A DNA stretch of 64,000 nucleotides from Blastococcus sp. VKM Ac-2987 (GTDB lineage: Bacteria; Actinomycetota; Actinomycetes; Mycobacteriales; Geodermatophilaceae). The notes below the pieces were generated by a model. It was given only the letters and a program-made list of their open reading frames with translations, ran no database searches and was not told where the DNA came from. Below are positions 1-64,000 of this stretch, one piece after another. Both the position numbers and the translations under genes were made by a program. The stretch lies in the NCBI RefSeq assembly GCF_026967805.1, contig NZ_JAPVBG010000001.1, forward strand, positions 1,736,047-1,800,046, given 5' to 3'. Position 1 is the first letter of the stretch; the number at the start of each line of letters is the position of its first letter.

Positions 1-45
1 GGACCCCGACCGGATCTGCCGGCGCCCGGATCACCCCTCCCCGGC

Positions 46-1458
46 ATGGACGCCGACCCGGAGCTCGACGGCCTGGTCCGGGTGGCGGCCGCCATCCCGG
101 GCCTGCGGTACGCAACGGTGATCACCATGGACAGCCCGGTCCTCCGGGCGATCTCCCTCCACGGCCGCAGCCCGGTCTCCTGGCCCCGGGACGCCTCGGT
201 GAGCGCGGTGCTGGCCGCCCGCGGCCCCGGCGTGCACACCGTCGACGACCTGTCGGCCGAACCGGAGTTCGCCTTCAGCGCCTGGGTGGACGGCAGCCGT
301 GCCCGTCTGCGGGGCTTCGCGTACGCACCGGTGGTGCAGGACGGCGCCACCGTGGCAGCGCTGGTCGTCTTCGACGACGAACCGCACCGGTTCACCGCCG
401 ACGAGCGCGACCGGCTCGCCGACCTAGCGGCGCTGGTCGCCTCGCTGTTCCGCGCGCGGCGGCAGGCCCGCGAGCTGGCCGACCTCGCCGCCGCCACCCA
501 GATCGCGCACCAGGAGCTGGCCCGGTCCGCGGCCTTCACCCGCGCGTTGCTCGAGGTGCTCCCGGTCGGGGTCGTCGGCGGCGACCGCGACGGGCGGGTG
601 GCGCTGTTCAACGCGGCCAGCCGCCGGTGGCACGGCATCGACGCCGACCCGGCGATCGCCCCGGCGGACTTCCCCGCCTCCTTCCGGCTCACCGACCCCG
701 ACGGCCGCACGCTGCTCCCCTCCGAGGTGCCGCTGACCCGCGTCCACGCCGAGGGCCGGATCGACGACGTCGAGATAGGCATCGACGGACCGGAGGGGCT
801 GCGGCGGGTCGCCTCGTCGGGCGTGCAGGTGCGCGACGACGCCGGCGAGCTGCTCGGGGCGGTCGTGACCCTCTCCGACGTCACCGCGCAGCGGGCGCTG
901 GAGGACGCGTTGCGCGAGGCAGCCCTGCACGACCCGCTGACCGGGCTGCCCAACCGCAACCTGCTGCTCGACCGGCTGGAGCAGACGCTCGCGGCCGCGG
1001 GTCGCGCGCGGCAGGCCATGGCGGTGCTCTACTGCGACCTGGACGGGTTCAAGCCGGTCAACGACACGGCCGGCCACGCCGCCGGCGACGAGGTGCTGGT
1101 CGACGCCGCCCGGCGGCTGGCGGCCTCCGTGCGGCCGGGCGACACCGTGGCGCGGATCGGCGGCGACGAGTTCGTCGTCCTCTGCCCGGAGGTCGGGTCC
1201 GAGCGCGCCGCGCAGGTGATCGCCGACCGGATCGCCGGAGCCTTCGGCGCCCCGCTGCGGCGGTCGTCCGGCGACGAGCACCAGGTGGGCATCAGCATCG
1301 GGATCACGATGTGCAGCCCGGAGGACACCGCCGACTCCGCACTGGCCGCCGCCGACGCCGCGATGTACCGGGTCAAGGCCGCCCGCCGCAGCGGCCGGGT
1401 GCCCGGCCCCCGCGCCCCGGGTGAGACGGCGGCCACCTCCGACGTCGGCTGCGGCTGA
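46..1458 (+). CDS. GAF-PAS-GGDEF diguanylate cyclase (5' end may lie outside window)
   Basis: Cytoplasmic signalling enzyme expected to make cyclic di-GMP from two GTP. Domain order: GAF-like sensor (about residues 8-140), short helical linker, PAS domain (about 160-280), C-terminal GGDEF domain (about 290-450). The catalytic GGDEF signature is intact at residues 372-376, and an RPGD I-site (RxxD, product inhibition) sits exactly five residues before it at 363-366, so the protein should be active and feedback-inhibited. No EAL domain and no membrane segment. The reading frame is open back to base 1, so the ATG at 46 is only the first start visible and an upstream start is possible. The signal sensed by GAF/PAS is unknown. 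Confidence 0.9.
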   Translation: MDADPELDGLVRVAAAIPGLRYATVITMDSPVLRAISLHGRSPVSWPRDASVSAVLAARGPGVHTVDDLSAEPEFAFSAWVDGSRARLRGFAYAPVVQDGATVAALVVFDDEPHRFTADERDRLADLAALVASLFRARRQARELADLAAATQIAHQELARSAAFTRALLEVLPVGVVGGDRDGRVALFNAASRRWHGIDADPAIAPADFPASFRLTDPDGRTLLPSEVPLTRVHAEGRIDDVEIGIDGPEGLRRVASSGVQVRDDAGELLGAVVTLSDVTAQRALEDALREAALHDPLTGLPNRNLLLDRLEQTLAAAGRARQAMAVLYCDLDGFKPVNDTAGHAAGDEVLVDAARRLAASVRPGDTVARIGGDEFVVLCPEVGSERAAQVIADRIAGAFGAPLRRSSGDEHQVGISIGITMCSPEDTADSALAAADAAMYRVKAARRSGRVPGPRAPGETAATSDVGCG

Positions 1459-1550
1459 GCTCTCCACCGCCGCGTGCGGGCACCCCGGCGGCGGTCGCTA
1501 CCGTTGCCCGTCGACAGCGACTGCCCGAGCCCCGCCCGGCAGTGCCGAGC

Positions 1551-1556
1551 GAGGAG
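1551..1556 (+). promoter_or_regulatory. Ribosome binding site deciding the GTG start at 1565
   Basis: GAGGAG lies 8 nt before GTG 1565. The longer open frame from 1421 would overlap the cyclase gene and add a proline-rich, non-homologous leader. Confidence 0.7.
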
Positions 1557-1564
1557 TGCCATCC

Positions 1565-2161
1565 GTGATCTGGTCGGTCGTCCTGACCGCGTTCGTCCTG
1601 GTGCTGCCGGTGGAGCTGCCCGACAAGACGCTGTTCGCCAGCCTCGTGCTCGCCACCCGGTTCCCGCCGCTGCCGGTCTTCGTCGGCGTCGGCACGGCGT
1701 TCGGCCTCCAGGTGGCGATCGCCGTCACCGCCGGCTCGCTGCTCTCGCTGCTGCCCCAGGCCCTGGTCACCGGCGTGGTGGCGCTGCTGTTCCTGGTCGG
1801 GGCGATCATCCTGTGGCGCAGCGCGACCAGCGGCGCGGAAGACGGCGGCGAGGCCGCCGACACCCGCGAGCAGACGTCGTTCCTGCGCGCCGCCGCCATC
1901 TCCTTCGGCGTGCTCTTCGCCGCCGAGTGGGGTGACCTCTCCCAGCTCGCGACGGCCGGGCTGGCAGCCCGTTACGACGCCCCGCTGTCGGTGTTCGTCG
2001 GGTCCTGGGCCGCGCTGCTCGTCGTCTCGGGGCTGGCGGTGTTCCTCGGCAAGAAGCTCGCCGACCGGCTGCCGATCCCGCTGATCCGGCGGGTCGCCGC
2101 CGGGCTGTTCCTCGTCTTCGCCGTCGTGGCGGTCGTGGAGACCGTGCGCGCGCTCGGCTGA
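1565..2161 (+). CDS. GDT1/TMEM165 family (UPF0016) cation transporter
   Basis: Small integral membrane protein (198 aa, about six membrane segments) of the GDT1/TMEM165 family, whose members move Mn2+ or Ca2+ across the membrane. The two diagnostic acidic motifs are present: E-L-P-D-K-T near the N-terminus (about residue 15) and E-W-G-D-L-S-Q in the second half (about residue 121), one for each inverted repeat of three helices. In bacteria, homologues such as MneA export manganese; that substrate is inferred from the family. A charged loop rich in Asp and Glu separates the halves. Transcribed in the same direction as the upstream cyclase with a 106-bp gap; no yybP-ykoY-like leader was recognised there. 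Confidence 0.85.
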   Translation: MIWSVVLTAFVLVLPVELPDKTLFASLVLATRFPPLPVFVGVGTAFGLQVAIAVTAGSLLSLLPQALVTGVVALLFLVGAIILWRSATSGAEDGGEAADTREQTSFLRAAAISFGVLFAAEWGDLSQLATAGLAARYDAPLSVFVGSWAALLVVSGLAVFLGKKLADRLPIPLIRRVAAGLFLVFAVVAVVETVRALG

Positions 2162-2177
2162 GGCCGTCGGCCCGGGG

Positions 2178-3065
2178 TCAGCGCAGCGCCGGGATCCAGT
2201 CGGCCAGCGCGCGGCCGATCTCGTGGGGCGAGTCCTCCGGGACGAAGTGGCTGCCCGCGACGGTGACCTCGGTGAGCGCCGGCCAGCCCCGCACCAGCTC
2301 CCGCTGGCGGCCGATCAGGATCGACCCGGGGTCGGCGTCGATGAACAACTTCGGGACGTCGCTGCCCGCCAGCCAGGCCCCGTACCGCTCCACCCGCTGC
2401 ACCACGGCCGCGGGCTCGCCCTCGATCGGGAGCTGGCGCGGCCACTCGAGGGTCGGCCAGCGGTCCTCGCGCCGGGCGAAGGGGGCGCGGTAGCGGTCGT
2501 GCGCCTCGGGCGTGAGCCCGCGGGCCACGGACGCCGGCAGGATCTTCTCGACGAAGACGTTCTTGTCCAGCACCGCGGCCTCGCCGTCGGGCCCGCGCAT
2601 GAGCTGGAAGATGTTGCGGGCGCCCGGCGGCCAGTCGTCCCAGGTCACCGGCGCCACGATCGCCTCGGTGAACGCGATGCCGCGGACCGCGTCGGGGTGG
2701 CGGGCGGCCCAGTCGAAGCCGAGGCCGGAGCCCCAGTCGTGCAGCACCAGCGTGACGCGGTCGGTGACCCCCACCGCCGCGAGGAACGCCTCCAGGTACG
2801 TGGCGTGCGTGGCGAAGTCGTAGGTGCCCGCGCCGGGATCGGGCAGCTTGTCCGACTCCCCCATGCCGATCAGGTCGGGGGCCAGGCAGCGCCCGAGGTG
2901 CTGGACGTGCGGGATGACGTTGCGCCACAGGTAGGACGACGTCGGGTTGCCGTGCAGGAAGACGATCGGATCCCCCTCGCCGACCTCCACGTAGGCCATC
3001 TCGACGCCCTCCACCGGCACGCGCCGGCGGGCGAACGGGTCCTCGGGGGAGACGTCGTCGGCCAT
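2178..3065 (-). CDS. dhaA: Haloalkane dehalogenase (HLD-II type)
   Basis: Alpha/beta-hydrolase of 295 aa expected to cleave carbon-halogen bonds in short haloalkanes to alcohol plus halide, in the cytoplasm and without cofactor. All catalytic parts fit subfamily HLD-II (DhaA/LinB): nucleophile D110 in H-D-W-G-S, halide-binding N40 (H-G-N-P) and W111, catalytic acid E134 in the TEA segment after strand 6, and base H273 in G-S-H-F. The start ATG is preceded by AAGGA. It is convergent with the GDT1 gene (16 bp apart) and stands alone, with no degradation operon around it. Natural substrate unknown; many soil actinobacteria carry such enzymes without known haloalkane growth. Confidence 0.9.
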   Translation of the reverse strand: MADDVSPEDPFARRRVPVEGVEMAYVEVGEGDPIVFLHGNPTSSYLWRNVIPHVQHLGRCLAPDLIGMGESDKLPDPGAGTYDFATHATYLEAFLAAVGVTDRVTLVLHDWGSGLGFDWAARHPDAVRGIAFTEAIVAPVTWDDWPPGARNIFQLMRGPDGEAAVLDKNVFVEKILPASVARGLTPEAHDRYRAPFARREDRWPTLEWPRQLPIEGEPAAVVQRVERYGAWLAGSDVPKLFIDADPGSILIGRQRELVRGWPALTEVTVAGSHFVPEDSPHEIGRALADWIPALR

Positions 3066-3126
3066 GCCGCGATCCTTCCACGGGGCCGCCGGGCGCCGCC
3101 CGGCGGCGGACCGGCCCGGGGCGGTG

Positions 3127-3696
3127 TCAGGCCGGGGCGGCGTCGGGGCCGGTCAGCAGGGCCAACCGCCCGACCAGCTGCGCGAGCTGGGTGTCGAAGG
3201 CCGGCCACGGCACGTCCGGGGCGGCCGCCCGGAGGGTCACCATCCCGTGCAGCGCCGTCCACAGCAGGTTCGCGTCCGCCTGCGGGTCCCGGCTGCCCGA
3301 GCGGCCGGCGGCGACGCAGGCGCCGACGCCCTCGACCAGCAGCCCGAACGCCCGCGCGCCGCCGGCCACCCGCCTGGGCCCGAACATCGCCCGGTAGCGG
3401 CCGGGGGCGGCCAGTCCGGCGCGCACGTAGGCCCGGCACCCGGCGACCAGCCGGGCGGCGGGGTCGGTCTCCCGGTCGACGGCCTCGGTGACGGCTGCCC
3501 CCAGCGCCGCGAACCCCTCGTCGAGGACGGCGTCGACCAGCGCGCCCAGATCGGCGAAGTGGCCGTAGACCGCCGGGGCGCTCACGCCCGCCTCCCGTGC
3601 GACGGCGCGCAGGCTCACCCCGTCCGGCGAGCCGGCCCGCTCGACGAGCCGGGCGGCGGCGGCGATCAGCTCGGCGCGGAGGTCTCGGGCGGGCAC
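3127..3696 (-). CDS. TetR/AcrR family transcriptional regulator
   Basis: One-component repressor of 189 aa. The N-terminal helix-turn-helix (about residues 5-50; SLRAVAREAGVSAPAVYGHF) is typical TetR, and the C-terminal ligand domain resembles the WHG-containing TetR group. The GTG at 3696 gives the usual length; the longer open frame would run through the promoter of the divergent gene. It is transcribed away from the small gene at 3773, with 76 bp between starts. That gap contains two TTnAC...GTnAA dyads (see separate entries), so it most likely represses itself and the neighbour. Ligand unknown. Confidence 0.85.
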   Translation of the reverse strand: MPARDLRAELIAAAARLVERAGSPDGVSLRAVAREAGVSAPAVYGHFADLGALVDAVLDEGFAALGAAVTEAVDRETDPAARLVAGCRAYVRAGLAAPGRYRAMFGPRRVAGGARAFGLLVEGVGACVAAGRSGSRDPQADANLLWTALHGMVTLRAAAPDVPWPAFDTQLAQLVGRLALLTGPDAAPA

Positions 3697-3705
3697 GCAA
3701 TCTAC

Positions 3706-3719
3706 TTTACATGTGTTAA
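3706..3719. promoter_or_regulatory. Candidate TetR operator 1
   Basis: TTTACATGTGTTAA is an imperfect palindrome (TTnACA-n2-TGTnAA) only 10 bp upstream of the TetR start, on the AT-richest patch of the divergent intergenic region. It resembles the dyad at 3738-3751, 32 bp away (about three helical turns). Confidence 0.55.
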
Positions 3720-3737
3720 CCGGCGGGCCTACGCTGC

Positions 3738-3751
3738 TTAACGCCTGTAAA
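3738..3751. promoter_or_regulatory. Candidate TetR operator 2
   Basis: TTAACGCCTGTAAA is the inverted relative of operator 1 (shared half-site TTTACA/TTAAC with GTTAA/TGTAAA) and lies 21 bp upstream of the GTG of the neighbouring gene, where it could block that promoter. Confidence 0.5.
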
Positions 3752-3772
3752 GCACTCGATCCGGAGGACACC

Positions 3773-4150
3773 GTGCCGCTGATCCCCGACCTGCCCTGGA
3801 CCGCCGACCGCATCGGCGACGGTCCCGGCGTCGTCGTCACCACGTCCCTGCACCTGCGCCGGCTGCGCGACGTGCCCGCGTTCTTCCGCGCCTCGATGGC
3901 CATCCGCTCGCAGACGATCCACAGCACCGGCGCACGCTCGCTGGTGCTGCGGGCGGAGCCGCTGGCCCGGCGCTTCACCACCGTCTCCTGGTGGGACGAC
4001 GAGGCCGCCGTCCGGGCCTTCGCCGTCGCGGAGCCGCACCGCTCGGCCATGCGCCGGTGGCGGCCGGCCCTGGTCGGGTTCGGGTACGCCGAGCAGGCCG
4101 GGGTCGCCGGCGAGGTGCCGACCGTGGACCGGTCCCCCGCGACGCCCTAG
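3773..4150 (+). CDS. Small protein resembling antibiotic-biosynthesis monooxygenase-like (dimeric alpha-beta barrel) proteins
   Basis: Cytoplasmic protein of 125 aa. The start GTG 3773 has GGAGG five nt upstream. The sequence shows the beta-alpha pattern of ferredoxin-like dimeric barrel proteins: a strand (VVVTTSLHL), an RDVPAFFRASM helix, a strand ending in FTTVSWWDD, and a helix beginning AAVRAFAVAEPHRSAM. This matches the general look of DUF3291/ABM-type proteins, some of which are monooxygenases or heme-binding, but no catalytic residue can be assigned. Divergent from a TetR gene and likely controlled by it. Its TAG stop overlaps the -10-like box of the next gene. Confidence 0.6.
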   Translation: MPLIPDLPWTADRIGDGPGVVVTTSLHLRRLRDVPAFFRASMAIRSQTIHSTGARSLVLRAEPLARRFTTVSWWDDEAAVRAFAVAEPHRSAMRRWRPALVGFGYAEQAGVAGEVPTVDRSPATP

Positions 4151-4153
4151 GTT
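4148..4153 (+). promoter_or_regulatory. -10-like box TAGGTT for a leaderless start at 4161
   Basis: TAGGTT is followed by 7 nt and then the ATG at 4161. The same TANNNT-N6-8-start geometry recurs at several other genes in the window and implies a leaderless mRNA. The box overlaps the TAG stop codon of the upstream gene. Confidence 0.5.
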
Positions 4154-4160
4154 CCGCGGC

Positions 4161-4607
4161 ATGGAGTTCCGGACGACGGTCACGCTCAGCGGGAAGACGG
4201 CGACCGGCCTGCAGGTGCCCGACGACGTCGTCGCGGCCCTCGATGCGGGCCGGCGACCACCGGTGGTGGTGACGGTCGGCGGGCACACCTACCGGACCAC
4301 GGTGGCGCCGATGGGCGGGGCCTCCTGGATCCCGCTGTCCGCCGAGCACCGGACGGCCGCCGGCGTCGCGGCCGGCGACGAGGTGACCGTCGTCGTCGAG
4401 CCCGATACCGCCCCGCGCGAGGTGACGCTGCCCGACGACCTCTCCGCCGCGATGGACGACGCCGCTCGGTCGTTCTTCGCCGGCCTCGCGCCCAGCCACC
4501 GGAAGGAGTGGGTGCGCTGGGTGGAGGAGGCGAAGAAGCCCGGGACCCGGGCGGCGCGGATCGAGAAGACCGTCGAGTCGCTGCGCGCCGGGAAGAAGAC
4601 CCGGTGA
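4161..4607 (+). CDS. DUF1905 / YdeI-OmpD-associated family protein
   Basis: Cytoplasmic protein of 148 aa. The N-terminal half (about residues 1-85) is a small beta-barrel DUF1905 domain; the C-terminal part (about 90-145) is the bacteriocin-protection YdeI/OmpD-associated segment, with the typical LPDDLSAAMDDAARSFFAGL and S-H-R-K-E-W...W-V-E-E-A-K pattern. The family is widespread in actinobacteria and its biochemical role is poorly known; the YdeI name derives from polymyxin and bacteriocin resistance phenotypes in enterics and should not be carried over as function. Start chosen for the leaderless signal 7 nt after TAGGTT. Confidence 0.75.
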   Translation: MEFRTTVTLSGKTATGLQVPDDVVAALDAGRRPPVVVTVGGHTYRTTVAPMGGASWIPLSAEHRTAAGVAAGDEVTVVVEPDTAPREVTLPDDLSAAMDDAARSFFAGLAPSHRKEWVRWVEEAKKPGTRAARIEKTVESLRAGKKTR

Positions 4608-4613
4608 AGGCGC

Positions 4614-4644
4614 TTGACCCTGACGCGACGTCAGGCTGTTGCCT
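4614..4644 (+). promoter_or_regulatory. MerR-type promoter/operator of the TipA-like gene
   Basis: A perfect 7+3+7 palindrome, CCTGACG-cga-CGTCAGG (4619-4635), sits directly after a TTGACC -35 hexamer (4614-4619) and before a weak -10-like TTGCCT (4639-4644), leaving a 19-bp spacer. A dyad inside an over-long spacer is the hallmark of MerR-family activators that untwist the promoter. It lies just upstream of the MerR-family gene itself, so autoregulation is expected. Confidence 0.65.
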
Positions 4645-4672
4645 TCTCCCTGTCAGAGGAGGGGAGGACCCG

Positions 4673-5437
4673 GTGAACGGTGGGATGAGCGTCGGCGACA
4701 CCGCCGCGCTGGCCGGCGTCACGGTGCGCACGCTGCACCACTACGACCGGATCGGCCTGCTGTCGCCGTCCGGGCGGACGGCCGCCGGCTACCGGCAGTA
4801 CGCGCCGGCCGACCTGGAGCGGCTGCACCAGGTGCTGCTCTACCGCGAGCTCGGGTTCCCCCTCGAGGAGGTCGCGACCCTGCTGGACGACGCGTCCGCC
4901 GATCCCGCCGAGCACCTGCGCCGGCAGCACCGGCTGCTGCGGGACCGGCTGGAGCGGACGCAGGCGATGGTCGCGGCCGTCGAGAAGGAGATGGAGGCAC
5001 GAGCCATGGGGATCTCACTGACCCCGGAGGAGCGGTTCGAGGTGTTCGGCGACTGGCTGCCCGAGGAGTACGCGGCCGAGGCCGAGGAGAAGTGGGGCGG
5101 GACCGACGCCTGGGCGCAGTCCCAGCAGCGGACCCGCGCCATGACGAAAGAGGACTGGCTGCGGGTCAAGGCCGAGGGCGACGACGTCGAGCGCCGGTTC
5201 GCCGGGGCGCTGGCCGCGGGCGTCGCGCCCGCGTCGGAGCAGGCGATGGACCTCGCCGAGGAGCACCGGCAGCAGATCAGCCGGAACTTTTACGACTGCT
5301 CGCCGGAGATGCACGCCGGCCTCGGGCGGATGTACGTGGAGGACGAGCGCTTCACCGCGTACTACGAGCGGATCGCGCCCGGCCTGGCGCAGTACGTGAG
5401 CACCGCCGTCCAGGCCAACGCGGCCCGCCAGGGCTGA
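4673..5437 (+). CDS. TipA-like MerR family transcriptional regulator (MerR HTH + TipAS domain)
   Basis: Transcription factor of 254 aa. Residues about 5-75 form a MerR winged HTH (TVRTLHHYDRIGLLSPSGRT with the wing GYRQY), followed by a coiled-coil dimer helix (about 75-120) and a C-terminal TipAS-like ligand domain (about 120-250; EERFEVFGDWLPEEY...YDCSPEMHAGLG). TipA of Streptomyces binds thiopeptide antibiotics and activates its own promoter. Start GTG 4673 has GGAGG five nt upstream; an in-frame ATG at 4685 is less well spaced. Like tipA, this gene could also yield a short TipAS-only form from an internal ATG near 5006. Target genes beyond itself are not evident. Confidence 0.88.
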   Translation: MNGGMSVGDTAALAGVTVRTLHHYDRIGLLSPSGRTAAGYRQYAPADLERLHQVLLYRELGFPLEEVATLLDDASADPAEHLRRQHRLLRDRLERTQAMVAAVEKEMEARAMGISLTPEERFEVFGDWLPEEYAAEAEEKWGGTDAWAQSQQRTRAMTKEDWLRVKAEGDDVERRFAGALAAGVAPASEQAMDLAEEHRQQISRNFYDCSPEMHAGLGRMYVEDERFTAYYERIAPGLAQYVSTAVQANAARQG

Positions 5438-5509
5438 TGCTCCGGGGGTGTTCCTCCTGCTCTGCCGGTCCTGCCGCACCGGCGGGGCGGGAGGAACACC
5501 CCGGGAGCA
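5438..5509. terminator. Long bidirectional stem-loop between convergent genes
   Basis: Bases 5438-5458 pair with 5489-5509 (about 20 of 21 positions), with a further inner GCCGGT/ACCGGC stem. It lies between the MerR gene and the convergent substrate-binding protein gene. A diverged relative of this hairpin is seen near 11340-11405. Confidence 0.75.
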
Positions 5510-5521
5510 GGTCGCGGCAGG

Positions 5522-6499
5522 TCAGCCGCGGGTGACCAGGCCCTCGGACACCAGCCAGTCCAGCGCGACGTCGGCCGGCTGCTCGCCGCCGACGTCGACG
5601 CGGCTGTTGAGCTCGATCATCACCTCGTCGGTGAGCCGCGGGCTGATCTGCGCGAAGACGTCTGCGATCCCCGGGTTCGCCTCGAGGACGTCGGTCAGCA
5701 CCACCGGGGCGGCGTTGTAGGCCGGGAAGTAGCCCAGGTCGTCCTCCAGCACGGTGAGGTCCAGCGCCGCGATCCGCCCGTCGGTGGTGAAGACCTCGCC
5801 GAAGTTGCACGCCCCGTCGTCGGTCGCCGTGTACACCGCACCGGTGTCCAGGACGCTGACGTTGTCCCGTGGCACGCCCTGGGGATCACCCAGCGGGATG
5901 CCGTACAGCTCGAGCATCGGCTCGAACCCGTCGCCCCGGGTGGCGAACTCCGACTCCACGCAGAACGTCCGCTCCTCCACCGGCAGGGCGGCGATGTCCG
6001 AGAGGCTGTCGACCCCGCCCAGCTCGGCGACCGCCTCGGAGCGGACCGCGAAGGCGTACGTGTTGTTCAGCGGCGCCGGCGGCAGCCAGGTGAGCCCGTT
6101 GGCCGCGTCGGCATCCCGCACCGCCTCGTACTGCTCCTCCCGGTCGGGGATGCCCTCGGGCATCCCCAGGTAGTTCAGCCACCCGGTGCCGGTGTACTCC
6201 CACTGCACCTCGACCTCGCCGCCGAGCATCGCGGCCCGGGCCGGCGCGGCACCAGGGATGCCGCTGCGGTCGACGACGTCGTAGCCGGCGACCTGCAGGG
6301 CGATCACGGCGATCTTGCCGAGGATCAGCGCCTCGGTGAAGTTCTTGGTGCCGACGACGACCTCGGCGCCCTCGTCGGCGATCGGCTCGATCGCGCCCGG
6401 CTCCGCCTCCGGCGTGAACGTGTTGGCGCTCTCCAGGCCGCAGCCGGCCACCAGCGCGGTGGACACCAGGACCGCCGCAGCGGCGAACGGTGTGCGCAT
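5522..6499 (-). CDS. Osmoprotectant (glycine betaine/choline) ABC transporter substrate-binding lipoprotein
   Basis: Extracytoplasmic binding protein of 325 aa, OpuAC/OpuCC (QAT-type) family. It has a lipoprotein signal peptide ending L-V-A-G-C (lipidated Cys about residue 20) and a mature domain starting VVVGTKNFTEALILGKI, the usual opening of OpuC-type proteins. Typical family segments follow (WEYTGTGWLNYLG; NNTYAFAVR; FGEVFTTDGRI). The ATG at 6499 overlaps the stop of the upstream permease as TGATG, favoured over the GTG one codon earlier. Last gene of a four-gene operon, it delivers compatible solutes to the two permeases. Confidence 0.9.
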   Translation of the reverse strand: MRTPFAAAAVLVSTALVAGCGLESANTFTPEAEPGAIEPIADEGAEVVVGTKNFTEALILGKIAVIALQVAGYDVVDRSGIPGAAPARAAMLGGEVEVQWEYTGTGWLNYLGMPEGIPDREEQYEAVRDADAANGLTWLPPAPLNNTYAFAVRSEAVAELGGVDSLSDIAALPVEERTFCVESEFATRGDGFEPMLELYGIPLGDPQGVPRDNVSVLDTGAVYTATDDGACNFGEVFTTDGRIAALDLTVLEDDLGYFPAYNAAPVVLTDVLEANPGIADVFAQISPRLTDEVMIELNSRVDVGGEQPADVALDWLVSEGLVTRG

Positions 6500-7311
6500 C
6501 ACAGCCCCTTCGGCCGGGCGACGTGCTCGACGACCCGGCCGAGCCAGTCGACGGCCAGCGCCAGCAGCGCCACGAGCACCGCCCCGCTGATGAGCAGCGA
6601 GTCCAGCGACAGGGTGATCCCGGTGTTGATCAGCACGCCCAGCCCGCCGCCGTCGATGAAGGTGGCCAGCGTCGCGGTGCCGACGAGCAGCACGAGGGCG
6701 GTGCGCACCCCGGCGAGCAGCACGGGCACGGCCAGCGGCAGCTCCACGCGCAGCAGCACCGCCCGGCCGCTCATCCCCATGCCGCGCCCGGCCTCGACCA
6801 GGCGCGCGTCGACGCCCTGGATGCCGACGATGGTGTTGCGCAGCACCGGCAGCGCCGCGTAGATCACCAGCCCGACGACGGTCGTGCCGAAACCGAACCC
6901 CAGCCAGGTGGCCAGCAGGACCAGCAGCCCGATCGCGGGGGCGGCCTGCCCGGTGTTGGCGATCCCGATGACCAGCGGGCTGAGCCGGCGCAGCCTCGGC
7001 CGGGTCAGCGCGATGCCCAGCGGGATCGCGATCAGCAGCACGATCACCGCCGCGACGACGGTCAGCAGCAGGTGCTCGCGGATGCTGTTCCCGAGCACCT
7101 CCCCGCCGAGCTGCCGCGCCTCGGTGTCGCTGAGGTCGGCGGTGAACCGCCAGACGAGGAAGGCGACGACGCCGAGGAGCACCAGCGCCGGCTGCAGCAG
7201 CAGCGCGCGCCAGCCGGCGTCCCCGGACGCGGATGCGTCGGCCTGCCGGGCGGTCTCCTCCGGGGGGCCCTCCGGCGCGCCGTCGGCGCGCACCTCGGTG
7301 GCGGCGGTCAT
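6499..7311 (-). CDS. Osmoprotectant ABC transporter permease (OpuC/ProW type), second subunit
   Basis: Inner-membrane permease of 270 aa with a cytoplasmic N-terminal extension of about 35 residues, then six or so membrane helices. The BPD_transp_1 EAA-like loop (DARLVEAGRGMGMSGRAVLLRVELP) contacts the ATPase. The longer N-terminus with an extra helix and the segment before EHLLLTVVAAVIVLL distinguish it from the smaller permease at the head of the operon. Its ATG overlaps the ATPase stop (ATGA), and its stop overlaps the binding protein start, so the genes are translationally coupled. Confidence 0.9.
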   Translation of the reverse strand: MTAATEVRADGAPEGPPEETARQADASASGDAGWRALLLQPALVLLGVVAFLVWRFTADLSDTEARQLGGEVLGNSIREHLLLTVVAAVIVLLIAIPLGIALTRPRLRRLSPLVIGIANTGQAAPAIGLLVLLATWLGFGFGTTVVGLVIYAALPVLRNTIVGIQGVDARLVEAGRGMGMSGRAVLLRVELPLAVPVLLAGVRTALVLLVGTATLATFIDGGGLGVLINTGITLSLDSLLISGAVLVALLALAVDWLGRVVEHVARPKGL

Positions 7312-8495
7312 CCGGCGGCCGCCGTGCGGGTCCGCTGGATGGCGGCCATCACCGTCTCCACCGCCATCACCCCGGCCAGGGCCTCGCGCCGGCCGGTGAC
7401 CACGACCCCACCCTGGCTGGCCGCCAGCATGGTGTCCAGCGCGTCGTTGAGGGTGGACCGCAGGTCGACGACCGGGAGCCGCTCGTCGACCGCGTGCGGC
7501 ACCGTCGCCGTCCGGGCGAGCTCCGCCACGGTCGGCCAGCTGATCGGCCGGCCGCGGTCGTCCACCACCACGACGAAGCCGTCGCCGGCGGCCTGCGCCG
7601 CGGCCACCGCCTCGGCCGACGGCGAGCCCGCGACCGCCGTCGTCACCTGCACGAGGTCGACGTCGCCGACGCGGGTGAGGGTGAGCTGCTTGAGCGTGGC
7701 GCCCGCGCCGACGAAGTCGGCCACGTACTCCTCGGCCGGCTCGGCCAGGATCCGCTCGGGGGTGTCGTACTGCACCACCCGCGCACCGGCGTCGAAGACG
7801 ACGATCTTGTCGCCGAGCTTCACCGCCTCGTCGAAGTCGTGGGTGACGAAGACGATCGTCTTACCCAGCTCCTCCTGGATCCGCAGCAGCTCGTCCTGCA
7901 GGCGCTGGCGGGTGATCGGGTCGACGGCGCCGAACGGCTCGTCCATCAGGAGCACCGGCGGGTCCGCGGCCAGGGCGCGGGCCACCCCGACGCGCTGCTG
8001 CTGGCCGCCGGAGAGCTCCCGCGGGTAGCGGTCGCGGTAGACGGCCGGGTCCAGCCCCACCAGCTCCAGCAGCTCGTCGATCCGGGCGGCGGTGCGCTCC
8101 TTGTCCCACTTCAGCATCCGGGGGACCATCCCGACGTTCGTCCCGACGGTCATGTGCGGGAACAGCCCGCCCGCCTGGATCACGTAGCCGATCCGCCGGC
8201 GCAGCTGGTCGGCGTCCTGGTCGGTGACGTCCTCGTCGCCCAGGTGGATCCGCCCGCCGCTGGGCTCGATCAGCCGGTTGAGCATCTTCAGCAGCGTGGT
8301 CTTCCCGCAGCCGGACGGGCCGACGAACATCACCGTCTCCCCCGCCGCGATCTCCAGGGAGACGTCGTCGACGGCCGGCTGGTCCTGCCCGGGGTAGCGC
8401 TTGGTGACGCCCTCCAGCCGGATCGCCACCCCGCTGATGTGCCGGCCGTCGTCGCCCACCGCTCCGGCCGGAGGTGCGGATGCTGTGTCAGACAC
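7308..8495 (-). CDS. Osmoprotectant ABC transporter ATP-binding protein with CBS domains
   Basis: ATPase of 395 aa energising betaine-type uptake (OpuCA/ProV family). Walker A GPSGCGKT lies near residues 59-66; the Q-loop, signature LSGGQQQR and Walker B VLLMDEPFGAVD follow. The C-terminal 130 residues contain a CBS pair (VQVTTAVAGSP...VVVVDDRGRPISWP; DLRSTLNDALDTML), known in OpuA to sense ionic strength. The GTG start at 8495 lies 8 bp inside the upstream permease gene. Osmotic gating by the CBS region is established for relatives and inferred here. Confidence 0.92.
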   Translation of the reverse strand: MSDTASAPPAGAVGDDGRHISGVAIRLEGVTKRYPGQDQPAVDDVSLEIAAGETVMFVGPSGCGKTTLLKMLNRLIEPSGGRIHLGDEDVTDQDADQLRRRIGYVIQAGGLFPHMTVGTNVGMVPRMLKWDKERTAARIDELLELVGLDPAVYRDRYPRELSGGQQQRVGVARALAADPPVLLMDEPFGAVDPITRQRLQDELLRIQEELGKTIVFVTHDFDEAVKLGDKIVVFDAGARVVQYDTPERILAEPAEEYVADFVGAGATLKQLTLTRVGDVDLVQVTTAVAGSPSAEAVAAAQAAGDGFVVVVDDRGRPISWPTVAELARTATVPHAVDERLPVVDLRSTLNDALDTMLAASQGGVVVTGRREALAGVMAVETVMAAIQRTRTAAAG

Positions 8496-9129
8496 GGATC
8501 CCCCTGGGGGTGGTGAGCCGACCCGCCAGCACGAGCAGCAGGTCGAGGACGAGCGCGAGCAGGACGATCGCGATCGTCCCGGTGAGCGCGGAGTTGAGGG
8601 CGTTGGCGCCGCCCAGCCGGGACAGCCCGGAGAAGATGAAGCCGCCGAGCCCGGGCCCGAGCACGTAGGCGGCGATGGCGGCGATGCCCATGACCATCTG
8701 CGTGGAGACTCGGACCCCGGCGAGGATGACCGGCCAGGCCAGCGGCAGCTCCACCCGCATCAGCGTCGCCGCGCGGGTCATGCCGATGCCCCGTGCCGAC
8801 TCCACGGTGGCCCGGTCCACTCCCGCGAGGCCCACCACCGCGTTCCGCAGGACGGGCAGCGCCGCGTAGAAGGTCACGGCGATGACCGCGGGCGTGATGC
8901 CGAACCCGAACGGCGCCAGCAGGATGCCCAGCAGGGCGAAGGCGGGGATGGTGAGCCCCACCGCCGACAGGCCGTTGGCCAGGGAGGTCGCCTTCGGGCT
9001 GCGGTACACCAGCACGGCCACCGCGACGCCGATCAGCGAGCCCAGCAGGACGCACTGGACGACGAGGCTGACGTGCTGGACGGCCTGGAAGGCGATGAGA
9101 TCGGCACGTTCGGTCACGTACTCCCACAT
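8488..9129 (-). CDS. Osmoprotectant ABC transporter permease, first subunit
   Basis: Permease of 213 aa, first gene of the osmoprotectant operon. Five to six membrane helices with a family EAA-like loop (DRATVESARGIGMTRAATLMRVELP). The ATG at 9129 (MWEYVTERADLIAF) gives the usual length for OpuCB/OpuCD-type subunits; the longer open frame upstream is arginine-rich and not membrane-like. Operon order on the minus strand is permease, ATPase, permease, binding protein. The 254-bp gap to the divergent FUSC gene must hold the operon promoter. Confidence 0.9.
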   Translation of the reverse strand: MWEYVTERADLIAFQAVQHVSLVVQCVLLGSLIGVAVAVLVYRSPKATSLANGLSAVGLTIPAFALLGILLAPFGFGITPAVIAVTFYAALPVLRNAVVGLAGVDRATVESARGIGMTRAATLMRVELPLAWPVILAGVRVSTQMVMGIAAIAAYVLGPGLGGFIFSGLSRLGGANALNSALTGTIAIVLLALVLDLLLVLAGRLTTPRGIRV

Positions 9130-9383
9130 CGCGGCAACGCCTTCCCACCCGACGCCGTCGTCGGGGTCTCGTCGTCGTTCGTCGTCCGGGCCACGGATCG
9201 TGCGCCGGGTGGAGCACCGCACGGTGGCGGACGCGCACCGGCGGCCGGTTGGACCTGACCACGGTAGCGGCTGCGGCTCCCGGGGGCGCCCGGAGAGGCG
9301 GGCGGTCCTCGCATCCGGCGGCGGTGCGTCCGGCTCGGGACCCGGCGCGCACGGGAGAGGCGGCACCGGTCATCCTGGGACGG
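9130..9383. other. Intergenic region between divergent osmoprotectant operon and FUSC gene
   Basis: Nothing strongly conserved stands out. It is slightly CGTCGTCG-repetitive around 9150-9185. It should carry both divergent promoters. Confidence 0.4.
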
Positions 9384-10466
9384 GTGAGGGCCATATGGGT
9401 GTGGCTGCACCGCCCGGCCGCACAGCGGGGGGTCCGCGCCGCCGTCGCCGCGGGGCTGGCCTGGCAGGTGGCCGTGATGCTGCCGCCGCTGCTGTCGGAG
9501 TACGCCTACTACGCCCCGCTCGGCGCGGTCATCGCCGTCCACCCGACGATCGCCGACTCGGCGAGCGCGGCGTGGCGGAGCGTCCTCGCGATGCTGATGG
9601 GCTTCGCCCTGGCCTACGCCGTCTACGAGCTGACGCCCGCGGTCCCGGACGCCCTGACGATCGCGCTCATCGTCGCCCTGGCCATCGGGGTCGAGCAGTG
9701 GCGGCGCCTGCTGCGGGACCAGGCGGCCTGGGTCAGCTTCGCCGCGGTCCTCATGATCACCGTGGGGGCGGGGCAGCCGGGGCCCTACGTGCTGCGGTAC
9801 GCCGGCCTGACCCTGATCGGGGCGGCCATCGGCGTCCTGGTCACCGCCGTGCTCTTCCCGCCGCTGCAGCTCACCCAGGCCGTCGACCGGATAGCCGGCA
9901 CCCGCGCCCTCCTCGCCGAGCACCTGCGGGACATGGCCGGGACCCTGCGCGACGGGCAGGTGCCCGACCCGGCCGAGTGGACCGAGCGCAACCGCCGGCT
10001 GGACCGCGCGCTGGACCGGATGCGCGCCGCCGAGCACCAGGTCGAGCGCGCCCGCCTGGCCAATCCGCGGGCCCGCCGCTGGAAGGGGCGCGCCGAGGGC
10101 ATCCGGGACGAGTCCCGCGCGGTCGACCGCGTCGCCGTCCTCGTCGACGACCTCACGTCGCTGGTCGTCGAGTTCCACCCGCACCGGCGCGGCATCGACC
10201 ACGCCGACGCCGGGACCGGCTGGGTGCTCGCGGAGACCCTGGACGGGCTCGCCGGCGTGCTGGGCGCCGGGGAGGGGACGGCGCCCGGCGAGCGCGACGC
10301 CCGGATCGCCCGCGCCGTCGACGCGCTGCACCGGCTGGTCGGTCTCGTCCGGACCAGCACGGTCTCCGACGACGAGGGTTTCTTCGCCCTCGGCGCGGTG
10401 GCTGTCGGGGTCCGCCGCAGCCTGGCCGCGCTCGGCGCCCAGGAGGGCCTGCGGGCCGCGGCGTGA
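9384..10466 (+). CDS. FUSC family inner-membrane protein (aromatic acid exporter-like)
   Basis: Membrane protein of about 360 aa. Residues about 15-160 contain five or six hydrophobic helices of the FUSC/ArAE type (GVRAAVAAGLAWQVAVMLPP...YAPLGAVIAVHPTIADS); the remaining cytoplasmic half is helical and charged, with a predicted coiled coil (RRLDRALDRMRAAEHQVERARL). FUSC proteins include efflux subunits for aromatic acids and uncharacterised proteins; this one lacks a partner membrane-fusion gene, as is normal in Gram-positives. The start is uncertain: GTG 9384 directly precedes the first amphipathic segment, while the frame is open to 9249. Confidence 0.75.
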   Translation: MRAIWVWLHRPAAQRGVRAAVAAGLAWQVAVMLPPLLSEYAYYAPLGAVIAVHPTIADSASAAWRSVLAMLMGFALAYAVYELTPAVPDALTIALIVALAIGVEQWRRLLRDQAAWVSFAAVLMITVGAGQPGPYVLRYAGLTLIGAAIGVLVTAVLFPPLQLTQAVDRIAGTRALLAEHLRDMAGTLRDGQVPDPAEWTERNRRLDRALDRMRAAEHQVERARLANPRARRWKGRAEGIRDESRAVDRVAVLVDDLTSLVVEFHPHRRGIDHADAGTGWVLAETLDGLAGVLGAGEGTAPGERDARIARAVDALHRLVGLVRTSTVSDDEGFFALGAVAVGVRRSLAALGAQEGLRAAA

Positions 10467-10469
10467 GCC

Positions 10470-11264
10470 TCAGACGCGGATGAGCAGCTCGCCGTGCAGC
10501 ATGCCGAGCCAGCCGTCGTCGGCGTCGGCCCAGCGCAGCCAGGCGTCGGCGATGCCCCGCAGCTCCGCCGGCGTCGCCAGGCCGGCCGCCAGCGCCTGCT
10601 CGGCGAAGGCCGACGCCGTGGCCCGGCCGGCCCACGACCGCCCCCACCACCGCCGCTCGTCCGGCGTCGCGTAGCAGTAGGTGCCGGCCGACGCCCTCGT
10701 GTCGCGCAGCCCGGCCGCGTGCGCCCAGGCGAGCAGCCGGCGGCCGGCGTCGGGCTCGGCGCCGTTCCGGCGGGCCACCCGGCCGTACAGCGCCAGCCAG
10801 CGGTCGAGCCCGGCGTCGGCCGGGAACCAGGTGGTGGCCGCGTAGTCGACGTCGCGCACCGCGATCAGCCCGCCCGGCCGGCAGACCCGCGCCATCTCGC
10901 GCAGCGCGGCGACCGGGTCGGTGAGGTGCTGCAGCACCTGGTGGGCGTGCACGACGTCGAACGAGGCGTCCGGCAGGTCGAGGGCGTAGCAGTCGCCGAC
11001 GGCGAAGGTCGCCGCGACGCCGGCGCGGGCGGCGGACGCCCGGGCCTCGTCGAGCGGGTCCGGGGAGACGTCGAGGCCCAGCACCCGGCCGGGCGCCACC
11101 CGCGCGGCGAGGTCTGCGGTGATCGTCCCGGGGCCGCACCCGACGTCGAGCAGGTCCAGCCCGGGCCGCAGCGACGGGAGCAGGTGGGCCGCGGAGTTCT
11201 CCGCGGTGCGCCAGCGGTGCGACTGCAGCACCGGCTCGGCGTGGCCGTGCGTGTAGGTGTCCAC
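10470..11264 (-). CDS. SAM-dependent class I methyltransferase
   Basis: Cytoplasmic methyltransferase of 264 aa, UbiE/Methyltransf_11 type. SAM-binding motif I is L-D-V-G-C-G-P-G-T (about residues 41-49), motif II GRVLGLDVSP, and the post-motif HVLQHLTDPVAALREMARVCRPGG with a Gln-Val substitution (AHQVLQHL). The C-terminal half contains Trp-rich segments that probably form the substrate lid. The GTG at 11264 (VDTYTHGHAEPVLQSHRWRT) matches the common actinobacterial start of this group. Substrate unknown. Convergent with the FUSC gene, 3 bp apart. Confidence 0.85.
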   Translation of the reverse strand: MDTYTHGHAEPVLQSHRWRTAENSAAHLLPSLRPGLDLLDVGCGPGTITADLAARVAPGRVLGLDVSPDPLDEARASAARAGVAATFAVGDCYALDLPDASFDVVHAHQVLQHLTDPVAALREMARVCRPGGLIAVRDVDYAATTWFPADAGLDRWLALYGRVARRNGAEPDAGRRLLAWAHAAGLRDTRASAGTYCYATPDERRWWGRSWAGRATASAFAEQALAAGLATPAELRGIADAWLRWADADDGWLGMLHGELLIRV

Positions 11265-11296
11265 GGCGACAGTCCTACTCCGCCGTCCCACTCTTC

Positions 11297-11309
11297 GGAA
11301 CAGTGTTCC
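11297..11309. promoter_or_regulatory. Palindrome upstream of the methyltransferase gene
   Basis: GGAACAGTGTTCC is a 6+1+6 palindrome 32 bp upstream of the methyltransferase start. It is followed by a second short dyad, TCCCA-N5-TGGGA. Candidate operator; no regulator is adjacent. Confidence 0.35.
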
Positions 11310-11337
11310 CACTTGTTGGGATGGACGGCCACTCCGG

Positions 11338-11405
11338 GGGTCGAGTTCGCCCTCCCCGGGGCCTGCAGGACCCGCAGAGCGCGAGCAGCACTCCGGGAGC
11401 GCAGG
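11338..11405. repeat. Imperfect hairpin related to the 5438-5509 element
   Basis: Read on the minus strand, this stretch shares the core CTCTGCsGGTCCTGC and the outer CTCCsGG...CCGGGAG arms with the stem-loop at 5438-5509 (roughly 70% by eye). It lies downstream of glpD and may serve as its terminator. Confidence 0.45.
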
Positions 11406-11413
11406 AGAGCCGG

Positions 11414-12919
11414 TCAGCCCTTCTCGGCGAGCACCTGCTCGGCCACCGGCACCGCGCGCTCGCGGTCGCCGGGGACCAGGCCGATGCGGGTGCGCCGGTC
11501 CAGCAGGTCCGCGACGGTGCGCGCTCCCTCGTGCCGGACGGCGAACCGCAGCTCGCCCACCGTCTCGGGGCGGCCGGCCACCACCGCCGCCGGGCCCAGC
11601 GCCTCGACCGCCGGCGCCTCGGTGCCGTAGCGGGCGACCAGCCGCGCGGGCGCCGGCACCCGGACCAGCGCGAGGTGCGGCGCCGCCCCGACCAGCGGCA
11701 GCCGCGCGGTGACCGACCGCGCCGCGCCCCGGCCGAGCCGGGCGACCACGGCGTCTCCCGCCTCCTCCGCCATCGCGCGGTAGGTGGTCAGCTTCCCGCC
11801 GACGACGGAGAGGACCGGTCCGTCCCACCTCAGCAGGTGCTTGCGGGAGAGGTCGGCCGTGGCGTCGCCCGGTCCGGTCCCAGCCGACCCGGGCAGCACC
11901 AGCGGCCGGTAGCCGGCGTAGGCGCCGACCAGGTCCGCGCCGGTCAGCGGCTCCGCGAGCACCTGGTTCACCGTGCCGAGCAGCTGCTGCACCTCGGCGT
12001 CGGACGGCGCGGCGTCGTCGTCGGGCACCGGGCCCTCCACCGGCTCGTCGGTCAGCCCGAGGTGGACCAGCCCGCCGGGCTGCGGCAGCGCGAAGACGTA
12101 CCGGGACCGCGAGCCGGGCAACGGCACGGTCAGCGCCGCCGACGGCGAGCCCAGCCGCACGCCCGGCAGCACCAGGTGCGAGCCGCGGGAGGGCACCAGC
12201 CGGATCCCCGGGGCCAGCCGCTGCGCCCACACCCCGGTCGCGTTCACCACCGCCCCGGCCCGCACGGTCAGCGGCCCCTCGGCGGTGGTCACGTGCACCT
12301 CGGCGCCGTCGACGCCGGTCACCGTCGCGCCGGTCAGCACCCGCGCCCCGTGCGCGGCCGCGGTGCGGGCCAGGGCGACGACGAGCCGCGCGTCGTCGGT
12401 CAGCTGCCCGTCCCAGAACACGACGCCGCCGCGGCCGGGCCGCACCCCCGGGGTCAGCCGCCCGACGTCGGACGCCGTCACCCGCCGGGTCGAGGGCAGC
12501 GACCGGCGCCCGCCGGGCACCGAGGCGCGCACCGCGTCGCCGAGCCGGCCCCCCAGCCCGGCCAGCGCGGTGACGTCGCGGCCGGCCGCGTCGGGCACCA
12601 GGAACGGCAGCGGGCGCACCAGGTGCGGCGCCGTCGCCCCCATCAGGACGGCGCGCTCGCGGGCGCTCTCCCGCGCCAGCCCGATCTCCCCGCGGGCCAG
12701 GTAGCGCAGGCCGCCGTGCACCAGCTTCGACGACCACCGGCTGGTGCCGGCCGCCAGGTCGGTCCGCTCGCAGAGCAGCACCGAGAGGCCGCGCGACGCG
12801 GCGTCCAGGGCCACCCCGGCACCGGTTACCCCACCGCCGACCACCACGACGTCGACGGCCGAGGCGGCGGCCTCCGCCAGGTCGCGGGCGCGGCGCGCGG
12901 GCGACAGCGAGCCGATCAC
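11414..12919 (-). CDS. glpD: Glycerol-3-phosphate dehydrogenase, FAD-dependent
   Basis: Membrane-associated flavoenzyme of 501 aa oxidising sn-glycerol-3-phosphate to dihydroxyacetone phosphate and passing electrons to quinone. The N-terminal Rossmann FAD motif VVVGGGVTGAGVALDAASRG is followed by the GlpD segment TSRWSSKLVHGGLRYLARGE; the C-terminal helical DAO_C domain covers about residues 380-495. GTG 12919 is preceded by GGGGGA at good spacing; a longer frame would invade the divergent gene. Divergent (38 bp between starts) from an AGPS-like flavoprotein gene, an arrangement reminiscent of the mycobacterial glpD1/Rv2251 neighbourhood. Confidence 0.92.
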   Translation of the reverse strand: MIGSLSPARRARDLAEAAASAVDVVVVGGGVTGAGVALDAASRGLSVLLCERTDLAAGTSRWSSKLVHGGLRYLARGEIGLARESARERAVLMGATAPHLVRPLPFLVPDAAGRDVTALAGLGGRLGDAVRASVPGGRRSLPSTRRVTASDVGRLTPGVRPGRGGVVFWDGQLTDDARLVVALARTAAAHGARVLTGATVTGVDGAEVHVTTAEGPLTVRAGAVVNATGVWAQRLAPGIRLVPSRGSHLVLPGVRLGSPSAALTVPLPGSRSRYVFALPQPGGLVHLGLTDEPVEGPVPDDDAAPSDAEVQQLLGTVNQVLAEPLTGADLVGAYAGYRPLVLPGSAGTGPGDATADLSRKHLLRWDGPVLSVVGGKLTTYRAMAEEAGDAVVARLGRGAARSVTARLPLVGAAPHLALVRVPAPARLVARYGTEAPAVEALGPAAVVAGRPETVGELRFAVRHEGARTVADLLDRRTRIGLVPGDRERAVPVAEQVLAEKG

Positions 12920-12957
12920 CTGGTCCCCCGGCGCTGCGGCACCGGCAGACTGTAGCC

Positions 12958-14610
12958 GTGCCCGAGCAGCCGGAACTGACGATCCAGGGCTGGGGTCCGC
13001 GCCCCACCTCCCCCGGGGACGAGGGCCTCGACGGCGCCCTGCCCAAGGCCGCCCGCCGGTACCTCGGCCGCGAGCTGGGCTGGGAACCGCGGTCCACGCC
13101 GCCCGCACCGGTCGACGAGATCGCCCTGCCCCCCTGCCGGCTGCCCGAGGAGTCGCGCGCGGCGCTGGCCGACCTGCTCGGCGAGGACGCGGTGCACACC
13201 GACCGCGGGTCGCGGCTGCGGCACGCGGGCGGCAAGAGCTACCTCGACCTGCTCCGCCGCCGGGAGGGCGATGCCTCCGACGCCCCAGACGGCGTGGTGC
13301 TGCCGGGCACGACCGAGGAGACCGCCGCGCTGCTGACCCTGTGCGGGGAGCGCGGCATCGTCGTCGTGCCGTTCGGGGGCGGGACGAGCGTGGTGGGCGG
13401 CCTGGCCGGGGTGGACGCCGACGACCGGCCGACGATCGCCGTCGACCTGGGCCGCATGGCGTCGGTGCAGTCCCTCGACGTGCCGTCGTCGCTGGTCACC
13501 GTCGGGCCCGGGATGCGCGGCCCCGCGCTGGAGCAGGCGCTCGACCGCAACGGCCTGACCTTCGGCCACCTCCCGCAGAGCTGGGAGTTCGCCACCGTCG
13601 GCGGCTACGCGGCCACCCGCTCGGCCGGGCAGTCCTCCACCGGGGTCGGCCGGTTCGACGACCTGGTCGCCGGCCTCACGCTGGCCACGCCGTCCGGGGT
13701 GCTCGAACTCGGGCACCCGCCCGCCTCGGCCGCCGGCCCCGACCTGCTCGGCCTCGCGCTGGGCTCGGAGGGCACCCTCGGCGTCATCACCGAGCTGACC
13801 CTGCGCGTCCGGCCGAAGCCGACGGCCAGCTCCTACGAGGGCTGGTCCTTCCGCACCTGGCCGGCCGGCCTGGCCGCGCTGCAGGCGCTGGCCCGGCACG
13901 ACCTGCTGCCCGACGTCGTCCGGCTCTCCGACGCCGACGAGACCCGCGCCAACCTGCTGATGGCCTCGGGCGCCGGGGCGAAGGCGCTGCGCGGGAACCT
14001 GCGCGCCCGCGGGCACGGCGACGGCTGCCTGCTCGTCGTCGGCTGGGAGGGCGTCCCCGACGTGGTGCGGGCCCGGATGCGGGCGGCGGCCTCGCTGCTG
14101 CGCGACGGCGGCGCGATCCGGCTCGGCCGCCGGGTCGGCCAGTCCTGGCGCCGGCACCGCTTCGAGGCGCCGTACCTGCGCGACCGGCTGATGGACCACG
14201 GCCTGCTGGTCGAGACACTGGAGACGGCGGCCACCTGGACGGCGCTGCCCACCGTCTACGACGCCACCCGCAGCGCGCTGCGGGAGGCGCTCACCCGCAG
14301 CGGGCACCGGCCGCTGGTGCTCGGCCACCTCTCGCACGGCTACCCGACCGGCGCCTCGCTGTACCTGACGGTGATCGCCGACCGGGACGACGCGCTGCCC
14401 ATCCAGCAGTGGCTCGCCGCCAAGCGGGCGGCGACCGACGCACTGCTGGCCGCCGGCGGCACGCTCACCCACCACCACGCCGTCGGCGCCGACCACCGCC
14501 CCTGGCTGGAGCGCGAGGTGGGGACGCTCGGCGTCGAGGTGCTGCGCGCGGTCAAGCAGCAGCTGGACCCGCAGGGCATCTGCAACCCCGGCGTCCTCCT
14601 CCCCGACTGA
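12958..14610 (+). CDS. FAD-binding oxidase, alkyldihydroxyacetonephosphate synthase-like
   Basis: Flavoprotein of 550 aa. The N-terminal FAD_binding_4 (PCMH) domain spans about 90-290, with the FAD-contact loop VPFGGGTSVVGGL and the GYAATRSAGQSSTGVGRF segment typical of AGPS-type enzymes; the C-terminal FAD_oxidase_C domain ends QLDPQGICNPGVLLP. Near the end, THHHAVGADHRPW matches the His-rich active-site segment of AGPS. In eukaryotes AGPS makes the ether bond of plasmalogens from acyl-DHAP; bacterial relatives next to glpD are uncharacterised, though DHAP made by GlpD would connect the two. Whether this bacterium makes ether lipids cannot be told from the sequence. Confidence 0.85.
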   Translation: MPEQPELTIQGWGPRPTSPGDEGLDGALPKAARRYLGRELGWEPRSTPPAPVDEIALPPCRLPEESRAALADLLGEDAVHTDRGSRLRHAGGKSYLDLLRRREGDASDAPDGVVLPGTTEETAALLTLCGERGIVVVPFGGGTSVVGGLAGVDADDRPTIAVDLGRMASVQSLDVPSSLVTVGPGMRGPALEQALDRNGLTFGHLPQSWEFATVGGYAATRSAGQSSTGVGRFDDLVAGLTLATPSGVLELGHPPASAAGPDLLGLALGSEGTLGVITELTLRVRPKPTASSYEGWSFRTWPAGLAALQALARHDLLPDVVRLSDADETRANLLMASGAGAKALRGNLRARGHGDGCLLVVGWEGVPDVVRARMRAAASLLRDGGAIRLGRRVGQSWRRHRFEAPYLRDRLMDHGLLVETLETAATWTALPTVYDATRSALREALTRSGHRPLVLGHLSHGYPTGASLYLTVIADRDDALPIQQWLAAKRAATDALLAAGGTLTHHHAVGADHRPWLEREVGTLGVEVLRAVKQQLDPQGICNPGVLLPD

Positions 14611-14616
14611 CCGCGC

Positions 14617-14686
14617 GGGTACCGCAGTGCGGTCGCGGGCACCGCGCTGCAGGCCGGTACCGCCACCACACCGCGGTACCCGCGGC
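14617..14686. terminator. Stem-loop between convergent FAD oxidase genes
   Basis: CGCGGGTACCGCAGTG near 14614-14629 can pair with the ACCGCGGTACCCGCG segment near 14669-14685. It lies in the 83-bp gap between two convergent stops and likely terminates both. Confidence 0.6.
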
Positions 14687-14693
14687 GCAGGGC

Positions 14694-16142
14694 TCAGAAG
14701 GCGTGGCCGAAGGAGAAGGTGCGGCCGGGGTCGACCGCCGCCTTCACCGCGGCCAGCCGCTCGTGGACGCCGGGCGGGTAGGCCGCGGCCACCTCCTCGG
14801 GGCCCGAGACGTCCCCGAGGAAGTTGATCATCGAGCCGCGCGCCCGCCACGGGGCCAGCGCGCCCAGCACGCCGCGCCCGACGGCCGGCACCACCTCGGC
14901 GAGCTCCGGCACGCCGGGCCCCAGGACCAGCATCGACCAGGCGCCGTCCCGTCCCGGTACCGCGTTCGGCACGCGCGGCTGCCGGGCCAGCGCACCGCCC
15001 ATCAGCCGGAGCTCGACCATGATCAGCGGGATCTGCGCCTGCGGGCCGGCGACGGCCACGAGCGCGTCGATCCCCTCCTCGGTCAGCTCGCCGAGCAGCT
15101 GGCCCTTCTCCCACGACGGCATGGGGTCGACCGGGTCCATGTGGATCGAGTCCGTCTCGTCGGTCCGGATCGGCCCGATGAAGCCGAGCAGGACCCTCCC
15201 CGCCGCCTTCATCGGGGCCACCAGCCGCTCACCCTCGTCGGCGTCGGTGCCGCTGTAGGCGTAACGGAGGTGCACGGCGGTCCGGCCGCGCAGCGGCGGC
15301 GGCACGAACTCGGCGTCCGGCAGCCGGAGGATGGCGATCGAGGTGCTGACCTCCTCGGGCAGGGTCGGCGACCACCGCCGGAAGGCGTGCAGGACGGCGG
15401 CCGTGTCCTCACCGGCGAAGAAGATGCCGCCGGCGTGCAGGCCGGTGAGCGGGACCAGGTCCATCTCCAGCGCGGTGACGACGCCGAAGTTCCCCTTGCC
15501 GCCTCGGACCGCCCAGAACAGCTCCGGCTCGGAGTCGGCGGACAGCAGGCGCTGCCGGCCGTCGGCCGTGACGATCTCCACCGCGCGGACGTGGTCGGCG
15601 GCGAAGCCGTGCTTGCGGCCGAGCGAGCCGAGCCCTCCGCCGAGGGTGTAGCCGACGACGCCGACGTCGGAGGAGGAGCCGCACAAACCGGCCAGGCCGA
15701 ACTCGGCGGCAGCCTCCATGACGCGCCTCCACCTCACGCCGGCCTCGACACGCACGGTGCGCCGCTCGGGGTCGATGACCATGCCCTGCATCCGGCGGGT
15801 GGTGATCATCATCGACCCGGCGGCGTTGCGCACCGGCCCGTGGCCGGTGGCCTGGACGGCGACGCCCAGTCCGTGCGCGACGGCCCACGAGACGGCGGCG
15901 GCGACGTCCGCGGCGCAGGTGGCGCCGACCGCGATCGCCGGGGTGTGCTGGACCGCGACGTTCCAGGTGGCCACCTCGGCGGCCAGGCCGTCGTCGCCGG
16001 CGGCGTAGACCGGGCCGTGCACGAGGCCGCGCAGCCGGTCGACGTCGGCTGCCGGGATCGCCGGTACGAGGCTGTCGACGGCCGCCGCGTCCAGCAGGAC
16101 GACGGGCTGCTCGAGCTCGTGGGACCGCTCGGTGAGAGACAT
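14694..16142 (-). CDS. FAD-binding oxidoreductase, berberine-bridge/6-hydroxynicotine oxidase-like
   Basis: Flavin oxidase of 482 aa. The PCMH FAD domain covers about 45-215 (QATGHGPVRNAAGSMMITTRRM; CGSSSDVGVVGYTLGGGLG). The His in GHG is the usual position for covalent 8-alpha FAD attachment. The C-terminal BBE segment ends DPGRTFSFGHAF instead of the common N-x-N-P motif, a conservative variation. Start ATG 16142 has AGAGGA 8 nt upstream. Divergent from the large BTAD regulator at 16329, a likely regulatory partner by position. Substrate unknown. No signal peptide is seen, so it is probably cytoplasmic. Confidence 0.85.
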   Translation of the reverse strand: MSLTERSHELEQPVVLLDAAAVDSLVPAIPAADVDRLRGLVHGPVYAAGDDGLAAEVATWNVAVQHTPAIAVGATCAADVAAAVSWAVAHGLGVAVQATGHGPVRNAAGSMMITTRRMQGMVIDPERRTVRVEAGVRWRRVMEAAAEFGLAGLCGSSSDVGVVGYTLGGGLGSLGRKHGFAADHVRAVEIVTADGRQRLLSADSEPELFWAVRGGKGNFGVVTALEMDLVPLTGLHAGGIFFAGEDTAAVLHAFRRWSPTLPEEVSTSIAILRLPDAEFVPPPLRGRTAVHLRYAYSGTDADEGERLVAPMKAAGRVLLGFIGPIRTDETDSIHMDPVDPMPSWEKGQLLGELTEEGIDALVAVAGPQAQIPLIMVELRLMGGALARQPRVPNAVPGRDGAWSMLVLGPGVPELAEVVPAVGRGVLGALAPWRARGSMINFLGDVSGPEEVAAAYPPGVHERLAAVKAAVDPGRTFSFGHAF

Positions 16143-16328
16143 GCGGGTTTCCTCTGGGGTGCCGCGGCGCGGGCCGCGGGGGTGGCGCCGCGGGCGGGCC
16201 GCGGCTTCCGGACGAGAGGGAGCCTGCGGCGACCGGCTTGCGCGGTTCTTGCACCCGACTTGGACGTCCGCTCGCGGCGCGCGCGAAGGGGTCCCCGGGT
16301 CGCCGCGGCGCTGGGAGCATCCCGGGTC

Positions 16329-19300
16329 GTGCGCTACCGCGTCCTCGGCCCGCTCGAGGTCACCGGCCCCGACGGTCACCCTCTGGACGTGGGCGGGGCC
16401 AAGCCGCGCGCGCTGCTGACGCTCCTGCTCGCCGACGCCGGCCGCGTCGTCGCCGTCGACCGGATCGTGGGCACGCTGTGGGGCGAGGAGCCGCCGCCCA
16501 CGGTCACCGGCACCCTGCAGGCCTACGTCTCGCACCTGCGGCGGGTCCTGGAGCCCGGCCGCGGCCCGCGGGAGACACCCGCGGTCCTGATCACCCGCCC
16601 GCCGGGGTACCTGCTGCGCGCCGACCCCGCCGACCTGGACCTGCTCCGCTTCGCCGAGCTGGTCGAGGCCGGTGACCGGGCGGTGGCCGACGGCGCTCCC
16701 GAGCGCGGCGTGGCCCTGCTGGAGGAGGCGCTCGGGCTGTGGCGCGGGGAGCCGCTGGCCGAGCTCGGCGATCTCCCCGCGGCCGCGAGCGACCGGCTGC
16801 GGCTCACCGAGCTCCAGGTGCGCGCCCGCGAGCGGCGCTGCGACGCCCTGCTGGCAGTCGGCCGCCCGGAGGCCGCGGTCCCCGATCTGCAGCACCTCGT
16901 CGCCGACCACCCGCTCCGGGAGCGGCTGTGGGCGCGGCTGGTCACCGCCCTGTACGCCGCCGACCGCCAGGCCGATGCGCTGGAGGCCTGCCGCCGGTGC
17001 GCCGAGCTGCTGCGCGACGAGCTGGGCATCGATCCCGGTCCGGAGCTGCGGGACCTCGAGCAGGCCGTGCTGCGCCAGGACCCGCGGCTGCTGGAGCGGC
17101 TGCCCCGGCCGGTCCTGCCCGCCGCGCCCGGGCCCGCGCCGACCACCTCGGTCGAGGCACTGGTCGGCCGTCGCACGGAGCTGGACCAGGTGCGCGCGGT
17201 CGCGGAGCAGGTGGCCGGCGGGCGGCCCGCGATCGTCGTCCTCGAGGGCGAGGCCGGGATCGGCAAGACCCGGCTGGCCGAGACGGTGGCCGACGGCGCC
17301 CGGGTGCTCGGCTGGTCGGTGGCCTGGAGCCGCTGCGCCGACGACGCGGGCGCACCGGCGCTGTGGCCGTGGGCGCAGGTGCTCGAGCAGCTGGACCAGC
17401 CGGAGCTCACGCCGGTGCAGGCCCCGCCGGGGGACGACGCCGACGCCGCCCGCTTCCGGCTGTTCCAGGACCTGCGCGCCCGGCTCACCGCAGCGGCGGC
17501 CCGCCCCGTGCTCGTCGTCCTCGACGACCTGCAGGGCGCGGACACCACCTCGGTGCAGCTGCTCGGTCTGCTGGCCCGCCACCTCCCCCGCGCGCCGGTC
17601 CTGCTGGTGGTCACCGCCCGCACCGTGGGCGAGCAGCTGCCCGCAGCCGTCGCCGACTGCCTGGGGAGGCTGGCGCGCGAGCCGGCCGCCACCTGCCTGC
17701 GGCTGCACGGGCTGGACGCCGGCGACGTCGGCGCGCTGCTCACGGCCCAGCTGGGCTCCCCCGGCGACCGCGCCCTGGCCGCCGCCGTGCATGACCGCAC
17801 CGGCGGCAACCCGTTCTTCGTCGTCGAGCTGTCGCGCTGGATGGTGGGCGCCCACGACCTGCACCTGGACCGCGTGCCGGTGCCGCCCTCGGTCGGGGAC
17901 GTGCTGCGCACCCGGCTCGCCCGGCTGCCCCCGGGCACGCGCGAGGCGCTGGAACTGGCTGCCGTCGCCGGCCGCGAGGTGACGCTGGACCTCCTCGAGG
18001 CCGCCGGCTGCCCGGCCGAGGAGACGCTCGCCGCGATGGACTCCGCCGTCGCCGTCGGCCTGGTGGTCGAGGGCAGGCGCGCGTGGAGCTGGCGGTTCAC
18101 CCACGCGCTGGTGCAGGAGGTGCTGGCCGGCGACCTGCCCGCCGTGCGGCGCGCCCGGCTGCACGCGCGGATCGGCGAGGCGCTGGAGCGGCGGCTCGCC
18201 ACGTCGACCGACGACGGGGTGGTGGAGCGGCTCACCCACCACTTCGTCGAGGCGCTGCCGGTGGTCGGCCCCGGCCCCGCGCTGCTGTACCTGGCCGCGG
18301 CCGCCCGCGCCGCCCGGGAGAGGCTGGCCCACGGCGAGGCGGCCGCGCACGGCCGGGAGGCCCTGCAGCTGCTCGACCCGCATGCACCGGACGCCGCGCG
18401 CACCCGGCACGACCTGCTGACCGCGCTGGGCAACGACCTGCTGCGCAGCGGGCAGCTCACCGAGGCACGCGAGGTGGTGGCCGAGGCGATCGGCCTCGCC
18501 CGCCAGCTGGGCGATCGCGAGTGCCTGGCGGAGGCGGCGGCGGTCTGGGGCAGTGTCACGCTGTGGAACTGGCGGCCGCACGGGCTGGTCGACGACGACA
18601 TGGTCGCCGTCCTGGAGGACCTGCTCGCCGAGCACGGGGACGACGACGACCCCCTCACGGCCCGCCTGCTCGGCACCCTCGGCGTCGAGCTCGCCTTCGG
18701 ACCGGACGACCGCGGCGTGCGGGCCGCCCAGCGGGCGATCCAGATGGCCCGCCGGATCGGCGACCCGGAGCTGCTGGGCCGCACGCTCAACAACTTCTGC
18801 CTGGCGGTGTGGGGGCGGCCGGGCGCCGCCGAGCTCCGGCTGGCCGCGACCGACGAGGCGTTGGCGCTCACCGGCCGCGGGCTGCCCCGGCGCACCCAGT
18901 TCATGGCGCACGTGCACCGGGCAGCGATCAGGCTGCACCTGGGCGACCTGGCCGGGTTCGAGGCCGATCACGACCAGGCGCGCCGGCTGGCGGTGTCCTT
19001 GAGCGGGCCGGAGGTCCGCCCGCACGTGCTGTGGCAGGCGGGCGGGCTGGCCTGGCTGCGCGGCAACGCCGCCCGCGCCGAGGAGCTGACCACCGAGGCC
19101 TACGAGCTGTTCCGACGGGTGACCCCGCACGCGCGGCACGCCTACGCGGCGCACCAGTTCACCCTGCGGCGGGCCGACTTCCGCCAGGGCGACGCGCTGC
19201 CGCTGCTGGTCGAGACCGGCGACGAGGGCAACCCGCTGCTGCAGGAGATGGCGGTGCTGGCCGCGGCCGAGTCGGGCGACGTGACGGAGGCCCGACGGCT

Positions 19301-19727
19301 GCGCGCCCGGTGGGGGCGGACGCTCGTGCGGGACTGGGCCAGCGACGTCGCCCTCTACCTGCAGGCGGAGTCGTCGCTGTGGCTGGGCGACGAGCCGGAC
19401 TGGGCGTCGGCGGCGGAGTCGCTGCTGCCCTACCGCGGCCGGCAGGCCGTGCTCGGGACGCCGTCGCTCACCCTGGGCGCCTACGACGAGCTGCAGGGCC
19501 GGATCGCCGAGCGCCGGGGCGACCCCGACGGCGCCCGGCGGTGGTGGACGGCGGCCCGTGAGCAGGGGGTGCTCATCGGGTCGCCGCACCAGGTCGCGCT
19601 GGCCGACTCCCACATCACGCGTGTGGGTCTGCCCCGGCCCATCGTCGGCCCGGTGCCGCGGGCGCCGTCCTGGCTCACCGTCCCGGGTCCTGGCTCACGA
19701 CCGACGGTGAGCCAGGACCCGGGATGA
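16329..19727 (+). CDS. BTAD domain / AAA-ATPase transcriptional regulator (SARP-LAL-like, 1132 aa)
   Basis: Large multidomain regulator. Residues 1-95 form an OmpR-like winged helix (KPRALLTLLLADAGRVVAVDRIVGTLWG); 98-245 a bacterial transcriptional activator domain (BTAD); 280-600 an AAA/NB-ARC-type ATPase with P-loop G-E-A-G-I-G-K-T at 307-314 and Walker B VLVVLDDLQGAD; the rest is helical, TPR-like. There is no C-terminal LuxR HTH. Start GTG 16329 places VRYRVLGPLEV at the N-terminus, as in the family. Divergent from the FAD oxidase gene. The final 15-20 residues are encoded by a palindromic repeat element that supplies the stop codon. Signal and regulon unknown. Confidence 0.9.
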   Translation: MRYRVLGPLEVTGPDGHPLDVGGAKPRALLTLLLADAGRVVAVDRIVGTLWGEEPPPTVTGTLQAYVSHLRRVLEPGRGPRETPAVLITRPPGYLLRADPADLDLLRFAELVEAGDRAVADGAPERGVALLEEALGLWRGEPLAELGDLPAAASDRLRLTELQVRARERRCDALLAVGRPEAAVPDLQHLVADHPLRERLWARLVTALYAADRQADALEACRRCAELLRDELGIDPGPELRDLEQAVLRQDPRLLERLPRPVLPAAPGPAPTTSVEALVGRRTELDQVRAVAEQVAGGRPAIVVLEGEAGIGKTRLAETVADGARVLGWSVAWSRCADDAGAPALWPWAQVLEQLDQPELTPVQAPPGDDADAARFRLFQDLRARLTAAAARPVLVVLDDLQGADTTSVQLLGLLARHLPRAPVLLVVTARTVGEQLPAAVADCLGRLAREPAATCLRLHGLDAGDVGALLTAQLGSPGDRALAAAVHDRTGGNPFFVVELSRWMVGAHDLHLDRVPVPPSVGDVLRTRLARLPPGTREALELAAVAGREVTLDLLEAAGCPAEETLAAMDSAVAVGLVVEGRRAWSWRFTHALVQEVLAGDLPAVRRARLHARIGEALERRLATSTDDGVVERLTHHFVEALPVVGPGPALLYLAAAARAARERLAHGEAAAHGREALQLLDPHAPDAARTRHDLLTALGNDLLRSGQLTEAREVVAEAIGLARQLGDRECLAEAAAVWGSVTLWNWRPHGLVDDDMVAVLEDLLAEHGDDDDPLTARLLGTLGVELAFGPDDRGVRAAQRAIQMARRIGDPELLGRTLNNFCLAVWGRPGAAELRLAATDEALALTGRGLPRRTQFMAHVHRAAIRLHLGDLAGFEADHDQARRLAVSLSGPEVRPHVLWQAGGLAWLRGNAARAEELTTEAYELFRRVTPHARHAYAAHQFTLRRADFRQGDALPLLVETGDEGNPLLQEMAVLAAAESGDVTEARRLRARWGRTLVRDWASDVALYLQAESSLWLGDEPDWASAAESLLPYRGRQAVLGTPSLTLGAYDELQGRIAERRGDPDGARRWWTAAREQGVLIGSPHQVALADSHITRVGLPRPIVGPVPRAPSWLTVPGPGSRPTVSQDPG

Positions 19728-19746
19728 CCAGGTCACCTGATCATCC
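19681..19746. repeat. Palindromic intergenic element, copy 1
   Basis: A perfect 18-bp stem (19681-19698 with 19707-19724, 8-nt loop) is followed by GACCAGGTCACCTGATC (19726-19742), itself a near-perfect dyad. Almost the same sequence occurs at 51842-51907. This copy spans the stop codon of the BTAD gene and the gap to the convergent SDR gene, so it probably also terminates transcription both ways. Confidence 0.85.
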
Positions 19747-19755
19747 CGGGGCGTG

Positions 19756-20523
19756 TCAGGCGGTGGTGGCGATCCCGCCGTCGACGGGGATGACCGCGCC
19801 GGTCACGTAGGCCCCGGCCCGCGAGGAGAGGTAGACGACGACGCCGGCCATGTCGTCCGGGCGGCCGATGCGGCCCAGCGGCGACTTCGCCGCGATCTCG
19901 GACCCGAAGGCGTCGAGCGTGGCGGCCATCATCTTCGACTCGAAGGGCCCAGGGGCGACGGCGTTGACGGTGATGCCCTTGGGCCCGAGCTCCTTGGCGA
20001 GCACGCGGGTGAGGTGGTGCAGCCCGGCCTTGCTCGCGGCGTAGGAGTAGGTCGGCATCGGGTTGACGTGCAGGCCGTCGATGCTGCCGACGTTGACGAT
20101 CCGCGCCGGGTCGCCGTCGGCCGCTGCGGCCTCGAGCTTCGGCAGGAACGCGCGGGTGAGGAAGAACGGCGACTTCAGGTTCAGGTCGAGCAGCTTGTCC
20201 CAGGCCGACTCGGGGAAGGTCTCCAGCGGCTCGCCCCAGGTGGCTCCGGCGTTGTTGACGAGGACGTGCACGCGCTCCTCGGAGCGGCCCACCTCCTCGG
20301 CGAGGCGGATGCACTCGGCCTCGGTGGAGAGGTCGGCCGGGATCGAGACGGCGGTGCCGAACTCGGCGAGCTCCGCGACGGCGGCGTCGCCCGCCTCGGC
20401 CTTGCGGGAGCTGATGTAGACCTTCGCCCCCGCCTGCAGCAGCCCCCGGGCCATCATCAGGCCGATGCCGCGGGTGCCACCGGTGACCACGGCCACCTTG
20501 CCGGTCAGGTCGAACAGGTCCAC
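19756..20523 (-). CDS. SDR family oxidoreductase (RhlG/FabG-like)
   Basis: NAD(P)-dependent short-chain dehydrogenase of 255 aa. Cofactor motif T-G-G-T-R-G-I-G near residues 13-20, NNAG at about 90, catalytic Ser in [11 protein letters not shown], and Y-x3-K as [10 protein letters not shown]-terminal segment [20 protein letters not shown] is classical. GTG 20523 has GGAGG five nt upstream, which fixes the start. Closest by pattern to 3-ketoacyl reductase-like SDRs of the RhlG group; the actual substrate cannot be told. Convergent with the BTAD gene, divergent from arginine deiminase. Confidence 0.88.
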
Positions 20524-20629
20524 GGGTACCTCCGGTTCGGCGTCGCGGAGCCGTCGTCGGCACCGCCCTCGGCACCCTAACGAGGGTCGCGACGGGCGGC
20601 CGCCGGGCCGGGTGTGCCAGCCTGGCTCC

Positions 20630-21856
20630 ATGATCGGGTCCGCCGCGCCGTCGGGTGCCACCAGCGAGGTCGGCCGGCTGCGCACCGTGCTGCTGCACCG
20701 GCCGGGCCCGGAGCTGCGCCGGCTCACGCCGCGCAACAACGACCAGCTGCTCTTCGACGGCGTCCCGTGGGTGGCCCGCGCGCAGGAGGAGCACGACGCG
20801 TTCGCGCAGGCGCTCACCGACCGCGGCGTCGAGGTGCTGCAGCTGGCCACGCTGCTGGCCGAGATCCTCTCCTCCCCGGCCGCCCGGGACCGGCTGATCG
20901 GCGCCGCCGTCGACGACCCGCGCCTGGGCGCGACCCTGCAGCGCGACACCACCCGGCACCTGGCCGGGCTGTCGCCGGAGGACCTCGCCTCGGCGCTGAT
21001 CGCCGGCGTCGCCCACGACGAGCTGCGCGGCTCCGGGCTGGCCTACCAGCTCATGGACCGCGCCGACTTCGTCGTCCCGCCGCTGCCGAACCTGCTGTTC
21101 ACCCGCGACTCGTCGGTGTGGATCGGCGACGAGGTGGCGGTGACGTCGCTGGCGATGCCCGCCCGGCACCGGGAGAGCACCATCACCGCCGCGATCTACA
21201 CCCACCACCCGCGGTTCGCCGGCGCCGAGCAGCTGTACGGCTCGGACCTGGAGCACCTCGAGGGCGGTGACGTCCTGCTGCTGGCCGAGGGCGTGGTGGC
21301 CGTCGGCGTCGGCGAGCGGACGACGCCCGGCGGGGCCGAGCGGCTGGCCCGGCGGCTGTTCGCCCGCGGGCTGGCGCACACGGCGCTGGTGGTCCCGATC
21401 GCCCAGGAGCGGGCGACGATGCACCTGGACACCATCGCCACGATGGTCGACGTCGACGCGATGGTCATGTACCCGGCGGTCGCCGACTCGCTGGTCGCCT
21501 GGACGGTGCGCGCGCCCGAGGGCTCCTCCCCGGAGGACGCCGACACCACCGATCTCGCCGTCGCCGGCCCGCAGCCGTTCGTGGTCGCGGCCGCCGCGGC
21601 CATGGGCATCGACAAGCTGCGCGTCATCGACACCGGCCTGGACCCGGTCACCGCCGAGCGTGAGCAGTGGGACGACGGCAACAACACCCTCGCCCTGGCA
21701 CCGCGGCTCACCGTGGCCTACGAGCGGAACACCGTCACCAACGCCGCCCTGGAGGCCGCCGGCATCGAGGTCGTGCGCATCGCGGGCTCGGAGCTCGGCA
21801 GCGGCCGCGGCGGCCCGCGCTGCATGTCCTGCCCCATCGCCCGCACCCCCCTCTGA
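20630..21856 (+). CDS. arcA: Arginine deiminase
   Basis: Cytoplasmic enzyme of 408 aa hydrolysing L-arginine to citrulline and ammonia. Diagnostic motifs are complete: [12 protein letters not shown] (substrate Asp), [19 protein letters not shown] (catalytic His) and the C-terminal R-C-M-S-C-P-I with nucleophile C398. Length fits the family. No arcB, arcC or arginine-ornithine antiporter follows in this window, so it is not in a classic arc operon; it may serve arginine catabolism, ammonia production against acid, or citrulline supply. The next gene is an MFS transporter after a terminator-like hairpin. Confidence 0.93.
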
Positions 21857-21857
21857 A

Positions 21858-21898
21858 CCTTTCCGCGGACAAGCGCAGGAGGGTTCCCCGCGGAAGGG
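21858..21898 (+). terminator. Terminator-like hairpin after arginine deiminase
   Basis: CCTTTCCGCGG (21858-21868) pairs with CCGCGGAAGGG (21888-21898), one G-U pair, directly after the arcA stop. Confidence 0.6.
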
Positions 21899-22027
21899 CG
21901 CACGGTTTCGGCGGGCGGCGTGACGACCGGGGGACTTTCCGCCGCGACAGGTCGCCGGCGTGATCCCGGCCACTACGCTGCCAACTTCCCGCGCCGGGCC
22001 CGGCGCCTCGGCGAAGGGACGCCTGCG

Positions 22028-23512
22028 GTGGCACGCACGGAGACGGCACGGCGGAGCGGCCGGATCGCGGGGATCGGCGGCGGGCTCGTCGGCTACCTGG
22101 TCTTCGTCGAGTTCACCAGCGGCGTGCTGCAGGGCTACTACGTCCCGCTGCTCACCGACATCGCCCGCTACCTCGGGGTCAACGACGCCGACGTCAACTG
22201 GCTCGAGGCCGCCCAGCTGATGCTCTCGGCCATCGCGGTGCCGGTGCTGGCCAAGCTCGGCGACCTCCACGGCCACCGCCGGGTGCTGCTCTGGTCCGCC
22301 GTGGTCGTCGCGCTGTCCACCGTCGTGCTCGCCTTCGCGCAGAGCTTCCCGCTGTTCCTGATCGCCTGGGCGCTGCAGGGCATGTACGTGGTGTGGCTGC
22401 CGCTGCAGGTCGCGCTGATCTGGGACCGGTCGCGCCGGACGCCGGGGGCGGCGAGCGAGACCCGGCGGGCGACCGGGCTGATCGTCGCCGCGCTCCAGGC
22501 CGGCGCCATCGCCGGCGCGCTCACCGGCGGGCAGATCGGGCAGATCCTCGCGGACTCCTTCTGGCTCGTGCTGATGGCCCCGCTGGTCCTCGTCGTCGGC
22601 GTCTGCGCCCTCGTCGCCCTCCGCGTGCCCGAGAGCGAGGACCGCACCGGCGGCAGCATCGACGCGACCGGCGCCGCCCTGCTGAGCCTGGTGCTGCTGG
22701 TCATCACCGGAGGGCTGAGCTTCGTCCGCCTCAACGAGGACGCGCTGTGGCCGTGGGCGGTCACCGCGCTGGGGCTCCTGCTGCTGGTGCCCTTCGTGCT
22801 GTACGAGCTGCGCCAGGACGACCCGCTGGTCGACTTCCGGGTGCTGGCCAGCTCCTCGATGTGGCCGGTCCAGCTGACCGCCGGCCTGTTCGGCATCAGC
22901 GTGCTGGGCGCGCAGGGCCCGCTGTCGACCTACGCGCGCACCGATCCGGCGGTGTACGGCTACGGGCTGGGCCTCTCCACGAGCCAGGTGTCGGTCGTCA
23001 TCGGCGCCTACGTGATCTCCATGCTGGTCGGCGCCGGCCAGTTCTCCCGGGTCAGCCGGCTGACCACGCCCCGGCGCACGCTGATCGGCGCCGCGACGCT
23101 CACCGGTACCGGCTACCTGCTGCTCGTCCCCTTCCACGACACGCTCGCCCAGATGCTGGCCTGCATAGCGGTCGCCGGCCTGGGGTCCGGCGCGCTCGTG
23201 GCCGCGCTCCCGGCGGCCGCGGCGGCCGCCGCACCGGTGGGCCGGACGGCGGTGGCCACCGGCCTGACCAACACCACGAAGGTGCTGGGCGGATCGTTCG
23301 CCTCCGCCGCCTTCGCCATCGCGCTGGCCTCGGGCGCCCCGCTGCTCGTCGACGGGTCGCCCGGCACCGCCGGCTCGCTCTCCGGTTACATCACCGTCTG
23401 GGTGGTCTGCGGCACGGCCGCGCTGCTCGCGGCGCTGGCGCTGCTCGTCGTCCCGAAGCTCGCCTTCTCCGACCCGTCGGCCCCCGCACCCGCTGAGGAG
23501 TCCCGAGCATGA
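22028..23512 (+). CDS. MFS transporter, 14-helix DHA2-like
   Basis: Membrane exporter of 494 aa with about fourteen hydrophobic helices. The loop 2-3 motif KLGDLHGHRRVLLW fits the MFS motif A, and the overall layout resembles the DHA2 drug:H+ antiporter group. GTG 22028 (VARTETARRSGRIAGIGGG) is preceded by GAAGGGA; the frame is open further upstream but the extra residues do not look coding. The stop overlaps the ATG of the M20 peptidase gene (ATGA), so the two are co-translated. A dipeptide or acyl-amino acid substrate handled by both is an inference from this coupling only. Confidence 0.85.
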   Translation: MARTETARRSGRIAGIGGGLVGYLVFVEFTSGVLQGYYVPLLTDIARYLGVNDADVNWLEAAQLMLSAIAVPVLAKLGDLHGHRRVLLWSAVVVALSTVVLAFAQSFPLFLIAWALQGMYVVWLPLQVALIWDRSRRTPGAASETRRATGLIVAALQAGAIAGALTGGQIGQILADSFWLVLMAPLVLVVGVCALVALRVPESEDRTGGSIDATGAALLSLVLLVITGGLSFVRLNEDALWPWAVTALGLLLLVPFVLYELRQDDPLVDFRVLASSSMWPVQLTAGLFGISVLGAQGPLSTYARTDPAVYGYGLGLSTSQVSVVIGAYVISMLVGAGQFSRVSRLTTPRRTLIGAATLTGTGYLLLVPFHDTLAQMLACIAVAGLGSGALVAALPAAAAAAAPVGRTAVATGLTNTTKVLGGSFASAAFAIALASGAPLLVDGSPGTAGSLSGYITVWVVCGTAALLAALALLVVPKLAFSDPSAPAPAEESRA

Positions 23513-24942
23513 AGCGCACCCTGGCGGTGGCCGCCGCGGCGGCGGCCGCCACCACGACGGCCCGGCGGGTGGCCCGGTTCCGGCCGGACGACCGCCCGGT
23601 CGACCCGGTGGACCTCAGCGGCCTGGACGCCGACGCCGCGGCCGGGCGCCTCGCCGAGCTCATCCGCATCCCGACGGTCTCCTCGCGCAACCCCGCCGAG
23701 GTGGACCGGTCCGTCTTCGCGGCCTACCGCGCCCGGCTGGCCGAGCTCTACCCGCGGGCGCATGCGGCGCTGGAGCGCGAGCAGCTGGGCGAGGGCGCCC
23801 TGCTCTACCGCTGGCGCGGGACCACCGACGAGCCGCCGCTGGTGCTGATGGCGCACTACGACGTCGTACCGGTGGACGGGCAGGAGTGGAGCCGCGACCC
23901 GTTCTCCGGCGCGATGGAGGGCGGCTGCGTACACGGTCGCGGGGCGATCGACGACAAGGGCACGATGGTCGCGATCCTGGAGGCGGTCGAGGCGCTGGTC
24001 GCCGACGGGTTCACCCCGCGGCGCGACGTCTACCTCTCGTTCGGCGACGACGAGGAGGTGGCGGGCGTGGGCGCGCAGCTCGCGGTGGAGACCTTCACCG
24101 CCCGCGGCATCCGGCCCTGGGCGGTCCTCGACGAGGGCGGGGCGGTCGTCAGCGGGATGTTCCCCGGCGTCCCGGGCCAGGTCGCCGTCGTGGGGCTGGC
24201 GGAGAAGGGGCTGCTCGACGTCGAGCTGGTCACCACCGACGCCGGCGGGCACGCGTCCTCGCCCGTCCGCGGCGGCGCCCCGGCGCGGCTGGCGAGGGCG
24301 ATCCTGGCGCTCGAGGACGACCCGTTCCCCGCCCGGCTGCACGACGTCGTCCTCGGCATGATCGACGCCGTCGGCCGGCGGGCGCCGCTGGGCTACCGCG
24401 CGCTGTTCGCGCACGCCGCACAGCTGCGGCCGGTGCTGGCCGAGGTCCTGGCGCGGGCCGGCCGGGAGGCCGGCGCCATGGTGCGGACGACGGTCGCCGT
24501 CACCCGCCTGGAGGGCAGCCGGGCCACCAACGTGCTGGCCACCCGGGCGCTGGCACACCTCAACATCCGGATCGCGCTCGGCGAGACGGTGCAGTCGACC
24601 GTGGACCGGCTGCACCGCGTGATCGACGACCCGTCGGTGGAGCTGCGCGTGGTCTCCGGCAACGACCCGTCACCGGTCTCCCGGACCGACAACGAGGCGT
24701 TCGCGCTGGTCAGTGCCGCGGCGCGGGCCACCTACCCGGACGCCGTCGTCGCGCCGTACGTGATGGTGCAGGCCAGCGACGCCCGGCACCTCAGCCAGAT
24801 CTGCGACAGCGTCTACCGGTTCATGCCGTTCGACCTGAGCCGGGAGGAGCTGTCGGCGCTGCACGCCGCCGACGAGCGCATCTCGGTGGCCGCCCTGCAC
24901 CGGGGCGCCGGCTTCTTCCGCCACCTGGTCCGCAGCGTCTGA
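23509..24942 (+). CDS. M20 family metallopeptidase (carboxypeptidase S / PM20D1-like)
   Basis: Zinc hydrolase of 477 aa. Metal ligands are recognisable: H116 in M-A-H-Y-D-V-V-P, D148 in G-R-G-A-I-D-D-K-G, the E-E pair in GDDEEVAG, and a C-terminal His (ARHLSQICDSVYRF). The length and the HYDVVPV form place it with CPS1/PM20D1-like enzymes rather than DapE. The N-terminus (first 25 residues, alanine-rich with arginines) may be a short membrane anchor or export signal. Translationally coupled to the MFS gene upstream (ATGA). Confidence 0.88.
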   Translation: MKRTLAVAAAAAAATTTARRVARFRPDDRPVDPVDLSGLDADAAAGRLAELIRIPTVSSRNPAEVDRSVFAAYRARLAELYPRAHAALEREQLGEGALLYRWRGTTDEPPLVLMAHYDVVPVDGQEWSRDPFSGAMEGGCVHGRGAIDDKGTMVAILEAVEALVADGFTPRRDVYLSFGDDEEVAGVGAQLAVETFTARGIRPWAVLDEGGAVVSGMFPGVPGQVAVVGLAEKGLLDVELVTTDAGGHASSPVRGGAPARLARAILALEDDPFPARLHDVVLGMIDAVGRRAPLGYRALFAHAAQLRPVLAEVLARAGREAGAMVRTTVAVTRLEGSRATNVLATRALAHLNIRIALGETVQSTVDRLHRVIDDPSVELRVVSGNDPSPVSRTDNEAFALVSAAARATYPDAVVAPYVMVQASDARHLSQICDSVYRFMPFDLSREELSALHAADERISVAALHRGAGFFRHLVRSV

Positions 24943-25010
24943 AGCACCGGACGTCGTCGCCTCCTACCGGCAGTAGGGTCCACGCCCTCACCAGGTGTTC
25001 CGCGGACAGT

Positions 25011-25043
25011 CCGTCTCTGCCCAGCCCTGGTGGGCAGAGACGG
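25011..25043 (+). terminator. Terminator hairpin of the M20 peptidase gene
   Basis: Perfect 13-bp stem CCGTCTCTGCCCA / TGGGCAGAGACGG with a 7-nt loop. Confidence 0.75.
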
Positions 25044-25098
25044 ACCGAGCGGGGAGCACCCTGCTCGACGCCCGCCCCGGCACGGCGACCGCGTGCAG

Positions 25099-25131
25099 GG
25101 CGTCCCCGCGCTCCGTGAGCGCGGGGACGCC
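25099..25131 (-). terminator. Terminator hairpin of the DUF5926 gene
   Basis: Perfect 15-bp stem GGCGTCCCCGCGCTC / GAGCGCGGGGACGCC with a 3-nt loop, 5 bp beyond the stop of the minus-strand gene. Confidence 0.75.
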
Positions 25132-25136
25132 GCGGC

Positions 25137-26066
25137 TCAGCGCAGGGTGATCTGGCGGGACAGCAGACCGGCCCGGGCGCGCCGCTCGTCGGCGTCCAGC
25201 GGCGCCGTCTCGGCCAGAGCCCGCTCCAGCCGGGTCTGGAACTCCGTCGCCGGGGCGATCCAGTCGGCGGCCGGGGTGTCGGCCGGCAGGTCCCACACCG
25301 GGACGACGAGGCCGTGGGCGCGGAAAGCGCCGGCGTACCGGGTGCCCTCGCCCAGCAGGATCTGCTCGGCGGCGGACAGGCGGGCCAGCGCGTCGAGCAG
25401 CTGCTCCTCCTTCTCCGGCCGCACCCAGCGCAGGTGCGCGCGCTCGTTGCCGGGGCGCACCCAGTAGGCCGCCTCCAGCCCCTCGAGCCGGACGGTCGGC
25501 AGGATCGCCTCGTTGGCCTGCTGCAGCCCGGCGCGGGCCGCGGCGCCGGGCTCGGTGCCCTCCAGCCAGAACCCGAAGTCGTCGTGGACGGTCACCTCCA
25601 TCGGCGCGGTGAGGTCCAGGACCTCCTGCAGCCGCGGCCCGGCCGAGCCGGCGCCGCCGATCGGGCCCGGGTCCACCGGCGCGCCGGCGGGGGCCTCCAG
25701 GGCGGCCGCGACGGCGGTGCCCAGGTCACGGCTGACGTCGTCCGACGACGTCTGCAGCTGGGCGCCGACGAGGATCTCGCCGTTGGCCCGCACCAGCGCG
25801 GGCGCACCGCCGGGCAGCACGCTGGCCAGCGTGATGTCGCGGCCGTCGGCCGACTTCAGCTTCGCCGTCGCCGCGGGGACGAGCTCGCGCAGCGCCACCC
25901 AGTCGGCCTCGCCGGGCAGGCCCTCGAACGGGCGGATGACGACGGGCGCGTAGCCGGAGCCGTGGCAGTGCTTGTAGCGGCGGCCGGAGCCGCAGGGGCA
26001 CGGGGCCTTGGGGTTCACGCCACCTTCGGCGACGGCGGTGCCGGAGGAGCGCTTGCGGGAAGCCAT
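25137..26066 (-). CDS. DUF5926 family protein with N-terminal SEC-C motif
   Basis: Cytoplasmic protein of 309 aa, conserved across actinobacteria but uncharacterised. It begins with a basic stretch, then the SEC-C zinc motif PCPCGSGRRYKHCHG (about residues 22-36), as at the C-terminus of SecA. The remainder matches the DUF5926 pattern (IRPFEGLPGEADWVALRELVPAAT; VHDDFGFWLEGTEPG). The ATG at 26066 is preceded by TACGCT at 6 nt, so the mRNA is probably leaderless. Divergent from the P450 gene, whose start is only 57 bp away. A role linked to protein handling is suggested by the SEC-C motif only. Confidence 0.85.
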   Translation of the reverse strand: MASRKRSSGTAVAEGGVNPKAPCPCGSGRRYKHCHGSGYAPVVIRPFEGLPGEADWVALRELVPAATAKLKSADGRDITLASVLPGGAPALVRANGEILVGAQLQTSSDDVSRDLGTAVAAALEAPAGAPVDPGPIGGAGSAGPRLQEVLDLTAPMEVTVHDDFGFWLEGTEPGAAARAGLQQANEAILPTVRLEGLEAAYWVRPGNERAHLRWVRPEKEEQLLDALARLSAAEQILLGEGTRYAGAFRAHGLVVPVWDLPADTPAADWIAPATEFQTRLERALAETAPLDADERRARAGLLSRQITLR

Positions 26067-26072
26067 GCGAGC

Positions 26073-26078
26073 AGCGTA
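26073..26078 (-). promoter_or_regulatory. -10-like box TACGCT for leaderless DUF5926 gene
   Basis: On the minus strand TACGCT is followed by 6 nt and the ATG at 26066. Confidence 0.5.
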
Positions 26079-26110
26079 GGTGGACCGGTCCGCGGGCCGG
26101 AGCACACGCC

Positions 26111-26116
26111 TAGGCT
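26111..26116 (+). promoter_or_regulatory. -10-like box TAGGCT for leaderless P450 gene
   Basis: TAGGCT is followed by 7 nt and the GTG at 26124. Confidence 0.5.
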
Positions 26117-26123
26117 GCGGCGC

Positions 26124-27332
26124 GTGATCCCGGCCGTCGACCCCCTCGACCTCACCGCCCCCTCCTTCGTCGCCGACCCGTACCCGGCGTTCGCGCGGGC
26201 GAGGGCGCAGGCGCCGGTGCAGTGGCACGAGGGCCTGGGCCTGTGGCTGGCGTTCACCCACGCCGAGGCCAACGCCGTGCTGCGCGACCGCCGGCTGGGC
26301 CGCATCTGGACCGACAAGGAGCCCGGCGACCGGTTCGGGAGCTTCAACCTCATCCACCGCAACGCCATCCTCGAGATGGAGCCGCCGAACCACACCCGGC
26401 TGCGGCGGCTGATCACCAGCGCCTTCGCCCGCGGGCACGTGGAACGGCTGCGGCCCTGGGTGGAGGAGCTGGCCGGCCGGCTGGCCGGCGAGCTGGTCGA
26501 GCGCTCGGACGGCGCGGAGCCGGTCGACCTGCTCACCGGGATGGCCGAGCAGCTGCCGGTCGCCGTCATCGCCGAGCTGCTGGGCGTGCCGGAGGCCGAC
26601 CGCCCGCTGCTGCGGCCGTGGTCGAACGCGATCGTGAAGATGTACGAGTACGACCGCACCCGGCAGCGGGAGGACGACGCCGAGCGGGCCGCCGACGAGT
26701 TCGTCGGCTACCTGCGGGAGCTGGCCGCCGACCGGCGGCAGCACCCCGGCGAGGACCTGGTCAGCCACCTGGTGAGCGTCCGCGACGCCGACGGCGACAA
26801 GCTCACCGAGGACGAGCTGGTCACCACCTGCATCCTGCTGCTCAACGCCGGCCACGAGGCGACGGTGAACGTGACCGGCAACGGCCTGCTCGCGCTGCTA
26901 CGGCACCCCGACCAGCTGGCCCGGCTGCGCGCCGACCGCGCGCTGCTGCCCGCCGCGCTCGAGGAGCTCATGCGCTTCGACCCGCCGCTGCAGCTGTTCG
27001 AGCGCACCGCCACCGCCGACGTCGAGCTCGGCGGCGTCACGGTGGCCGAGGGCCAGAAGATCGCCGCGCTGCTGGGTGCGGCCAACCACGACCCCGCCGT
27101 CTTCGCCGAGCCGGAGACGCTCGACATCACCCGAACCGACAACCCGCACATCTCCTTCGGCGCCGGCATCCACTTCTGCATCGGCGCCCCGCTCGCCCGC
27201 GTGGAGCTGCAGGCCACCTTCGGCGCGCTGCTGGACCGGGCGTCGGGGATCGAGCTGGGCGGGGAGCCGGTGCGCCGCCCCGAGTTCGTCATCCGCGGCC
27301 TGGACACGCTGCCGATCGTCCTGACCCCGTGA
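26124..27332 (+). CDS. Cytochrome P450
   Basis: Soluble bacterial class I P450 of 402 aa. Heme-binding loop FGAGIHFCIGAPLARVE with the thiolate C352; I-helix AGHEATVN (E in place of the usual D before T); K-helix E-x-x-R as EELMR; the C-helix region MEPPNHTRLRRLI. Overall typical of actinobacterial CYP107-like enzymes. No ferredoxin or reductase gene is adjacent, so electrons must come from elsewhere. Start GTG fits a leaderless transcript. Substrate unknown. Confidence 0.92.
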   Translation: MIPAVDPLDLTAPSFVADPYPAFARARAQAPVQWHEGLGLWLAFTHAEANAVLRDRRLGRIWTDKEPGDRFGSFNLIHRNAILEMEPPNHTRLRRLITSAFARGHVERLRPWVEELAGRLAGELVERSDGAEPVDLLTGMAEQLPVAVIAELLGVPEADRPLLRPWSNAIVKMYEYDRTRQREDDAERAADEFVGYLRELAADRRQHPGEDLVSHLVSVRDADGDKLTEDELVTTCILLLNAGHEATVNVTGNGLLALLRHPDQLARLRADRALLPAALEELMRFDPPLQLFERTATADVELGGVTVAEGQKIAALLGAANHDPAVFAEPETLDITRTDNPHISFGAGIHFCIGAPLARVELQATFGALLDRASGIELGGEPVRRPEFVIRGLDTLPIVLTP

Positions 27333-27333
27333 C

Positions 27334-27762
27334 ATGACCGTCGGCGAGCTGCGCGCGGTCGCGGGGATGTCGGCCGGGACCGCGAGCTCGCCGCGCAGCT
27401 GTGGGACAGCGGCGTGCACGAGGCGCGGATCTCGCGTCCCTGCTGGACGACCCGGCGCTGGTCGACGGCGCGCAGTTCGAGCGCTGGGCCGCCGGCTTCG
27501 AGTCCTGGGACCTCTGCGACCAGGTCTGCCAGATCCTCCTCCGGTACGCCGCACCGGCCTGGACGAAGGCCGCCGAGTGGACGGCGCGGCCGGAGCCGCT
27601 GGTGAAGCGGGCCGGCCTCACGCTGATGGCGGGCCTGGCGGTCGCGGACAAGAAGGCGGAGCAGCTGCGGGCAGGCGGCGGCGGGGCGCGGTGGGTGGCA
27701 CCGACGCCCTGCGGGAGGTCCGCAGCCCCGCGGTCCGGGAGCGGGTCGCCCGGCGCCCCTGA
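27334..27762 (+). pseudogene. Broken DNA alkylation repair (AlkD-like) gene
   Basis: Pieces of one AlkD/HEAT-like protein appear in changing frames: VGELRAVAG near 27340, RDRELAAQLWDSGVHEAR near 27380, then DLASLLDDPALVDGAQFERW...SWDLCDQVCQILL...KRAGLTLMAGLAVADKKAE (27430-27670, another frame), and finally DALREVRSPAVRERVARR (27700-27760) in a third. At least three frameshifts are needed, the N-terminal third is missing, and the segment normally lying between the last two blocks is deleted. Functional AlkD removes alkylated bases. The individual open frames here are therefore not annotated as genes. Confidence 0.75.
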
Positions 27763-27812
27763 CCGCGCCCCTACCGCTGGAAGGTGAGCGCGGTCACTGG
27801 CAGGATCCGGCC

Positions 27813-29429
27813 ATGCGTGGCTTGATGCAGGACTACCCCCTCACGATCGACTCGATCTTCCGGCACGTCGAGCAGCACTACGGCGACGGGACGATCGTCA
27901 CCAACAACCCCGGCGGGGTGACGCGGGCGACGTACGCGGAGTGGGCGCAGCGCACCCGCAAGCTCGGCGGGGTCCTCGACACCCTCGGCATCAGCGCCGA
28001 CGGCCGGGTGGGCACCTTCGGCTGGAACAGCCAGCGCCACCTGGAGCTCTACTTCGCCGCGCCGTGCAGCGGGCGCGTGCTGCACACGCTCAACGTGCGG
28101 CTGTTCCCCGAGCAGCTCACCTACATCGCCAACCACGCCGAGGACGAGGTCGTCTTCGTCGACCGCACCGTCCTGCCCCTGCTCTGGCCGCTCATCGACA
28201 CCATGAAGACCGTCAAGCAGGTCGTGGTCATGGACGACGGTGGCGGCAACGAGATCCCCGACGACGACCGGATCCTCGACTACGAGACGTTGCTGGCCGA
28301 CGCCGAGCCGGTCGAGTTCGCCGTCTCGGACGAGTTGCGGGCCGCCTCGATGTGCTACACGAGCGGCACCACCGGCAACCCCAAGGGCGTCGTCTACTCG
28401 CACCGCTCGACGGTGCTGCACGCCATGGCCGCGATCGCACCCAACGCCTTCGGGTTCAGCGTCCGGGACGTCGCGATGCCGGTCGTGCCGATGTTCCACG
28501 CCAACGCCTGGGGCATCGCGCAGGCCGCGCCGGCCGCCGGCGCCTCGCTGGTCATGCCTGGCGCGCTGATGCAGCCCGAGGCGCTGGCGAAGCTGATCGT
28601 CGACGAGGGGGTCACCTTCACCGCCGGCGTACCGACCATCTGGCAGGGCGTCCTCCCCCACCTGGCCGGCCAGCCGCACAAGCTGCGCGACATCGGCTGC
28701 GGCGGCTCGGCGGTGCCGAAGGCGCTGAGCGAGGCCTACCGCGAGCAGGTCGGCATCCCGATCCTGCAGGCCTGGGGCATGACCGAGACGTCGCCCGTCG
28801 CGTCCTCCGGCATCCTGCCGCGGCGCTTCGAGGACGCCGACGACGCGACCAAGGCCGACCGCCGGGCCCGCGCGGGCGTCCCGCTGTTCGGGGTGGAGGC
28901 CCGCATCGTCGACGCCGACACCCTGGAGCCCCAGGCGTGGGACGACACGGCCACCGGTGAGCTGCAGGTGCGCGGCCCGTGGTGCGCGCAGGACTACTAC
29001 AACCCCGACGCCGGCGTGGAGCTCACCACTCCTGACGGCTGGATGAAGACCGGCGACGTCGCCGCGATGGACGAGTTCGGCTCGATCCGCATCGCCGACC
29101 GCACCAAGGACCTGATCAAGTCCGGCGGTGAGTGGATCTCCTCGGTCGACCTGGAGAACGCGATCATGAGCCACCCGGCGGTGAAGGAAGCCGCCGTCGT
29201 CGGCATCCCGCACCCCAAGTGGGACGAGCGCCCGCTGGCCTGCGTCGTCCTCCGGGAAGGCGAGAGCGCGACCGAGCAGGACATCCTCGACCACCTCAAG
29301 CCGCTGGTGGCCAAGTGGTGGATGCCCGAGGCGGTCGAGTTCATCGACGAGGTGCCCAAGACCAGCGTCGGCAAGTTCTCGAAGAAGGACCTGCGCAGCC
29401 GCTTCGCCGAGTACGCGCTGAAGAGCTGA
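27813..29429 (+). CDS. Acyl-CoA ligase, AMP-dependent (AlkK-like, medium/long-chain)
   Basis: Adenylate-forming ligase of 538 aa activating a fatty acid with ATP and CoA. AMP-binding P-loop YTSGTTGNPKG at about 182-192, A5 motif QAWGMTETSPV, A7 GWMKTGDVA, A8 RTKDLIKSGGEWISSVDLEN, and catalytic Lys near the end in KTSVGKFSKKDLR. The opening MQDYPLTIDSIFRH is typical of AlkK-like ligases. The ATG at 27813 is the first in frame; a second at 27825 matches that opening more tightly. Same strand as the P450 and broken alkD, but no other beta-oxidation genes nearby. Confidence 0.9.
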   Translation: MRGLMQDYPLTIDSIFRHVEQHYGDGTIVTNNPGGVTRATYAEWAQRTRKLGGVLDTLGISADGRVGTFGWNSQRHLELYFAAPCSGRVLHTLNVRLFPEQLTYIANHAEDEVVFVDRTVLPLLWPLIDTMKTVKQVVVMDDGGGNEIPDDDRILDYETLLADAEPVEFAVSDELRAASMCYTSGTTGNPKGVVYSHRSTVLHAMAAIAPNAFGFSVRDVAMPVVPMFHANAWGIAQAAPAAGASLVMPGALMQPEALAKLIVDEGVTFTAGVPTIWQGVLPHLAGQPHKLRDIGCGGSAVPKALSEAYREQVGIPILQAWGMTETSPVASSGILPRRFEDADDATKADRRARAGVPLFGVEARIVDADTLEPQAWDDTATGELQVRGPWCAQDYYNPDAGVELTTPDGWMKTGDVAAMDEFGSIRIADRTKDLIKSGGEWISSVDLENAIMSHPAVKEAAVVGIPHPKWDERPLACVVLREGESATEQDILDHLKPLVAKWWMPEAVEFIDEVPKTSVGKFSKKDLRSRFAEYALKS

Positions 29430-29433
29430 GCCG

Positions 29434-29481
29434 CGGCCCGGTCACGGGGCGGCCGGCTCGCGGCCGGTCGCCCCGTGACGA
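29434..29481. terminator. Bidirectional terminator between convergent genes
   Basis: GTCACGGGGCG near 29441-29451 pairs with CGCCCCGTGAC near 29469-29479, with an extra inner CCGG/GGCCGG stem. Confidence 0.7.
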
Positions 29482-29493
29482 GCCCTGCGGTCG

Positions 29494-30693
29494 CTAGACC
29501 TGGTCCGGCACCCGGCGGCGCGGCAGCGCCCGGCCGAGCAGCAGCGTGCCGAGCCCGGCGAGCACGACCGTGAGCAGCGCGAACCGCAGGCTGATCGCGT
29601 CGGCCAGCACCCCCACCAGGAGCGGGGAGACGAGGAAGCCGATCCGCAGCAGCCAGTTGATGACCGCCAGGCCGACCCCGTGCGGCAGGCCGGGCAGCTC
29701 GTCGGCGGCGGAGTAGACGGCCGGGACGAGGGTGGCCACGCCGAGCCCGGCCATGGCGAACCCCATGAGCGTGGTGGGCACCGACGGCACGGCGAGGGCC
29801 AGGCCCATGCCGACGGCGGTCAGCGCACCACCGGCCCGGGCCACCCGGCGCTGCCCGAACCGGTCGACGAACCGGTCGCCGGCCAGCCGCCCGACGGTCA
29901 TGGCCCCGGCCAGCGCGACGAACCCGAGGCCGGCGACGGCCGCCCCGGTGTCCAGCTCGCCGCGGAGGTACAGCGCGCTCCACGAGGAGCCGGCGTCCTC
30001 GACGAACGCCGCACACGTGGCCAGCACGCCCAGCACGGCCAGCGCCGGGATGGCGGCCCGCCGCCGGGGGAATTCGCGCGGCACCTCGCCGGTGACCGGC
30101 GCCGGCTCGTCGCGGCCGGGCAGCATGGCCCGGAGGACGGCCAGCGCCAGCGCCCCGAAGACGACCGCCGAGACCCCGAGGTGCACGTCCAGGGGCACGT
30201 CGAGCCCGGCCGCGGCCGAGCCGAGCAGCCCGCCGGCGACCGCACCGATGCTCCAGATGCCGTGGAACGCGTTCAGGATCGAGCGGCCGTAGAGCCGCTG
30301 CACCCGCAGCCCGTGCGCGTTCTGCGCGACGTCGACGACCGCGTCCAGCGCGCCGGTGACCAACAACGCCGCGGCGAGGGCGAGCCAGTTCGGCGCCACC
30401 GCGACCGCCCCGACGGCGAACCCGAGCAGCACCAGGCCGGCCGAGGCGACCGGGCCGGAGCCGAACCGGCGGATGAACACCGCCGAGGACAGCGCGGCCA
30501 GCAGGGCGCCCAGCGGCAGCGCGGCGAGCGCCGCACCCAGGGCGGTGCTGCTCAGGTCGAGCTCCGCCTTCACCTGGGGCAGCCGCGGGACCAGGTTGGC
30601 GTAGAAGACCGCGTTGACGAAGAAGCAGGTCGCGACGGCGACGCGGGCCCGGCGCAGGCGCGCGGCATCGACGGTCGCGGGGGCGACGGACAT
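29494..30693 (-). CDS. MFS transporter (12-helix)
   Basis: Membrane protein of 399 aa with about twelve hydrophobic segments. The pattern VAVATCFFVNAVFYANLVPRLPQVKAEL at the N-terminus and two halves of about equal length are like the YbjJ-type MFS proteins of actinobacteria. A DRFGQRR loop in the second half is the MFS motif A remnant. No substrate can be assigned. Convergent with the acyl-CoA ligase and divergent from the ECF sigma gene. Confidence 0.82.
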   Translation of the reverse strand: MSVAPATVDAARLRRARVAVATCFFVNAVFYANLVPRLPQVKAELDLSSTALGAALAALPLGALLAALSSAVFIRRFGSGPVASAGLVLLGFAVGAVAVAPNWLALAAALLVTGALDAVVDVAQNAHGLRVQRLYGRSILNAFHGIWSIGAVAGGLLGSAAAGLDVPLDVHLGVSAVVFGALALAVLRAMLPGRDEPAPVTGEVPREFPRRRAAIPALAVLGVLATCAAFVEDAGSSWSALYLRGELDTGAAVAGLGFVALAGAMTVGRLAGDRFVDRFGQRRVARAGGALTAVGMGLALAVPSVPTTLMGFAMAGLGVATLVPAVYSAADELPGLPHGVGLAVINWLLRIGFLVSPLLVGVLADAISLRFALLTVVLAGLGTLLLGRALPRRRVPDQV

Positions 30694-30861
30694 GGCGGTA
30701 TCCAGGGACGGTCGGGGGCGCGCGTCCGAACGGGCGCCACGTGTGTACGACCGTAGCCACGAGCTCCACCTGGCGGCCGGCGCGACCCGGCTCTGCGGAC
30801 GGTGACCGAGCGGTGGATGCGCGCCGGCCGCCGACGAGGTGCGCCGCTCCTGAGCGCGGCG

Positions 30862-30888
30862 GGAACCGCAGCGGCCGGCCGACGCGTC
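30862..30888 (+). promoter_or_regulatory. Candidate ECF-sigma promoter (GGAAC-N18-CGTC)
   Basis: GGAAC at 30862-30866 and CGTC at 30885-30888 are separated by 18 bp, the layout of many ECF-dependent promoters. It lies 35 bp upstream of an ECF sigma gene, as expected for autoregulation. Confidence 0.5.
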
Positions 30889-30922
30889 ATCCTTCCCAGA
30901 GGGCGAGCCGGCGGAGGCGCTA

Positions 30923-31429
30923 GTGGGGCGGGACGAGGAGTTCGCGCAGTTCGTGGACGAGCGCTGGCCGGTGCTCGTCCGCTCCGCCGTGCTGCTCGGG
31001 TGCGCCCGGCCGGAGGCCGAGGACCTGGTGCAGACGGCGCTGGTGCGCTGCTACGTGGCCTGGGAGAAGGTCAGCGGGGCCGGCAACCGCGACGCCTACG
31101 TCTACCGGGTGCTGGTCAACTGCCACCACGACACCCACCGACGTCGCTGGTGGCGGGAGCGGCCCACCGAGCAGCTGCCGGAGACCCCGTCCGACGACGC
31201 CACCGGCCAGGTCGACGACGCGGACGCCGTCCACCGGGCGCTGCGCCGGCTGAGCCCGGCGCACCGGGAGGTCGTCGTGCTGCGCTACTACGCGCACCTG
31301 GGCGAGCAGCAGATCGCCGCGGCCCTGAAGATCGCGCCCGGCACGGTCAAGAGCCGGCTGTCGCGCGCCCTGGCCCAGCTGTCGACCGACCTGGACCTCT
31401 CCGAACTGCACGGCGGGAGGGCATCGTGA
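30923..31429 (+). CDS. ECF RNA polymerase sigma factor, SigE family
   Basis: Sigma-70 family factor of 168 aa. Region 2 covers about residues 8-75 (EEFAQFVDERWPVLVRSAVLLGCARPEAEDLVQTALVRCYVAW); region 4 about 100-155 (LRRLSPAHREVVVLRYYAHLGEQQIAAALKIAPGTVKSRLSRAL). Typical of the actinobacterial SigE-like ECF group. GTG 30923 is preceded by GGAGG at five nt. The next gene overlaps by GTGA and encodes a membrane protein that may act as its anti-sigma partner. A GGAAC-N18-CGTC promoter upstream suggests it controls itself. Confidence 0.9.
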   Translation: MGRDEEFAQFVDERWPVLVRSAVLLGCARPEAEDLVQTALVRCYVAWEKVSGAGNRDAYVYRVLVNCHHDTHRRRWWRERPTEQLPETPSDDATGQVDDADAVHRALRRLSPAHREVVVLRYYAHLGEQQIAAALKIAPGTVKSRLSRALAQLSTDLDLSELHGGRAS

Positions 31430-32202
31430 CCGATCGGGAGACCTCGGCGCTGCTGGGCGACGTCGCCGGCCGGGTGCCGGTCGGCCCGGCCCCGACGGCG
31501 CAGCTGCTGGCGGCCGGGCGCCGGGCGCGCCGGCGCCGCACCGCGGGCGTCTCGCTGGCGGTGGCCGCGGGCGTCGCCGCGGTGGTCGGCGGCGTGACCA
31601 CCGTCGTCGACCTGCCCGGTGGGGACGGCGCCGCCGGCTCGGCCTCGGTGCTGGTCGCCGAGGAGCCGCGCGAGGACGCTCCCGGGGCGGCCGACAGCGG
31701 CCCGGGCACCGGCATGCCGCCGGCGGACGGCGAGGACCCGCCCGGCACGGCCGCCGGCAGCGAGCTGTCCCAGCTGGCCGAGGACCCGACCGCGGGCCGC
31801 ACCGGGCCGCTCGCCGGCACGGGGGCGAGTTCGTGCGCCGTCGAGTACAGCCCAGCCGCCGTGGACAAGCAGGACTTCGCCTTCGCCGGCGTGGTGGTGG
31901 GCATCGGGCCCGGCGTCACAACCCGCCCGGGACTGCCCGGGCCGCCGGAGGACCTGGTCGGGGTCACCTTCGCCGTGCAGGAGTGGATCTCCGGCGGATC
32001 GGGCGACACGGTGACCGTCGACCTCCCGGCGCCGTACGACGCCGCCGCCGGCAGCAGCACGCCGGGCCCGGTCTACGGCGTCGGTTCCCGCCTGCTGGTC
32101 AGCGGCGCCGACCGGTGGGAGGGCGCCCCGCTCGAGCCGATCGCCTGGCTGTGCGGCTTCACCCGCTACTACGACGAGGAGACCGCCGCGTCCTGGCGCT
32201 GA
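31426..32202 (+). CDS. Single-pass membrane protein coupled to the ECF sigma gene
   Basis: Protein of 258 aa, not assignable to a known family. A short cytoplasmic N-terminus (about 35 residues with an Arg-rich stretch RRARRRR) precedes one membrane helix (about 38-62), a Pro/Gly/Asp-rich linker (65-125) and an outer domain with two Cys (SSCAVEYSP and WLCGF), probably a disulfide. Its GTG overlaps the sigma stop (GTGA). By position and topology it may regulate the sigma factor, but no zinc-binding anti-sigma motif (HxxxCxxC) is visible, and the N-terminal part is short for a sigma-binding domain. Confidence 0.7.
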   Translation: MTDRETSALLGDVAGRVPVGPAPTAQLLAAGRRARRRRTAGVSLAVAAGVAAVVGGVTTVVDLPGGDGAAGSASVLVAEEPREDAPGAADSGPGTGMPPADGEDPPGTAAGSELSQLAEDPTAGRTGPLAGTGASSCAVEYSPAAVDKQDFAFAGVVVGIGPGVTTRPGLPGPPEDLVGVTFAVQEWISGGSGDTVTVDLPAPYDAAAGSSTPGPVYGVGSRLLVSGADRWEGAPLEPIAWLCGFTRYYDEETAASWR

Positions 32203-32203
32203 T

Positions 32204-32305
32204 GCTCCGCCGGCTGTCAGCGCACGGTCGCGATGGTGCGCTTCCGCGCCGCCGTCCGCTCCTCGCTCGCTGGCGCTCGCTGCGACGCTCCGCCGGCTGT
32301 CAGCG
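32204..32305. repeat. Pair of 19-bp direct repeats flanking a CTCGCTGGCGCTCG-type stretch
   Basis: GCTCCGCCGGCTGTCAGCG occurs identically at 32204-32222 and 32287-32305. The 64 bp between contain CTCCTCGCTCGCTGGCGCTCGC, a motif similar to the 77-bp units near 42.7 kb. The second copy spans the stop codon of the rhodanese gene. Confidence 0.8.
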
Positions 32306-32629
32306 GACGAAGGGCTCCTCGCCGGTCTCGCTGACCATCGGCTTGCCGGCGGCCTGCCACTCGCCCATGCCGCCGCCGACGTTCACCGCGTCGAAGCCGT
32401 TCTGGTTCAGCCAGGCGGCCACCCGGGCGGAGCGGCCACCGCCCCGGCAGGTCACGTAGAGGGGGTCGCCCTCGGGGAGGTCGTCGAGCCGGCTCGGGAC
32501 GTCGCCCATCGGGATGTGGGTCGCGCCCTCGATGTGGCCGTGCACCCACTCGTCGTCCTCGCGGACGTCGAGGACCACGGCGTCCTCGGGCAGTTCGGAG
32601 GCGGGCACGGTCGGGACCTGCTGCGGCAT
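32300..32629 (-). CDS. Rhodanese-like domain protein
   Basis: Single-domain sulfurtransferase-like protein of 109 aa. VVLDVREDDEWVHGHIEGATHIPMG is the CH2A-type rhodanese start; the active-site loop is C-R-G-G-G-R-S with the catalytic Cys intact (about residue 67), followed by ARVAAWLNQNGFDAVNVGGGM. Likely moves sulfane sulfur in the cytoplasm. ATG 32629 gives MPQQVPTVPASEL; an ATG four codons earlier (32641) is also possible and neither has a clear SD sequence. Confidence 0.87.
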   Translation of the reverse strand: MPQQVPTVPASELPEDAVVLDVREDDEWVHGHIEGATHIPMGDVPSRLDDLPEGDPLYVTCRGGGRSARVAAWLNQNGFDAVNVGGGMGEWQAAGKPMVSETGEEPFVR

Positions 32630-32730
32630 CACGCAGCCCATCGTGCCAGGGTCCCGGGCGACCCGACCGGGCGACGGCTCTCCCCCCGGACACCGCTCTC
32701 CGGGCCGGGTCGCCTGCGAGGATGAGGGCG

Positions 32731-33267
32731 ATGTCCCCCAGCCACCGGGCCGCCTCGCGGACCGCTCCCGCCTCGCCCGTGCGCGAGCCTGCCTGGGAGC
32801 TGCCGCGCTCGGCCATCGGGCTGTGGGTGACAGAGAGCGTGTTCAGCACGATCCTCATGTGGCTGGCCGTCGGCGCCTTCCTGCTCTTCGCCCCCTCCGA
32901 CGGCGGGCCCCTGCCGCTGCTGCACCGGGTGCTGCCGTACGCCGCCGCGCTCTACGCGGTCGTCGCGATGGGCATCCGCCCGTGGTTCAAGCACCGGGTG
33001 TACCGCTGGGAGATCACCGCCGAGGCCGCCTACACCCGCACCGGCTGGCTCACCCAGACCTGGACCCTGGTGCCGATCTCGCGAATCCAGACCGTCGACG
33101 TCACCCGCGGCGTCCTCCAGCAGATGTTCGGCCTGGCCACCGTCGCGGTGCTCACCGCTTCCAGCCAGGGCACCGTGCGCATCTGGCACCTGGAGCACGA
33201 CGTCGCCCAGCGCGTCGCCGACGACCTCGCCCACCGCGCGGAGCAGGTCCGCGACCAGGCCACGTGA
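32731..33267 (+). CDS. PH-domain (bPH_2/DUF304) membrane protein, YdbS-like
   Basis: Membrane protein of 178 aa: a short basic N-terminus, two hydrophobic helices (about 35-80) and a bacterial PH domain (YRWEITAEAAYTRTGWLTQTWTLVPISRIQTVDVTRG...). The ending matches YdbS-type proteins, which occur in pairs with YdbT-type proteins as here. The B. subtilis YdbST pair contributes to resistance to the bacteriocin amylocyclicin. The ATG at 32731 is preceded by GAGG; an ATG at 32722 is nearly on top of the SD sequence. Coupled to the next gene by GTGA. Confidence 0.85.
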   Translation: MSPSHRAASRTAPASPVREPAWELPRSAIGLWVTESVFSTILMWLAVGAFLLFAPSDGGPLPLLHRVLPYAAALYAVVAMGIRPWFKHRVYRWEITAEAAYTRTGWLTQTWTLVPISRIQTVDVTRGVLQQMFGLATVAVLTASSQGTVRIWHLEHDVAQRVADDLAHRAEQVRDQAT

Positions 33268-34742
33268 CCGCTCCCCCGTCCGCCCGGCGCACCTCGCCCC
33301 GGATCGTGCTCGTGCACACGGTCACCTTCCGGCAGGCCCGCCAGTTCGTGCCGGTGCTCATCCCGATCGGTGCCGCCACCGGGTTCGGCGGCGGCACGGG
33401 CACGGTCATCGCCCTCGTCGTGGCCGTCACGCTCTTCTCCCTCGCGGCCGCCGCCGTGACCTGGTGGCGGTTCGGCTACGCCGACGGCCCGACGGCGGTC
33501 GTGGTCACCCGCGGCCTGCTCTCCCGCTCGGTGCGCACCGTGCCCAACGACCGCATCCGTGGCGTGGAGGTGGAGGCGCCCGCGCTGCACCGCCTGTTCG
33601 GGCTGGTCCGGGTGCGCATCGACGCCGCCGCCGGCACCGCCGCCGGGCAGGAGGAGGAGCTGGTCGTCGACGGCGTCCCGCGCGCCGAGGGCGACCGGCT
33701 GCGGGTCGCCGTCCTCACCCACCGCTCCGTACCGCCGGCGCAGCCGGACGCCGGTGCGCCCGCGCCACCGGAGGAGGAGCTCTCCCGCTGGGACAACCGG
33801 TGGCTGTTCTACGCACCCCTGGTCGGCAGCTACCTGGCGCTGCCGCTGGCCGGGATCGGCGCGCTGTTCCGGCTCGGTGAGGAGCTGCCCGACGACCTGC
33901 TCGACCGCCTCCCCGACGTCGACGTCCCGTCCGGGTGGGTGATCGGCGCGGTCGTCCTCGGCATGCTGCTGCTGGTCCTCGCCGGGGCGGTCGTCGGCGC
34001 CGCGATCGTCAACTGGGGCTTCCGGCTGGTGCTGCGCGGCAGCACGCTGGTGGCCGTCCGCGGCCTGTTCACCCGGCGGCACACCGAGCTGGAGCTCGAC
34101 CGCATCCGCGGCGTCGCCGTCTCCGAGGGCCTGGGCATGCGGCTGGTTGGGGCGGCGCGCGCCGGCGCCCTGGTCACCGGCCTGGGCGACGCCGAACGGC
34201 GCGGCCAGCTGCTGCCGCTCGGGCCCCGCGCCGACGCGTGGACGCTGACCCACCGGCTGGTCGACGACCCCGGCCCGCTGCGCGCCCACCCCTCGGCCGC
34301 GCTGCGCCGGCGGATCGTGCGGGCGCTGACCGTCGGGCTGTCGGTCAGCGCCGGCGGAGCGGTGCTGCTGACCACCGCCGGCCGCTGGGACGTGCTCCTG
34401 GTCGGCATCGCGCTGACCGTGCTCGGCGTGCCCCTCGCCTACGGCCTCTACGGGGCGCTCGGGCACGCGGCGGGCCCGCACTCGTTCAGCGTGCGGCGCG
34501 GCTGGCTGGTGCGCGAGCAGGTGGTGCTCGAGCAGCGCGCGGTCGTCGGCTGGGAGATCCGGCAGTCGGTCTTCCAGCGGCGCGCGGGGCTGGCGACGGT
34601 CACCGCCTGCGTGGGGGCCGGCAGCGGCGGCTACGCGGCCGTCGACATGGCCGCGGGCGACGTCGCCGCCTTCACCCTCGCCGCCTCGGAGCCGTGGGCC
34701 GGCGCGCTGGCGCGGCCACGGCGGGACGGCGCCCGGATGTAG
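33264..34742 (+). CDS. PH-domain (bPH_2/DUF304) membrane protein, YdbT-like
   Basis: Partner of the preceding gene, 492 aa. Three bPH_2-like segments can be seen, each with the recurring GLLSRSVRTVPNDRIRGVEVE, RGLFTRRHTELELDRIRGVAVSEG and RGWLVREQVVLEQRAVVGWEIRQS pattern, alternating with three pairs of hydrophobic helices (about 30-70, 185-245, 355-405). This is the YdbT layout. GTG 33264 overlaps the upstream stop, so the two proteins are made together and probably form one membrane complex. Function in this organism unknown. Confidence 0.85.
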   Translation: MTAPPSARRTSPRIVLVHTVTFRQARQFVPVLIPIGAATGFGGGTGTVIALVVAVTLFSLAAAAVTWWRFGYADGPTAVVVTRGLLSRSVRTVPNDRIRGVEVEAPALHRLFGLVRVRIDAAAGTAAGQEEELVVDGVPRAEGDRLRVAVLTHRSVPPAQPDAGAPAPPEEELSRWDNRWLFYAPLVGSYLALPLAGIGALFRLGEELPDDLLDRLPDVDVPSGWVIGAVVLGMLLLVLAGAVVGAAIVNWGFRLVLRGSTLVAVRGLFTRRHTELELDRIRGVAVSEGLGMRLVGAARAGALVTGLGDAERRGQLLPLGPRADAWTLTHRLVDDPGPLRAHPSAALRRRIVRALTVGLSVSAGGAVLLTTAGRWDVLLVGIALTVLGVPLAYGLYGALGHAAGPHSFSVRRGWLVREQVVLEQRAVVGWEIRQSVFQRRAGLATVTACVGAGSGGYAAVDMAAGDVAAFTLAASEPWAGALARPRRDGARM

Positions 34743-34760
34743 GGAAGGGAAACCTTCCCT
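34741..34760. terminator. Terminator hairpin with GAAA tetraloop
   Basis: AGGGAAGG (34741-34748), GAAA loop, CCTTCCCT (34753-34760): perfect 8-bp stem overlapping the YdbT-like stop codon, between convergent genes. Confidence 0.75.
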
Positions 34761-34819
34761 GACCCGCGCTTGTCGATCACGGCCCCGGGTAGCGGGCGAT
34801 CGATGTCACCTCGGCGAGC

Positions 34820-35542
34820 TCACCCCGCGAGCCCGCCCGCCGGCCTGCCCGACCCGCCGGGGTCCTTGCCGAGACCCACCCGGCCGGCCAGCGCCGCCGC
34901 CTCCACCCGGGTCGTCACGTCCAGCCGCCGCAGCAGGTGGGCGACGAGGCGCTTGGCCGTCCGCTCCGAGACGTGCAGCGTCGTCGCGAGGTCCACGGTG
35001 CTCGTGCCGTCGGCGATCAGCCGCCACAGCCGCCGCTCGTCGGCGGTCAGCGTGTCGGCGATCGTCTGCTGCCCGGACGGCGTCGCCTCGTCGAGCAGCT
35101 GGCGCAGCACCGCCTCGGGCAGCACCGACCACCCGTCCAGGACGGCGAGCAGCGGCCGCACCAGCGCCTCGGGGTCGGCGGTCTTGGGCAGGAAGCCCGA
35201 CGCGCCGGCGCGCAGCGCCTCGATCGCGGCGTCGGCCTCGGCCAGCCCGGAGAGCGCGACCACCCGGACCAGCGGATCGGCCCGCCGGATCGCCGCGATG
35301 GCCCTGGTCCCGCCGGGCGGCGGCATGTGCAGGTCGACGATGGCCACGTCGGCGTGGTGCCGGCGCACCAGCGCCGCGGCGGCCGACGCGTCCTCCGTGG
35401 TCCCCACCACCCGGACCCTGCCCCCGCTGAGCCCCGGCAGCAGCAGGCTCAGCCCACGCGTGAACAGCGGGTGGTCGTCGACGACGACCACGTCCACCGG
35501 CGGCCTGCGGTCAGCAGCGGTCGCGCCGTCGGTCTCTCCCAC
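34820..35542 (-). CDS. LuxR/NarL-type response regulator
   Basis: Response regulator of 240 aa. Receiver domain (about 18-140) with the acidic pair in VVVVDDHPLF, phosphoacceptor Asp in VAIVDLHMPP and Lys in FLPKT. The C-terminal HTH (about 165-220) reads LTADERRLWRLIADGTSTVDLATTLHVSERTAKRLVAHLLRRL, a LuxR-like helix set in which the first part departs from the usual T-x-R-E consensus. GTG 35542 has AGGAG upstream. Divergent from a histidine kinase gene with only 60 bp between starts, so the two form a likely pair. Confidence 0.87.
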   Translation of the reverse strand: MGETDGATAADRRPPVDVVVVDDHPLFTRGLSLLLPGLSGGRVRVVGTTEDASAAAALVRRHHADVAIVDLHMPPPGGTRAIAAIRRADPLVRVVALSGLAEADAAIEALRAGASGFLPKTADPEALVRPLLAVLDGWSVLPEAVLRQLLDEATPSGQQTIADTLTADERRLWRLIADGTSTVDLATTLHVSERTAKRLVAHLLRRLDVTTRVEAAALAGRVGLGKDPGGSGRPAGGLAG

Positions 35543-35602
35543 ATCGCTCCTGACGGTCGGTGCGTCTCCCGGCGCCCCCGGCCGGCGCCCGAGGAGGTGC
35601 CC

Positions 35603-36340
35603 GTGACCCTGGCTGCCGACACGCAGGCGTCCACACGCAGTCCTGGCCTGCTCAACGATCTCGCCCGAGTGCTGCGCGCGCATCTGCCGCGCCCGCACCG
35701 GGCGTCCGCCGCCGAACCGGAGGCGCCCAGCCCCGAGGACGCCGTCATGCGCGCGCTCTGTCACGACATGCGGAGCCCGCTCGCCTCCCTGGAGGCCGTG
35801 CTGGGCTCCTTGGACCGCACCCCCGCGCAGGCCGGCGAGCTGCTGGCCCTGGCCCGGGCACAGACCGCGCACCTGTCGTCGATGCTGCGCACCGCGGACG
35901 CCACCGGGGGCGCGCAGCGGCGGTCGGCGGGCACCCGCCGCCTCGGCGACGTGCTGCGGGCGTCGGTGTCCACCTCGGGGCTGCCCCGGTCACAGCTCAC
36001 CTGCGAGGTCGCGGACGACGCCGGGGACGTCCGTGTCGCCGACGCCCGCGTGCAACGGATCCTGATCAACCTGCTGGAGAACGCCCACCGCCACGGGGAC
36101 GGCGCCCCGGTGCGCCTGCGGGTGACCGCCCGCGCCGGCTGGGTCGACCTGGCGCTGAGCCAGACCGGGGTGCCGGTCGACCGCGTCGTCCAGCACCTGC
36201 AGACGTCGAAGCCGCCGGTGGACCTCACCGGGCTCGGGCTGTGGTCGGTGCAGCGGCAGGCCGGCGAGCTCGGGGGCCGGGTGCTGTGGTTCGAGGAGGG
36301 CGAGACCTTCACCCTCCTGGTGCAGCTCCCCGATCGCTGA
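35603..36340 (+). CDS. Soluble histidine kinase-like protein with altered ATP-binding G1 box
   Basis: Protein of 245 aa without membrane helices. An H-box-like stretch CHDMRSPLASLEAVL (about residue 54) is followed by a HATPase_c region with N-box LLENAHRHG (about 157-165). Where a D-x-G-x-G G1 box is expected the sequence reads ALSQTGVPVDRVV, so the conserved Asp that contacts adenine is absent; a G2-like G-L-G-L-W-S-V-Q follows. It may be a pseudokinase or use a divergent nucleotide site. GTG 35603 has GAGGAGG five nt upstream. Divergent from the response regulator gene. Confidence 0.8.
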   Translation: MTLAADTQASTRSPGLLNDLARVLRAHLPRPHRASAAEPEAPSPEDAVMRALCHDMRSPLASLEAVLGSLDRTPAQAGELLALARAQTAHLSSMLRTADATGGAQRRSAGTRRLGDVLRASVSTSGLPRSQLTCEVADDAGDVRVADARVQRILINLLENAHRHGDGAPVRLRVTARAGWVDLALSQTGVPVDRVVQHLQTSKPPVDLTGLGLWSVQRQAGELGGRVLWFEEGETFTLLVQLPDR

Positions 36341-36347
36341 GGAGGTT

Positions 36348-36385
36348 GGCACCGGCGGGCCACCGGACGGCACCGGTGGGCCACC
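36348..36385. repeat. Two 17-bp direct repeats, able to form a hairpin
   Basis: GGCACCGGCGGGCCACC (36348-36364) and GGCACCGGTGGGCCACC (36369-36385) differ at one base with a 21-bp period. Inside them CCACCGG-acggca-CCGGTGG can form a 7-bp hairpin. It may end the upstream kinase gene or act as an operator of the catalase gene. Confidence 0.6.
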
Positions 36386-36449
36386 CGGGGCGGGCAGATC
36401 CCCTGTGTCACCGCATTCGCGGGACGGCGACGACGCAGAGGAGAACACC

Positions 36450-37310
36450 GTGTTCACGCACACCCAGGCGCTGCAGTACGAGGCCAAGCCCGACGGCCCG
36501 GACCCGGACTTCGCGCGCAAGCTCCAGGAGGTCCTCGGCGGTCAGTGGGGCGAGATGACCGTCGCCACGCAGTACCTGCTGCAGGGCTGGAACTGCCGGC
36601 TGCCCGGCAAGTACAAGGACATGCTCCTCTCGATCGGCACCGAGGAGCTCGCGCACGTCGAGATCCTCGTGACGATGATCGACCGGCTGCTCGACCACAT
36701 GCCGCTCAAGCCCGACGCCTCGGACCGCACCAAGGAGGCCGCGGCCGGCTACGGCCAGCACAACCCGCAGCACCCGCTCACCAACGGCGGCGGCGCGTCC
36801 TACATGGACAGCATGGGCAACCCCTGGACCGGCGCCTACGTGACCGCCAGCGGCAACCTGATGGCCGACTTCCACTACAACGCCACCGCCGAGATGCAGG
36901 GCCGGCTGCAGGTCTCCCGGCTCTACAACATGACCGACGACCCGGGCGTGAAGGAGACCCTGAGGTTCCTGATCGCCCGTGACCACATGCACCAGATGCA
37001 GTGGCTCGCCGCGATCGAGGAGCTCAAGGCCGACGGGCTCGAGGGCATCCCGGTGCCCGAGGCCTTCCCGATCGAGGAGGAGCCGGGCGACGCCGGCTAC
37101 GCCTTCATCCTCGCCTCCGACGGCCCCGAGGCGGCCGCCGGCCGCTGGGCGCACGGCCCGACCCCGGACGGTCGCGGCGAGTTCACCGCCCGCCCGATCG
37201 AGGCCGCCGCCGACGCCCCGGTGCTGCCCCCGGGCGACCCGCGCCTGTTCGGCACGCCGCAGATGCCGGGTCAGTCGATGCTGCAGAAGGCCAAGGACCT
37301 GCTCACCTGA
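36450..37310 (+). CDS. Manganese catalase (non-heme)
   Basis: Dimanganese catalase of 286 aa that disproportionates hydrogen peroxide. All five metal ligands known from the Lactobacillus plantarum enzyme fall at the same residue numbers: E35, E66, H69, E148 and H181. The four-helix bundle core spans about 20-190; the C-terminal tail includes QMPGQSMLQKAKDLLT. GTG 36450 has AGGAG seven nt upstream. Cytoplasmic. Suits an organism facing desiccation and radiation-derived peroxide, but that is inference. Confidence 0.94.
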   Translation: MFTHTQALQYEAKPDGPDPDFARKLQEVLGGQWGEMTVATQYLLQGWNCRLPGKYKDMLLSIGTEELAHVEILVTMIDRLLDHMPLKPDASDRTKEAAAGYGQHNPQHPLTNGGGASYMDSMGNPWTGAYVTASGNLMADFHYNATAEMQGRLQVSRLYNMTDDPGVKETLRFLIARDHMHQMQWLAAIEELKADGLEGIPVPEAFPIEEEPGDAGYAFILASDGPEAAAGRWAHGPTPDGRGEFTARPIEAAADAPVLPPGDPRLFGTPQMPGQSMLQKAKDLLT

Positions 37311-37411
37311 GGTCCCGCACCACCCCGTTGCGCCGTCGCCGTGCCGGTGGCCCACCCCCTCGCGGGTGCGGCCGCCGGCCCGGCGGGCCACCCTCTCCCG
37401 GAGGTCCTGCC

Positions 37412-37690
37412 GTGCACCCCCACCTGCACCTGCCCCGCCTGCCCGTCCCCGCGGTCCTGCTCTCCGTGGTCTACCTCGCCGCGATCGCCGTCGCGGTCAG
37501 CGCCCCCGGCCGGCACGCGGTCGCGGGCCTCGTCGTCCTCACCGGTCTGGTCGCCCGCTGGGCCGTCCGCGCCCGCCGCCCCGAGCGCTCGACCACCCCG
37601 GTGGCGCTCGCCGTCGCGGGCACGGCCACCGCGGTCGACGCCGTCCTCAGTCCCGAGCCGGCGGCGGCCCCGGTCCGCGCCGCCGCCTGA
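37412..37690 (+). CDS. Small two-helix membrane protein
   Basis: Hypothetical protein of 92 aa not recognised by family. GTG 37412 follows GGAGG with seven nt. After a His/Pro-rich start come two hydrophobic helices (LPVPAVLLSVVYLAAIAVAVSA and AVAGLVVLTGLVARWAV), a basic turn, then an Ala-rich possible third helix. It lies 101 bp after the Mn-catalase gene on the same strand, followed by a strong terminator, so it may be cotranscribed with it. No function can be assigned. Confidence 0.65.
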   Translation: MHPHLHLPRLPVPAVLLSVVYLAAIAVAVSAPGRHAVAGLVVLTGLVARWAVRARRPERSTTPVALAVAGTATAVDAVLSPEPAAAPVRAAA

Positions 37691-37727
37691 TCCTTCCCAC
37701 GAACACGCCGGTACCGCAGGAACGCGC

Positions 37728-37762
37728 GAGGCGCGCGCCCCCGCAGGGGACGCGCGCCTCGG
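37728..37762. terminator. Strong stem-loop between convergent genes
   Basis: CGAGGCGCGCG near 37728-37738 pairs with CGCGCGCCTCG near 37751-37761; outer GGTACCGC arms near 37710 and 37764 may extend it. Confidence 0.7.
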
Positions 37763-37771
37763 CGGTACCGC

Positions 37772-39382
37772 TCAGTGGTCGACGGCCTTCTCCGCCCCGA
37801 TGCCGGTGAAGGCACGGACCTCGAGCTCGGCCCACTTCGCCTCGTTCGGCTTCTCCTTGGTGAGCACCGTGCCCAGGTAGCCGAGCAGGAACGACGCCGG
37901 GATCGACACCAGGCCCGGGTTGCGCAGCGGGAACCAGGCGAAATCGGCGTTCGGCAGCATCGACGTCTCCGTGCCGGACACGACCGGCGAGAAGATGATC
38001 AGCCCGACGCAGATGATCAGGCCGCCGTAGATCGACCAGAGCGCGCCCTGAGTGGTGAACCTCTTCCAGAACAGCGTGTAGAGGATCGTCGGCAGGTTGG
38101 CCGACGCCGCCACCGCGAAGGCCAGGGCGACCAGGAAGGCGATGTTGATCCCCGCCCGCAACGCCAGGATCCCTCCGCCGATCGCCACCGCGCCGATCAC
38201 GATGGCGGTGACCCGGGCGACCTTGACCTCCCCGTTCGGCGGCACCTCACCCTTCTTGATCACCGAGGCGTAGACGTCGTGCGCGAAGGACGCCGACGCG
38301 GTGATCGTCAGTCCCGCGACGACGGCGAGGATCGTGGCGAAGGCGACACCGGCGATGATGCCCAGCAGCACGGTGCCGCCGAGCTCGAACGCCAGCAGCG
38401 GCGCCGCGGCATTGACGCCGCCGGGCGCGGCGAGGATCGACTCAGAGCCGACCAGGGCGCCCGCGCCGTAGCCGATGACCAGGCTGAACAGGTAGAAGAT
38501 GCCGATCAGCCAGATCGCCCAGACCACGGACTTGCGCGCGTCCTTCGCGGTCGGGACGGTGTAGAAGCGCATCAGCACGTGCGGCAGTCCGGCGGTGCCG
38601 AGCACCAGCGCCAGCCCGAGGCTGATGAAGTCCAGGCGGGTGGTGTCGCTGGCTCCGTACTGCGCGCCCGGGTTGAGCACCGACTCGCTGCCCGCGCTCG
38701 TGACGGCACCGCCGAGCAGGGACGACAGGTTGAAGCCGTACTTGCCCAGCACCCAGACCGTCATGACGAAGGCGCCTGCGATCAGCAGCGTCGCCTTGAT
38801 CATCTGCACGTACGTGGTGCCGCGCATGCCGCCGACGAGGACGTAGAAGATCATCAGCGCGCCGACGATGGTGACGACCAGCGCTTCGGCCACCGGCCCG
38901 CTCACGCCCAGCAGCAGGGCGACGAGGCCACCGGCGCCGGCCATCTGCGCCAGGAGGTAGAACAGCGACACCGCCAGCGTCGAGATGGCGGCCGCGGTGC
39001 GCACCGGGCCCTGCCGCATCCGGAAGGCGAGGACGTCGGCCATGGTGAACCGGGCGGTGTTGCGCATCAGCTCGGCGACCAGCAGCAGTGCGACCAGCCA
39101 CGCCACGAGGAAGCCGATGGAGTACAGGAAGCCGTCGTAGCCGTACAGGGCGATCGCCCCGGCGATGCCGAGGAACGAGGCGGCAGACAGGTAGTCGCCG
39201 GCGATCGCCAGGCCGTTCTGCGTCCCGGTGATGTTGCGCCCGGCGGCGTAGTAGTCGGCCGCGCTCTTGTTGGTCCGGCTGGCCCGGAACGTGATGAACA
39301 GGGTGACGAGGACGAAGGCGCCGAAGATCGAGATGTTGATCGCCGGGCTGCCGATCGTCTCGGCAGCGAGAAGGTCAGGCAC
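37772..39382 (-). CDS. actP: Cation/acetate symporter (solute:sodium symporter family)
   Basis: Membrane transporter of 536 aa with about thirteen helices. SSS-family signatures: AADYYAAGRNITGTQNGLAIAGDYLSAASFLGIAG at the N-terminus and the sodium-site helix region around FATILAVVAGLTITASASFAHD. The close ActP/YjcG-like layout, together with the coupled DUF485 gene (YjcH-like, 8-bp overlap), makes uptake of acetate or a related short monocarboxylate likely. The GTG start is inside the DUF485 gene's end. A second symporter unit and a LytS/LytR-type system lie just upstream on the same strand. Confidence 0.9.
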   Translation of the reverse strand: MPDLLAAETIGSPAINISIFGAFVLVTLFITFRASRTNKSAADYYAAGRNITGTQNGLAIAGDYLSAASFLGIAGAIALYGYDGFLYSIGFLVAWLVALLLVAELMRNTARFTMADVLAFRMRQGPVRTAAAISTLAVSLFYLLAQMAGAGGLVALLLGVSGPVAEALVVTIVGALMIFYVLVGGMRGTTYVQMIKATLLIAGAFVMTVWVLGKYGFNLSSLLGGAVTSAGSESVLNPGAQYGASDTTRLDFISLGLALVLGTAGLPHVLMRFYTVPTAKDARKSVVWAIWLIGIFYLFSLVIGYGAGALVGSESILAAPGGVNAAAPLLAFELGGTVLLGIIAGVAFATILAVVAGLTITASASFAHDVYASVIKKGEVPPNGEVKVARVTAIVIGAVAIGGGILALRAGINIAFLVALAFAVAASANLPTILYTLFWKRFTTQGALWSIYGGLIICVGLIIFSPVVSGTETSMLPNADFAWFPLRNPGLVSIPASFLLGYLGTVLTKEKPNEAKWAELEVRAFTGIGAEKAVDH

Positions 39383-39767
39383 GCGTGGCTCCCCCGGTCG
39401 TCGGGTCGGTGCCGGTGACGTCCGGCGCGAACTCGTGGGCCTCGAGACGCTCGCGCATCTCGTCGGCGATGGGGTCGGTCCGGCGGTTGGCGTGCGCGAC
39501 GTAGAGGTGCGTGATCACGAACGTCGTCACGAACTGGGCGAGCCCCAGCAGGATCCCCACGTTGACGTTGCCGAACACCTGCGTCGACATGAAGCCGGTC
39601 GCGTAGGTCGAGAGCAGGACGTACAGCAGGTACCAGGCGAGGAACGCCACGGTCATCGGGAAGGCGAAGCTGCGGAAGCGCTTCTTCAACTCCACGAACT
39701 CCGGCGAGTCCTGCGCGGCGCGGTACTCCTCGGGCGTCAGCAGACGCCGTTCCTGTGGATCGGTCAA
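39375..39767 (-). CDS. DUF485 membrane protein, partner of ActP (YjcH-like)
   Basis: Small membrane protein of 130 aa, with two hydrophobic helices (FAFPMTVAFLAWYLLYVLLS and VNVGILLGLAQFVTTFVITHLYV), the DUF485 arrangement seen next to actP in many bacteria. The start is the TTG at 39767: AGGAG lies 8 nt upstream and the protein then begins MTDPQERRLLTPEEYRA, like relatives; a longer open frame from 39836 lacks an SD sequence. Overlaps actP by 8 bp. Confidence 0.88.
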   Translation of the reverse strand: MTDPQERRLLTPEEYRAAQDSPEFVELKKRFRSFAFPMTVAFLAWYLLYVLLSTYATGFMSTQVFGNVNVGILLGLAQFVTTFVITHLYVAHANRRTDPIADEMRERLEAHEFAPDVTGTDPTTGGATRA

Positions 39768-39810
39768 GGTTCGAGCTCCTGGTTCGATCGAGCGGGGCGT
39801 CGAGATGCGG

Positions 39811-39846
39811 ACAGTCGGGACTGTGAGCCCTGTCACGGTAGGGCTC
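39811..39846. promoter_or_regulatory. Two adjacent dyads upstream of the actP operon
   Basis: ACAGTCGGGACTGT (39811-39824, perfect 6+2+6 palindrome) is followed immediately by GAGCCCT-N8-AGGGCTC (39825-39846). They lie 44-79 bp upstream of the DUF485 start, where a promoter and operator should be; the second could alternatively be an attenuator or terminator. Confidence 0.5.
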
Positions 39847-39986
39847 CGTGTCCCGGCAGAGCACCGGTCGCGCCGCCGCTGCGCCGAGCGGTGAGCAGGA
39901 GTCGTCGTACGGCAGGTCCGGCGAGACGAGCGGTCACCCGGAGGCCGCGCTCCACCGCGGGGCTCGTCCCGGCCGGGGAGCCGGGC

Positions 39987-41507
39987 TCACCGCGGCAGGA
40001 CGCCGCGGTCCAGCTGCACCGCCTCGGGGGTGTGCAGCCGGATCATGGTCCGGGCGGTGTGCCGCGGCACCCGCCGGGGCGTCGTCAGGGAGACCCCCAC
40101 CATCGCGAGGAACGCCAGCGGGACGGTCCAGGCCGCCGGCTGGGCCAGCAGGGCGCCCGGCCAGCCGGTGGGGGTCACGCCGAGCAGGGTGGCGATCACC
40201 GCCGCGCCGGCGCAGCCGCCCCCGACCAGCATCCCGGCGATCGCGCCGGCGTCGGTCAGCCGGCGCCACCAGATCCCGAGCACGAGCAGCGGGCAGAAGG
40301 TGGACGCGGCGAAGGCGAAGGCCAGCCCGACCGCCCGTGCCACGCCCACCCCCTCGGCCAGCAGGGCCAGGCCCAGCGGGACGAGGACGGCGACGACGGC
40401 ACCGGCCTGGAAGGCGCGCACCCCGCCGAGCCGGCGGCCCAGCCCGTCCTGGCTGATGACGCCGGCCACCGCGACGGTCAGCCCCGACGACGTGGACAGG
40501 AACGCCGCGAACGCCCCGGCGGTGGTCAGCGCGGACAGGAGCTCACCCAGCGTGCCGGCCAGCATCCGGGACGGCAGCTCGAGCACCACCGACTCGGTGT
40601 TGCCGCTGGCGATCAGGTCCGGCGCGTAGAGCCGGCCCAGCCCGCCGTACACCGGCGGCAGGAGGTAGAAGAGCCCCAGCAGCGCCAGCACGAACAGCGT
40701 CGTGCGGCGCGCCGCCGCCCCGTCGGGGTTGGTGTAGAAGCGCACCACGACGTGCGGGAGGCCCATCGTGCCGAAGAACGTGGCGATGATGATCGAGTAC
40801 GTGGTGTAGAGCTGGTGGTCGCCGGTCCCGGCCAGCGGCGACTCCCAGGAGTCCCCGGGCGTCGTCCCGGTCGAGGCAGGGGACACCCCGCCGTCGCCGA
40901 GCCAGATGGTGACCATGAACAGCAGCGGGAACAGCAGCGCGGTGAGCTTCAGCCAGTACTGGAACGCCTGGACGAACGTGATGCTGCGCATGCCGCCGAA
41001 CAGCACGTTGACCAGCACCACCGTCGCGACGAGCACGCCGCCCAACCACGGGCCGGTACCCGTGGTGGCGGCCAGCGCGATCCCGGCGCCCTGGAACTGC
41101 GGCATGAGGTACAGCCAGCCGATGGCGACGACGAGCAGCGCGGACAGCCGGCGCACCCCCCGGGACTCCAGCCGGCTCTCGGCGAAGTCGGGCAGGGTGT
41201 AGGCGCCGGACCGGCGCAGCGGCGCGGCCACCAGGACCAGCAGGACGAGGTAGCCCGCCGTCCAGCCGACCGGGTACCACAGCATCTCCGTGCCGAACGC
41301 CAGCACCAGGCCGGCGACGCCGAGGAAGGATGCCGCGGAGAGGTACTCCCCGCCGATGGCCGAGGCGTTCAACGCGGGCCGCACGGTCCGCGAGGCCACG
41401 AAGAAGTCGCTGGTGGTGCGGGAGAACCGCCAGCCGTAGGCGCCGACCGCCAGCGTGGCCACGACGACGGCCGTGACCGCGACGACGCTGTAGCCCGCGG
41501 TGCTCAC
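39987..41507 (-). CDS. Solute:sodium symporter family transporter (second, ActP/MctP-like)
   Basis: Membrane symporter of 506 aa with about thirteen helices. The SSS opening SDFFVASRTVRPALNASAIGGEYLSAASFLGVAG and later AFAAFLSTSSGLTVAVAGVISQD mark the family; it is clearly paralogous to the downstream ActP. Start taken at GTG 41507 (VSTAGYSVVAVTAVVV), 25 nt after the small membrane protein gene. It is the last gene of an operon with the histidine kinase, response regulator and small partner protein, so its substrate (probably a monocarboxylate such as acetate or pyruvate) is likely the signal or target of that system. Confidence 0.87.
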   Translation of the reverse strand: MSTAGYSVVAVTAVVVATLAVGAYGWRFSRTTSDFFVASRTVRPALNASAIGGEYLSAASFLGVAGLVLAFGTEMLWYPVGWTAGYLVLLVLVAAPLRRSGAYTLPDFAESRLESRGVRRLSALLVVAIGWLYLMPQFQGAGIALAATTGTGPWLGGVLVATVVLVNVLFGGMRSITFVQAFQYWLKLTALLFPLLFMVTIWLGDGGVSPASTGTTPGDSWESPLAGTGDHQLYTTYSIIIATFFGTMGLPHVVVRFYTNPDGAAARRTTLFVLALLGLFYLLPPVYGGLGRLYAPDLIASGNTESVVLELPSRMLAGTLGELLSALTTAGAFAAFLSTSSGLTVAVAGVISQDGLGRRLGGVRAFQAGAVVAVLVPLGLALLAEGVGVARAVGLAFAFAASTFCPLLVLGIWWRRLTDAGAIAGMLVGGGCAGAAVIATLLGVTPTGWPGALLAQPAAWTVPLAFLAMVGVSLTTPRRVPRHTARTMIRLHTPEAVQLDRGVLPR

Positions 41508-41532
41508 GAGCGGCTGCCCGCCGGCCCGGGGA

Positions 41533-41907
41533 TCACGACCGGTCCAGGACGTCGGTGAAGGCGCGCTCGTTGCGCTCGGCGGCCCGGACGTAGAGCCAGC
41601 CGATCGCGAGCAGGAACGGGTAGACCGCGAACGCCAGGAGCAGCCACGGGAGCGGCACGGCGAGCACCTCGACGCTGGACAGCTCGGGCGCGAGCCAGAA
41701 CAGCAGGGGGATGCCGCCGACCACCACGGCGAGGGTGGCGAGGGCGAGCAGCGCCAGCCGGAGCTGGGAGCGCAGCAGCGAGGACATGTACACCTCACCC
41801 AGCGCGGTCTGCGCCTCGATCTCGCGGGCGACCGGGACCCGCTGCACGCGTGCGGCGCCGGTGCGCGGGCTGGTGACGCGCACCCGGCGGGGTGAGGGGT
41901 CCGGCAC
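41533..41907 (-). CDS. Small two-helix membrane protein, symporter partner
   Basis: Protein of 124 aa. After a basic 45-residue cytoplasmic start come two hydrophobic helices (LALLALATLAVVVGGIPLLFWLA and VPLPWLLLAFAVYPFLLAIGWLYV) and a charged tail. It holds the same position before a symporter gene as the DUF485 protein does before actP and has a similar topology, though the sequence has diverged. GTG 41907 is 3 nt after the response regulator stop, so it is part of the same operon. Probably assists the symporter. Confidence 0.75.
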   Translation of the reverse strand: MPDPSPRRVRVTSPRTGAARVQRVPVAREIEAQTALGEVYMSSLLRSQLRLALLALATLAVVVGGIPLLFWLAPELSSVEVLAVPLPWLLLAFAVYPFLLAIGWLYVRAAERNERAFTDVLDRS

Positions 41908-41910
41908 CGG

Positions 41911-42654
41911 TCAGCCCCGGCCCGGCGTGCCCGGCCGGGCGCGCCGCACCAGGAGGTCGCGCAGCTCCCGGGTGTGCCGCCGGCTCACGACCAGCTCCGT
42001 GCCGCCGACGACCACCGTGCACCGCCCGGCGTCCATCCGGACCTCCTCGACGTGCTGGAGCGCGACCAGCAGCGACCGGTGGATGCGCACGAAGCCGGCG
42101 TCCTTCCAGCTCTCCTCCAGGGTGGTCAGCGGGACGCGGACCAGGTGGCTGCCCGACGCGGTGTGCAGCCGGGCGTAGTCACCCTGCGCCTCGACGTACC
42201 GGACGCCGGAGCGCGGGACGAACCTCGTCACACCCCCCAGCTCCACGGCGATGTCGTCGTCCACCGGCACGGGTCCACCGGCCCGCGCACCGACCACGCG
42301 GCGGACCGCCTCGGCCAGGCGGTCGTCGCGGACCGGCTTGAGGACGTAGTCGACGGCGCCGAGCTCGAACGCGTCCACCGCGTGGTCGTCGTGCGCGGTG
42401 ACGAAGACGACCGGCGGCGGCGCCTTGAACCGGGAGAGCACGCGCGCCAGGTCGACCCCGCTGAGCCCGGGCATGCGGATGTCGAGGAAGACGGCGTCGA
42501 CCGTCCGCTCCTGGAGCAGCCGCAGCGCCTCCGTGGCCGAGTCGCTGGTCAGCACCGTGCCGATCCGCCCGTCCCGCTCGAGCAGCCAGCGCAGCTCCTC
42601 GAGGGCCGGCCGCTCGTCGTCCACCACCAGGACGGTCAGCCTGTCTGCGGTCAC
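41911..42654 (-). CDS. LytTR-type response regulator
   Basis: Response regulator of 247 aa. Receiver domain (about 5-125; VLVVDDERPALEEL, phosphoacceptor in VDAVFLDIRMPG, Lys in VLKPVRDD) and a LytTR DNA-binding domain (about 145-240; VRYVEAQGDYARLHTASGSHLVRVPLTTLEESW...FVRIHRSLLVAL). The start is GTG 42654: it forms a GTGA overlap with the last of three upstream mini-ORFs and has GAGGAG five nt before it. LytS/LytR pairs beside symporters recall BtsSR, which senses pyruvate. Confidence 0.9.
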   Translation of the reverse strand: MTADRLTVLVVDDERPALEELRWLLERDGRIGTVLTSDSATEALRLLQERTVDAVFLDIRMPGLSGVDLARVLSRFKAPPPVVFVTAHDDHAVDAFELGAVDYVLKPVRDDRLAEAVRRVVGARAGGPVPVDDDIAVELGGVTRFVPRSGVRYVEAQGDYARLHTASGSHLVRVPLTTLEESWKDAGFVRIHRSLLVALQHVEEVRMDAGRCTVVVGGTELVVSRRHTRELRDLLVRRARPGTPGRG

Positions 42655-42731
42655 GAGCACTCCTCGCTGGCGCTCGTCGGCGTCGTGACCGACGGTGCCG
42701 TGTCCATGCGTGACCTCGCGAGCTCGGTCAC
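42651..42731 (-). CDS. Mini-ORF 3 (26 aa), directly upstream of the LytTR regulator
   Basis: GTG start, 26 codons, TGA. Peptide begins VTELARSRMDTAPSV and ends SASEECS. Start overlaps the stop of mini-ORF 2 as GTGA, and its own stop overlaps the regulator start in the same way. The codons near its end (GAG GAG TGC TCG TGA) supply the SD sequence for the next start. Whether the peptide has a function or only relays ribosomes is unknown. Confidence 0.55.
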   Translation of the reverse strand: MTELARSRMDTAPSVTTPTSASEECS

Positions 42732-42808
42732 GAGCACTCCTCGCTGGCGCTCGTCGGCGTCGTGACCGACGGTGCCGTGTCCATGCGTGACCTCGCGAGC
42801 TCGGTCAC
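42728..42808 (-). CDS. Mini-ORF 2 (26 aa)
   Basis: Identical at nucleotide level to mini-ORF 3. GTG start overlapping the stop of mini-ORF 1 (GTGA), with GAGGAG five nt upstream. Middle unit of the three. Confidence 0.55.
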   Translation of the reverse strand: MTELARSRMDTAPSVTTPTSASEECS

Positions 42809-42885
42809 GAGCACTCCTCGCTGGCGCTCGTCGGCGTCGTGACCGACGGTGCTGCGCCCATGCGTGACCTCGCAAGCTCGGTCAC
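42805..42885 (-). CDS. Mini-ORF 1 (26 aa), overlapping the kinase stop
   Basis: GTG start overlapping the histidine kinase stop codon (GTGA); a GGAG in the kinase gene lies 7 nt before it. The peptide reads VTELARSRMGAAPSV and ends SASEECS, differing from the other two at residues 10 and 11 (GA for DT), so it is the more diverged unit. Confidence 0.55.
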   Translation of the reverse strand: MTELARSRMGAAPSVTTPTSASEECS

Positions 42886-44009
42886 GGGCGCACTCCGGGC
42901 GCGAACTTGGGAACCCGCACGATGACCTTCGTCCCCGCGCCAGGGCCGGTCTCGACGACCAGACCGTAATCGTCCCCGAATGCGGTGCGCAGCCGGGCGT
43001 CGACGTTGCCCAGCCCCACCGAGTCGACCGACACGTCACCGGCGAGCGCCCGCCGCACCTTCTCCGGGTCCTCGCCGATCCCGTCGTCCTCGACCGAGAT
43101 CAGGCACTCCCCGCCCTGGTCGGCGGCGATGATCGTCACCGTCCCGGTGCCCGGCTTGCGTTCCAGACCGTGCCGCACCGCGTTCTCCACCAGCGGCTGC
43201 AGGCAGAGGAACGGGACGGCGACCGGTAGGACCTCCTGCGCCACCCGGAGCGTGACCTGGAGCCGGTCACCGAACCGCGCCTTCTCCAGCACCAGGTACC
43301 GCTCGATCGACCGCAGCTCCTCGGCCAGGGTCGTGTACTCGCCGTGGTGGCTGAAGGAGTACCGGGTGAAGTCGGCGAACTCCAGCAGGAGCTCGCGCGC
43401 CCGCTCGGGGTCGGTCCGGACGAACGAGGCGATCGCGGTCAGCGAGTTGTAGATGAAGTGGGGGCTGATCTGCGCCCGCAGCGCCCGGACCTCGGCCTCC
43501 ATCAGCCGCGTCCGCGAGGCGTCGAGCTCGGCCAGTTCCAGGTTCCCCGACACCCAGCGCGCGACCTCGGTCGCGGCCCGGACGAGCCCGGCGGAGGCGG
43601 ACGGGGTGAACGCCTGGAGGGTGCCGACCACCCGGTCCTCCACCACCAGCGGGCTGATCACGACCTGCCGCAGCGCGCACGCCGCGTCCGAGCAGGCGAA
43701 GTCCCTGCGGTCCCGCACCACAGTGCCGCCCGACTCGAGGACGATGGCGGCGAGGGCGGCCGCGTCCGGCTCGTGGTGGCCGAAGCGTCCGTCCCAGGCC
43801 AGCGTCGTCACGGTGTCGGTCAGCGCGACGGCCGGAGCCCCGAGCAGGTCCCGCAGGTGCCGGATCGCGCGTCCGGCGGAGCCGCTGGTCAGGCCCTCGC
43901 GCAGCTCCGGCGCCGTGAGGGAGGCCGAGTGGAGGGTCCGGAACGTCGCCTGCTCCGCCTCCGTGCCCAGGTGGCCGGGGCGCAGCCAGCGCAGTGCTCC
44001 ATGCGTCAC
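42882..44009 (-). CDS. LytS-type sensor histidine kinase (GAF + His_kinase)
   Basis: Soluble sensor kinase of 375 aa. The N-terminal part (about 40-165) is GAF-like, with a pair of Cys in FACSDAACALRQVV that could bind metal, a cluster or a thiol signal. Then the PF06580-type phosphorylation motif LRAQISPHFIYNSLTAI and a HATPase_c domain with N-box QPLVENAVRHG and G1 VEDDGIG. GTG 44009 follows GGAGG at good spacing. It lacks the membrane helices of LytS/BtsS, so it probably senses an internal signal. First gene of the operon leading to the response regulator and symporter. Confidence 0.9.
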   Translation of the reverse strand: MTHGALRWLRPGHLGTEAEQATFRTLHSASLTAPELREGLTSGSAGRAIRHLRDLLGAPAVALTDTVTTLAWDGRFGHHEPDAAALAAIVLESGGTVVRDRRDFACSDAACALRQVVISPLVVEDRVVGTLQAFTPSASAGLVRAATEVARWVSGNLELAELDASRTRLMEAEVRALRAQISPHFIYNSLTAIASFVRTDPERARELLLEFADFTRYSFSHHGEYTTLAEELRSIERYLVLEKARFGDRLQVTLRVAQEVLPVAVPFLCLQPLVENAVRHGLERKPGTGTVTIIAADQGGECLISVEDDGIGEDPEKVRRALAGDVSVDSVGLGNVDARLRTAFGDDYGLVVETGPGAGTKVIVRVPKFAPGVRP

Positions 44010-44205
44010 GGTGTCTCCCTCCAGCCGGCCCCGCCGGCCGTCGGACGGTGGGCCAGCGAACCGTAGATCCTGACGGCCCGCGCACGTGAGCGACCCGGCG
44101 TCGCTGCAGGGTCTCGCCGGTACGGCGATGTCGGTCGGGCCGGGACGTAGCCGGATCGCTGCACCGCCGTAACGCCGTCCGAACAGGGCCCGGGTGCAAT
44201 GGCTC

Positions 44206-45519
44206 ATGGTCGCGATCAGTGCTGCGTCGTCGGGATGGTTCGCGGTGGCCCGCACCGCCGAGGTCGGCACCACGCCGGTGCCGGTCGGGGCCGGCGGGCG
44301 CGGCTACGTCGTCGTCCGCCTGTCACCCGGGGGCGAGGTGAGCGCGTTCCCCGCCCGCTGCCCGCACCGGGCGGTCCCGCTGGCCGCGGCCACGGTCACC
44401 GGCGGGCGGCTGGAGTGCCCCCGTCACGGGTGGCGGTTCGACGCCGACGGCCGCTGCGTCGCCGCTCCGTCCCTGGGCCCGGCCGGCGTCCCGCCGCCGC
44501 GGGCGGACCTGCCCGTGCCCTGGGCCGTGGAGGAGCGGCACGGCTGGGTGTGGCTCGCACCCGACCGGACGACGGCGGCGGTCCCGGCGCGGTCCGCCGG
44601 GCTCCCGCGGCCCGAGGCGGTGCCCCCGCCCCAGGGCCCGCGCGGGCCGGTGTTCGGCAACCTCGACCCGTCGCTGCCCGCCGCCTGGCACCCGGTGGCA
44701 CTGTCGGCCGAGCTGCGGCCGGGAGGGTGGCTGCAGGTCCGCCTGCTGGGCCGCACCTGGACGCTGCGGCGGGACGACGCCGGGCTGCGGGTGGAGCCGC
44801 CGGCGTTCGCCGCCCGCGAGCGGCAGGGCGTGATCGAGCTGGCCCCGGAGGAGCCGGCCGACGTCCCCCTCGACGTGCCGGAGGCGACCGACCGGCGGTT
44901 CCTCTCCCGCTGGCTGGCGCCCCGGCGCACCGCCGCACCCGCGGCCGTCGTCGCCGACCTGCTCCTGGACGTCGCCCGGCTCCCCTTCGTGCACGCGGCG
45001 ACGACCGGGGCGGCGGACCACCCGGAGGTGCCGCCGTACGAGGTCGTCCGGGATCCCGGGGGCTTCACCAGCGTGCAGGAGCAGTGGTGCGACGACCCGC
45101 TGGACCCCGAGGTGGCCCTGGGCGGGCGGCCGCTGCGGCAGCGCCGGCGGGTCACCTACGCCTACCGGGCGCCGTTCCGGCTGCGGATGCGCCGCGACCA
45201 GCTCGACTCCGGGTCGACGACGACGGTCCTCACGCTGCTGCAGCCCGAGGACGCCGACTCCACGCGCGTGCTGACCCGGGTCCTGCTGTCGGCGGGGCCG
45301 GGGCACCCGCTGCCCTCCCGCGGGCAGCTCGCCGGCGCCGTCGCCGCCGAGCAGCAGGCGCTGGACGCCGACCTGGCGCAGCTGGCCGGCACCGGCCTCG
45401 CCGGTCTGCCGCTGGACCGCCGGGACGAGCTGCACCTGCCCGCCGACCGGCTGGGCCTCGCTGTGCGCGACGCCCTCTGCGACTTCCGGATGGCAGGACG
45501 GCCGCGGCTGGCCGCCTGA
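44206..45519 (+). CDS. Rieske [2Fe-2S] protein of the ring-hydroxylating oxygenase type, mononuclear iron site altered
   Basis: Protein of about 437 aa. The N-terminal Rieske domain is intact: C-P-H-R-A-V-P-L and C-P-R-H-G-W-R-F give the two Cys and two His ligands. The C-terminal part resembles VanA-like catalytic domains, but the iron motif, normally D-x-x-H-x-x-x-x-H, reads D-V-A-R-L-P-F-V-H (bases 44968-44994): the first His is Arg. The protein may therefore not be an oxygenase in the usual sense. Start taken at ATG 44206; GTG 44194 is also possible. Convergent with a zinc-ribbon gene 4 bp away, divergent from the kinase. Confidence 0.8.
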   Translation: MVAISAASSGWFAVARTAEVGTTPVPVGAGGRGYVVVRLSPGGEVSAFPARCPHRAVPLAAATVTGGRLECPRHGWRFDADGRCVAAPSLGPAGVPPPRADLPVPWAVEERHGWVWLAPDRTTAAVPARSAGLPRPEAVPPPQGPRGPVFGNLDPSLPAAWHPVALSAELRPGGWLQVRLLGRTWTLRRDDAGLRVEPPAFAARERQGVIELAPEEPADVPLDVPEATDRRFLSRWLAPRRTAAPAAVVADLLLDVARLPFVHAATTGAADHPEVPPYEVVRDPGGFTSVQEQWCDDPLDPEVALGGRPLRQRRRVTYAYRAPFRLRMRRDQLDSGSTTTVLTLLQPEDADSTRVLTRVLLSAGPGHPLPSRGQLAGAVAAEQQALDADLAQLAGTGLAGLPLDRRDELHLPADRLGLAVRDALCDFRMAGRPRLAA

Positions 45520-45523
45520 CCCC

Positions 45524-45676
45524 TCACCCGGCCGGGAGCCGCTCCCCGCACCGCGGGCAGACCGTCGGTGGGTCCTCGTCGGCCAGCCCGCCGCACGCCG
45601 GGCACACCCGGCGCAACCAGCAGGCAGGGTCGCCGCCGTCGTCCTCGGGCCGCCGCCGCGACCCCTCGTCGTCCAC
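45524..45676 (-). CDS. Small zinc-ribbon protein (50 aa)
   Basis: Short gene with an excellent SD sequence (GAGGAGG five nt before GTG 45676). The product is acidic at the start (VDDEGSRRRPEDDGGDP), then CWLRRVCPACGG and, after a DEDPP spacer, VCPRCGERLPAG. Two C-P-x-C knuckles 12 residues apart form a zinc ribbon. The compact form and bias are those of a real coding gene rather than noise. It is convergent with the Rieske gene and divergent from the lipoprotein gene. Role unknown; such ribbons often bind nucleic acid or partner proteins. Confidence 0.75.
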   Translation of the reverse strand: MDDEGSRRRPEDDGGDPACWLRRVCPACGGLADEDPPTVCPRCGERLPAG

Positions 45677-45782
45677 GCGGCCTCCTCAATGCGACAACTC
45701 TGTTGCGGTCCGCCGACCGGAGGGTCCCGGCGACCGGGCGGGGTAGCCCTGGACGGTCGTACACCACTCCAGGAGGTCCAGC

Positions 45783-46403
45783 ATGACCCGCCGCCGCACG
45801 CGCACGCATCCGCTCGCCGCCCTGCTCTTCGCCGCGGCCCTGCCGTTGGCTGCCTGCGGCGGGGGCGACGCAGGCGAGGACGCGGGGGTGGACGACGTGG
45901 CGCTGGACGACGCGGGGGTCGACGACCTGGACAACCCGCTCGACGTCCCCGGCGACGAGGTGATCGGCGGGAACCCCGGGCCCGACGAGGCCGTCACGCG
46001 GGACATCAAGATCACCGCTCTGCAGCTCGCCTACCCCGACGACGGCCTGTGGGAGGAGGGCGCGGAGGTTCCGCTGTACGCCGCCATCGCCAACACCGGG
46101 GTCACCGGCGACCGGCTGATCGACGTCGTCGGCGAGGACTTCGCCGACGCGGAGCTCGTGGCGGTCGACGGGGCCGACGGGGCGATCGAGGTCAACGAGG
46201 ACGACAACGTCTACCTGGAGCCCGAGGGCCCGCCCTCGGTGGTGCTGACCGGCCTGGACACGACCCTGCGCTCGTCCCAGTCGATCCCGGTCACGTTCGT
46301 GTTCGAGGAGGCCGGCGAGGTGACCCTCGAGGCGCCGGTCGCCTCCTCGCCCCCCGGCCAGGGCGACTTCACCGCCCCGCAGGACCCGACGACGGAGGAC
46401 TGA
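45783..46403 (+). CDS. Secreted lipoprotein with PCuAC-like fold but no evident copper ligands
   Basis: Lipoprotein of 206 aa: signal peptide ending L-A-A-C with lipidated C25, then an acidic linker with a repeated DDAGVDD pattern (30-60) and a beta-rich domain (about 70-190). The domain follows the PCu(A)C copper chaperone plan (YAAIANTGVTGDRLIDVVGEDFADAELV...VVLTGLDTTLRSSQSIPVTFVFEEAGEVTLEAPVA), but the H-x-n-M...H-x-M ligands of PCuAC are absent. It may have another extracellular role. SD sequence AGGAGG before ATG 45783. Confidence 0.78.
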   Translation: MTRRRTRTHPLAALLFAAALPLAACGGGDAGEDAGVDDVALDDAGVDDLDNPLDVPGDEVIGGNPGPDEAVTRDIKITALQLAYPDDGLWEEGAEVPLYAAIANTGVTGDRLIDVVGEDFADAELVAVDGADGAIEVNEDDNVYLEPEGPPSVVLTGLDTTLRSSQSIPVTFVFEEAGEVTLEAPVASSPPGQGDFTAPQDPTTED

Positions 46404-46411
46404 TCGTCCTG

Positions 46412-46435
46412 CGGGAGGACCCGCGAGTCCTCCCG
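46412..46435 (+). terminator. Terminator hairpin after the lipoprotein gene
   Basis: CGGGAGGAC-ccgcga-GTCCTCCCG: perfect 9-bp stem with a 6-nt loop. Confidence 0.75.
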
Positions 46436-46465
46436 AGGGGCGACGAGATCCGGCGGAACGATCCC

Positions 46466-46471
46466 TAGGCT
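46466..46471 (+). promoter_or_regulatory. -10-like box TAGGCT for leaderless kinase gene
   Basis: TAGGCT is followed by 8 nt and the ATG at 46480. Confidence 0.5.
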
Positions 46472-46479
46472 TTCGGCCC

Positions 46480-47661
46480 ATGGACCGGTCCGCGCCCGTC
46501 GAGCGCCTGACGGCGCGGCTCCGGGAGCAGCCGTTCCTCGTCGACGTCGCGCTGGCGGCGGCCATCGGCCTGGTCACGGTGGTGCTGCCCAGCGGGTCGT
46601 ACTGGCCGGACGACGTCGCGGCCTTCGTCCTCGGCGTGCTGCTGGTGGCGCCGCTGGCGTGGCGCCGCCGGGCACCGGTCGCCGCGGCGGTGGTCGTGGT
46701 CGTGGTCTGCCTGCTGGAGCTGGTGGTCTCCTCCCAGTTCCTCGCGGCGAACTACGCGGCGCTGGTGATGGTGTACTCGCTGGCCGCCTACGCCCCGCGC
46801 TGGGCCGGCCGGGCGGGCCTCGCCGTCGGGCTCGTCGGCGCCCTGCTCGCCAGCTTCCAGTACTACTCCACCAACGTGTTCGACGCCGCCTTCCCCGCGG
46901 GTTCCATCGGCGTGGCCGTCGTGGCCGCGTGGGCGCTGGGCGACCTCCGCCGCGCGCGGATGCTGCGGCTGGCCGGGCTGGAGGAGCGCGCCCGGCTGCT
47001 GGAGCAGGAGCGCGACCAGGAGATGCGGCTGGCGGCCACCGCCGAGCGGGCCCGGATCGCCCGCGAGATGCACGACGTCGTGGCCCACTCCCTCTCGGTC
47101 GTCATCGCCCAGGCCGACGGCGGCCGGTACGCCGGGCGGACCGAGCCGCAGGCCGCGACCGACGCGCTGGAGGCGATCGCCGCGACCGGCCGCCAGGCCC
47201 TGGCCGACATGCGCGCGCTGCTCGGCGTGCTGCGCGACGGCGGCGGGGAGGAGTACGCCCCCCAGCCGGACGTCGAGGCGATCCCCGCCCTGGTCGAGGA
47301 CGTGCGGGCCAGCGGCCTGGACGTGGACCTGATCGTGGAGGGCACCCCCCAGCCGCTCCCGGCCGGGCCGCAGCTGGCCGCCTACCGGATCGTCCAGGAG
47401 TCGCTCACGAACGTGCTCAAGCACGCCGGGCCGGCCGGCCGGGCCTGGGTGCGCCTGCAGTGGCGACCCGATGCGCTGGAGCTGTCCGTGCTCGACGACG
47501 GCCGCGGCGCCTCGGCCGCCGGCGTCTCCGACGGCAAGGGGCAGGGCTTGCGCGGGATGCGGGAGCGGGCGCAGCTGCACGGCGGGCGGCTCGATGCCGG
47601 CCCGCGACACGGCGGAGGGTTCGGCGTGCATGCGGCGCTGCCCTACCGTTCGGCCCGATGA
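46480..47661 (+). CDS. Sensor histidine kinase, DesK/NarL-associated type (HisKA_3)
   Basis: Membrane kinase of 393 aa. Four or five hydrophobic helices in the first 160 residues without a large outer domain, a coiled coil (LEERARLLEQERDQEMRLAATAERARIAREMHDVVAHSLSV) carrying the HisKA_3 phosphorylation His in R-E-M-H-D-V-V-A-H, and a HATPase_c domain (YRIVQESLTNVLKHA; LDDGRG; GLRGMRERAQLHGGRL). The stop overlaps the response regulator ATG (ATGA). Its neighbours downstream are an ABC exporter, an arrangement common for cell-envelope stress or antimicrobial-peptide response modules. Confidence 0.9.
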   Translation: MDRSAPVERLTARLREQPFLVDVALAAAIGLVTVVLPSGSYWPDDVAAFVLGVLLVAPLAWRRRAPVAAAVVVVVVCLLELVVSSQFLAANYAALVMVYSLAAYAPRWAGRAGLAVGLVGALLASFQYYSTNVFDAAFPAGSIGVAVVAAWALGDLRRARMLRLAGLEERARLLEQERDQEMRLAATAERARIAREMHDVVAHSLSVVIAQADGGRYAGRTEPQAATDALEAIAATGRQALADMRALLGVLRDGGGEEYAPQPDVEAIPALVEDVRASGLDVDLIVEGTPQPLPAGPQLAAYRIVQESLTNVLKHAGPAGRAWVRLQWRPDALELSVLDDGRGASAAGVSDGKGQGLRGMRERAQLHGGRLDAGPRHGGGFGVHAALPYRSAR

Positions 47662-48353
47662 GCGCGATCCGGGTGGTCCTCGTGGACGACCAGCAGATGG
47701 TCCGGGCGGGGTTCCGCATGGTGATCGACTCCCAGCCCGACCTCACCGTGGTGGGGGAGGCCGGCGACGGCGCGGCGGCGGTCGAGCTGCTGGTGCGCAC
47801 CCCCGCCGACGTCGTCCTGATGGACATCCGCATGCCCGGCACCGACGGGATCGAGGCGACCCGGCAGGTCACCGCGCAGCCCGAGCCGCCGCGGGTCGTC
47901 GTCCTGACGACGTTCGACCTCGACGAGTACGTCATGGCCGCGATCGGCGCCGGGGCCAGCGGCTTCCTGCTCAAGGACGCCGCCCCCGAGGACATGCTCG
48001 CCGCCATCCGGACGGTGCACGCGGGCGACTCGGTGATCGCGGCCAGCTCCACCCGCCGGCTGCTGCAGCACGTCGCTCCCCTGCTGCGCGGCGGGGCACC
48101 GGTCCCGCCGGCCGGCGACGCCGATCCGGGCCTGGCCGAGCTCACCCCGCGCGAGCGCGAGGTGCTCGAGCAGATGGCCTACGGCGCCACCAACAGCGAG
48201 ATCGCCGCGCACTTCTTCGTCAGCGAGGCGACGGTGAAGACCCACGTCGGCCGGGTGCTGGCCAAGACCGGGTCGCGCGACCGGGTGCAGGCCGTCGTCC
48301 TGGCCTACCGCACCGGCCTGGTCGCCCCGGCGGACCTGCTCCGCAACGCCTGA
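47658..48353 (+). CDS. NarL/LuxR-type response regulator
   Basis: Cognate regulator of 231 aa. Receiver (about 5-120) with VVLVDDQQMVRAGF, phosphoacceptor in VVLMDIRMPG and Lys in LLKDAAPED. C-terminal LuxR HTH (about 160-220; LTPREREVLEQMAYGATNSEIAAHFFVSEATVKTHVGRVL). ATG 47658 overlaps the kinase stop, ensuring matched synthesis. The MacB-like exporter genes start 220 bp downstream and are its most likely targets. Confidence 0.92.
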   Translation: MSAIRVVLVDDQQMVRAGFRMVIDSQPDLTVVGEAGDGAAAVELLVRTPADVVLMDIRMPGTDGIEATRQVTAQPEPPRVVVLTTFDLDEYVMAAIGAGASGFLLKDAAPEDMLAAIRTVHAGDSVIAASSTRRLLQHVAPLLRGGAPVPPAGDADPGLAELTPREREVLEQMAYGATNSEIAAHFFVSEATVKTHVGRVLAKTGSRDRVQAVVLAYRTGLVAPADLLRNA

Positions 48354-48362
48354 GGCTCGCCG

Positions 48363-48418
48363 GCGATGTGCGCCGGGGCGGGTTCCCCGACCCGGCACGC
48401 GCCGGCGGCGCACATCGC
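48363..48418 (+). terminator. Terminator-like stem after the response regulator
   Basis: GCGATGTGCGCCG (48363-48375) pairs perfectly with CGGCGCACATCGC (48406-48418), 30-nt loop. Confidence 0.6.
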
Positions 48419-48534
48419 TCGTCCCGCGGGCCCTCCTCCTGCGGGATGACGGCGCGGTCCCCCCGGGGGCCCACCCGCGGCGGCCGGAGGATCGCTCCCC
48501 GCTCCGACGCGGGCGGAGGGGGCCGACCGGCAGC

Positions 48535-48555
48535 GTGATCACCGTCGAAGATCAC
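48535..48555. promoter_or_regulatory. Inverted repeat GTGATC-N9-GATCAC upstream of the ABC exporter
   Basis: Perfect 6-bp half sites with 9-bp centre, 18 bp before the ATG of the ATPase gene. Candidate binding site for the adjacent NarL-type regulator. Confidence 0.45.
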
Positions 48556-48572
48556 TGCCTCCGGAGGTCCGC

Positions 48573-49346
48573 ATGTCCGTCCCCGTCATGACCGTCCCCG
48601 GCGAGCCGCCGGCCTCGCTGTCCACCGCCGCCGTGCGCGCCTCCGGGCTGCGGAAGACCTACGGCACGGGCGAGACCGCCGTCCACGCGCTCGCCGGCGT
48701 CGACGTCGCCTTCGCCGCGGGCGAGTTCACCGCGATCATGGGCCCGTCCGGCTCGGGCAAGTCCACCCTCATGCACTGCCTCGCGGGCCTGGACTCCGCC
48801 ACCGCCGGCGAGGTCTGGCTCGGCGGCACCGAGCTGACCCGGCTGAAGGACGACGAGCTGACGAAGCTGCGCCGCCAGCGGATCGGCTTCGTCTTCCAGT
48901 CGTTCAACCTGCTCCCCGTGCTCGACGCCCGCGACAACATCGCGCTGCCCATGCAGCTGGCCGGGCAGCGCCCCGACAAGGTCTGGCTGGATTCGGTCAT
49001 CGCCCGGCTGGGGCTGCGCGAGCGGCTCGGCCACCGTCCGCACGAGCTGTCCGGCGGCCAGCAGCAGCGGGTGGCCATCGCCCGCGCGCTGCTCCCCCGC
49101 CCGGACGTCGTCTTCGCCGACGAGCCCACCGGGAACCTGGACTCGCGCTCAGGCGCCGAGGTGCTGGGGCTGCTGCGGTCGAGCGTGAAGGAGACCGGCC
49201 AGACCGTCGTCATGGTCACCCACGACCCCGTCGCCGCCGCCTACGCCGACCGCGTCGTGCTGTTGGCCGATGGCCGGCTCGCCGGCGACATCGACGCCCC
49301 GACGGCCGAGTCCGTGCTGGACGCGCTCCGCGGGCTGGGGGCCTGA
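48573..49346 (+). CDS. ABC transporter ATP-binding protein (MacB/LolD-like)
   Basis: ATPase of 257 aa. Walker A GPSGSGKST (about residue 52), Q-loop FVFQSFNLLP, signature LSGGQQQRVAIARAL and Walker B VVFADEPTGNLD place it in the MacB/LolD/FtsE group, which works with FtsX-like permeases in mechanotransmission or export. ATG 48573 has GGAGG upstream. The permease gene follows after 4 nt. Preceded by a two-component system, so probably part of an inducible export or peptide-resistance unit. Confidence 0.92.
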   Translation: MSVPVMTVPGEPPASLSTAAVRASGLRKTYGTGETAVHALAGVDVAFAAGEFTAIMGPSGSGKSTLMHCLAGLDSATAGEVWLGGTELTRLKDDELTKLRRQRIGFVFQSFNLLPVLDARDNIALPMQLAGQRPDKVWLDSVIARLGLRERLGHRPHELSGGQQQRVAIARALLPRPDVVFADEPTGNLDSRSGAEVLGLLRSSVKETGQTVVMVTHDPVAAAYADRVVLLADGRLAGDIDAPTAESVLDALRGLGA

Positions 49347-49350
49347 CGTC

Positions 49351-51813
49351 ATGCGCGCAGTCACGCTGGCGAGCATCCGGGCCCACCTGCCCCGGCTGAT
49401 CGCCTCCACCCTGGCGATCGTCATCGCCGTAGGCTTCGTCGTCGCCACCCTGGTGCTCAACGAGACCACGAGGGCCACCGTCCTGAAGGCCGCCGGCGCC
49501 CAGTACGTCGACACCGACGTGGTGGTCACCTCCGGCAGCGGCACCGGCCTGGCCGAGCACGTCGGCACCCTGGGCGCGCTGACCGCCGTGCAGGCCGTCG
49601 ACCCGACCTGGCAGACCTCCGTCCAGGCCGTCGCCCCCGGGCGGACCGGCGCCCAGTACCTGCTGGTCGAGTCGGTCGCCGGCGACCCACAGCTGCGCTG
49701 GCAGCAGCTGACCGCCGGCGCCCTGCCGGAACGGCCGGGCGAGGTCGCGGTCAGCGAGCGCGTCGGCGCCGCCGTCGGCGACGTCCTCCCGGTCAGCTCC
49801 TACGACGCCGAGGGCACCGCGACCACCACCGACGCCACGGTGACCGGCGTGGTCGACCTGGGCGGCGACCCGACCGCCGGGATCTACGGCAAGGCCTACG
49901 CCACCGCCGACCAGGCGCAGGCCTGGGGCGCCGTGGAGCCCACCGAGCTGCGCATCGCCGGCCCCGCCCGCACCGACCCCGGGCTCCTGGCCGACGAGGT
50001 GCGCGCCGCGCTGTCCGGCACGGACGTCACCGTCCGCACCGGTGCGGAGCAGGCCGAGAGGTCCGTCGCGGCGCTGACCGGCGACGCCACGTGGCTGACC
50101 ACCAGCCTGCTGGTGTTCGCCACCATCGCGGTGCTCGTGGCCGGCCTCGTCATCGCCAACACCTTCGCGGTGCTGCTCGCCCAGCGGACCCGCGATCTGG
50201 CGCTGCTGCGCTGCGTCGGCGCGACCGCCCGGCAGGTGCGCCGCAGCGTGCTCGGCGAAGCCGTGCTCACCGGCCTGGCCGCGTCCGTGATCGGCGTGCT
50301 CGCCGGGATCGGGCTGTCCGCCGCCGTCTCGGCGCTGGTGTCCGGCATCGACTCGCCCATCCCGCTGTCCGGGGTGTCGGTGCCGCTCTACGCCGTGCTC
50401 GTCGGCCTCGCCGTCGGCACCGTCACCACGCTGATCGCCGCGCTGGCCCCGGCCCGCGCCGCCACCCGGGTCGCCCCGCTGGCCGCGCTGCGGCCGACGG
50501 ACCCGGCTCCGCTCCGGTCCCGCGGCGGCGTCGCCCGGCTGGTGGCCGGCCTGCTGCTCGCCGTCCCCGGCATCGGGCTGATGGTTCTGGGTGTCATGAC
50601 GGCGGGCATCCTGGTCGCCCTGGCCGGCGGGGTGCTCAGCTCGCTGGGGCTGCTGCTGCTCGCCCAGCGGGCGGTGCCGCCGGTCGTCGCCGCGGCGGGC
50701 CGGCTGCTCGGCCGCGTCGGCGGGCTCCCGGCGCGGCTGGCCACCGGCAACGCCACCCGCAACCCGCGCCGGACGGCGGCCACGGCCACCGCGCTGCTCA
50801 TCGGCGTCACGCTGACCACCGCCATGGTGGTCGGCGCCAGCTCCACCCGGGCCACCGCCCAGGCGGGTCTGGCGGCCAACTACCCGACCGATGTGATCGT
50901 CCAGAGCTTCGACGAGCCGGTGCCGGCCACCCTGCAGGGCCAGCTGGAGTCGGTCGACGGAGTGGTCGAGGTCGCCGGGCTCACCGCCGGGACGGTCACC
51001 GGGCCGGACGGGGAGGAGAGCTGGGTCACCGGCGTGGACGCGGCGCAGGCACTCCCGGTGCTGCGGTCGACGTCGGAGGTGACGCTGCCCGAGGTCGGCG
51101 AGGTCGTGCTCCCCGGCTGGGCGGCCGACATCTGGGGTGTGCGGCCGGGGAACACGGTGACGCTGACCGCCGGGGACCGTTCGCGCACGCTGACCGTGAT
51201 GGCCGGCGACACCGACAACCCCCTGCTCGCCGCCGTCGACCTGCAGGCCCTGGTGCCCGGGGCGCCCGTGGAGACGGTGTGGCTGCGGCTGGCCGACGAC
51301 GTCGACCAGACCGCGGTGATCGACGAGGTCACCGACCTGGCCGGCACCGCGCTGCCCACCTCGTTCGTCACCGGGGTGGCCAGCGAGCGGGCCGCCATCG
51401 ACGAGGTGGTCGACGTCCTGCTGCTCGTGGTCACCGGGCTGCTGGGCGTGGCGGTGCTGATCGCGCTGATCGGGGTCGGCAACACGCTGGCCCTGTCGGT
51501 GGTCGAACGGCGCCAGGAGAGCGGCCTGCTGCGGGCGCTGGGCCTGACCCGGGGCCAGCTGCGTGCACTGCCGGCCTGGGAGGCGGTGCTGGTCGCCGGG
51601 GTCGCCGCGGTGCTCGGCGTGCTGGTGGGCGGCGCCTACGGCCTGGTCGGGGCCGCCTCGGCGCTCGGCGATCTCGGCGAGGTGGTGATCAGCATCCCGT
51701 GGCTGCAGATCGGTGCGATCGTGCTGGTCGCCACGGGAGCCGGGCTGCTGGCCTCCGTGCTCCCGGCCCGGCGTGCCGCACGCACCTCGCCGGTGGCCGC
51801 CATCGCCGGCTGA
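49351..51813 (+). CDS. FtsX-like ABC transporter permease (two MacB/FtsX units)
   Basis: Permease of 820 aa. Helix 1 (about 15-40) is followed by a large outer domain (40-255), then three helices (LVFATIAVLVAGLVIANTFAVLLAQRT...), a central helix pair near 395-440, a second outer domain (about 500-680), and three C-terminal helices (VLLLVVTGLLGVAVLIALIGVGNTLALSVVERRQESGLLRALGLTRGQL). Both halves carry the FtsX domain with the cytoplasmic coupling helix. Works with the ATPase just upstream. No membrane-fusion partner is nearby. Substrate unknown; peptide antibiotics or lipids are typical for the family. Confidence 0.9.
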   Translation: MRAVTLASIRAHLPRLIASTLAIVIAVGFVVATLVLNETTRATVLKAAGAQYVDTDVVVTSGSGTGLAEHVGTLGALTAVQAVDPTWQTSVQAVAPGRTGAQYLLVESVAGDPQLRWQQLTAGALPERPGEVAVSERVGAAVGDVLPVSSYDAEGTATTTDATVTGVVDLGGDPTAGIYGKAYATADQAQAWGAVEPTELRIAGPARTDPGLLADEVRAALSGTDVTVRTGAEQAERSVAALTGDATWLTTSLLVFATIAVLVAGLVIANTFAVLLAQRTRDLALLRCVGATARQVRRSVLGEAVLTGLAASVIGVLAGIGLSAAVSALVSGIDSPIPLSGVSVPLYAVLVGLAVGTVTTLIAALAPARAATRVAPLAALRPTDPAPLRSRGGVARLVAGLLLAVPGIGLMVLGVMTAGILVALAGGVLSSLGLLLLAQRAVPPVVAAAGRLLGRVGGLPARLATGNATRNPRRTAATATALLIGVTLTTAMVVGASSTRATAQAGLAANYPTDVIVQSFDEPVPATLQGQLESVDGVVEVAGLTAGTVTGPDGEESWVTGVDAAQALPVLRSTSEVTLPEVGEVVLPGWAADIWGVRPGNTVTLTAGDRSRTLTVMAGDTDNPLLAAVDLQALVPGAPVETVWLRLADDVDQTAVIDEVTDLAGTALPTSFVTGVASERAAIDEVVDVLLLVVTGLLGVAVLIALIGVGNTLALSVVERRQESGLLRALGLTRGQLRALPAWEAVLVAGVAAVLGVLVGGAYGLVGAASALGDLGEVVISIPWLQIGAIVLVATGAGLLASVLPARRAARTSPVAAIAG

Positions 51814-51823
51814 CCTGCGGATT

Positions 51824-51907
51824 GATCAGGTCACCTGATCGTTCCGGGTCCTGGCTCACCGTCGATGGTGAGCCAGGACCCCGGATGACCAGGTGACCTG
51901 ATCGTTC
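51824..51907. repeat. Palindromic intergenic element, copy 2
   Basis: Left dyad GATCAGGTCACCTGATC (51824-51840, perfect 8+1+8), central hairpin GGGTCCTGGCTCACC / GGTGAGCCAGGACCC (51846-51860 with 51867-51881, 6-nt loop), right dyad GACCAGGTGACCTGATC (51887-51903). Central hairpin and right dyad match copy 1 at 19681-19746 almost base for base; copy 1 lacks the left dyad. It lies between two genes in the same direction. Confidence 0.85.
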
Positions 51908-51964
51908 AGGGAGCCATCACCCGCTCCACAGCCGGCACGGACCTCCGGCTGGGATGCTGGGACC

Positions 51965-53170
51965 GTGCCGTCCCGCCTCGCTCGTCGCACCGCCCTGACC
52001 GCCGCCGCCCTCGCCCTCCCCGCCGGCTGGCTCACCCGCGCCGCCTGGGGCCTGCCGACGGCCCTCGGTGCGCACCGCCGCCGGCTGCGCCCGGTCGTCA
52101 CCGGCTCGGCGCAGTTCTCCGAGGGCAAGTTCCACAACCGGATGCCGACGCCGGCGCTCTCCCCGGCCAACACCCGCGACGGGCTGCTGCGGCAGTGGCA
52201 CGAGGAGCGGCACGTGGGCCTGCCGGGCGGCCCGATCCCGCTGGCGTCCGCCGAGCTGCCGGCCACCCCGGCCGAGCTCGCGGTCACCTGGTTCGGGCAC
52301 GCCAGCGCGCTGCTCGAGGTCGACGGTCAGCGCGTCCTGGTCGACCCGGTGTGGGGCCACCGGGTGTCGCCGTCGCCGGTGTTCGGGCCGACACGCCTGC
52401 ACGCGCCGCCGATGGCCATCGAGGACCTGCCCCCGGTCGACGCCGTCCTCATCTCCCACGACCACTACGACCACCTCGACCTGCCGACCGTCCGGGCGCT
52501 GCTCGCCACGCAGACGGCGCCCTTCGTCGTCCCCCTGGGGATCGGTGAGCACCTGCGCAAGTGGCACGTGCCGGACGACCGCATCGTCGAGCTGGACTGG
52601 GACGCGACGCACGTGGTCGGCGGGCTGGCGCTCACCTGCACCGAGGCGCGGCACTTCTCCGGCCGCTACTTCCACCGCGACACGACGCTGTGGGCGTCGT
52701 GGGCGATCACCGGGCCGCGGCACCGGGTCTTCTTCGGCGGCGACACGGGGTACACCCCCGCATTCGCCGGGATCGGCGCGCGGTTCGGCCCCTTCGACCT
52801 GACGCTGCTGCCGATCGGTGCGTACAACGACGCCTGGCACGCGATCCACATGGACCCCGAGGAGGCGATGCGCGCGCACGGCGACCTCGGCGGGCAGGTG
52901 CTGCTGCCGATCCACTGGGCCACGTTCAACCTGGCCTTCCACCGCTGGGCCGAGCCGGTGCAGCGCCTGCTGGCCGCCGCCGAGGGGCGCGGTGCCACGA
53001 TCGTCGTGCCGCAGCCGGGCGCGCGCATCGACGTCCTGGACCCGCCGCAGCTGCTCGACTGGTGGACGGCGGTCGGCTCCGCGGCGCCCGGGCCGCAGGA
53101 GGACGCCGGGGTCGGCTCCTCGGTGCTCGCGCGGACGCTGACCCGGCTGCTGTCCTCGCGTCCGGACTGA
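51965..53170 (+). CDS. Metallo-beta-lactamase fold hydrolase (UlaG / NAPE-PLD-like)
   Basis: Metallo-hydrolase of 401 aa. The first 30 residues, RLARRTALTAAALALPAGWLTRAAWG, look like a membrane anchor or signal sequence. The metal motif S-H-D-H-Y-D-H-L-D is intact (about residues 163-171), preceded by TWFGHASALLEVDGQRVLVDPVWG, and followed by further ligands in GGDTGYTP and LPIHWATFNLAFHRW. This is the pattern of the NAPE-hydrolysing phospholipase D-like group. Substrate in this organism unknown; a phospholipid or phosphodiester is possible. GTG 51965, modest SD sequence (GGGA). Confidence 0.85.
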   Translation: MPSRLARRTALTAAALALPAGWLTRAAWGLPTALGAHRRRLRPVVTGSAQFSEGKFHNRMPTPALSPANTRDGLLRQWHEERHVGLPGGPIPLASAELPATPAELAVTWFGHASALLEVDGQRVLVDPVWGHRVSPSPVFGPTRLHAPPMAIEDLPPVDAVLISHDHYDHLDLPTVRALLATQTAPFVVPLGIGEHLRKWHVPDDRIVELDWDATHVVGGLALTCTEARHFSGRYFHRDTTLWASWAITGPRHRVFFGGDTGYTPAFAGIGARFGPFDLTLLPIGAYNDAWHAIHMDPEEAMRAHGDLGGQVLLPIHWATFNLAFHRWAEPVQRLLAAAEGRGATIVVPQPGARIDVLDPPQLLDWWTAVGSAAPGPQEDAGVGSSVLARTLTRLLSSRPD

Positions 53171-53179
53171 TCCGGGGCC

Positions 53180-53256
53180 GAGTGAGCGGTCGTGGTCGGC
53201 GACACGCGCGAGCACTCCGTCCTCGGCGGCCACAACTGCCCACTCGACCGGTAGTC
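53180..53256. terminator. Imperfect stem between convergent genes
   Basis: GAGTGAGCGGTCGTGG near 53189 can pair with CCACAACTGCCCACTC near 53230-53246 with several G-U pairs or mismatches. Weak but placed between convergent stops. Confidence 0.4.
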
Positions 53257-53284
53257 GCACCGAGCGCGGGTTGACCGCCTGCGG

Positions 53285-54139
53285 TCAGCGCAGCAGCTTG
53301 GACATCCGCCGGTCGGCCAGCGGCTTGCCGCCGGTCTGGCAGGTGGGGCAGTACTGCAGCGAGGTGTCGGCGAAGCTGACCTCCCGCACGGTGTCCCCGC
53401 AGACCGGGCAGGGCAGCCCGGTGCGCGCGTGCACCTGCAGCCCCGAGCGCTTCTCGCCCTTCATGGTGGCGGCCCGCTGGCCCAGCTGGCGGTCCAGCGC
53501 TCCGGTGAGCGTGGCGCGCACGGCGTCGTGGAGACGGACCAGTTCGTCGTCGGTGAGCTTGTCGGCCATCTTGAACGGCGAGAGCCGCGCGGCGTGCAGG
53601 ATCTCGTCGGAGTAGGCGTTGCCGATGCCGGCGACCAGCGTCTGGTCGGTCAGCGCGCCCTTGAGCTGGCCGGAGCGGCCGGCCATCAGCCGGGCGAACG
53701 TCTCGCGGTCGGCCTCGAGCGCGTCCGGGCCGAGCCGGGCGATGCCGGGCACCTCCGCCGGCGACCGGACGACGTAGATCGCCAGCCCCTTGCGGGTGCC
53801 CTGCTCGGTGAGGTCGAAGCCGTCCCCGTCGTCGAGGTGCACCCGGAGCGCCAGCGGGCCCTTGCCCGGCTTCGGCGGCGCGGGAGGCAGGCCGGTGCGC
53901 CAGTGCAGCCACCCGGCCCGGGCCAGGTGGACGACGAGGTGCAGCCCGCTGACGTCGAGGTCGAGGAACTTGCCGTGCCGGGCCGCGCCGGTGATCTCCA
54001 GCCCGGCGAGCGACGACAACGGCGGGTCGAAGGTCTTGATCGCCTGGACCGCGGCCAGGTCGGCGCGGGCCAGCACGTGGCCGACGGCGTTCTCGCGCAG
54101 GAACGCGGCCAGCGCCTCCACCTCGGGCAACTCGGGCAC
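53285..54139 (-). CDS. Fpg/Nei family DNA glycosylase
   Basis: Base-excision repair enzyme of 284 aa. The mature N-terminus P-E-L-P-E-V-E gives the catalytic Pro and Glu; the H-G-K-F-L Lys (about residue 57) and the H2TH region (QTLVAGIGNAYSDEIL) are normal. The C-terminal zinc finger is C-P-V-C...C-P-T-C, but five residues before the second pair, where Fpg and Nei have an Arg that holds DNA, this protein has Thr (DTSLQYC). That suggests a distinct subgroup, probably with different lesion preference. GTG start. Divergent from a secreted-protein gene. Confidence 0.87.
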   Translation of the reverse strand: MPELPEVEALAAFLRENAVGHVLARADLAAVQAIKTFDPPLSSLAGLEITGAARHGKFLDLDVSGLHLVVHLARAGWLHWRTGLPPAPPKPGKGPLALRVHLDDGDGFDLTEQGTRKGLAIYVVRSPAEVPGIARLGPDALEADRETFARLMAGRSGQLKGALTDQTLVAGIGNAYSDEILHAARLSPFKMADKLTDDELVRLHDAVRATLTGALDRQLGQRAATMKGEKRSGLQVHARTGLPCPVCGDTVREVSFADTSLQYCPTCQTGGKPLADRRMSKLLR

Positions 54140-54393
54140 CCGCCCATGATCGCGCGGATCACGGCGTCCCGCCGTCCCCGGTCCGGGCGGTTTCCGCCCT
54201 CCCGGGGGACGCGCCGGCCCGCGGACGGACGTCGCGGCGGCCGGTTTCCTTGCGGTGGTGCGACGACCGCGTGACGGCGACGACGACCTGGTGGAGAGCC
54301 TGTTGCAGCGGCTTCCGAGGCCCCTCCGGGCGAGTACACCTGCGTCCGTAGGCCCGTGCCACCGGGCGCGGGCCCGACGGATGGAGGCCCATC
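54140..54393. other. Intergenic region between divergent fpg-like and AMIN-like genes
   Basis: No clear repeat or RNA. The SD sequence GGAGG for the downstream GTG 54394 lies near 54382. Confidence 0.4.
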
Positions 54394-54972
54394 GTGAACA
54401 GGTTCCGACTCGGTTCCCTGGCGGTCCTCGCCGGCGTGCTCGCGCTGCTGGTCGGCGTGCTCACCCCGGCTTCGGCCGCGGGGACGACCACCACGCCGTA
54501 CTGCGGCCTGGTGTGGGGCTCGCTGCCGGAGAGCAGCGCAGCGGCGCCCGCCGGCCTGACCGTGACCGACGTGCGCGCCGGCCGGCACGCCTGCTTCGAC
54601 CGCGTGGTCGTCGATCTCCGCGGGCCCGCGGCGGCGACCGGCTACTCGGTGCGCTACGTCGACGCGGTGCACCAGGAGGGCTCGGGCACCGTCGTCCCGC
54701 TGGCGGGCGGCGCGGCGCTCCAGGTCGTCGTCCACGCCCCGGCCTACGACGCGTACGGGCGGGCCACCTACCTGCCGCCCAGCCGCAGCGAGGTCGTCGA
54801 CGTCGACGGCTTCCGCACCGTCCAGCAGGTCGCGTGGGCCGGGTCCTTCGAGGGCCGCACCACCCTGGGGGTCGGCACCCGCGCCCGGCTGCCGTTCCGC
54901 ACGTTCACCCTGCTCGGGAACCCCGGGGACGACGCCGTGCGCCTGGTGATCGACGTCGCCCACCGCTGGTGA
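54394..54972 (+). CDS. Secreted AMIN-like domain protein
   Basis: Exported protein of 192 aa. A Sec signal peptide (LGSLAVLAGVLALLVGVLTPASA-AG) is followed by a single beta-rich domain. The core TVTDVRAGRHACFDRVVVDL...RYVDAVHQEGSG...ALQVVVHAPAYDAYG...FEGRTTLGVGTRARLPFRTFTLL matches the AMIN-like domain in the C-terminal half of the lipoprotein encoded convergently at 55034-56146. Two Cys (YCGLVW and HACFD) could form a disulfide. GTG 54394 has GGAGG eight nt upstream. Function unknown; cell-wall or polymer binding is plausible for AMIN-type domains. Confidence 0.82.
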   Translation: MNRFRLGSLAVLAGVLALLVGVLTPASAAGTTTTPYCGLVWGSLPESSAAAPAGLTVTDVRAGRHACFDRVVVDLRGPAAATGYSVRYVDAVHQEGSGTVVPLAGGAALQVVVHAPAYDAYGRATYLPPSRSEVVDVDGFRTVQQVAWAGSFEGRTTLGVGTRARLPFRTFTLLGNPGDDAVRLVIDVAHRW

Positions 54973-54984
54973 CCCGTCCGGCCC

Positions 54985-55031
54985 CGAGGGGGCCTGCGCT
55001 CCGGGAGCTCCCCGGCGCGCAGGTCCCCTCG
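54985..55031. terminator. Bidirectional terminator between two AMIN-like genes
   Basis: CGAGGGGGCCTGCGC (54985-54999) pairs with GCGCAGGTCCCCTCG (55017-55031), one G-U pair. Confidence 0.75.
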
Positions 55032-55033
55032 TC

Positions 55034-56146
55034 TCATCCCTGGTGGAGCACCTCCACCACCACCCGGTTCGGGTTCTCCAGCCGGTAGACGCGGAACGGG
55101 CGTTCGGCCGCGGCCCCGAGGAAGGACACCATCTGCCCTTCGAAGATCGTGTCGATCACGACCTCCTGCACCACAGCCCCGCCCGCGGGCACCGGGTCGG
55201 GCCCCGAGTACGGGGCGATCCCGGTGTCCCCCGGCAGGCCGACCCCGGTGAGCACGAGCTGGAGGACGGCATCCCCTGCGACGTCCACGAGGAACCCGCT
55301 CCCCGACGACCGGGCCTCGGGCACGTAGCGGGCGTCCCACCCGGGCAGCCCGGCACCGGCCACCTCGAAGACCACCCGGTCGTACCCGTCCTGCCGGCCG
55401 GCGCGGACGTCGGTCACGGTGACGGCGGCCCCGGGCGAGGCCGCGGCGGTGTCGGGTCGGGCGTCGGCGACGAACGGGGGAGCGACCGTGGGGGAGGGGC
55501 CCGGCGTGCTCGCCGTGGGCCGCGGGACGGCGGTCGGCGAGGCGGTCGAGGAGGGCCGCGACGGCGGGGTGAGGAAGACGGCGTAGTCGGCCGGCAGCAG
55601 CGGCGCGTCCGTGAGCGCGCCCGAAGGGAGCGGCGCCTCCACCGGCTCGCCGCCGCTGGTGAGCAGCACCGCCTCGACGCCCGGCAGGCTGGTCGCGGTG
55701 AGCACCAGCTGCGCCACGGCCCGGCGGCTCGAGGGCAGCGGCGCGGCACCGGAGAGGTCGATCGTCGCCGTGCCGTCGTCGATGCCGAACACCGACGCCT
55801 CCAGCCCCGCGGGGAGGGCCGTGGACAGCCCGTGGGCCCGCTCCTCCTCGGTGGGTCCGGCGACCAGGGCGGACAGCAGCTCGCCCAGCCGCTCGTCGGT
55901 CGGCCCGGTCCCGCTGTCCCGCGCACGGGGCACCAGGGCCTCGTCGGCGCCCACGAGGTACGCCCAGCCGGCCTCGGCGTCGGGGACGGGCACCGGGTCG
56001 GGCGAGGGCGGGGACGACGGCGCGGCGAGCCCGTACGGGACGTCGGACGCCGCGATCGTCGACGGGTCGGCGCCGGTCGGCACCCCGCACGCCGTCGTCA
56101 CCGCGAGGAGGGCCCCCGCGGCGCCCAGCCGCCGCAGCCGGTTCAC
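55034..56146 (-). CDS. Lipoprotein with GerMN and AMIN-like domains (LpqB-like position)
   Basis: Exported lipoprotein of 370 aa. Signal peptide ending T-T-A-C with lipidated C20. A GerMN domain (about 55-175; LGELLSALVAGPTEEERAHGLSTALPAGLEAS; LVLTATSLPGVEAVLLTSGG) is followed by a Pro/Ser/Thr-rich linker (about 185-235) and an AMIN-like domain (240-370). Its GTG overlaps the histidine kinase stop (GTGA). Order regulator, kinase, GerMN lipoprotein mirrors MtrA-MtrB-LpqB, where LpqB modulates the MtrB sensor, but it has an AMIN-like domain where LpqB has a beta-propeller. Confidence 0.88.
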   Translation of the reverse strand: MNRLRRLGAAGALLAVTTACGVPTGADPSTIAASDVPYGLAAPSSPPSPDPVPVPDAEAGWAYLVGADEALVPRARDSGTGPTDERLGELLSALVAGPTEEERAHGLSTALPAGLEASVFGIDDGTATIDLSGAAPLPSSRRAVAQLVLTATSLPGVEAVLLTSGGEPVEAPLPSGALTDAPLLPADYAVFLTPPSRPSSTASPTAVPRPTASTPGPSPTVAPPFVADARPDTAAASPGAAVTVTDVRAGRQDGYDRVVFEVAGAGLPGWDARYVPEARSSGSGFLVDVAGDAVLQLVLTGVGLPGDTGIAPYSGPDPVPAGGAVVQEVVIDTIFEGQMVSFLGAAAERPFRVYRLENPNRVVVEVLHQG

Positions 56147-57531
56147 GACCGCGCCGCCGGGAGCGAGAGGACGAAGCGGGCGCCCCCGGCCGGGCTCGCG
56201 ACGCACCACGCCGCGCCGCCGTGCTGCGCGGTGGTCTCGGCCACGATGGCCAACCCGAGCCCGGCGCCGGGCACCGAGCGGCGCGCCGAGCCGGGAGCCC
56301 GCGCGAAGCGCTCGAAGATCCGCTCCCGGTCCAGCGGGGCCACGCCCGGACCGGTGTCGTCCACCGTCACCACCACCGAGCCGTCGCAGCGCTCCACCCC
56401 CACCCGCTCGGGGCCCCCGGCGTAGCGGTCGGCGTTGTCCAGCAGGTTGCGCACGGCCCGCTCCAGCCGCGACTTGTCCCCGAGCACGGTCGTCTCCGGG
56501 TCGGGGCCGCCCGCCAGCAGGTCCACCGGCCGCCCGGTGCGCTCCAGCACCTCGCGCACGAGCGCCGTCATGGACACCGGGACGGCGTCGGGCCCGTGCC
56601 CGGCGCCGTCGAACCAGGCCAGCTCCAGCAGGTCGTCCAGGGTGACGCGCAGGCGGGAGACCTCGCCCTCCACCAGCGCCAGGGCCTGCTGGGCCCGCGG
56701 GGGGAGCTCCTGGCGCCGGGTGGCCAGCACCTCGACGCTCGTGGTGAGGCTGGTCAGGGGGCTGCGCAGCTCGTGGCTGACGTCGCCGACGAACCGGGCG
56801 TCCCGCGCGATCCGTGCGGCCAGGGCGTCGACCATGCTGTTGAAGGCCGCCACGATCCCGACGAGGTCGGGGTCGTCGGTCGGGGGGAGGCGGGTGGAGA
56901 GCTCGCCCCCCGCGATGCTGGTCGCAGCACCGGCGACCTGCTCCAGCGGGAGGACGGCGCGCCGGCTGGCCCAGGCGCCGAACCCGGCGCCGGCGAGGGT
57001 CGCGACGACCGCGCCGGCCCCGAGCACCACCGCCAGGGTGCGCAGCAGCGTCTCGAGGTCGTCCAGCGGCGCGACCTCGTAGAACTCGACCCCCGCGCTC
57101 ACCACGGGGACGGCGACGACGAGCCGGGGACCGTCGGCCGACTCGACCCGCAGCGCGCCGGCCGCGCCCCCGGCCACCACCTCCTGCAGCGCCGCGGGCA
57201 CGTCGCGCCGCCCGATCTCCAGGCTGGAGGAGAACCAGTCGTCCCCGCTGCGGACCACGACCTCCGAGTCACCGAACGGCACCAGCTCGCCCAGCACCGC
57301 CCCCACGTCGGCGCCGGCGGCGGAGAGCCGGTTGCGCAGCACCTCGGCGTCGGCGAACGCCTGCTGGGTGAGCGCCTGCTCGCGCTGCTCCACGACGAAG
57401 CTGCGGGCCAGCAGCCACGTCGTCGTCACCAGCACGGCGGAGACCAGCAGGGTGCTGGCCGCGAAGCCCAGCACGATGCGGCGCCGCAGCCCCCGCCGTC
57501 CCGGGACCCGTCGCCCCGGGACCCTGCTCAC
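56143..57531 (-). CDS. HAMP-containing sensor histidine kinase
   Basis: Membrane sensor of 462 aa: helix 1 (about 18-43), outer domain (44-160), helix 2 (163-190), HAMP (190-243), HisKA with phosphorylation H253 in V-S-H-E-L-R-S-P-L, and HATPase_c (N-box RNLLDNADRYAGG; G1 VDDTGPGV; G2 GAGLGLAIV). The stop overlaps the lipoprotein gene; the response regulator ends 7 nt before its GTG. The kinase resembles MtrB/CseC types that watch the cell envelope. Confidence 0.92.
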   Translation of the reverse strand: MSRVPGRRVPGRRGLRRRIVLGFAASTLLVSAVLVTTTWLLARSFVVEQREQALTQQAFADAEVLRNRLSAAGADVGAVLGELVPFGDSEVVVRSGDDWFSSSLEIGRRDVPAALQEVVAGGAAGALRVESADGPRLVVAVPVVSAGVEFYEVAPLDDLETLLRTLAVVLGAGAVVATLAGAGFGAWASRRAVLPLEQVAGAATSIAGGELSTRLPPTDDPDLVGIVAAFNSMVDALAARIARDARFVGDVSHELRSPLTSLTTSVEVLATRRQELPPRAQQALALVEGEVSRLRVTLDDLLELAWFDGAGHGPDAVPVSMTALVREVLERTGRPVDLLAGGPDPETTVLGDKSRLERAVRNLLDNADRYAGGPERVGVERCDGSVVVTVDDTGPGVAPLDRERIFERFARAPGSARRSVPGAGLGLAIVAETTAQHGGAAWCVASPAGGARFVLSLPAARS

Positions 57532-57538
57532 GCCCGGC

Positions 57539-58255
57539 TCACTGCAGGTCCAGCCGGTAGCCCAGCCCCCGGACGGTGACCACGAGCCGGGGGCTGCCGG
57601 GGTCCCGCTCCACCTTGGTCCGCAGCCGCCGCACGTGGACGTCGACGATCCGCTCGTCGCCGAAGAACCCGTGCTCCCAGACCCGCTCGAGCAGCGCCTG
57701 CCGGCTGAGGACCCGGCCCGGCGCCGCGGCCAGCTCGCACAGCACGCGGAACTCGGTCAGCGTCAGGGGCACCAGCTGGTCCCCGCGGTAGACGGTGCCG
57801 CTGGCCTCCCGCAGCACCAGCGGGGCCTCCGGGTCGTGGTCGAGGACGACGCCCGCCCGGGCCGCCGCGGCCTGGGCGCCGGCCGGCACCGGTGCGGTCC
57901 GGCGGCGCAGGGCCCGCAGCCGCGCGGTGATCTCCTTGATCTGGAAGGGCTTGGTCACGTAGTCGTCGGCGCCGGCCTCCAGCGCCTCGACGATGTCCTG
58001 CGTGTCCGCGCGGGCGCTCACCACGACGACGGGCAGGTCGTGCGCCTGGCGCACCTCGCGGATCACGGTGTAGCCGTCCATCGAGCCGAGCATCAGATCG
58101 ACGATCATCATGTCCGGCGGGGCGATCCCCACCATGCGGACGGCGTCCTCGCCGGAGGCGGCCTCGGCGACGTCGTAGCCCTCGTCCTCCAGGGCCCACC
58201 GCAGCGCGGTCCGGATGGAGTCGTCGTCCTCCACGATCATGATCCGCAGCGACAC
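57539..58255 (-). CDS. OmpR/PhoB-type response regulator
   Basis: Response regulator of 238 aa. Receiver with IMIVEDDDSIRTAL, phosphoacceptor in MMIVDLMLGSMDGY and Lys in YVTKPFQ; winged-helix DNA-binding domain at about 140-235 (LTLTEFRVLCELAAAPGRVLSRQALLERVW...VDVHVRRLRTKVERD...TVRGLGYRL). The middle linker (PVPAGAQAAAARAGVV) is longer than usual. First gene of a three-gene operon with kinase and GerMN lipoprotein. Two ATCGCAA direct repeats lie in its promoter region. Confidence 0.92.
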   Translation of the reverse strand: MSLRIMIVEDDDSIRTALRWALEDEGYDVAEAASGEDAVRMVGIAPPDMMIVDLMLGSMDGYTVIREVRQAHDLPVVVVSARADTQDIVEALEAGADDYVTKPFQIKEITARLRALRRRTAPVPAGAQAAAARAGVVLDHDPEAPLVLREASGTVYRGDQLVPLTLTEFRVLCELAAAPGRVLSRQALLERVWEHGFFGDERIVDVHVRRLRTKVERDPGSPRLVVTVRGLGYRLDLQ

Positions 58256-58312
58256 GCGGACATGCTGCCACTGCGCGACCGCCGGTCAGCGCGCGCCGGC
58301 CGTCGTCATCCG

Positions 58313-58342
58313 ATCGCAATGCGGCGACACGGGATATCGCAA
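58313..58342. promoter_or_regulatory. Two ATCGCAA direct repeats, 23 bp apart
   Basis: ATCGCAA at 58313-58319 and 58336-58342 in the divergent region between the response regulator and STAS genes; about 60 bp from each start. The OmpR-type regulators usually bind direct repeats, although 23 bp is a longer period than the common 10-11 bp. Confidence 0.4.
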
Positions 58343-58401
58343 ACTCCCGCAGCGAGGCTCCTGGGCAGACCGCGCGGACACCGACCGCCGAGGAGACCCC
58401 C

Positions 58402-58749
58402 GTGCCCCCTGCTCACCACCACCCCGCTACCGCCGGCGCTGCCGACACGCGCTCCGGTGAGGTCGTCCTGCGGCTGACCGAGGAGATGCAGGCCGACGGC
58501 GTCGCCGACATCCGGTGGCTCCTGCACGACGCGCTGCTCTCGGGAGCGCGGCGGGTGGTCGTCGACGTCCGGGAGGTCGACCACCTGTCCAGCCCCGCGG
58601 CGGCCAGCCTGCTCTCCGCGCACCGGGCGTGCCGGGCCCGGGGCGGCAGCGTCGTCGTCCGCGGGGCCAACCGGCGGACCCTGGACCTGCTCCGCCGGAC
58701 GGGCCTGTGGCGGGTGCTGGGGCTGGAGGACCTGGGCCGCACCGCCTGA
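58402..58749 (+). CDS. STAS domain protein (anti-sigma factor antagonist-like)
   Basis: Small protein of 115 aa. After a His/Ala-rich start, EVVLRLTEEMQADGVADIRWLLHDAL and RRVVVDVREVDHLSSPAAASLLSAHRACRARGGSVVVRGANRRTLDLLRRTGL form the STAS fold. The position of the regulatory Ser or Thr, usually in D-S-S/T-G, here reads V-D-H-L-S-S-P-A-A, so phosphorylation is possible at either Ser. No anti-sigma kinase or sigma-B-like gene is adjacent. GTG 58402 is preceded by GAGGAG. Confidence 0.82.
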   Translation: MPPAHHHPATAGAADTRSGEVVLRLTEEMQADGVADIRWLLHDALLSGARRVVVDVREVDHLSSPAAASLLSAHRACRARGGSVVVRGANRRTLDLLRRTGLWRVLGLEDLGRTA

Positions 58750-58788
58750 GCCGCCCGGGCTCGGGGCGCAGACCGGGCGCGCCCCTCC

Positions 58789-58794
58789 TAGGCT
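58789..58794 (+). promoter_or_regulatory. -10-like box TAGGCT for leaderless photolyase gene
   Basis: TAGGCT is followed by 7 nt and GTG 58802. Confidence 0.5.
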
Positions 58795-58801
58795 CGGCCA
58801 G

Positions 58802-60169
58802 GTGCCCACCGCGCTGCTCTGGTTCCGCCGGGATCTGCGGCTGGGCGACCACCCCGCGCTGCTCGCCGCCCGCGACGCCGCCGGCCCGGACGGCGACGTC
58901 CTGCCGGTGTTCGTCTTCGACGACCGGCTCTGGGGTCCGTCCGGCGATCCCCGGCGGCGTTTCCTCCTCGACTGCCTCGCCGCGCTGGACGGCGACCTCG
59001 GCGGCGCCCTGGTGCTCCGCTCCGGCGACCCGGCGCAGGTCCTGCCGGCGCTCGTCCGCGAGGTCGGCGCGACGTCGGTGCACGTCAGCGCCGACGCCGG
59101 CCCGTACGGCCGGCGCCGGGACGACGCCGTGGAGCAGGCGCTGGGCGACGTCCCGTTCGTGCGCACCGGCTCGCCGTACGCGGTGACGCCCGGCCGGGTC
59201 ACCAAGTCCGACGGGACGCCGTTCCGGGTCTACTCCCCCTTCGCGCGGGCCTGGCGCAAGCACGGCTGGCGCGCGCCGGCGTCGTCGCCCGGCGGCACCC
59301 GCTGGCGCACCGGCGTCCGCTCGGAGGCCGCCCCGCCGGCCCCGGCCCTCGACGGCATCACCCTGCCGCCCGCGGGTGAGGCCGCCGCGCGGGCCGCCTG
59401 GGAGGGCTTCCGCGACGAACGGCTGCTGGGGTACGCCGACGGGCGCGACGTGCCCGGCGGCGACGGGACCAGCCGCCTGTCGGCCTACCTCAAGTACGGC
59501 TGCATCCACCCCCGCACGCTGCTGGCCGACCTCGCCGCGGCCGAGCAGACCGAGTCGGTGCGCCGCTACGCCGACGAGCTGGCCTGGCGGGACTTCTACG
59601 CCGACGTCCTCTGGCACCGGCCGGAGTCGGCCCGGGAGTACCTCAACCCCGAGCTGCAGGGGATGGGCTACGACTCCGGCCCGGACGCCGAGGCGCTGGT
59701 GGCCGCCTGGCAGACCGGCCACACCGGCTTCCCGATCGTCGACGCCGGCATGCGCCAGCTGCTCGGCGAGGCGTACGTGCACAACCGGGTGCGGATGATC
59801 GTCGCCTCGTTCCTGGTCAAGGACCTGCACCAGGAGTGGACCCTGGGCGCGCGGTACTTCATGCAGCACCTGGTCGACGGCGACCTGGCGAGCAACAACC
59901 ACGGCTGGCAGTGGGTCGCGGGCACGGGGACGGACGCCTCGCCCTACTACCGCGTCTTCAACCCCGTCACCCAGGGCAAGAAGTTCGACCCGGACGGCGC
60001 CTACGTGAAGCGGTGGGTGCCCGAACTGCGCGACCTCGACCCCCGCTACGTGCACGAGCCCTGGACGGCGCCCGGCGGCATCCCGGCCGGCTACCCGGAG
60101 CCGGTGGTCGACCACGCGCACGAGCGCCAGGTGGCGCTGGACCGCTACGCCCGCGTGCGCGGCCGCTGA
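58802..60169 (+). CDS. phrB: Deoxyribodipyrimidine photo-lyase (class I CPD photolyase)
   Basis: Light-driven repair enzyme of 455 aa that splits cyclobutane pyrimidine dimers. N-terminal antenna domain starts LLWFRRDLRLGDHPAL; the FAD-binding half contains GTSRLSAYLKYGCIHPRTL, ELAWRDFYADVLWHRP, GFPIVDAGMRQL...NRVRMIVASFLVKDL and WQWVAGTGTDASPYYRVFNPVTQGKKFDPDG, all hallmark segments, including the Trp chain region. Length is normal. Probably leaderless. Supports a sun-exposed habitat. Convergent with the next gene (13 bp apart). Confidence 0.94.
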   Translation: MPTALLWFRRDLRLGDHPALLAARDAAGPDGDVLPVFVFDDRLWGPSGDPRRRFLLDCLAALDGDLGGALVLRSGDPAQVLPALVREVGATSVHVSADAGPYGRRRDDAVEQALGDVPFVRTGSPYAVTPGRVTKSDGTPFRVYSPFARAWRKHGWRAPASSPGGTRWRTGVRSEAAPPAPALDGITLPPAGEAAARAAWEGFRDERLLGYADGRDVPGGDGTSRLSAYLKYGCIHPRTLLADLAAAEQTESVRRYADELAWRDFYADVLWHRPESAREYLNPELQGMGYDSGPDAEALVAAWQTGHTGFPIVDAGMRQLLGEAYVHNRVRMIVASFLVKDLHQEWTLGARYFMQHLVDGDLASNNHGWQWVAGTGTDASPYYRVFNPVTQGKKFDPDGAYVKRWVPELRDLDPRYVHEPWTAPGGIPAGYPEPVVDHAHERQVALDRYARVRGR

Positions 60170-60182
60170 GCGATCCGCGGGC

Positions 60183-60971
60183 TCAGCCGACGAGCAGCGT
60201 GACCGGGTCCCGCCGCACGGCGGTGCGGACGACGAGGGCGACCACCACGGCGGAGGCGGTGGCGACGGCGGCCACCACGACCGGGGCCGGCCCGCCGTCG
60301 ACCGCGACGGCCAGCACCCCCCACACCACGGCGAGCGCGAACGGCCCGGCGGCGGCGCGGGCGGCGAGCACCAGCGCGCACGCGACCAGGGCCACCGCGA
60401 TCAGCGCCACGACCGCCCACAGCTGCGCGGCCGTGCCCGACGCCGGGGCCCCGAGCGCGACCCCGGCCTGGCCGGCGTTCACCACCGCGGCGACGGTGAC
60501 CCAGCCGAGCAGCAGCCCGGTGACGGCGGCCGGCAGCACCCGGCCCAGGCCCTCGACCGGGAGGTCCTGCAGCCGGGCCCAGGCGACCGCGGTGGCCGCC
60601 ACGATGCAGAACAGCAGCACCAGCGGGACCAGCGGCACCGAGACCCCGATCAGCGGGAACGCGATCTCCCACGCGGCGTTCCCGGCGAAGGCGGCGGCCA
60701 GCGGCCAGCCGGTGCGCCGGTGCAGCTCCCGATCGCGCTGGGCCGGCAGCGCCTGGTAGACCGCCCACGCCAGCGCCCCGCCGAAGATGACGCCCCAGAT
60801 GGTGAAGGCGTAGCCGGCCGGGGTGATCAGCGAGCCGGTCTCGTCGCTGACCGCGCCGACGCTGCGGCCGGCGAGCGCGCTGCCCAGGGGGCTGCCGGCC
60901 ACCTGCGCGACGGCGGCGGCGAGCACCGCCGCCACCCGGATCCCGTCCTGCCCCGCTCCGCTCGCTGCCAT
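60183..60971 (-). CDS. TspO/MBR-like tryptophan-rich sensory protein homologue
   Basis: Membrane protein of 262 aa with seven or eight hydrophobic segments. The signature region ETGSLITPAGYAFTIWGVIFGGALAWAVYQALPAQ and WPLAAAFAGNAAWEIAFPL resemble the TspO/MBR family, but the protein is longer than classical TspO (about 160 aa), with extra C-terminal helices. TspO relatives bind porphyrins; whether this one does is unknown. ATG 60971 has a poorly spaced SD sequence, so the start is moderately secure. Confidence 0.75.
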   Translation of the reverse strand: MAASGAGQDGIRVAAVLAAAVAQVAGSPLGSALAGRSVGAVSDETGSLITPAGYAFTIWGVIFGGALAWAVYQALPAQRDRELHRRTGWPLAAAFAGNAAWEIAFPLIGVSVPLVPLVLLFCIVAATAVAWARLQDLPVEGLGRVLPAAVTGLLLGWVTVAAVVNAGQAGVALGAPASGTAAQLWAVVALIAVALVACALVLAARAAAGPFALAVVWGVLAVAVDGGPAPVVVAAVATASAVVVALVVRTAVRRDPVTLLVG

Positions 60972-61008
60972 CCCCCGAGTGTGCCCGGAGGGCGCAGCGG
61001 CGAACCGG

Positions 61009-61476
61009 TCAGCCGCGCAGCCGGGGGGCCGCGGCGGCCGGGTCGGTGGCGGTGCCCGGGACCGCGGCCAGGGCCCGCGCCCACGCCACGAGCCCATCGA
61101 CGTCGACCCCGTGGGGTGAAGCGGCCGCGTACCCGGCGACGTTCCCCGCGCCCCGGTCGAGCAGCGTGGCCGCGCCGCGCCCGTTGCCGCGCGCGGCATG
61201 GGTCAGGCCGACGGCGAGCTGCGCCAGGCCCCGCCACAGTTGCCGCTCCACCTCGGGCGCGGACTTCCAGGCGTCCTCGAGCACCTCGTGCGCGTGGAAC
61301 GGTCGGCCGGCGTCCAGCAGGGCCTGGGCCTCGGCGAGCGCCACCTCCGGCGGCCGGACGACGCCCTCGGGGGCGCGCTCCTCGCCCTCGGCGCCGCGCG
61401 GCAGGGGGCGCCCGAGGGCGTCCCTCGGCCGCGCGTTGCGGGCCCGGCCCTCGGCGTCCCGTTCGCGGTCGTCCAC
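61009..61476 (-). CDS. DUF309 family protein
   Basis: Small helical protein of 155 aa. A charged, disordered start (about 40 residues, DDRERDAEGRARNARPRDALGRPLPRG) is followed by the DUF309 motif LLDAGRPFHAHEVLEDAWKSAPEVERQLWRGLAQLAVGLTHAARGN, including the conserved FHAHEVLE-W...LWRGLAQLAV. The family is widespread in actinobacteria and archaea but not characterised. The gene lies 37 bp before the TspO-like gene on the same strand and may be cotranscribed with it. Confidence 0.85.
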   Translation of the reverse strand: MDDRERDAEGRARNARPRDALGRPLPRGAEGEERAPEGVVRPPEVALAEAQALLDAGRPFHAHEVLEDAWKSAPEVERQLWRGLAQLAVGLTHAARGNGRGAATLLDRGAGNVAGYAAASPHGVDVDGLVAWARALAAVPGTATDPAAAAPRLRG

Positions 61477-61616
61477 GCCGCCATCCTGCCCCCGCCCAGC
61501 CGGCGCCGCTCCAGCGTGCGGGGAGCGATCCGATCGGCCTCGACCGAACGTGCATCCAGGTGAGGGGTGCGGGTGGAAGAGGGGGTGTCACACCTCCTGC
61601 TACGAGAGGAAAGACC

Positions 61617-62441
61617 ATGAACAGCACCACCCGCACGATCGGCCGCACCGCTGGTGTCCTCACCGCCGCCGGCGCCATGGCCCTGGTCGCCACCCCGGCC
61701 CTGGCCGACAGCCACACCGCCACGGTGTCGGTCCTGCACGCCGTCCCCGACCTCCCGGTCGACGTCTACGCCAACGGCGAGCGGCTGATCGACGACTTCC
61801 AGCCGGGCACGCTCACCGACCCGCTGTCGCTGCCTGCCGGGGATTACGACCTCGCGCTCTACCCGGCCGACGCCGCCGACGCCTCCGGCGAGCCGCTGCT
61901 GTCGGCGATGGACGTGGCCGTCCCGGCCGGCGCCAACGCCACCGTGGTGGCCCACCTGACCGAGGCCGGTCAGCCGGCGCTCACCCCGTTCGTCAACGAG
62001 ACCGGCGACATCCCCGCCGGCCAGGCGCGGGTGACCGTCCGGCACGTCGCCGCGGCGCCCGCCGTGGACGTCCGCGCAGGCGGCCAGGTCGTCGTCGACG
62101 GGCTGACCAACCCGAACGAAGAGTCGCTCACCGTCCCGGCCGGCACGGTGAACGCCGACGTCGTCCTGGCCGGCACGGACACCGTGGCCATCGGCCCGGC
62201 GGACCTGACGCTGACCGAGGGCGCCACCACGGTCGTTTACGCGTGGGGCTCGGGTGACGCCGGGTACGAGCTCGCCGTCCAGGAGATCACCGGGCAGCAC
62301 TCGGCGCCGTCCGGCGTCCCGGGTGGCAGCGCCGGTCTGGCCGACGAGTCGGGCATGCCGCTGCCGGTCGGTGCTGCGGTCGTCGCCGGTCTCGCGCTGG
62401 CGGGTGCCGGCGCCGTCCGGCTCGCCCGCTCCTCGCGCTGA
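61617..62441 (+). CDS. DUF4397 domain surface protein (probable sortase substrate)
   Basis: Exported protein of 274 aa: signal peptide (GVLTAAGAMALVATPALA-DS), two beta-sandwich DUF4397 units (VSVLHAVPDLPVDVYANGERL... and VTVRHVAAAPAVDVRAGGQVV...), a Ser/Gly-rich linker, then a hydrophobic C-terminal helix with a basic tail (VVAGLALAGAGAVRLARSSR). Just before the helix comes M-P-L-P-V-G-A, a variant of an LPxTG-like sorting site. The class F sortase gene follows 25 bp downstream, so it is probably this protein's anchoring enzyme. ATG 61617 has GAGAGGA upstream. Confidence 0.87.
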   Translation: MNSTTRTIGRTAGVLTAAGAMALVATPALADSHTATVSVLHAVPDLPVDVYANGERLIDDFQPGTLTDPLSLPAGDYDLALYPADAADASGEPLLSAMDVAVPAGANATVVAHLTEAGQPALTPFVNETGDIPAGQARVTVRHVAAAPAVDVRAGGQVVVDGLTNPNEESLTVPAGTVNADVVLAGTDTVAIGPADLTLTEGATTVVYAWGSGDAGYELAVQEITGQHSAPSGVPGGSAGLADESGMPLPVGAAVVAGLALAGAGAVRLARSSR

Positions 62442-62466
62442 TCCCCGGCGTCCCGAGGAGTTGACC

Positions 62467-63165
62467 GTGCGACCCGCCGCCGCCACCGCCGTGCTCGGCC
62501 TGGCCCTCGCCGTCGGTGCGCCGACGGCCTGGGCGGTCACCCGGCCGGAGGTGGCGGCGGGTCCGCCGGTCCAGCGCGTGCTGGAGCGGACCGACGTCGC
62601 GCCCCAGGCGCCGCCGATGGCCCCGACGTCGCAGGCGCCGCCCCCCGGAGCCGCCACGCTCCCGCCGGTGACCGTCCGCGACGCCGCACCCAGCGACGCC
62701 CCGGTCGCACCGCCGCCGGTCCGCCTGGACCTGCCCGGCCTGGGCGTCACCGCGCCGGTCGATCCGGTCGGCATCGCCGGGGACGGCCAGATGGAGCTGC
62801 CGGAGGACGTGGACCGGGTGGGCTGGTACCGCCACGGGCCGCAGCCCGGGGCGGACGGCAACGCCGTGCTCGCCGGCCACGTAGACGACCGGGAGCAGGG
62901 GCCCGGCGCCCTCTTCCCCGTACGCGATGCCGAGCCGGGCGACGAGGTCACCGTCACCGACGCGGCCGGGGCTACCACCCGCTGGCGGGTGGTGTCCCGC
63001 GAGCTCGTGCAGAAGCAGGTGCTGCCCCTGGACGAGATCTTCGCCCGCGGGGGGCCGCCCCGGCTGGTCGTCATCACCTGCGGCGGCCCGTTCCTGCCCG
63101 AGTTCAGCAGTTACCGCGACAACGTCGTCGTGGTCGCCGAACCGGTGGTGGACGGCGCGCCGTGA
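62467..63165 (+). CDS. Class F sortase
   Basis: Membrane-anchored transpeptidase of 232 aa. N-terminal signal anchor (AAATAVLGLALAVGAPTAWAV), a Pro/Ala-rich stalk (about 30-90) and the sortase domain (LDLPGLGVTAPVDPVGIAGDGQMELPEDVDRVGWYRHGPQPG). The catalytic triad is complete: H138 (A-G-H-V), C205 (I-T-C-G-G) and R217 (Y-R-D-N). GTG 62467 follows GAGGAG at six nt. The stop overlaps a possible GTG of the sigma gene. Likely anchors the DUF4397 protein encoded just upstream. Confidence 0.9.
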   Translation: MRPAAATAVLGLALAVGAPTAWAVTRPEVAAGPPVQRVLERTDVAPQAPPMAPTSQAPPPGAATLPPVTVRDAAPSDAPVAPPPVRLDLPGLGVTAPVDPVGIAGDGQMELPEDVDRVGWYRHGPQPGADGNAVLAGHVDDREQGPGALFPVRDAEPGDEVTVTDAAGATTRWRVVSRELVQKQVLPLDEIFARGGPPRLVVITCGGPFLPEFSSYRDNVVVVAEPVVDGAP

Positions 63166-63199
63166 CCGGGCTGCTCGCCCGGCCTGCGGGCGACCTCGG

Positions 63200-63205
63200 T
63201 AGCGT
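63200..63205 (+). promoter_or_regulatory. -10-like box TAGCGT for leaderless sigma gene
   Basis: TAGCGT is followed by 7 nt and GTG 63213. Confidence 0.45.
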
Positions 63206-63212
63206 CGCAGGC

Positions 63213-63815
63213 GTGACCTCCGATCGGGAACCGACGCCGCAGGGCGCCGAGGACCCGGACGACGCCGAGATCGGCCGCCGCTTCGCCGCCGGCGAGGAGC
63301 AGGCGCTGGCGCTGGCCTACGAGCGGTGGGCCGGCCAGGTGCACGGCATGGCGGTGCGCGCCTTCGGGCCCGGGCCGGACGCCGAGGACGTCACCCAGCA
63401 GACCTTCATCTCGGCCTGGACCGGGCGCGCCCGCTACCGGCCGGACCAGGGGCCCCTCCCGGCCTGGCTGAGCGGCGTCTGCCGGCACAAGATCGCCGAC
63501 ACCTGGGCCAAGCGCGACCGGATGCGCCGCGAGGCCGAGGCCGCGGCGACGCAGGCCCAGGCGGCACCGGCCGGCGGCACCACACCGGCCGTCGACACCG
63601 CGATCGCCGACCGGCTGCTGGTGCTCGAGGAGCTCGACCGCCTCGGGCAACCGCAGCGCGGCATCATCGAACTGGCCTTCTTCGCCGACCTCACCCACGC
63701 CCAGATCTCCGAGCGCACCGGAATCCCCCTGGGCACGGTCAAATCCCATATCCGCCGCACTCTCGAACGCTTGAGGACACGATTGGAGGTGGACGGTGCC
63801 GCACTGCCAGCCTGA
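63213..63815 (+). CDS. ECF RNA polymerase sigma factor
   Basis: Sigma factor of 200 aa. Region 2 (about 20-90; ALALAYERWAGQVHGMAVRAFGPGPDAEDVTQQTFISAW) and region 4 (about 135-190; LDRLGQPQRGIIELAFFADLTHAQISERTGIPLGTVKSHIRRTLERL). Typical of SigK-like ECF factors. GTG 63213 fits a leaderless transcript; a GTG at 63162 overlapping the sortase stop is the alternative and would couple the genes. The next gene starts inside its 3' end and encodes the anti-sigma factor. Confidence 0.9.
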   Translation: MTSDREPTPQGAEDPDDAEIGRRFAAGEEQALALAYERWAGQVHGMAVRAFGPGPDAEDVTQQTFISAWTGRARYRPDQGPLPAWLSGVCRHKIADTWAKRDRMRREAEAAATQAQAAPAGGTTPAVDTAIADRLLVLEELDRLGQPQRGIIELAFFADLTHAQISERTGIPLGTVKSHIRRTLERLRTRLEVDGAALPA

Positions 63816-64000
63816 ACAGCTCGCCCTGGCCGCTCTGGGCGAGCCCCTACCGGCCGACGCCGCCGCCCACCTGGTCTCGTGCGGCGACTGCCGGTCCGAG
63901 GTCCGCTCCCTGCAGCGGGCCGTCGACGCCGTCGACGTTCCCGAGTTCGCCGCGTCCGTCGCCCCCGTGGCACCGCCGGCCTCGGTGTGGGCGGGCATCG
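63796..64000 (+). CDS. Anti-sigma factor with zinc finger (partial, runs off window)
   Basis: The first 68 codons of a gene overlapping the sigma gene by 20 bp. GTG 63796 has GGAGG upstream. The protein starts VPHCQPEQLALAALGEPLPADAAAHLVSCGDCRSEV: H-L-V-S-C-G-D-C is the HxxxCxxC zinc motif of anti-sigma factors, with an extra early His-Cys. A membrane helix and RskA-like outer domain would be expected downstream but are outside the window. It should hold the ECF sigma factor inactive until a signal arrives. Confidence 0.82.
   Translation, partial: MPHCQPEQLALAALGEPLPADAAAHLVSCGDCRSEVRSLQRAVDAVDVPEFAASVAPVAPPASVWAGI

Follow-up and report, generated by a model that had tools for sequence, protein, structure and literature searches.

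What fills the gap between a sensor histidine kinase gene and the response regulator gene behind it in Blastococcus sp. VKM Ac-2987, and how could the regulator stay translationally coupled across it? In the window, by which we mean the whole 64,000-nucleotide stretch of contig NZ_JAPVBG010000001.1 that was analysed, the junction holds three tandem 77-bp units read on the minus strand. Judging from sequence comparisons, we consider it very probable (roughly 85%) that this array consists of three copies of one small mobile repeat, non-autonomous and of the MIRU type, which would have inserted at the TGA of a start codon, kept the coupling, been duplicated in place, and apparently been fitted to its target by complementarity. 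The term MIRU-type refers to the design of the element and implies no base-level homology with the M. tuberculosis unit.

Anatomy of the junction

On the minus strand, the kinase gene (42882..44273; His_kinase PF06580 and HATPase_c) is followed by unit 1 (42809..42885), unit 2 (42732..42808), unit 3 (42655..42731), and the regulator gene (41911..42654), which encodes receiver (Response_reg) and LytTR domains. Units 2 and 3 are identical and unit 1 differs from them at 4 of 77 positions (identity 0.95), exactly as the initial annotation had it. TRF reports a single array, with period 77, 3.1 copies, 97% matches, and a score of 450 against at most 77 in its other 15 rows for the window. Each unit contributes a mini-ORF of 26 codons plus TGA with the translation V T E L A R S R M ... 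S A S E E C S *. Mini-ORF 1 (42805..42885) is present in the ORF list, mini-ORF 2 (42728..42808) was read from the sequence, and mini-ORF 3 (42651..42731) has the same letters as mini-ORF 2. Because the kinase ORF ends at 42882 and mini-ORF 1 spans 42885-42805, the TGA stop of the kinase and the start of mini-ORF 1 overlap as GTGA. In every unit, GAGGAG is followed by five nucleotides and then GTG (motifs at 42814-42819, 42737-42742, and 42660..42665), the last copy supplying a Shine-Dalgarno motif from unit 3 to the regulator. The regulator start GTGA (42654-42651) comes directly after unit 3 and overlaps the stop of mini-ORF 3, so the GTGA-linked relay from kinase stop to regulator start reads as first noted. 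A GGAG within the 3' end of the kinase gene (42893..42896) now precedes mini-ORF 1 and was likely the original Shine-Dalgarno motif of the regulator. The regulator most likely starts at 42654 rather than at the in-frame GTG at 42660 given in the ORF list, since relatives without the element have a GTGA or ATGA that overlaps the kinase stop.

The next genes on the same strand encode a small protein (41533..41907) with a weak DUF4212 match (E 7.7e-05, under Pfam's curated cut-off) and a sodium:solute symporter (SSF; 39987..41798). Together with the kinase and the LytTR regulator they form a group on the minus strand (39987-44273), which suggests a nutrient-sensing system that would control its own transporter. 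The nearest named relatives of the regulator are from Blastococcus. A Blastococcus-like regulator with 92% identity also stands in SPQJ01000021.1, titled 'UNVERIFIED_ORG: Bacillus sp. AZ43', a record that is probably mislabelled. The window had no Rfam match at gathering scores.

A dispersed repeat at start codons

The 4.6 Mb genome of this strain (12 contigs) matches parts of a 301-base query at 11 further places (E 0.001 or better). The repeat is thus dispersed, which rules out a unique relay evolved for this kinase-regulator pair. A pattern search with the 5' palindrome found arms that change together (GTGACC..GGTCAC, GTGAGC..GCTCAC, GTGATC..GATCAC), and all 23 genomes searched within the genus contain matches to the window unit. 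Of 298 genomes sampled from the order, 164 were matched by a covariance model built from 24 units, at a per-genome E of 0.001 or better, the weak single matches including some by chance; since 15 candidates were scored per genome, the per-genome counts are lower bounds. Among the own-family genomes listed, 49 had a match and two had none; a further 114 genomes without a match stand outside this list. Several other families also gave strong covariance-model scores. A 6.0 Mb genome from outside the own family (G163, family f15) has 60 unit matches and several arrays of 75-80 nt units, some of which are not 2 mod 3.

The position of the element was assessed at 159 distinct sites, or 155 when sites were defined by downstream sequence with identical tandem copies left unmerged. 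These sites were picked by unit similarity, not at random, and some are orthologous; copies without TGA at both ends were dropped (24 of 279 hits had no 5' TGA, and 14 of 279 no 3' TGA). A frame of 100 codons or more begins at the last DTGA of 142/159 sites, compared with 1355/3449 control DTGA at the same loci, and an upstream frame of 60 codons or more ends at the first TGA of 132/159 sites versus 1147/3449 controls. A Shine-Dalgarno-like motif precedes the last DTGA at 154/159 sites and the first at 80/159, the control value being 14%. The downstream genes are unrelated and include nusG, a ParB-like gene, and many others, these two names being our reading of the translations. Four genomes of the genus carry the element directly ahead of nusG, a conserved core gene, and G005 has two copies there.

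Empty sites occur within the genus. At E 1e-60, 16 of the 23 genus genomes have the regulator; 15 were read in one comparison, and the sixteenth (G017), without an anchor there, was read separately. Six of the 16 kinase-regulator junctions are occupied by an element or a remnant and ten are empty, with a bare GTGA or ATGA overlap. One of the ten (G001) was scored empty because its first GTGA overlaps the kinase stop, although a second ATGA lies at distance 15. That zero copies would also keep the overlap, as originally predicted, therefore holds in 10 of the 16 genomes bearing the regulator. Of the occupied junctions, that of the window has three units, that of G005, its closest relative, has two, that of G008 has one, and those of G022, G020, and G019 hold remnants. 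The second unit of G005 is rearranged and its mini-ORF stops early, and the relay is fully intact only in G000 and G008. The three remnants (72, 57, and 78 nt) are all 0 mod 3 and open, with the old start codon back in the regulator frame. This fits selection that keeps the regulator coupled, as far as three cases can. In a tree of the regulator and its downstream flank, the window belongs to a five-genome clade with support 100/100 and G008 stands apart among genomes with empty junctions, so two gains are the simplest reading.

The ParB-like gene was read in 22 genomes, nine filled and 13 empty, the 23rd (G016) being split between contigs; at nusG, four of 23 genomes are filled and 19 empty. 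At the ParB-like site, the host GTGA is kept at the left flank of the element. Of the 9 filled genomes, 8 have ATGA at the right end, and 6 have a T after the left TGA, a position occupied by C in each of the 13 empty genomes. From this we infer that the core shared by host and element is TGA, that the base preceding TGA at the left end and the bases following TGA at the right end would belong to the host, and that the rest would be the element; later mutation is an alternative to this boundary assignment at the ParB-like site. No clear agreement between the two ends was found at bases -12 to -3, and -2 and -1 agreed weakly (z 2.6 and 3.8), which does not support an upstream target duplication beyond TGA.

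The empty sites in relatives show that one copy inserted at the TGA of the GTGA in which kinase stop and regulator start had overlapped. By this insertion the original start codon, preceded by the GGAG in the tail of the kinase gene, became that of a 26-codon mini-ORF, and the regulator received a new GAGGAG and a new start codon, in another 4-nt overlap of stop and start. As the anatomy suggests, a ribosome leaving the kinase could terminate and then reinitiate by way of the mini-ORF. The mini-ORF chain most likely keeps the downstream gene coupled. With such a relay, insertion would probably be near neutral for expression, which would explain why start codons tolerate the element.

Multiplication in place followed. 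Units of equal length are far more alike within arrays (identity 0.981, 60 pairs) than the last units of different sites (0.760, 6216 pairs), and the five-base spacer ahead of the next start agrees fully in 47 of 76 within-array pairs compared with 2.4% between sites. These array-private variants show that arrays grow by local duplication, which may proceed by unequal recombination or slippage; any copy number would keep the mini-ORF chain. One four-unit array (L282, G299:C1:1044300-1046000) has units of 77, 79, 77, and 80 nt and two alternating spacer types, a higher-order repeat of two unit kinds. Two identical units might reflect a misassembled repeat, but the array sits inside a 1.8 Mb contig, an imperfect array of more than one copy occupies this junction in a relative, and multi-unit arrays occur at 35 of 155 sites in many assemblies. 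An artefact is extremely improbable; the copy number of the window array could be off by one.

The initial annotation had pointed out that a unit of 3n-4 nt preserves the relay at any repeat number. This arithmetic mostly carries over to relatives, although one or more mini-ORFs are broken at 27 of 155 sites. In copies from outside the family, the length is 2 mod 3 in 26 of 30 (65, 71, 74, 77, or 80 nt), the others measuring 67, 67, 75, and 79 nt, and in a genus that is probably Mycobacterium, all 23 measurable copies among 28 matches are 62, 65, or 68 nt, with ends set at the nearest DTGA, a rule that favours complete copies. All mini-ORFs are intact at 128 of 155 sites; given the 27 broken ones, some sites can do without the relay. 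With each site counted once, 27 of the 50 unit lengths that differ from 77 are 2 mod 3 and 23 are not, a mild excess over one third in favour of frame preservation, with shared ancestry present. Ten single-unit sites are 0 mod 3, and nine of these are open into the downstream gene, where the shifted frame may be open by composition. A search for lengths of 3n-4 at two-component boundaries, as first proposed, would have been too narrow: the element sits at start codons generally.

It had also been suggested that the relay is a selected dosage device, in which the repeat number sets the ratio of regulator to kinase because each termination-reinitiation step loses ribosomes. The anatomy would suit such a device, as would the variation among relatives (three, about two, one, remnants, and none). 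Likewise, the repeat number at senX3-regX3 varies in the tuberculosis complex, reportedly from one to seven copies in the passages cited (PMC2453075), and the senX3-regX3 intergenic region is reported to drive senX3-independent expression of regX3 (part of PMC4213456). The same element, however, precedes many unrelated genes, so dosage tuning is not needed to explain the array. The arrays also resemble local duplication, the fully intact relay at this junction is confined to two genomes, and three others have 0 mod 3 remnants. With these points against it, selected dosage control seems unlikely to us as the explanation of the array. A promoter inside the repeat may contribute to regulator expression; we keep this possibility because promoter activity is described for the senX3-regX3 intergenic region (part of PMC4213456). 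A consensus scan of 42500-44400 found no sigma-70-type promoter or terminator, a result that carries little weight in an actinobacterium.

Conservation of the unit and its match to host bases

The peptide itself had been proposed to have a role. In its favour, codons 2-25 are without an internal stop in 112 of 112 aligned 77-nt units, and the N-terminal residues are similar in other families. Against it, in the middle region of these 112 units the mean entropy of codon positions 1, 2, and 3 is 1.18, 0.91, and 0.89 bits; the third position is not the most variable, and nothing there points to selection on a peptide. Stem pair 5-18 occurs as CG in 58 units, GC in 39, TA in 6, AT in 2, and other combinations in 7, four base-pair types whose exchange alters the residues (T/S/I/N and R/S). 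These stem changes alter amino acids, indicating that the signal lies in nucleic acid structure. The mini-ORF is moreover broken at some sites, as described above. A functional 26-residue peptide is therefore highly improbable, and this earlier suggestion is not upheld.

The stem in question is a 5' hairpin of columns 1-6 with 17-22 (GTGACC...GGTCAC; 42710..42731 in unit 3), present also in units 1 and 2 and recognized by covariation. In the 24-unit alignment, none of 500 shuffles reached the covariation score or the percentage paired of this left stem. The number of pairs changed on both sides was reached by 43/500 shuffles and that of pair types by 212/500, so the stem fails on these two counts. 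RNAalifold gave only an unsupported six-pair structure for the 24 units, and the 5' hairpin was tested as a named structure afterwards. Predicted folding of the units was no more stable than that of shuffles (z -0.52, -1.14, -0.64, 0.04, and -0.82). Pairing of D5 with column 22 was seen in 97/113 cases (reached by 0/2000 plain shuffles) and in 78/86 (39/2000); shuffles within genomes left no excess (515/2000). Pairing of D3 with column 47 was weak within genomes (35/2000).

Variable element columns of 108 units were then compared with 24 host bases on each side, the D of the last DTGA being position 1. The leading signals join host base +5 to column 37 (z 44.6), 43 (29.9), 5 (15.1), 45 (13.8), and 18 (9.9); further ones join +6 to columns 38 (18.4) and 42 (8.6), and +7 to columns 41 (14.5) and 39 (5.6). 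The distant +26 scores z 7.1 with column 23, which indicates that some of the correlation comes from relatedness. For the counts, each downstream-gene cluster was represented by a single site (86 of 112 units). Host +5 is identical with column 37 at 76/86 sites (34.9 after shuffling) and pairs with column 43 at 72/86 (40.3). For +6, column 38 is equal at 78/86 (71.0) and column 42 pairs at 78/86 (70.2); for +7, column 39 is equal at 51/86 (39.9) and column 41 pairs at 66/86 (51.6). Host +8 showed no match signal at the 86 sites. Both +5 matches survive shuffling within genomes, with 51.6 and 53.7 expected and the observed counts reached by 0/2000 shuffles. Contiguous complementarity through the right DTGA averages 5.05 bases, compared with 4.34 for shuffled hosts.

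In unit 3 of the window, the putative guide is the internal octamer at columns 41-48, CGGTCACG (42684..42691), which is complementary to CGTGACCG across the regulator start. The target (42648..42654) comprises the GTGA of the regulator and host bases +5 to +7 (CCG), which match internal bases of the element. At the 26 sites whose base after the left TGA is unlike the right-hand host base, column 37 agrees with the right host base at 19 and with the left base at 2; for column 43 these numbers are 14 and 9. Nine inner array units have differing neighbours, too small a number for a decision: column 37 agrees with the host in 6 of them and with the next unit in 3, column 43 with the host in 4 and with the next unit in 5. 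The empty genomes uniformly have C at host +5, both at nusG (19 of 19) and at the ParB-like gene (13 of 13); nine named empty loci of the kinase-regulator junction divide into 6 with C and 3 with G. Since the empty genomes at nusG and the ParB-like gene all have C, the host base predates the insertion there, which points to target choice by pairing. The octamer may thus choose or fit its target by complementarity around the start codon and host +5 to +7; the association is observed, and the causal role is our interpretation. That the element picks its target by base pairing with the octamer is a tentative proposal, which we rate as nearly an even chance. If it is true, the base at column 37 would decide where a subfamily inserts: at GTGAC starts with C, at GTGAG starts with G, and at GTGAT starts with T.

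The covariation of element and host could instead reflect an RNA hairpin, in which columns 41-50 pair with the spacer, the start codon, and host +5 to +7 and thereby mask the start codon, and a ribosome on the mini-ORF melts the stem and so enforces coupling. Columns 50-75 (z 7.9), 49-76 (z 4.3), and 52-73 (z 3.8) are complementary above shuffling, a predicted fold puts the regulator start in a stem, and RNA unfolding is described as a known coupling mechanism in the cited part of PMC12548453. Such a stem needs no column 37, however, which equals +5 at least as often as column 43 pairs with it and tracks the right host base where the flanks differ. The fold energies are not below those of shuffles, and the supposed right-stem columns 48-77 and 51-74 have no excess pairing. 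With C at +5 in all empty nusG and ParB-like genomes read, the match would need changes in the element after insertion. The hairpin is possible as an explanation, and we incline against it.

Relation to MIRU and other repeats

MIRU arrays serve in tuberculosis strain typing. The initial annotation knew of no described example of this design, but MIRU at senX3-regX3 have it, including the 77-bp tandem units. The H37Rv senX3-regX3 region holds three identical 77-bp MIRU (PMC4213456, in part), so that this locus (ETR-D / MIRU04) resembles the window in having 77-bp tandem units between a histidine kinase and a response regulator. MIRU are described at 41 locations in H37Rv with lengths of 40-100 bp (PMC2734929, in part), a size class and chromosome-wide dispersal shared by the Blastococcus unit (77 bp in the window), and a 77-nt class I MIRU lies before the parA gene of M. 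bovis (PMC4128351, in part). They are described as apparently mobile and as inserting at start codons, with an ORF that couples to the gene at -4 nt, in a passage citing Supply et al. 1997 (PMC12548453). The Blastococcus element likewise inserts at start codons, has an ORF overlapping the flanking stop and start by 4 nt, and forms tandem arrays of variable copy number at some loci. It differs in its host, which belongs to another genus and family and is not mycobacterial, and the Blastococcus array lies in a LytTR-type two-component system unlike that of senX3-regX3. Its internal bases also match host bases, unlike MIRU as described in the cited portions of these papers. The senX3-regX3 MIRU are said to exist only in M. 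leprae and the tuberculosis complex (passage in PMC4213456), and MIRU generally are said to occur in many mycobacteria (passage in PMC12548453). Among the matches listed from the open-licence literature, we found no paper on such repeats outside mycobacteria. The design is already known from MIRU; new here are the host lineage, how widely the family is spread, and its match to host bases.

REP/BIME sequences, which are associated with RAYT (Y1) transposases, are also short, palindromic, non-autonomous repeats found in tandem clusters, and the Blastococcus unit resembles them in these respects. Movement of a REP-like element by a RAYT/Y1 transposase would account for a short, palindromic, dispersed repeat with a hairpin beside a specific short target and internal bases matching that target. 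Yet the placement at start codons, with a Shine-Dalgarno motif of its own, is unlike REP/BIME, and Y1_Tnp (PF01797), the sole transposase family searched, was absent from the own genome and from 57 family genomes (0/57), the same search being positive in 5 of 14 controls. This explanation is very unlikely, and for the family of the host it is already largely refuted, although the enzyme may have been lost or may have diverged. In IS200/IS605 elements, guide sequences pair with the cleavage and target sites. If the host match reflects target choice, the Blastococcus unit would resemble them in having a short internal sequence complementary to the target at the element end; it has no transposase gene and no Y1 HUH enzyme (PF01797) was found, and it is not a member of that family. 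Generic translational coupling, with NTGA overlaps at -4 nt and short upstream ORFs (PMC12548453, in part), shares the stop-start overlap and internal Shine-Dalgarno motif, but in Blastococcus the overlap is brought by a mobile repeat and can be repeated in register.

On a broader view, start-codon-seeking mobile repeats may occur across Mycobacteriales, with MIRU as one branch, target choice by octamer pairing, and an enzyme other than Y1, a composite picture that we hold tentatively, at slightly less than even odds. How MIRU move and why they use start codons is not stated in the cited portions of the papers. A large soil-actinobacterial family with empty sites, subfamilies, and host-matching bases makes this mobility question testable outside pathogens. 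A mobile element can evidently occupy the start codons of conserved genes such as nusG, apparently without silencing them.

The published senX3 primer gave a one-mismatch match in 10 of 248 presumed-Mycobacterium genomes, and the 8 loci read are unlike the kinase. In the probable Mycobacterium genus, 12 of 41 genomes have matches to a related 65-nt repeat at start codons. A threonine synthase fragment from that genus has its best match, over nearly its whole length, in the solved chain 2d1f, which we take to be from M. tuberculosis. The 65-nt relative may be a MIRU branch. It often has an internal TGCGG, which could pair with the spacer CCGCATGA before the next start.
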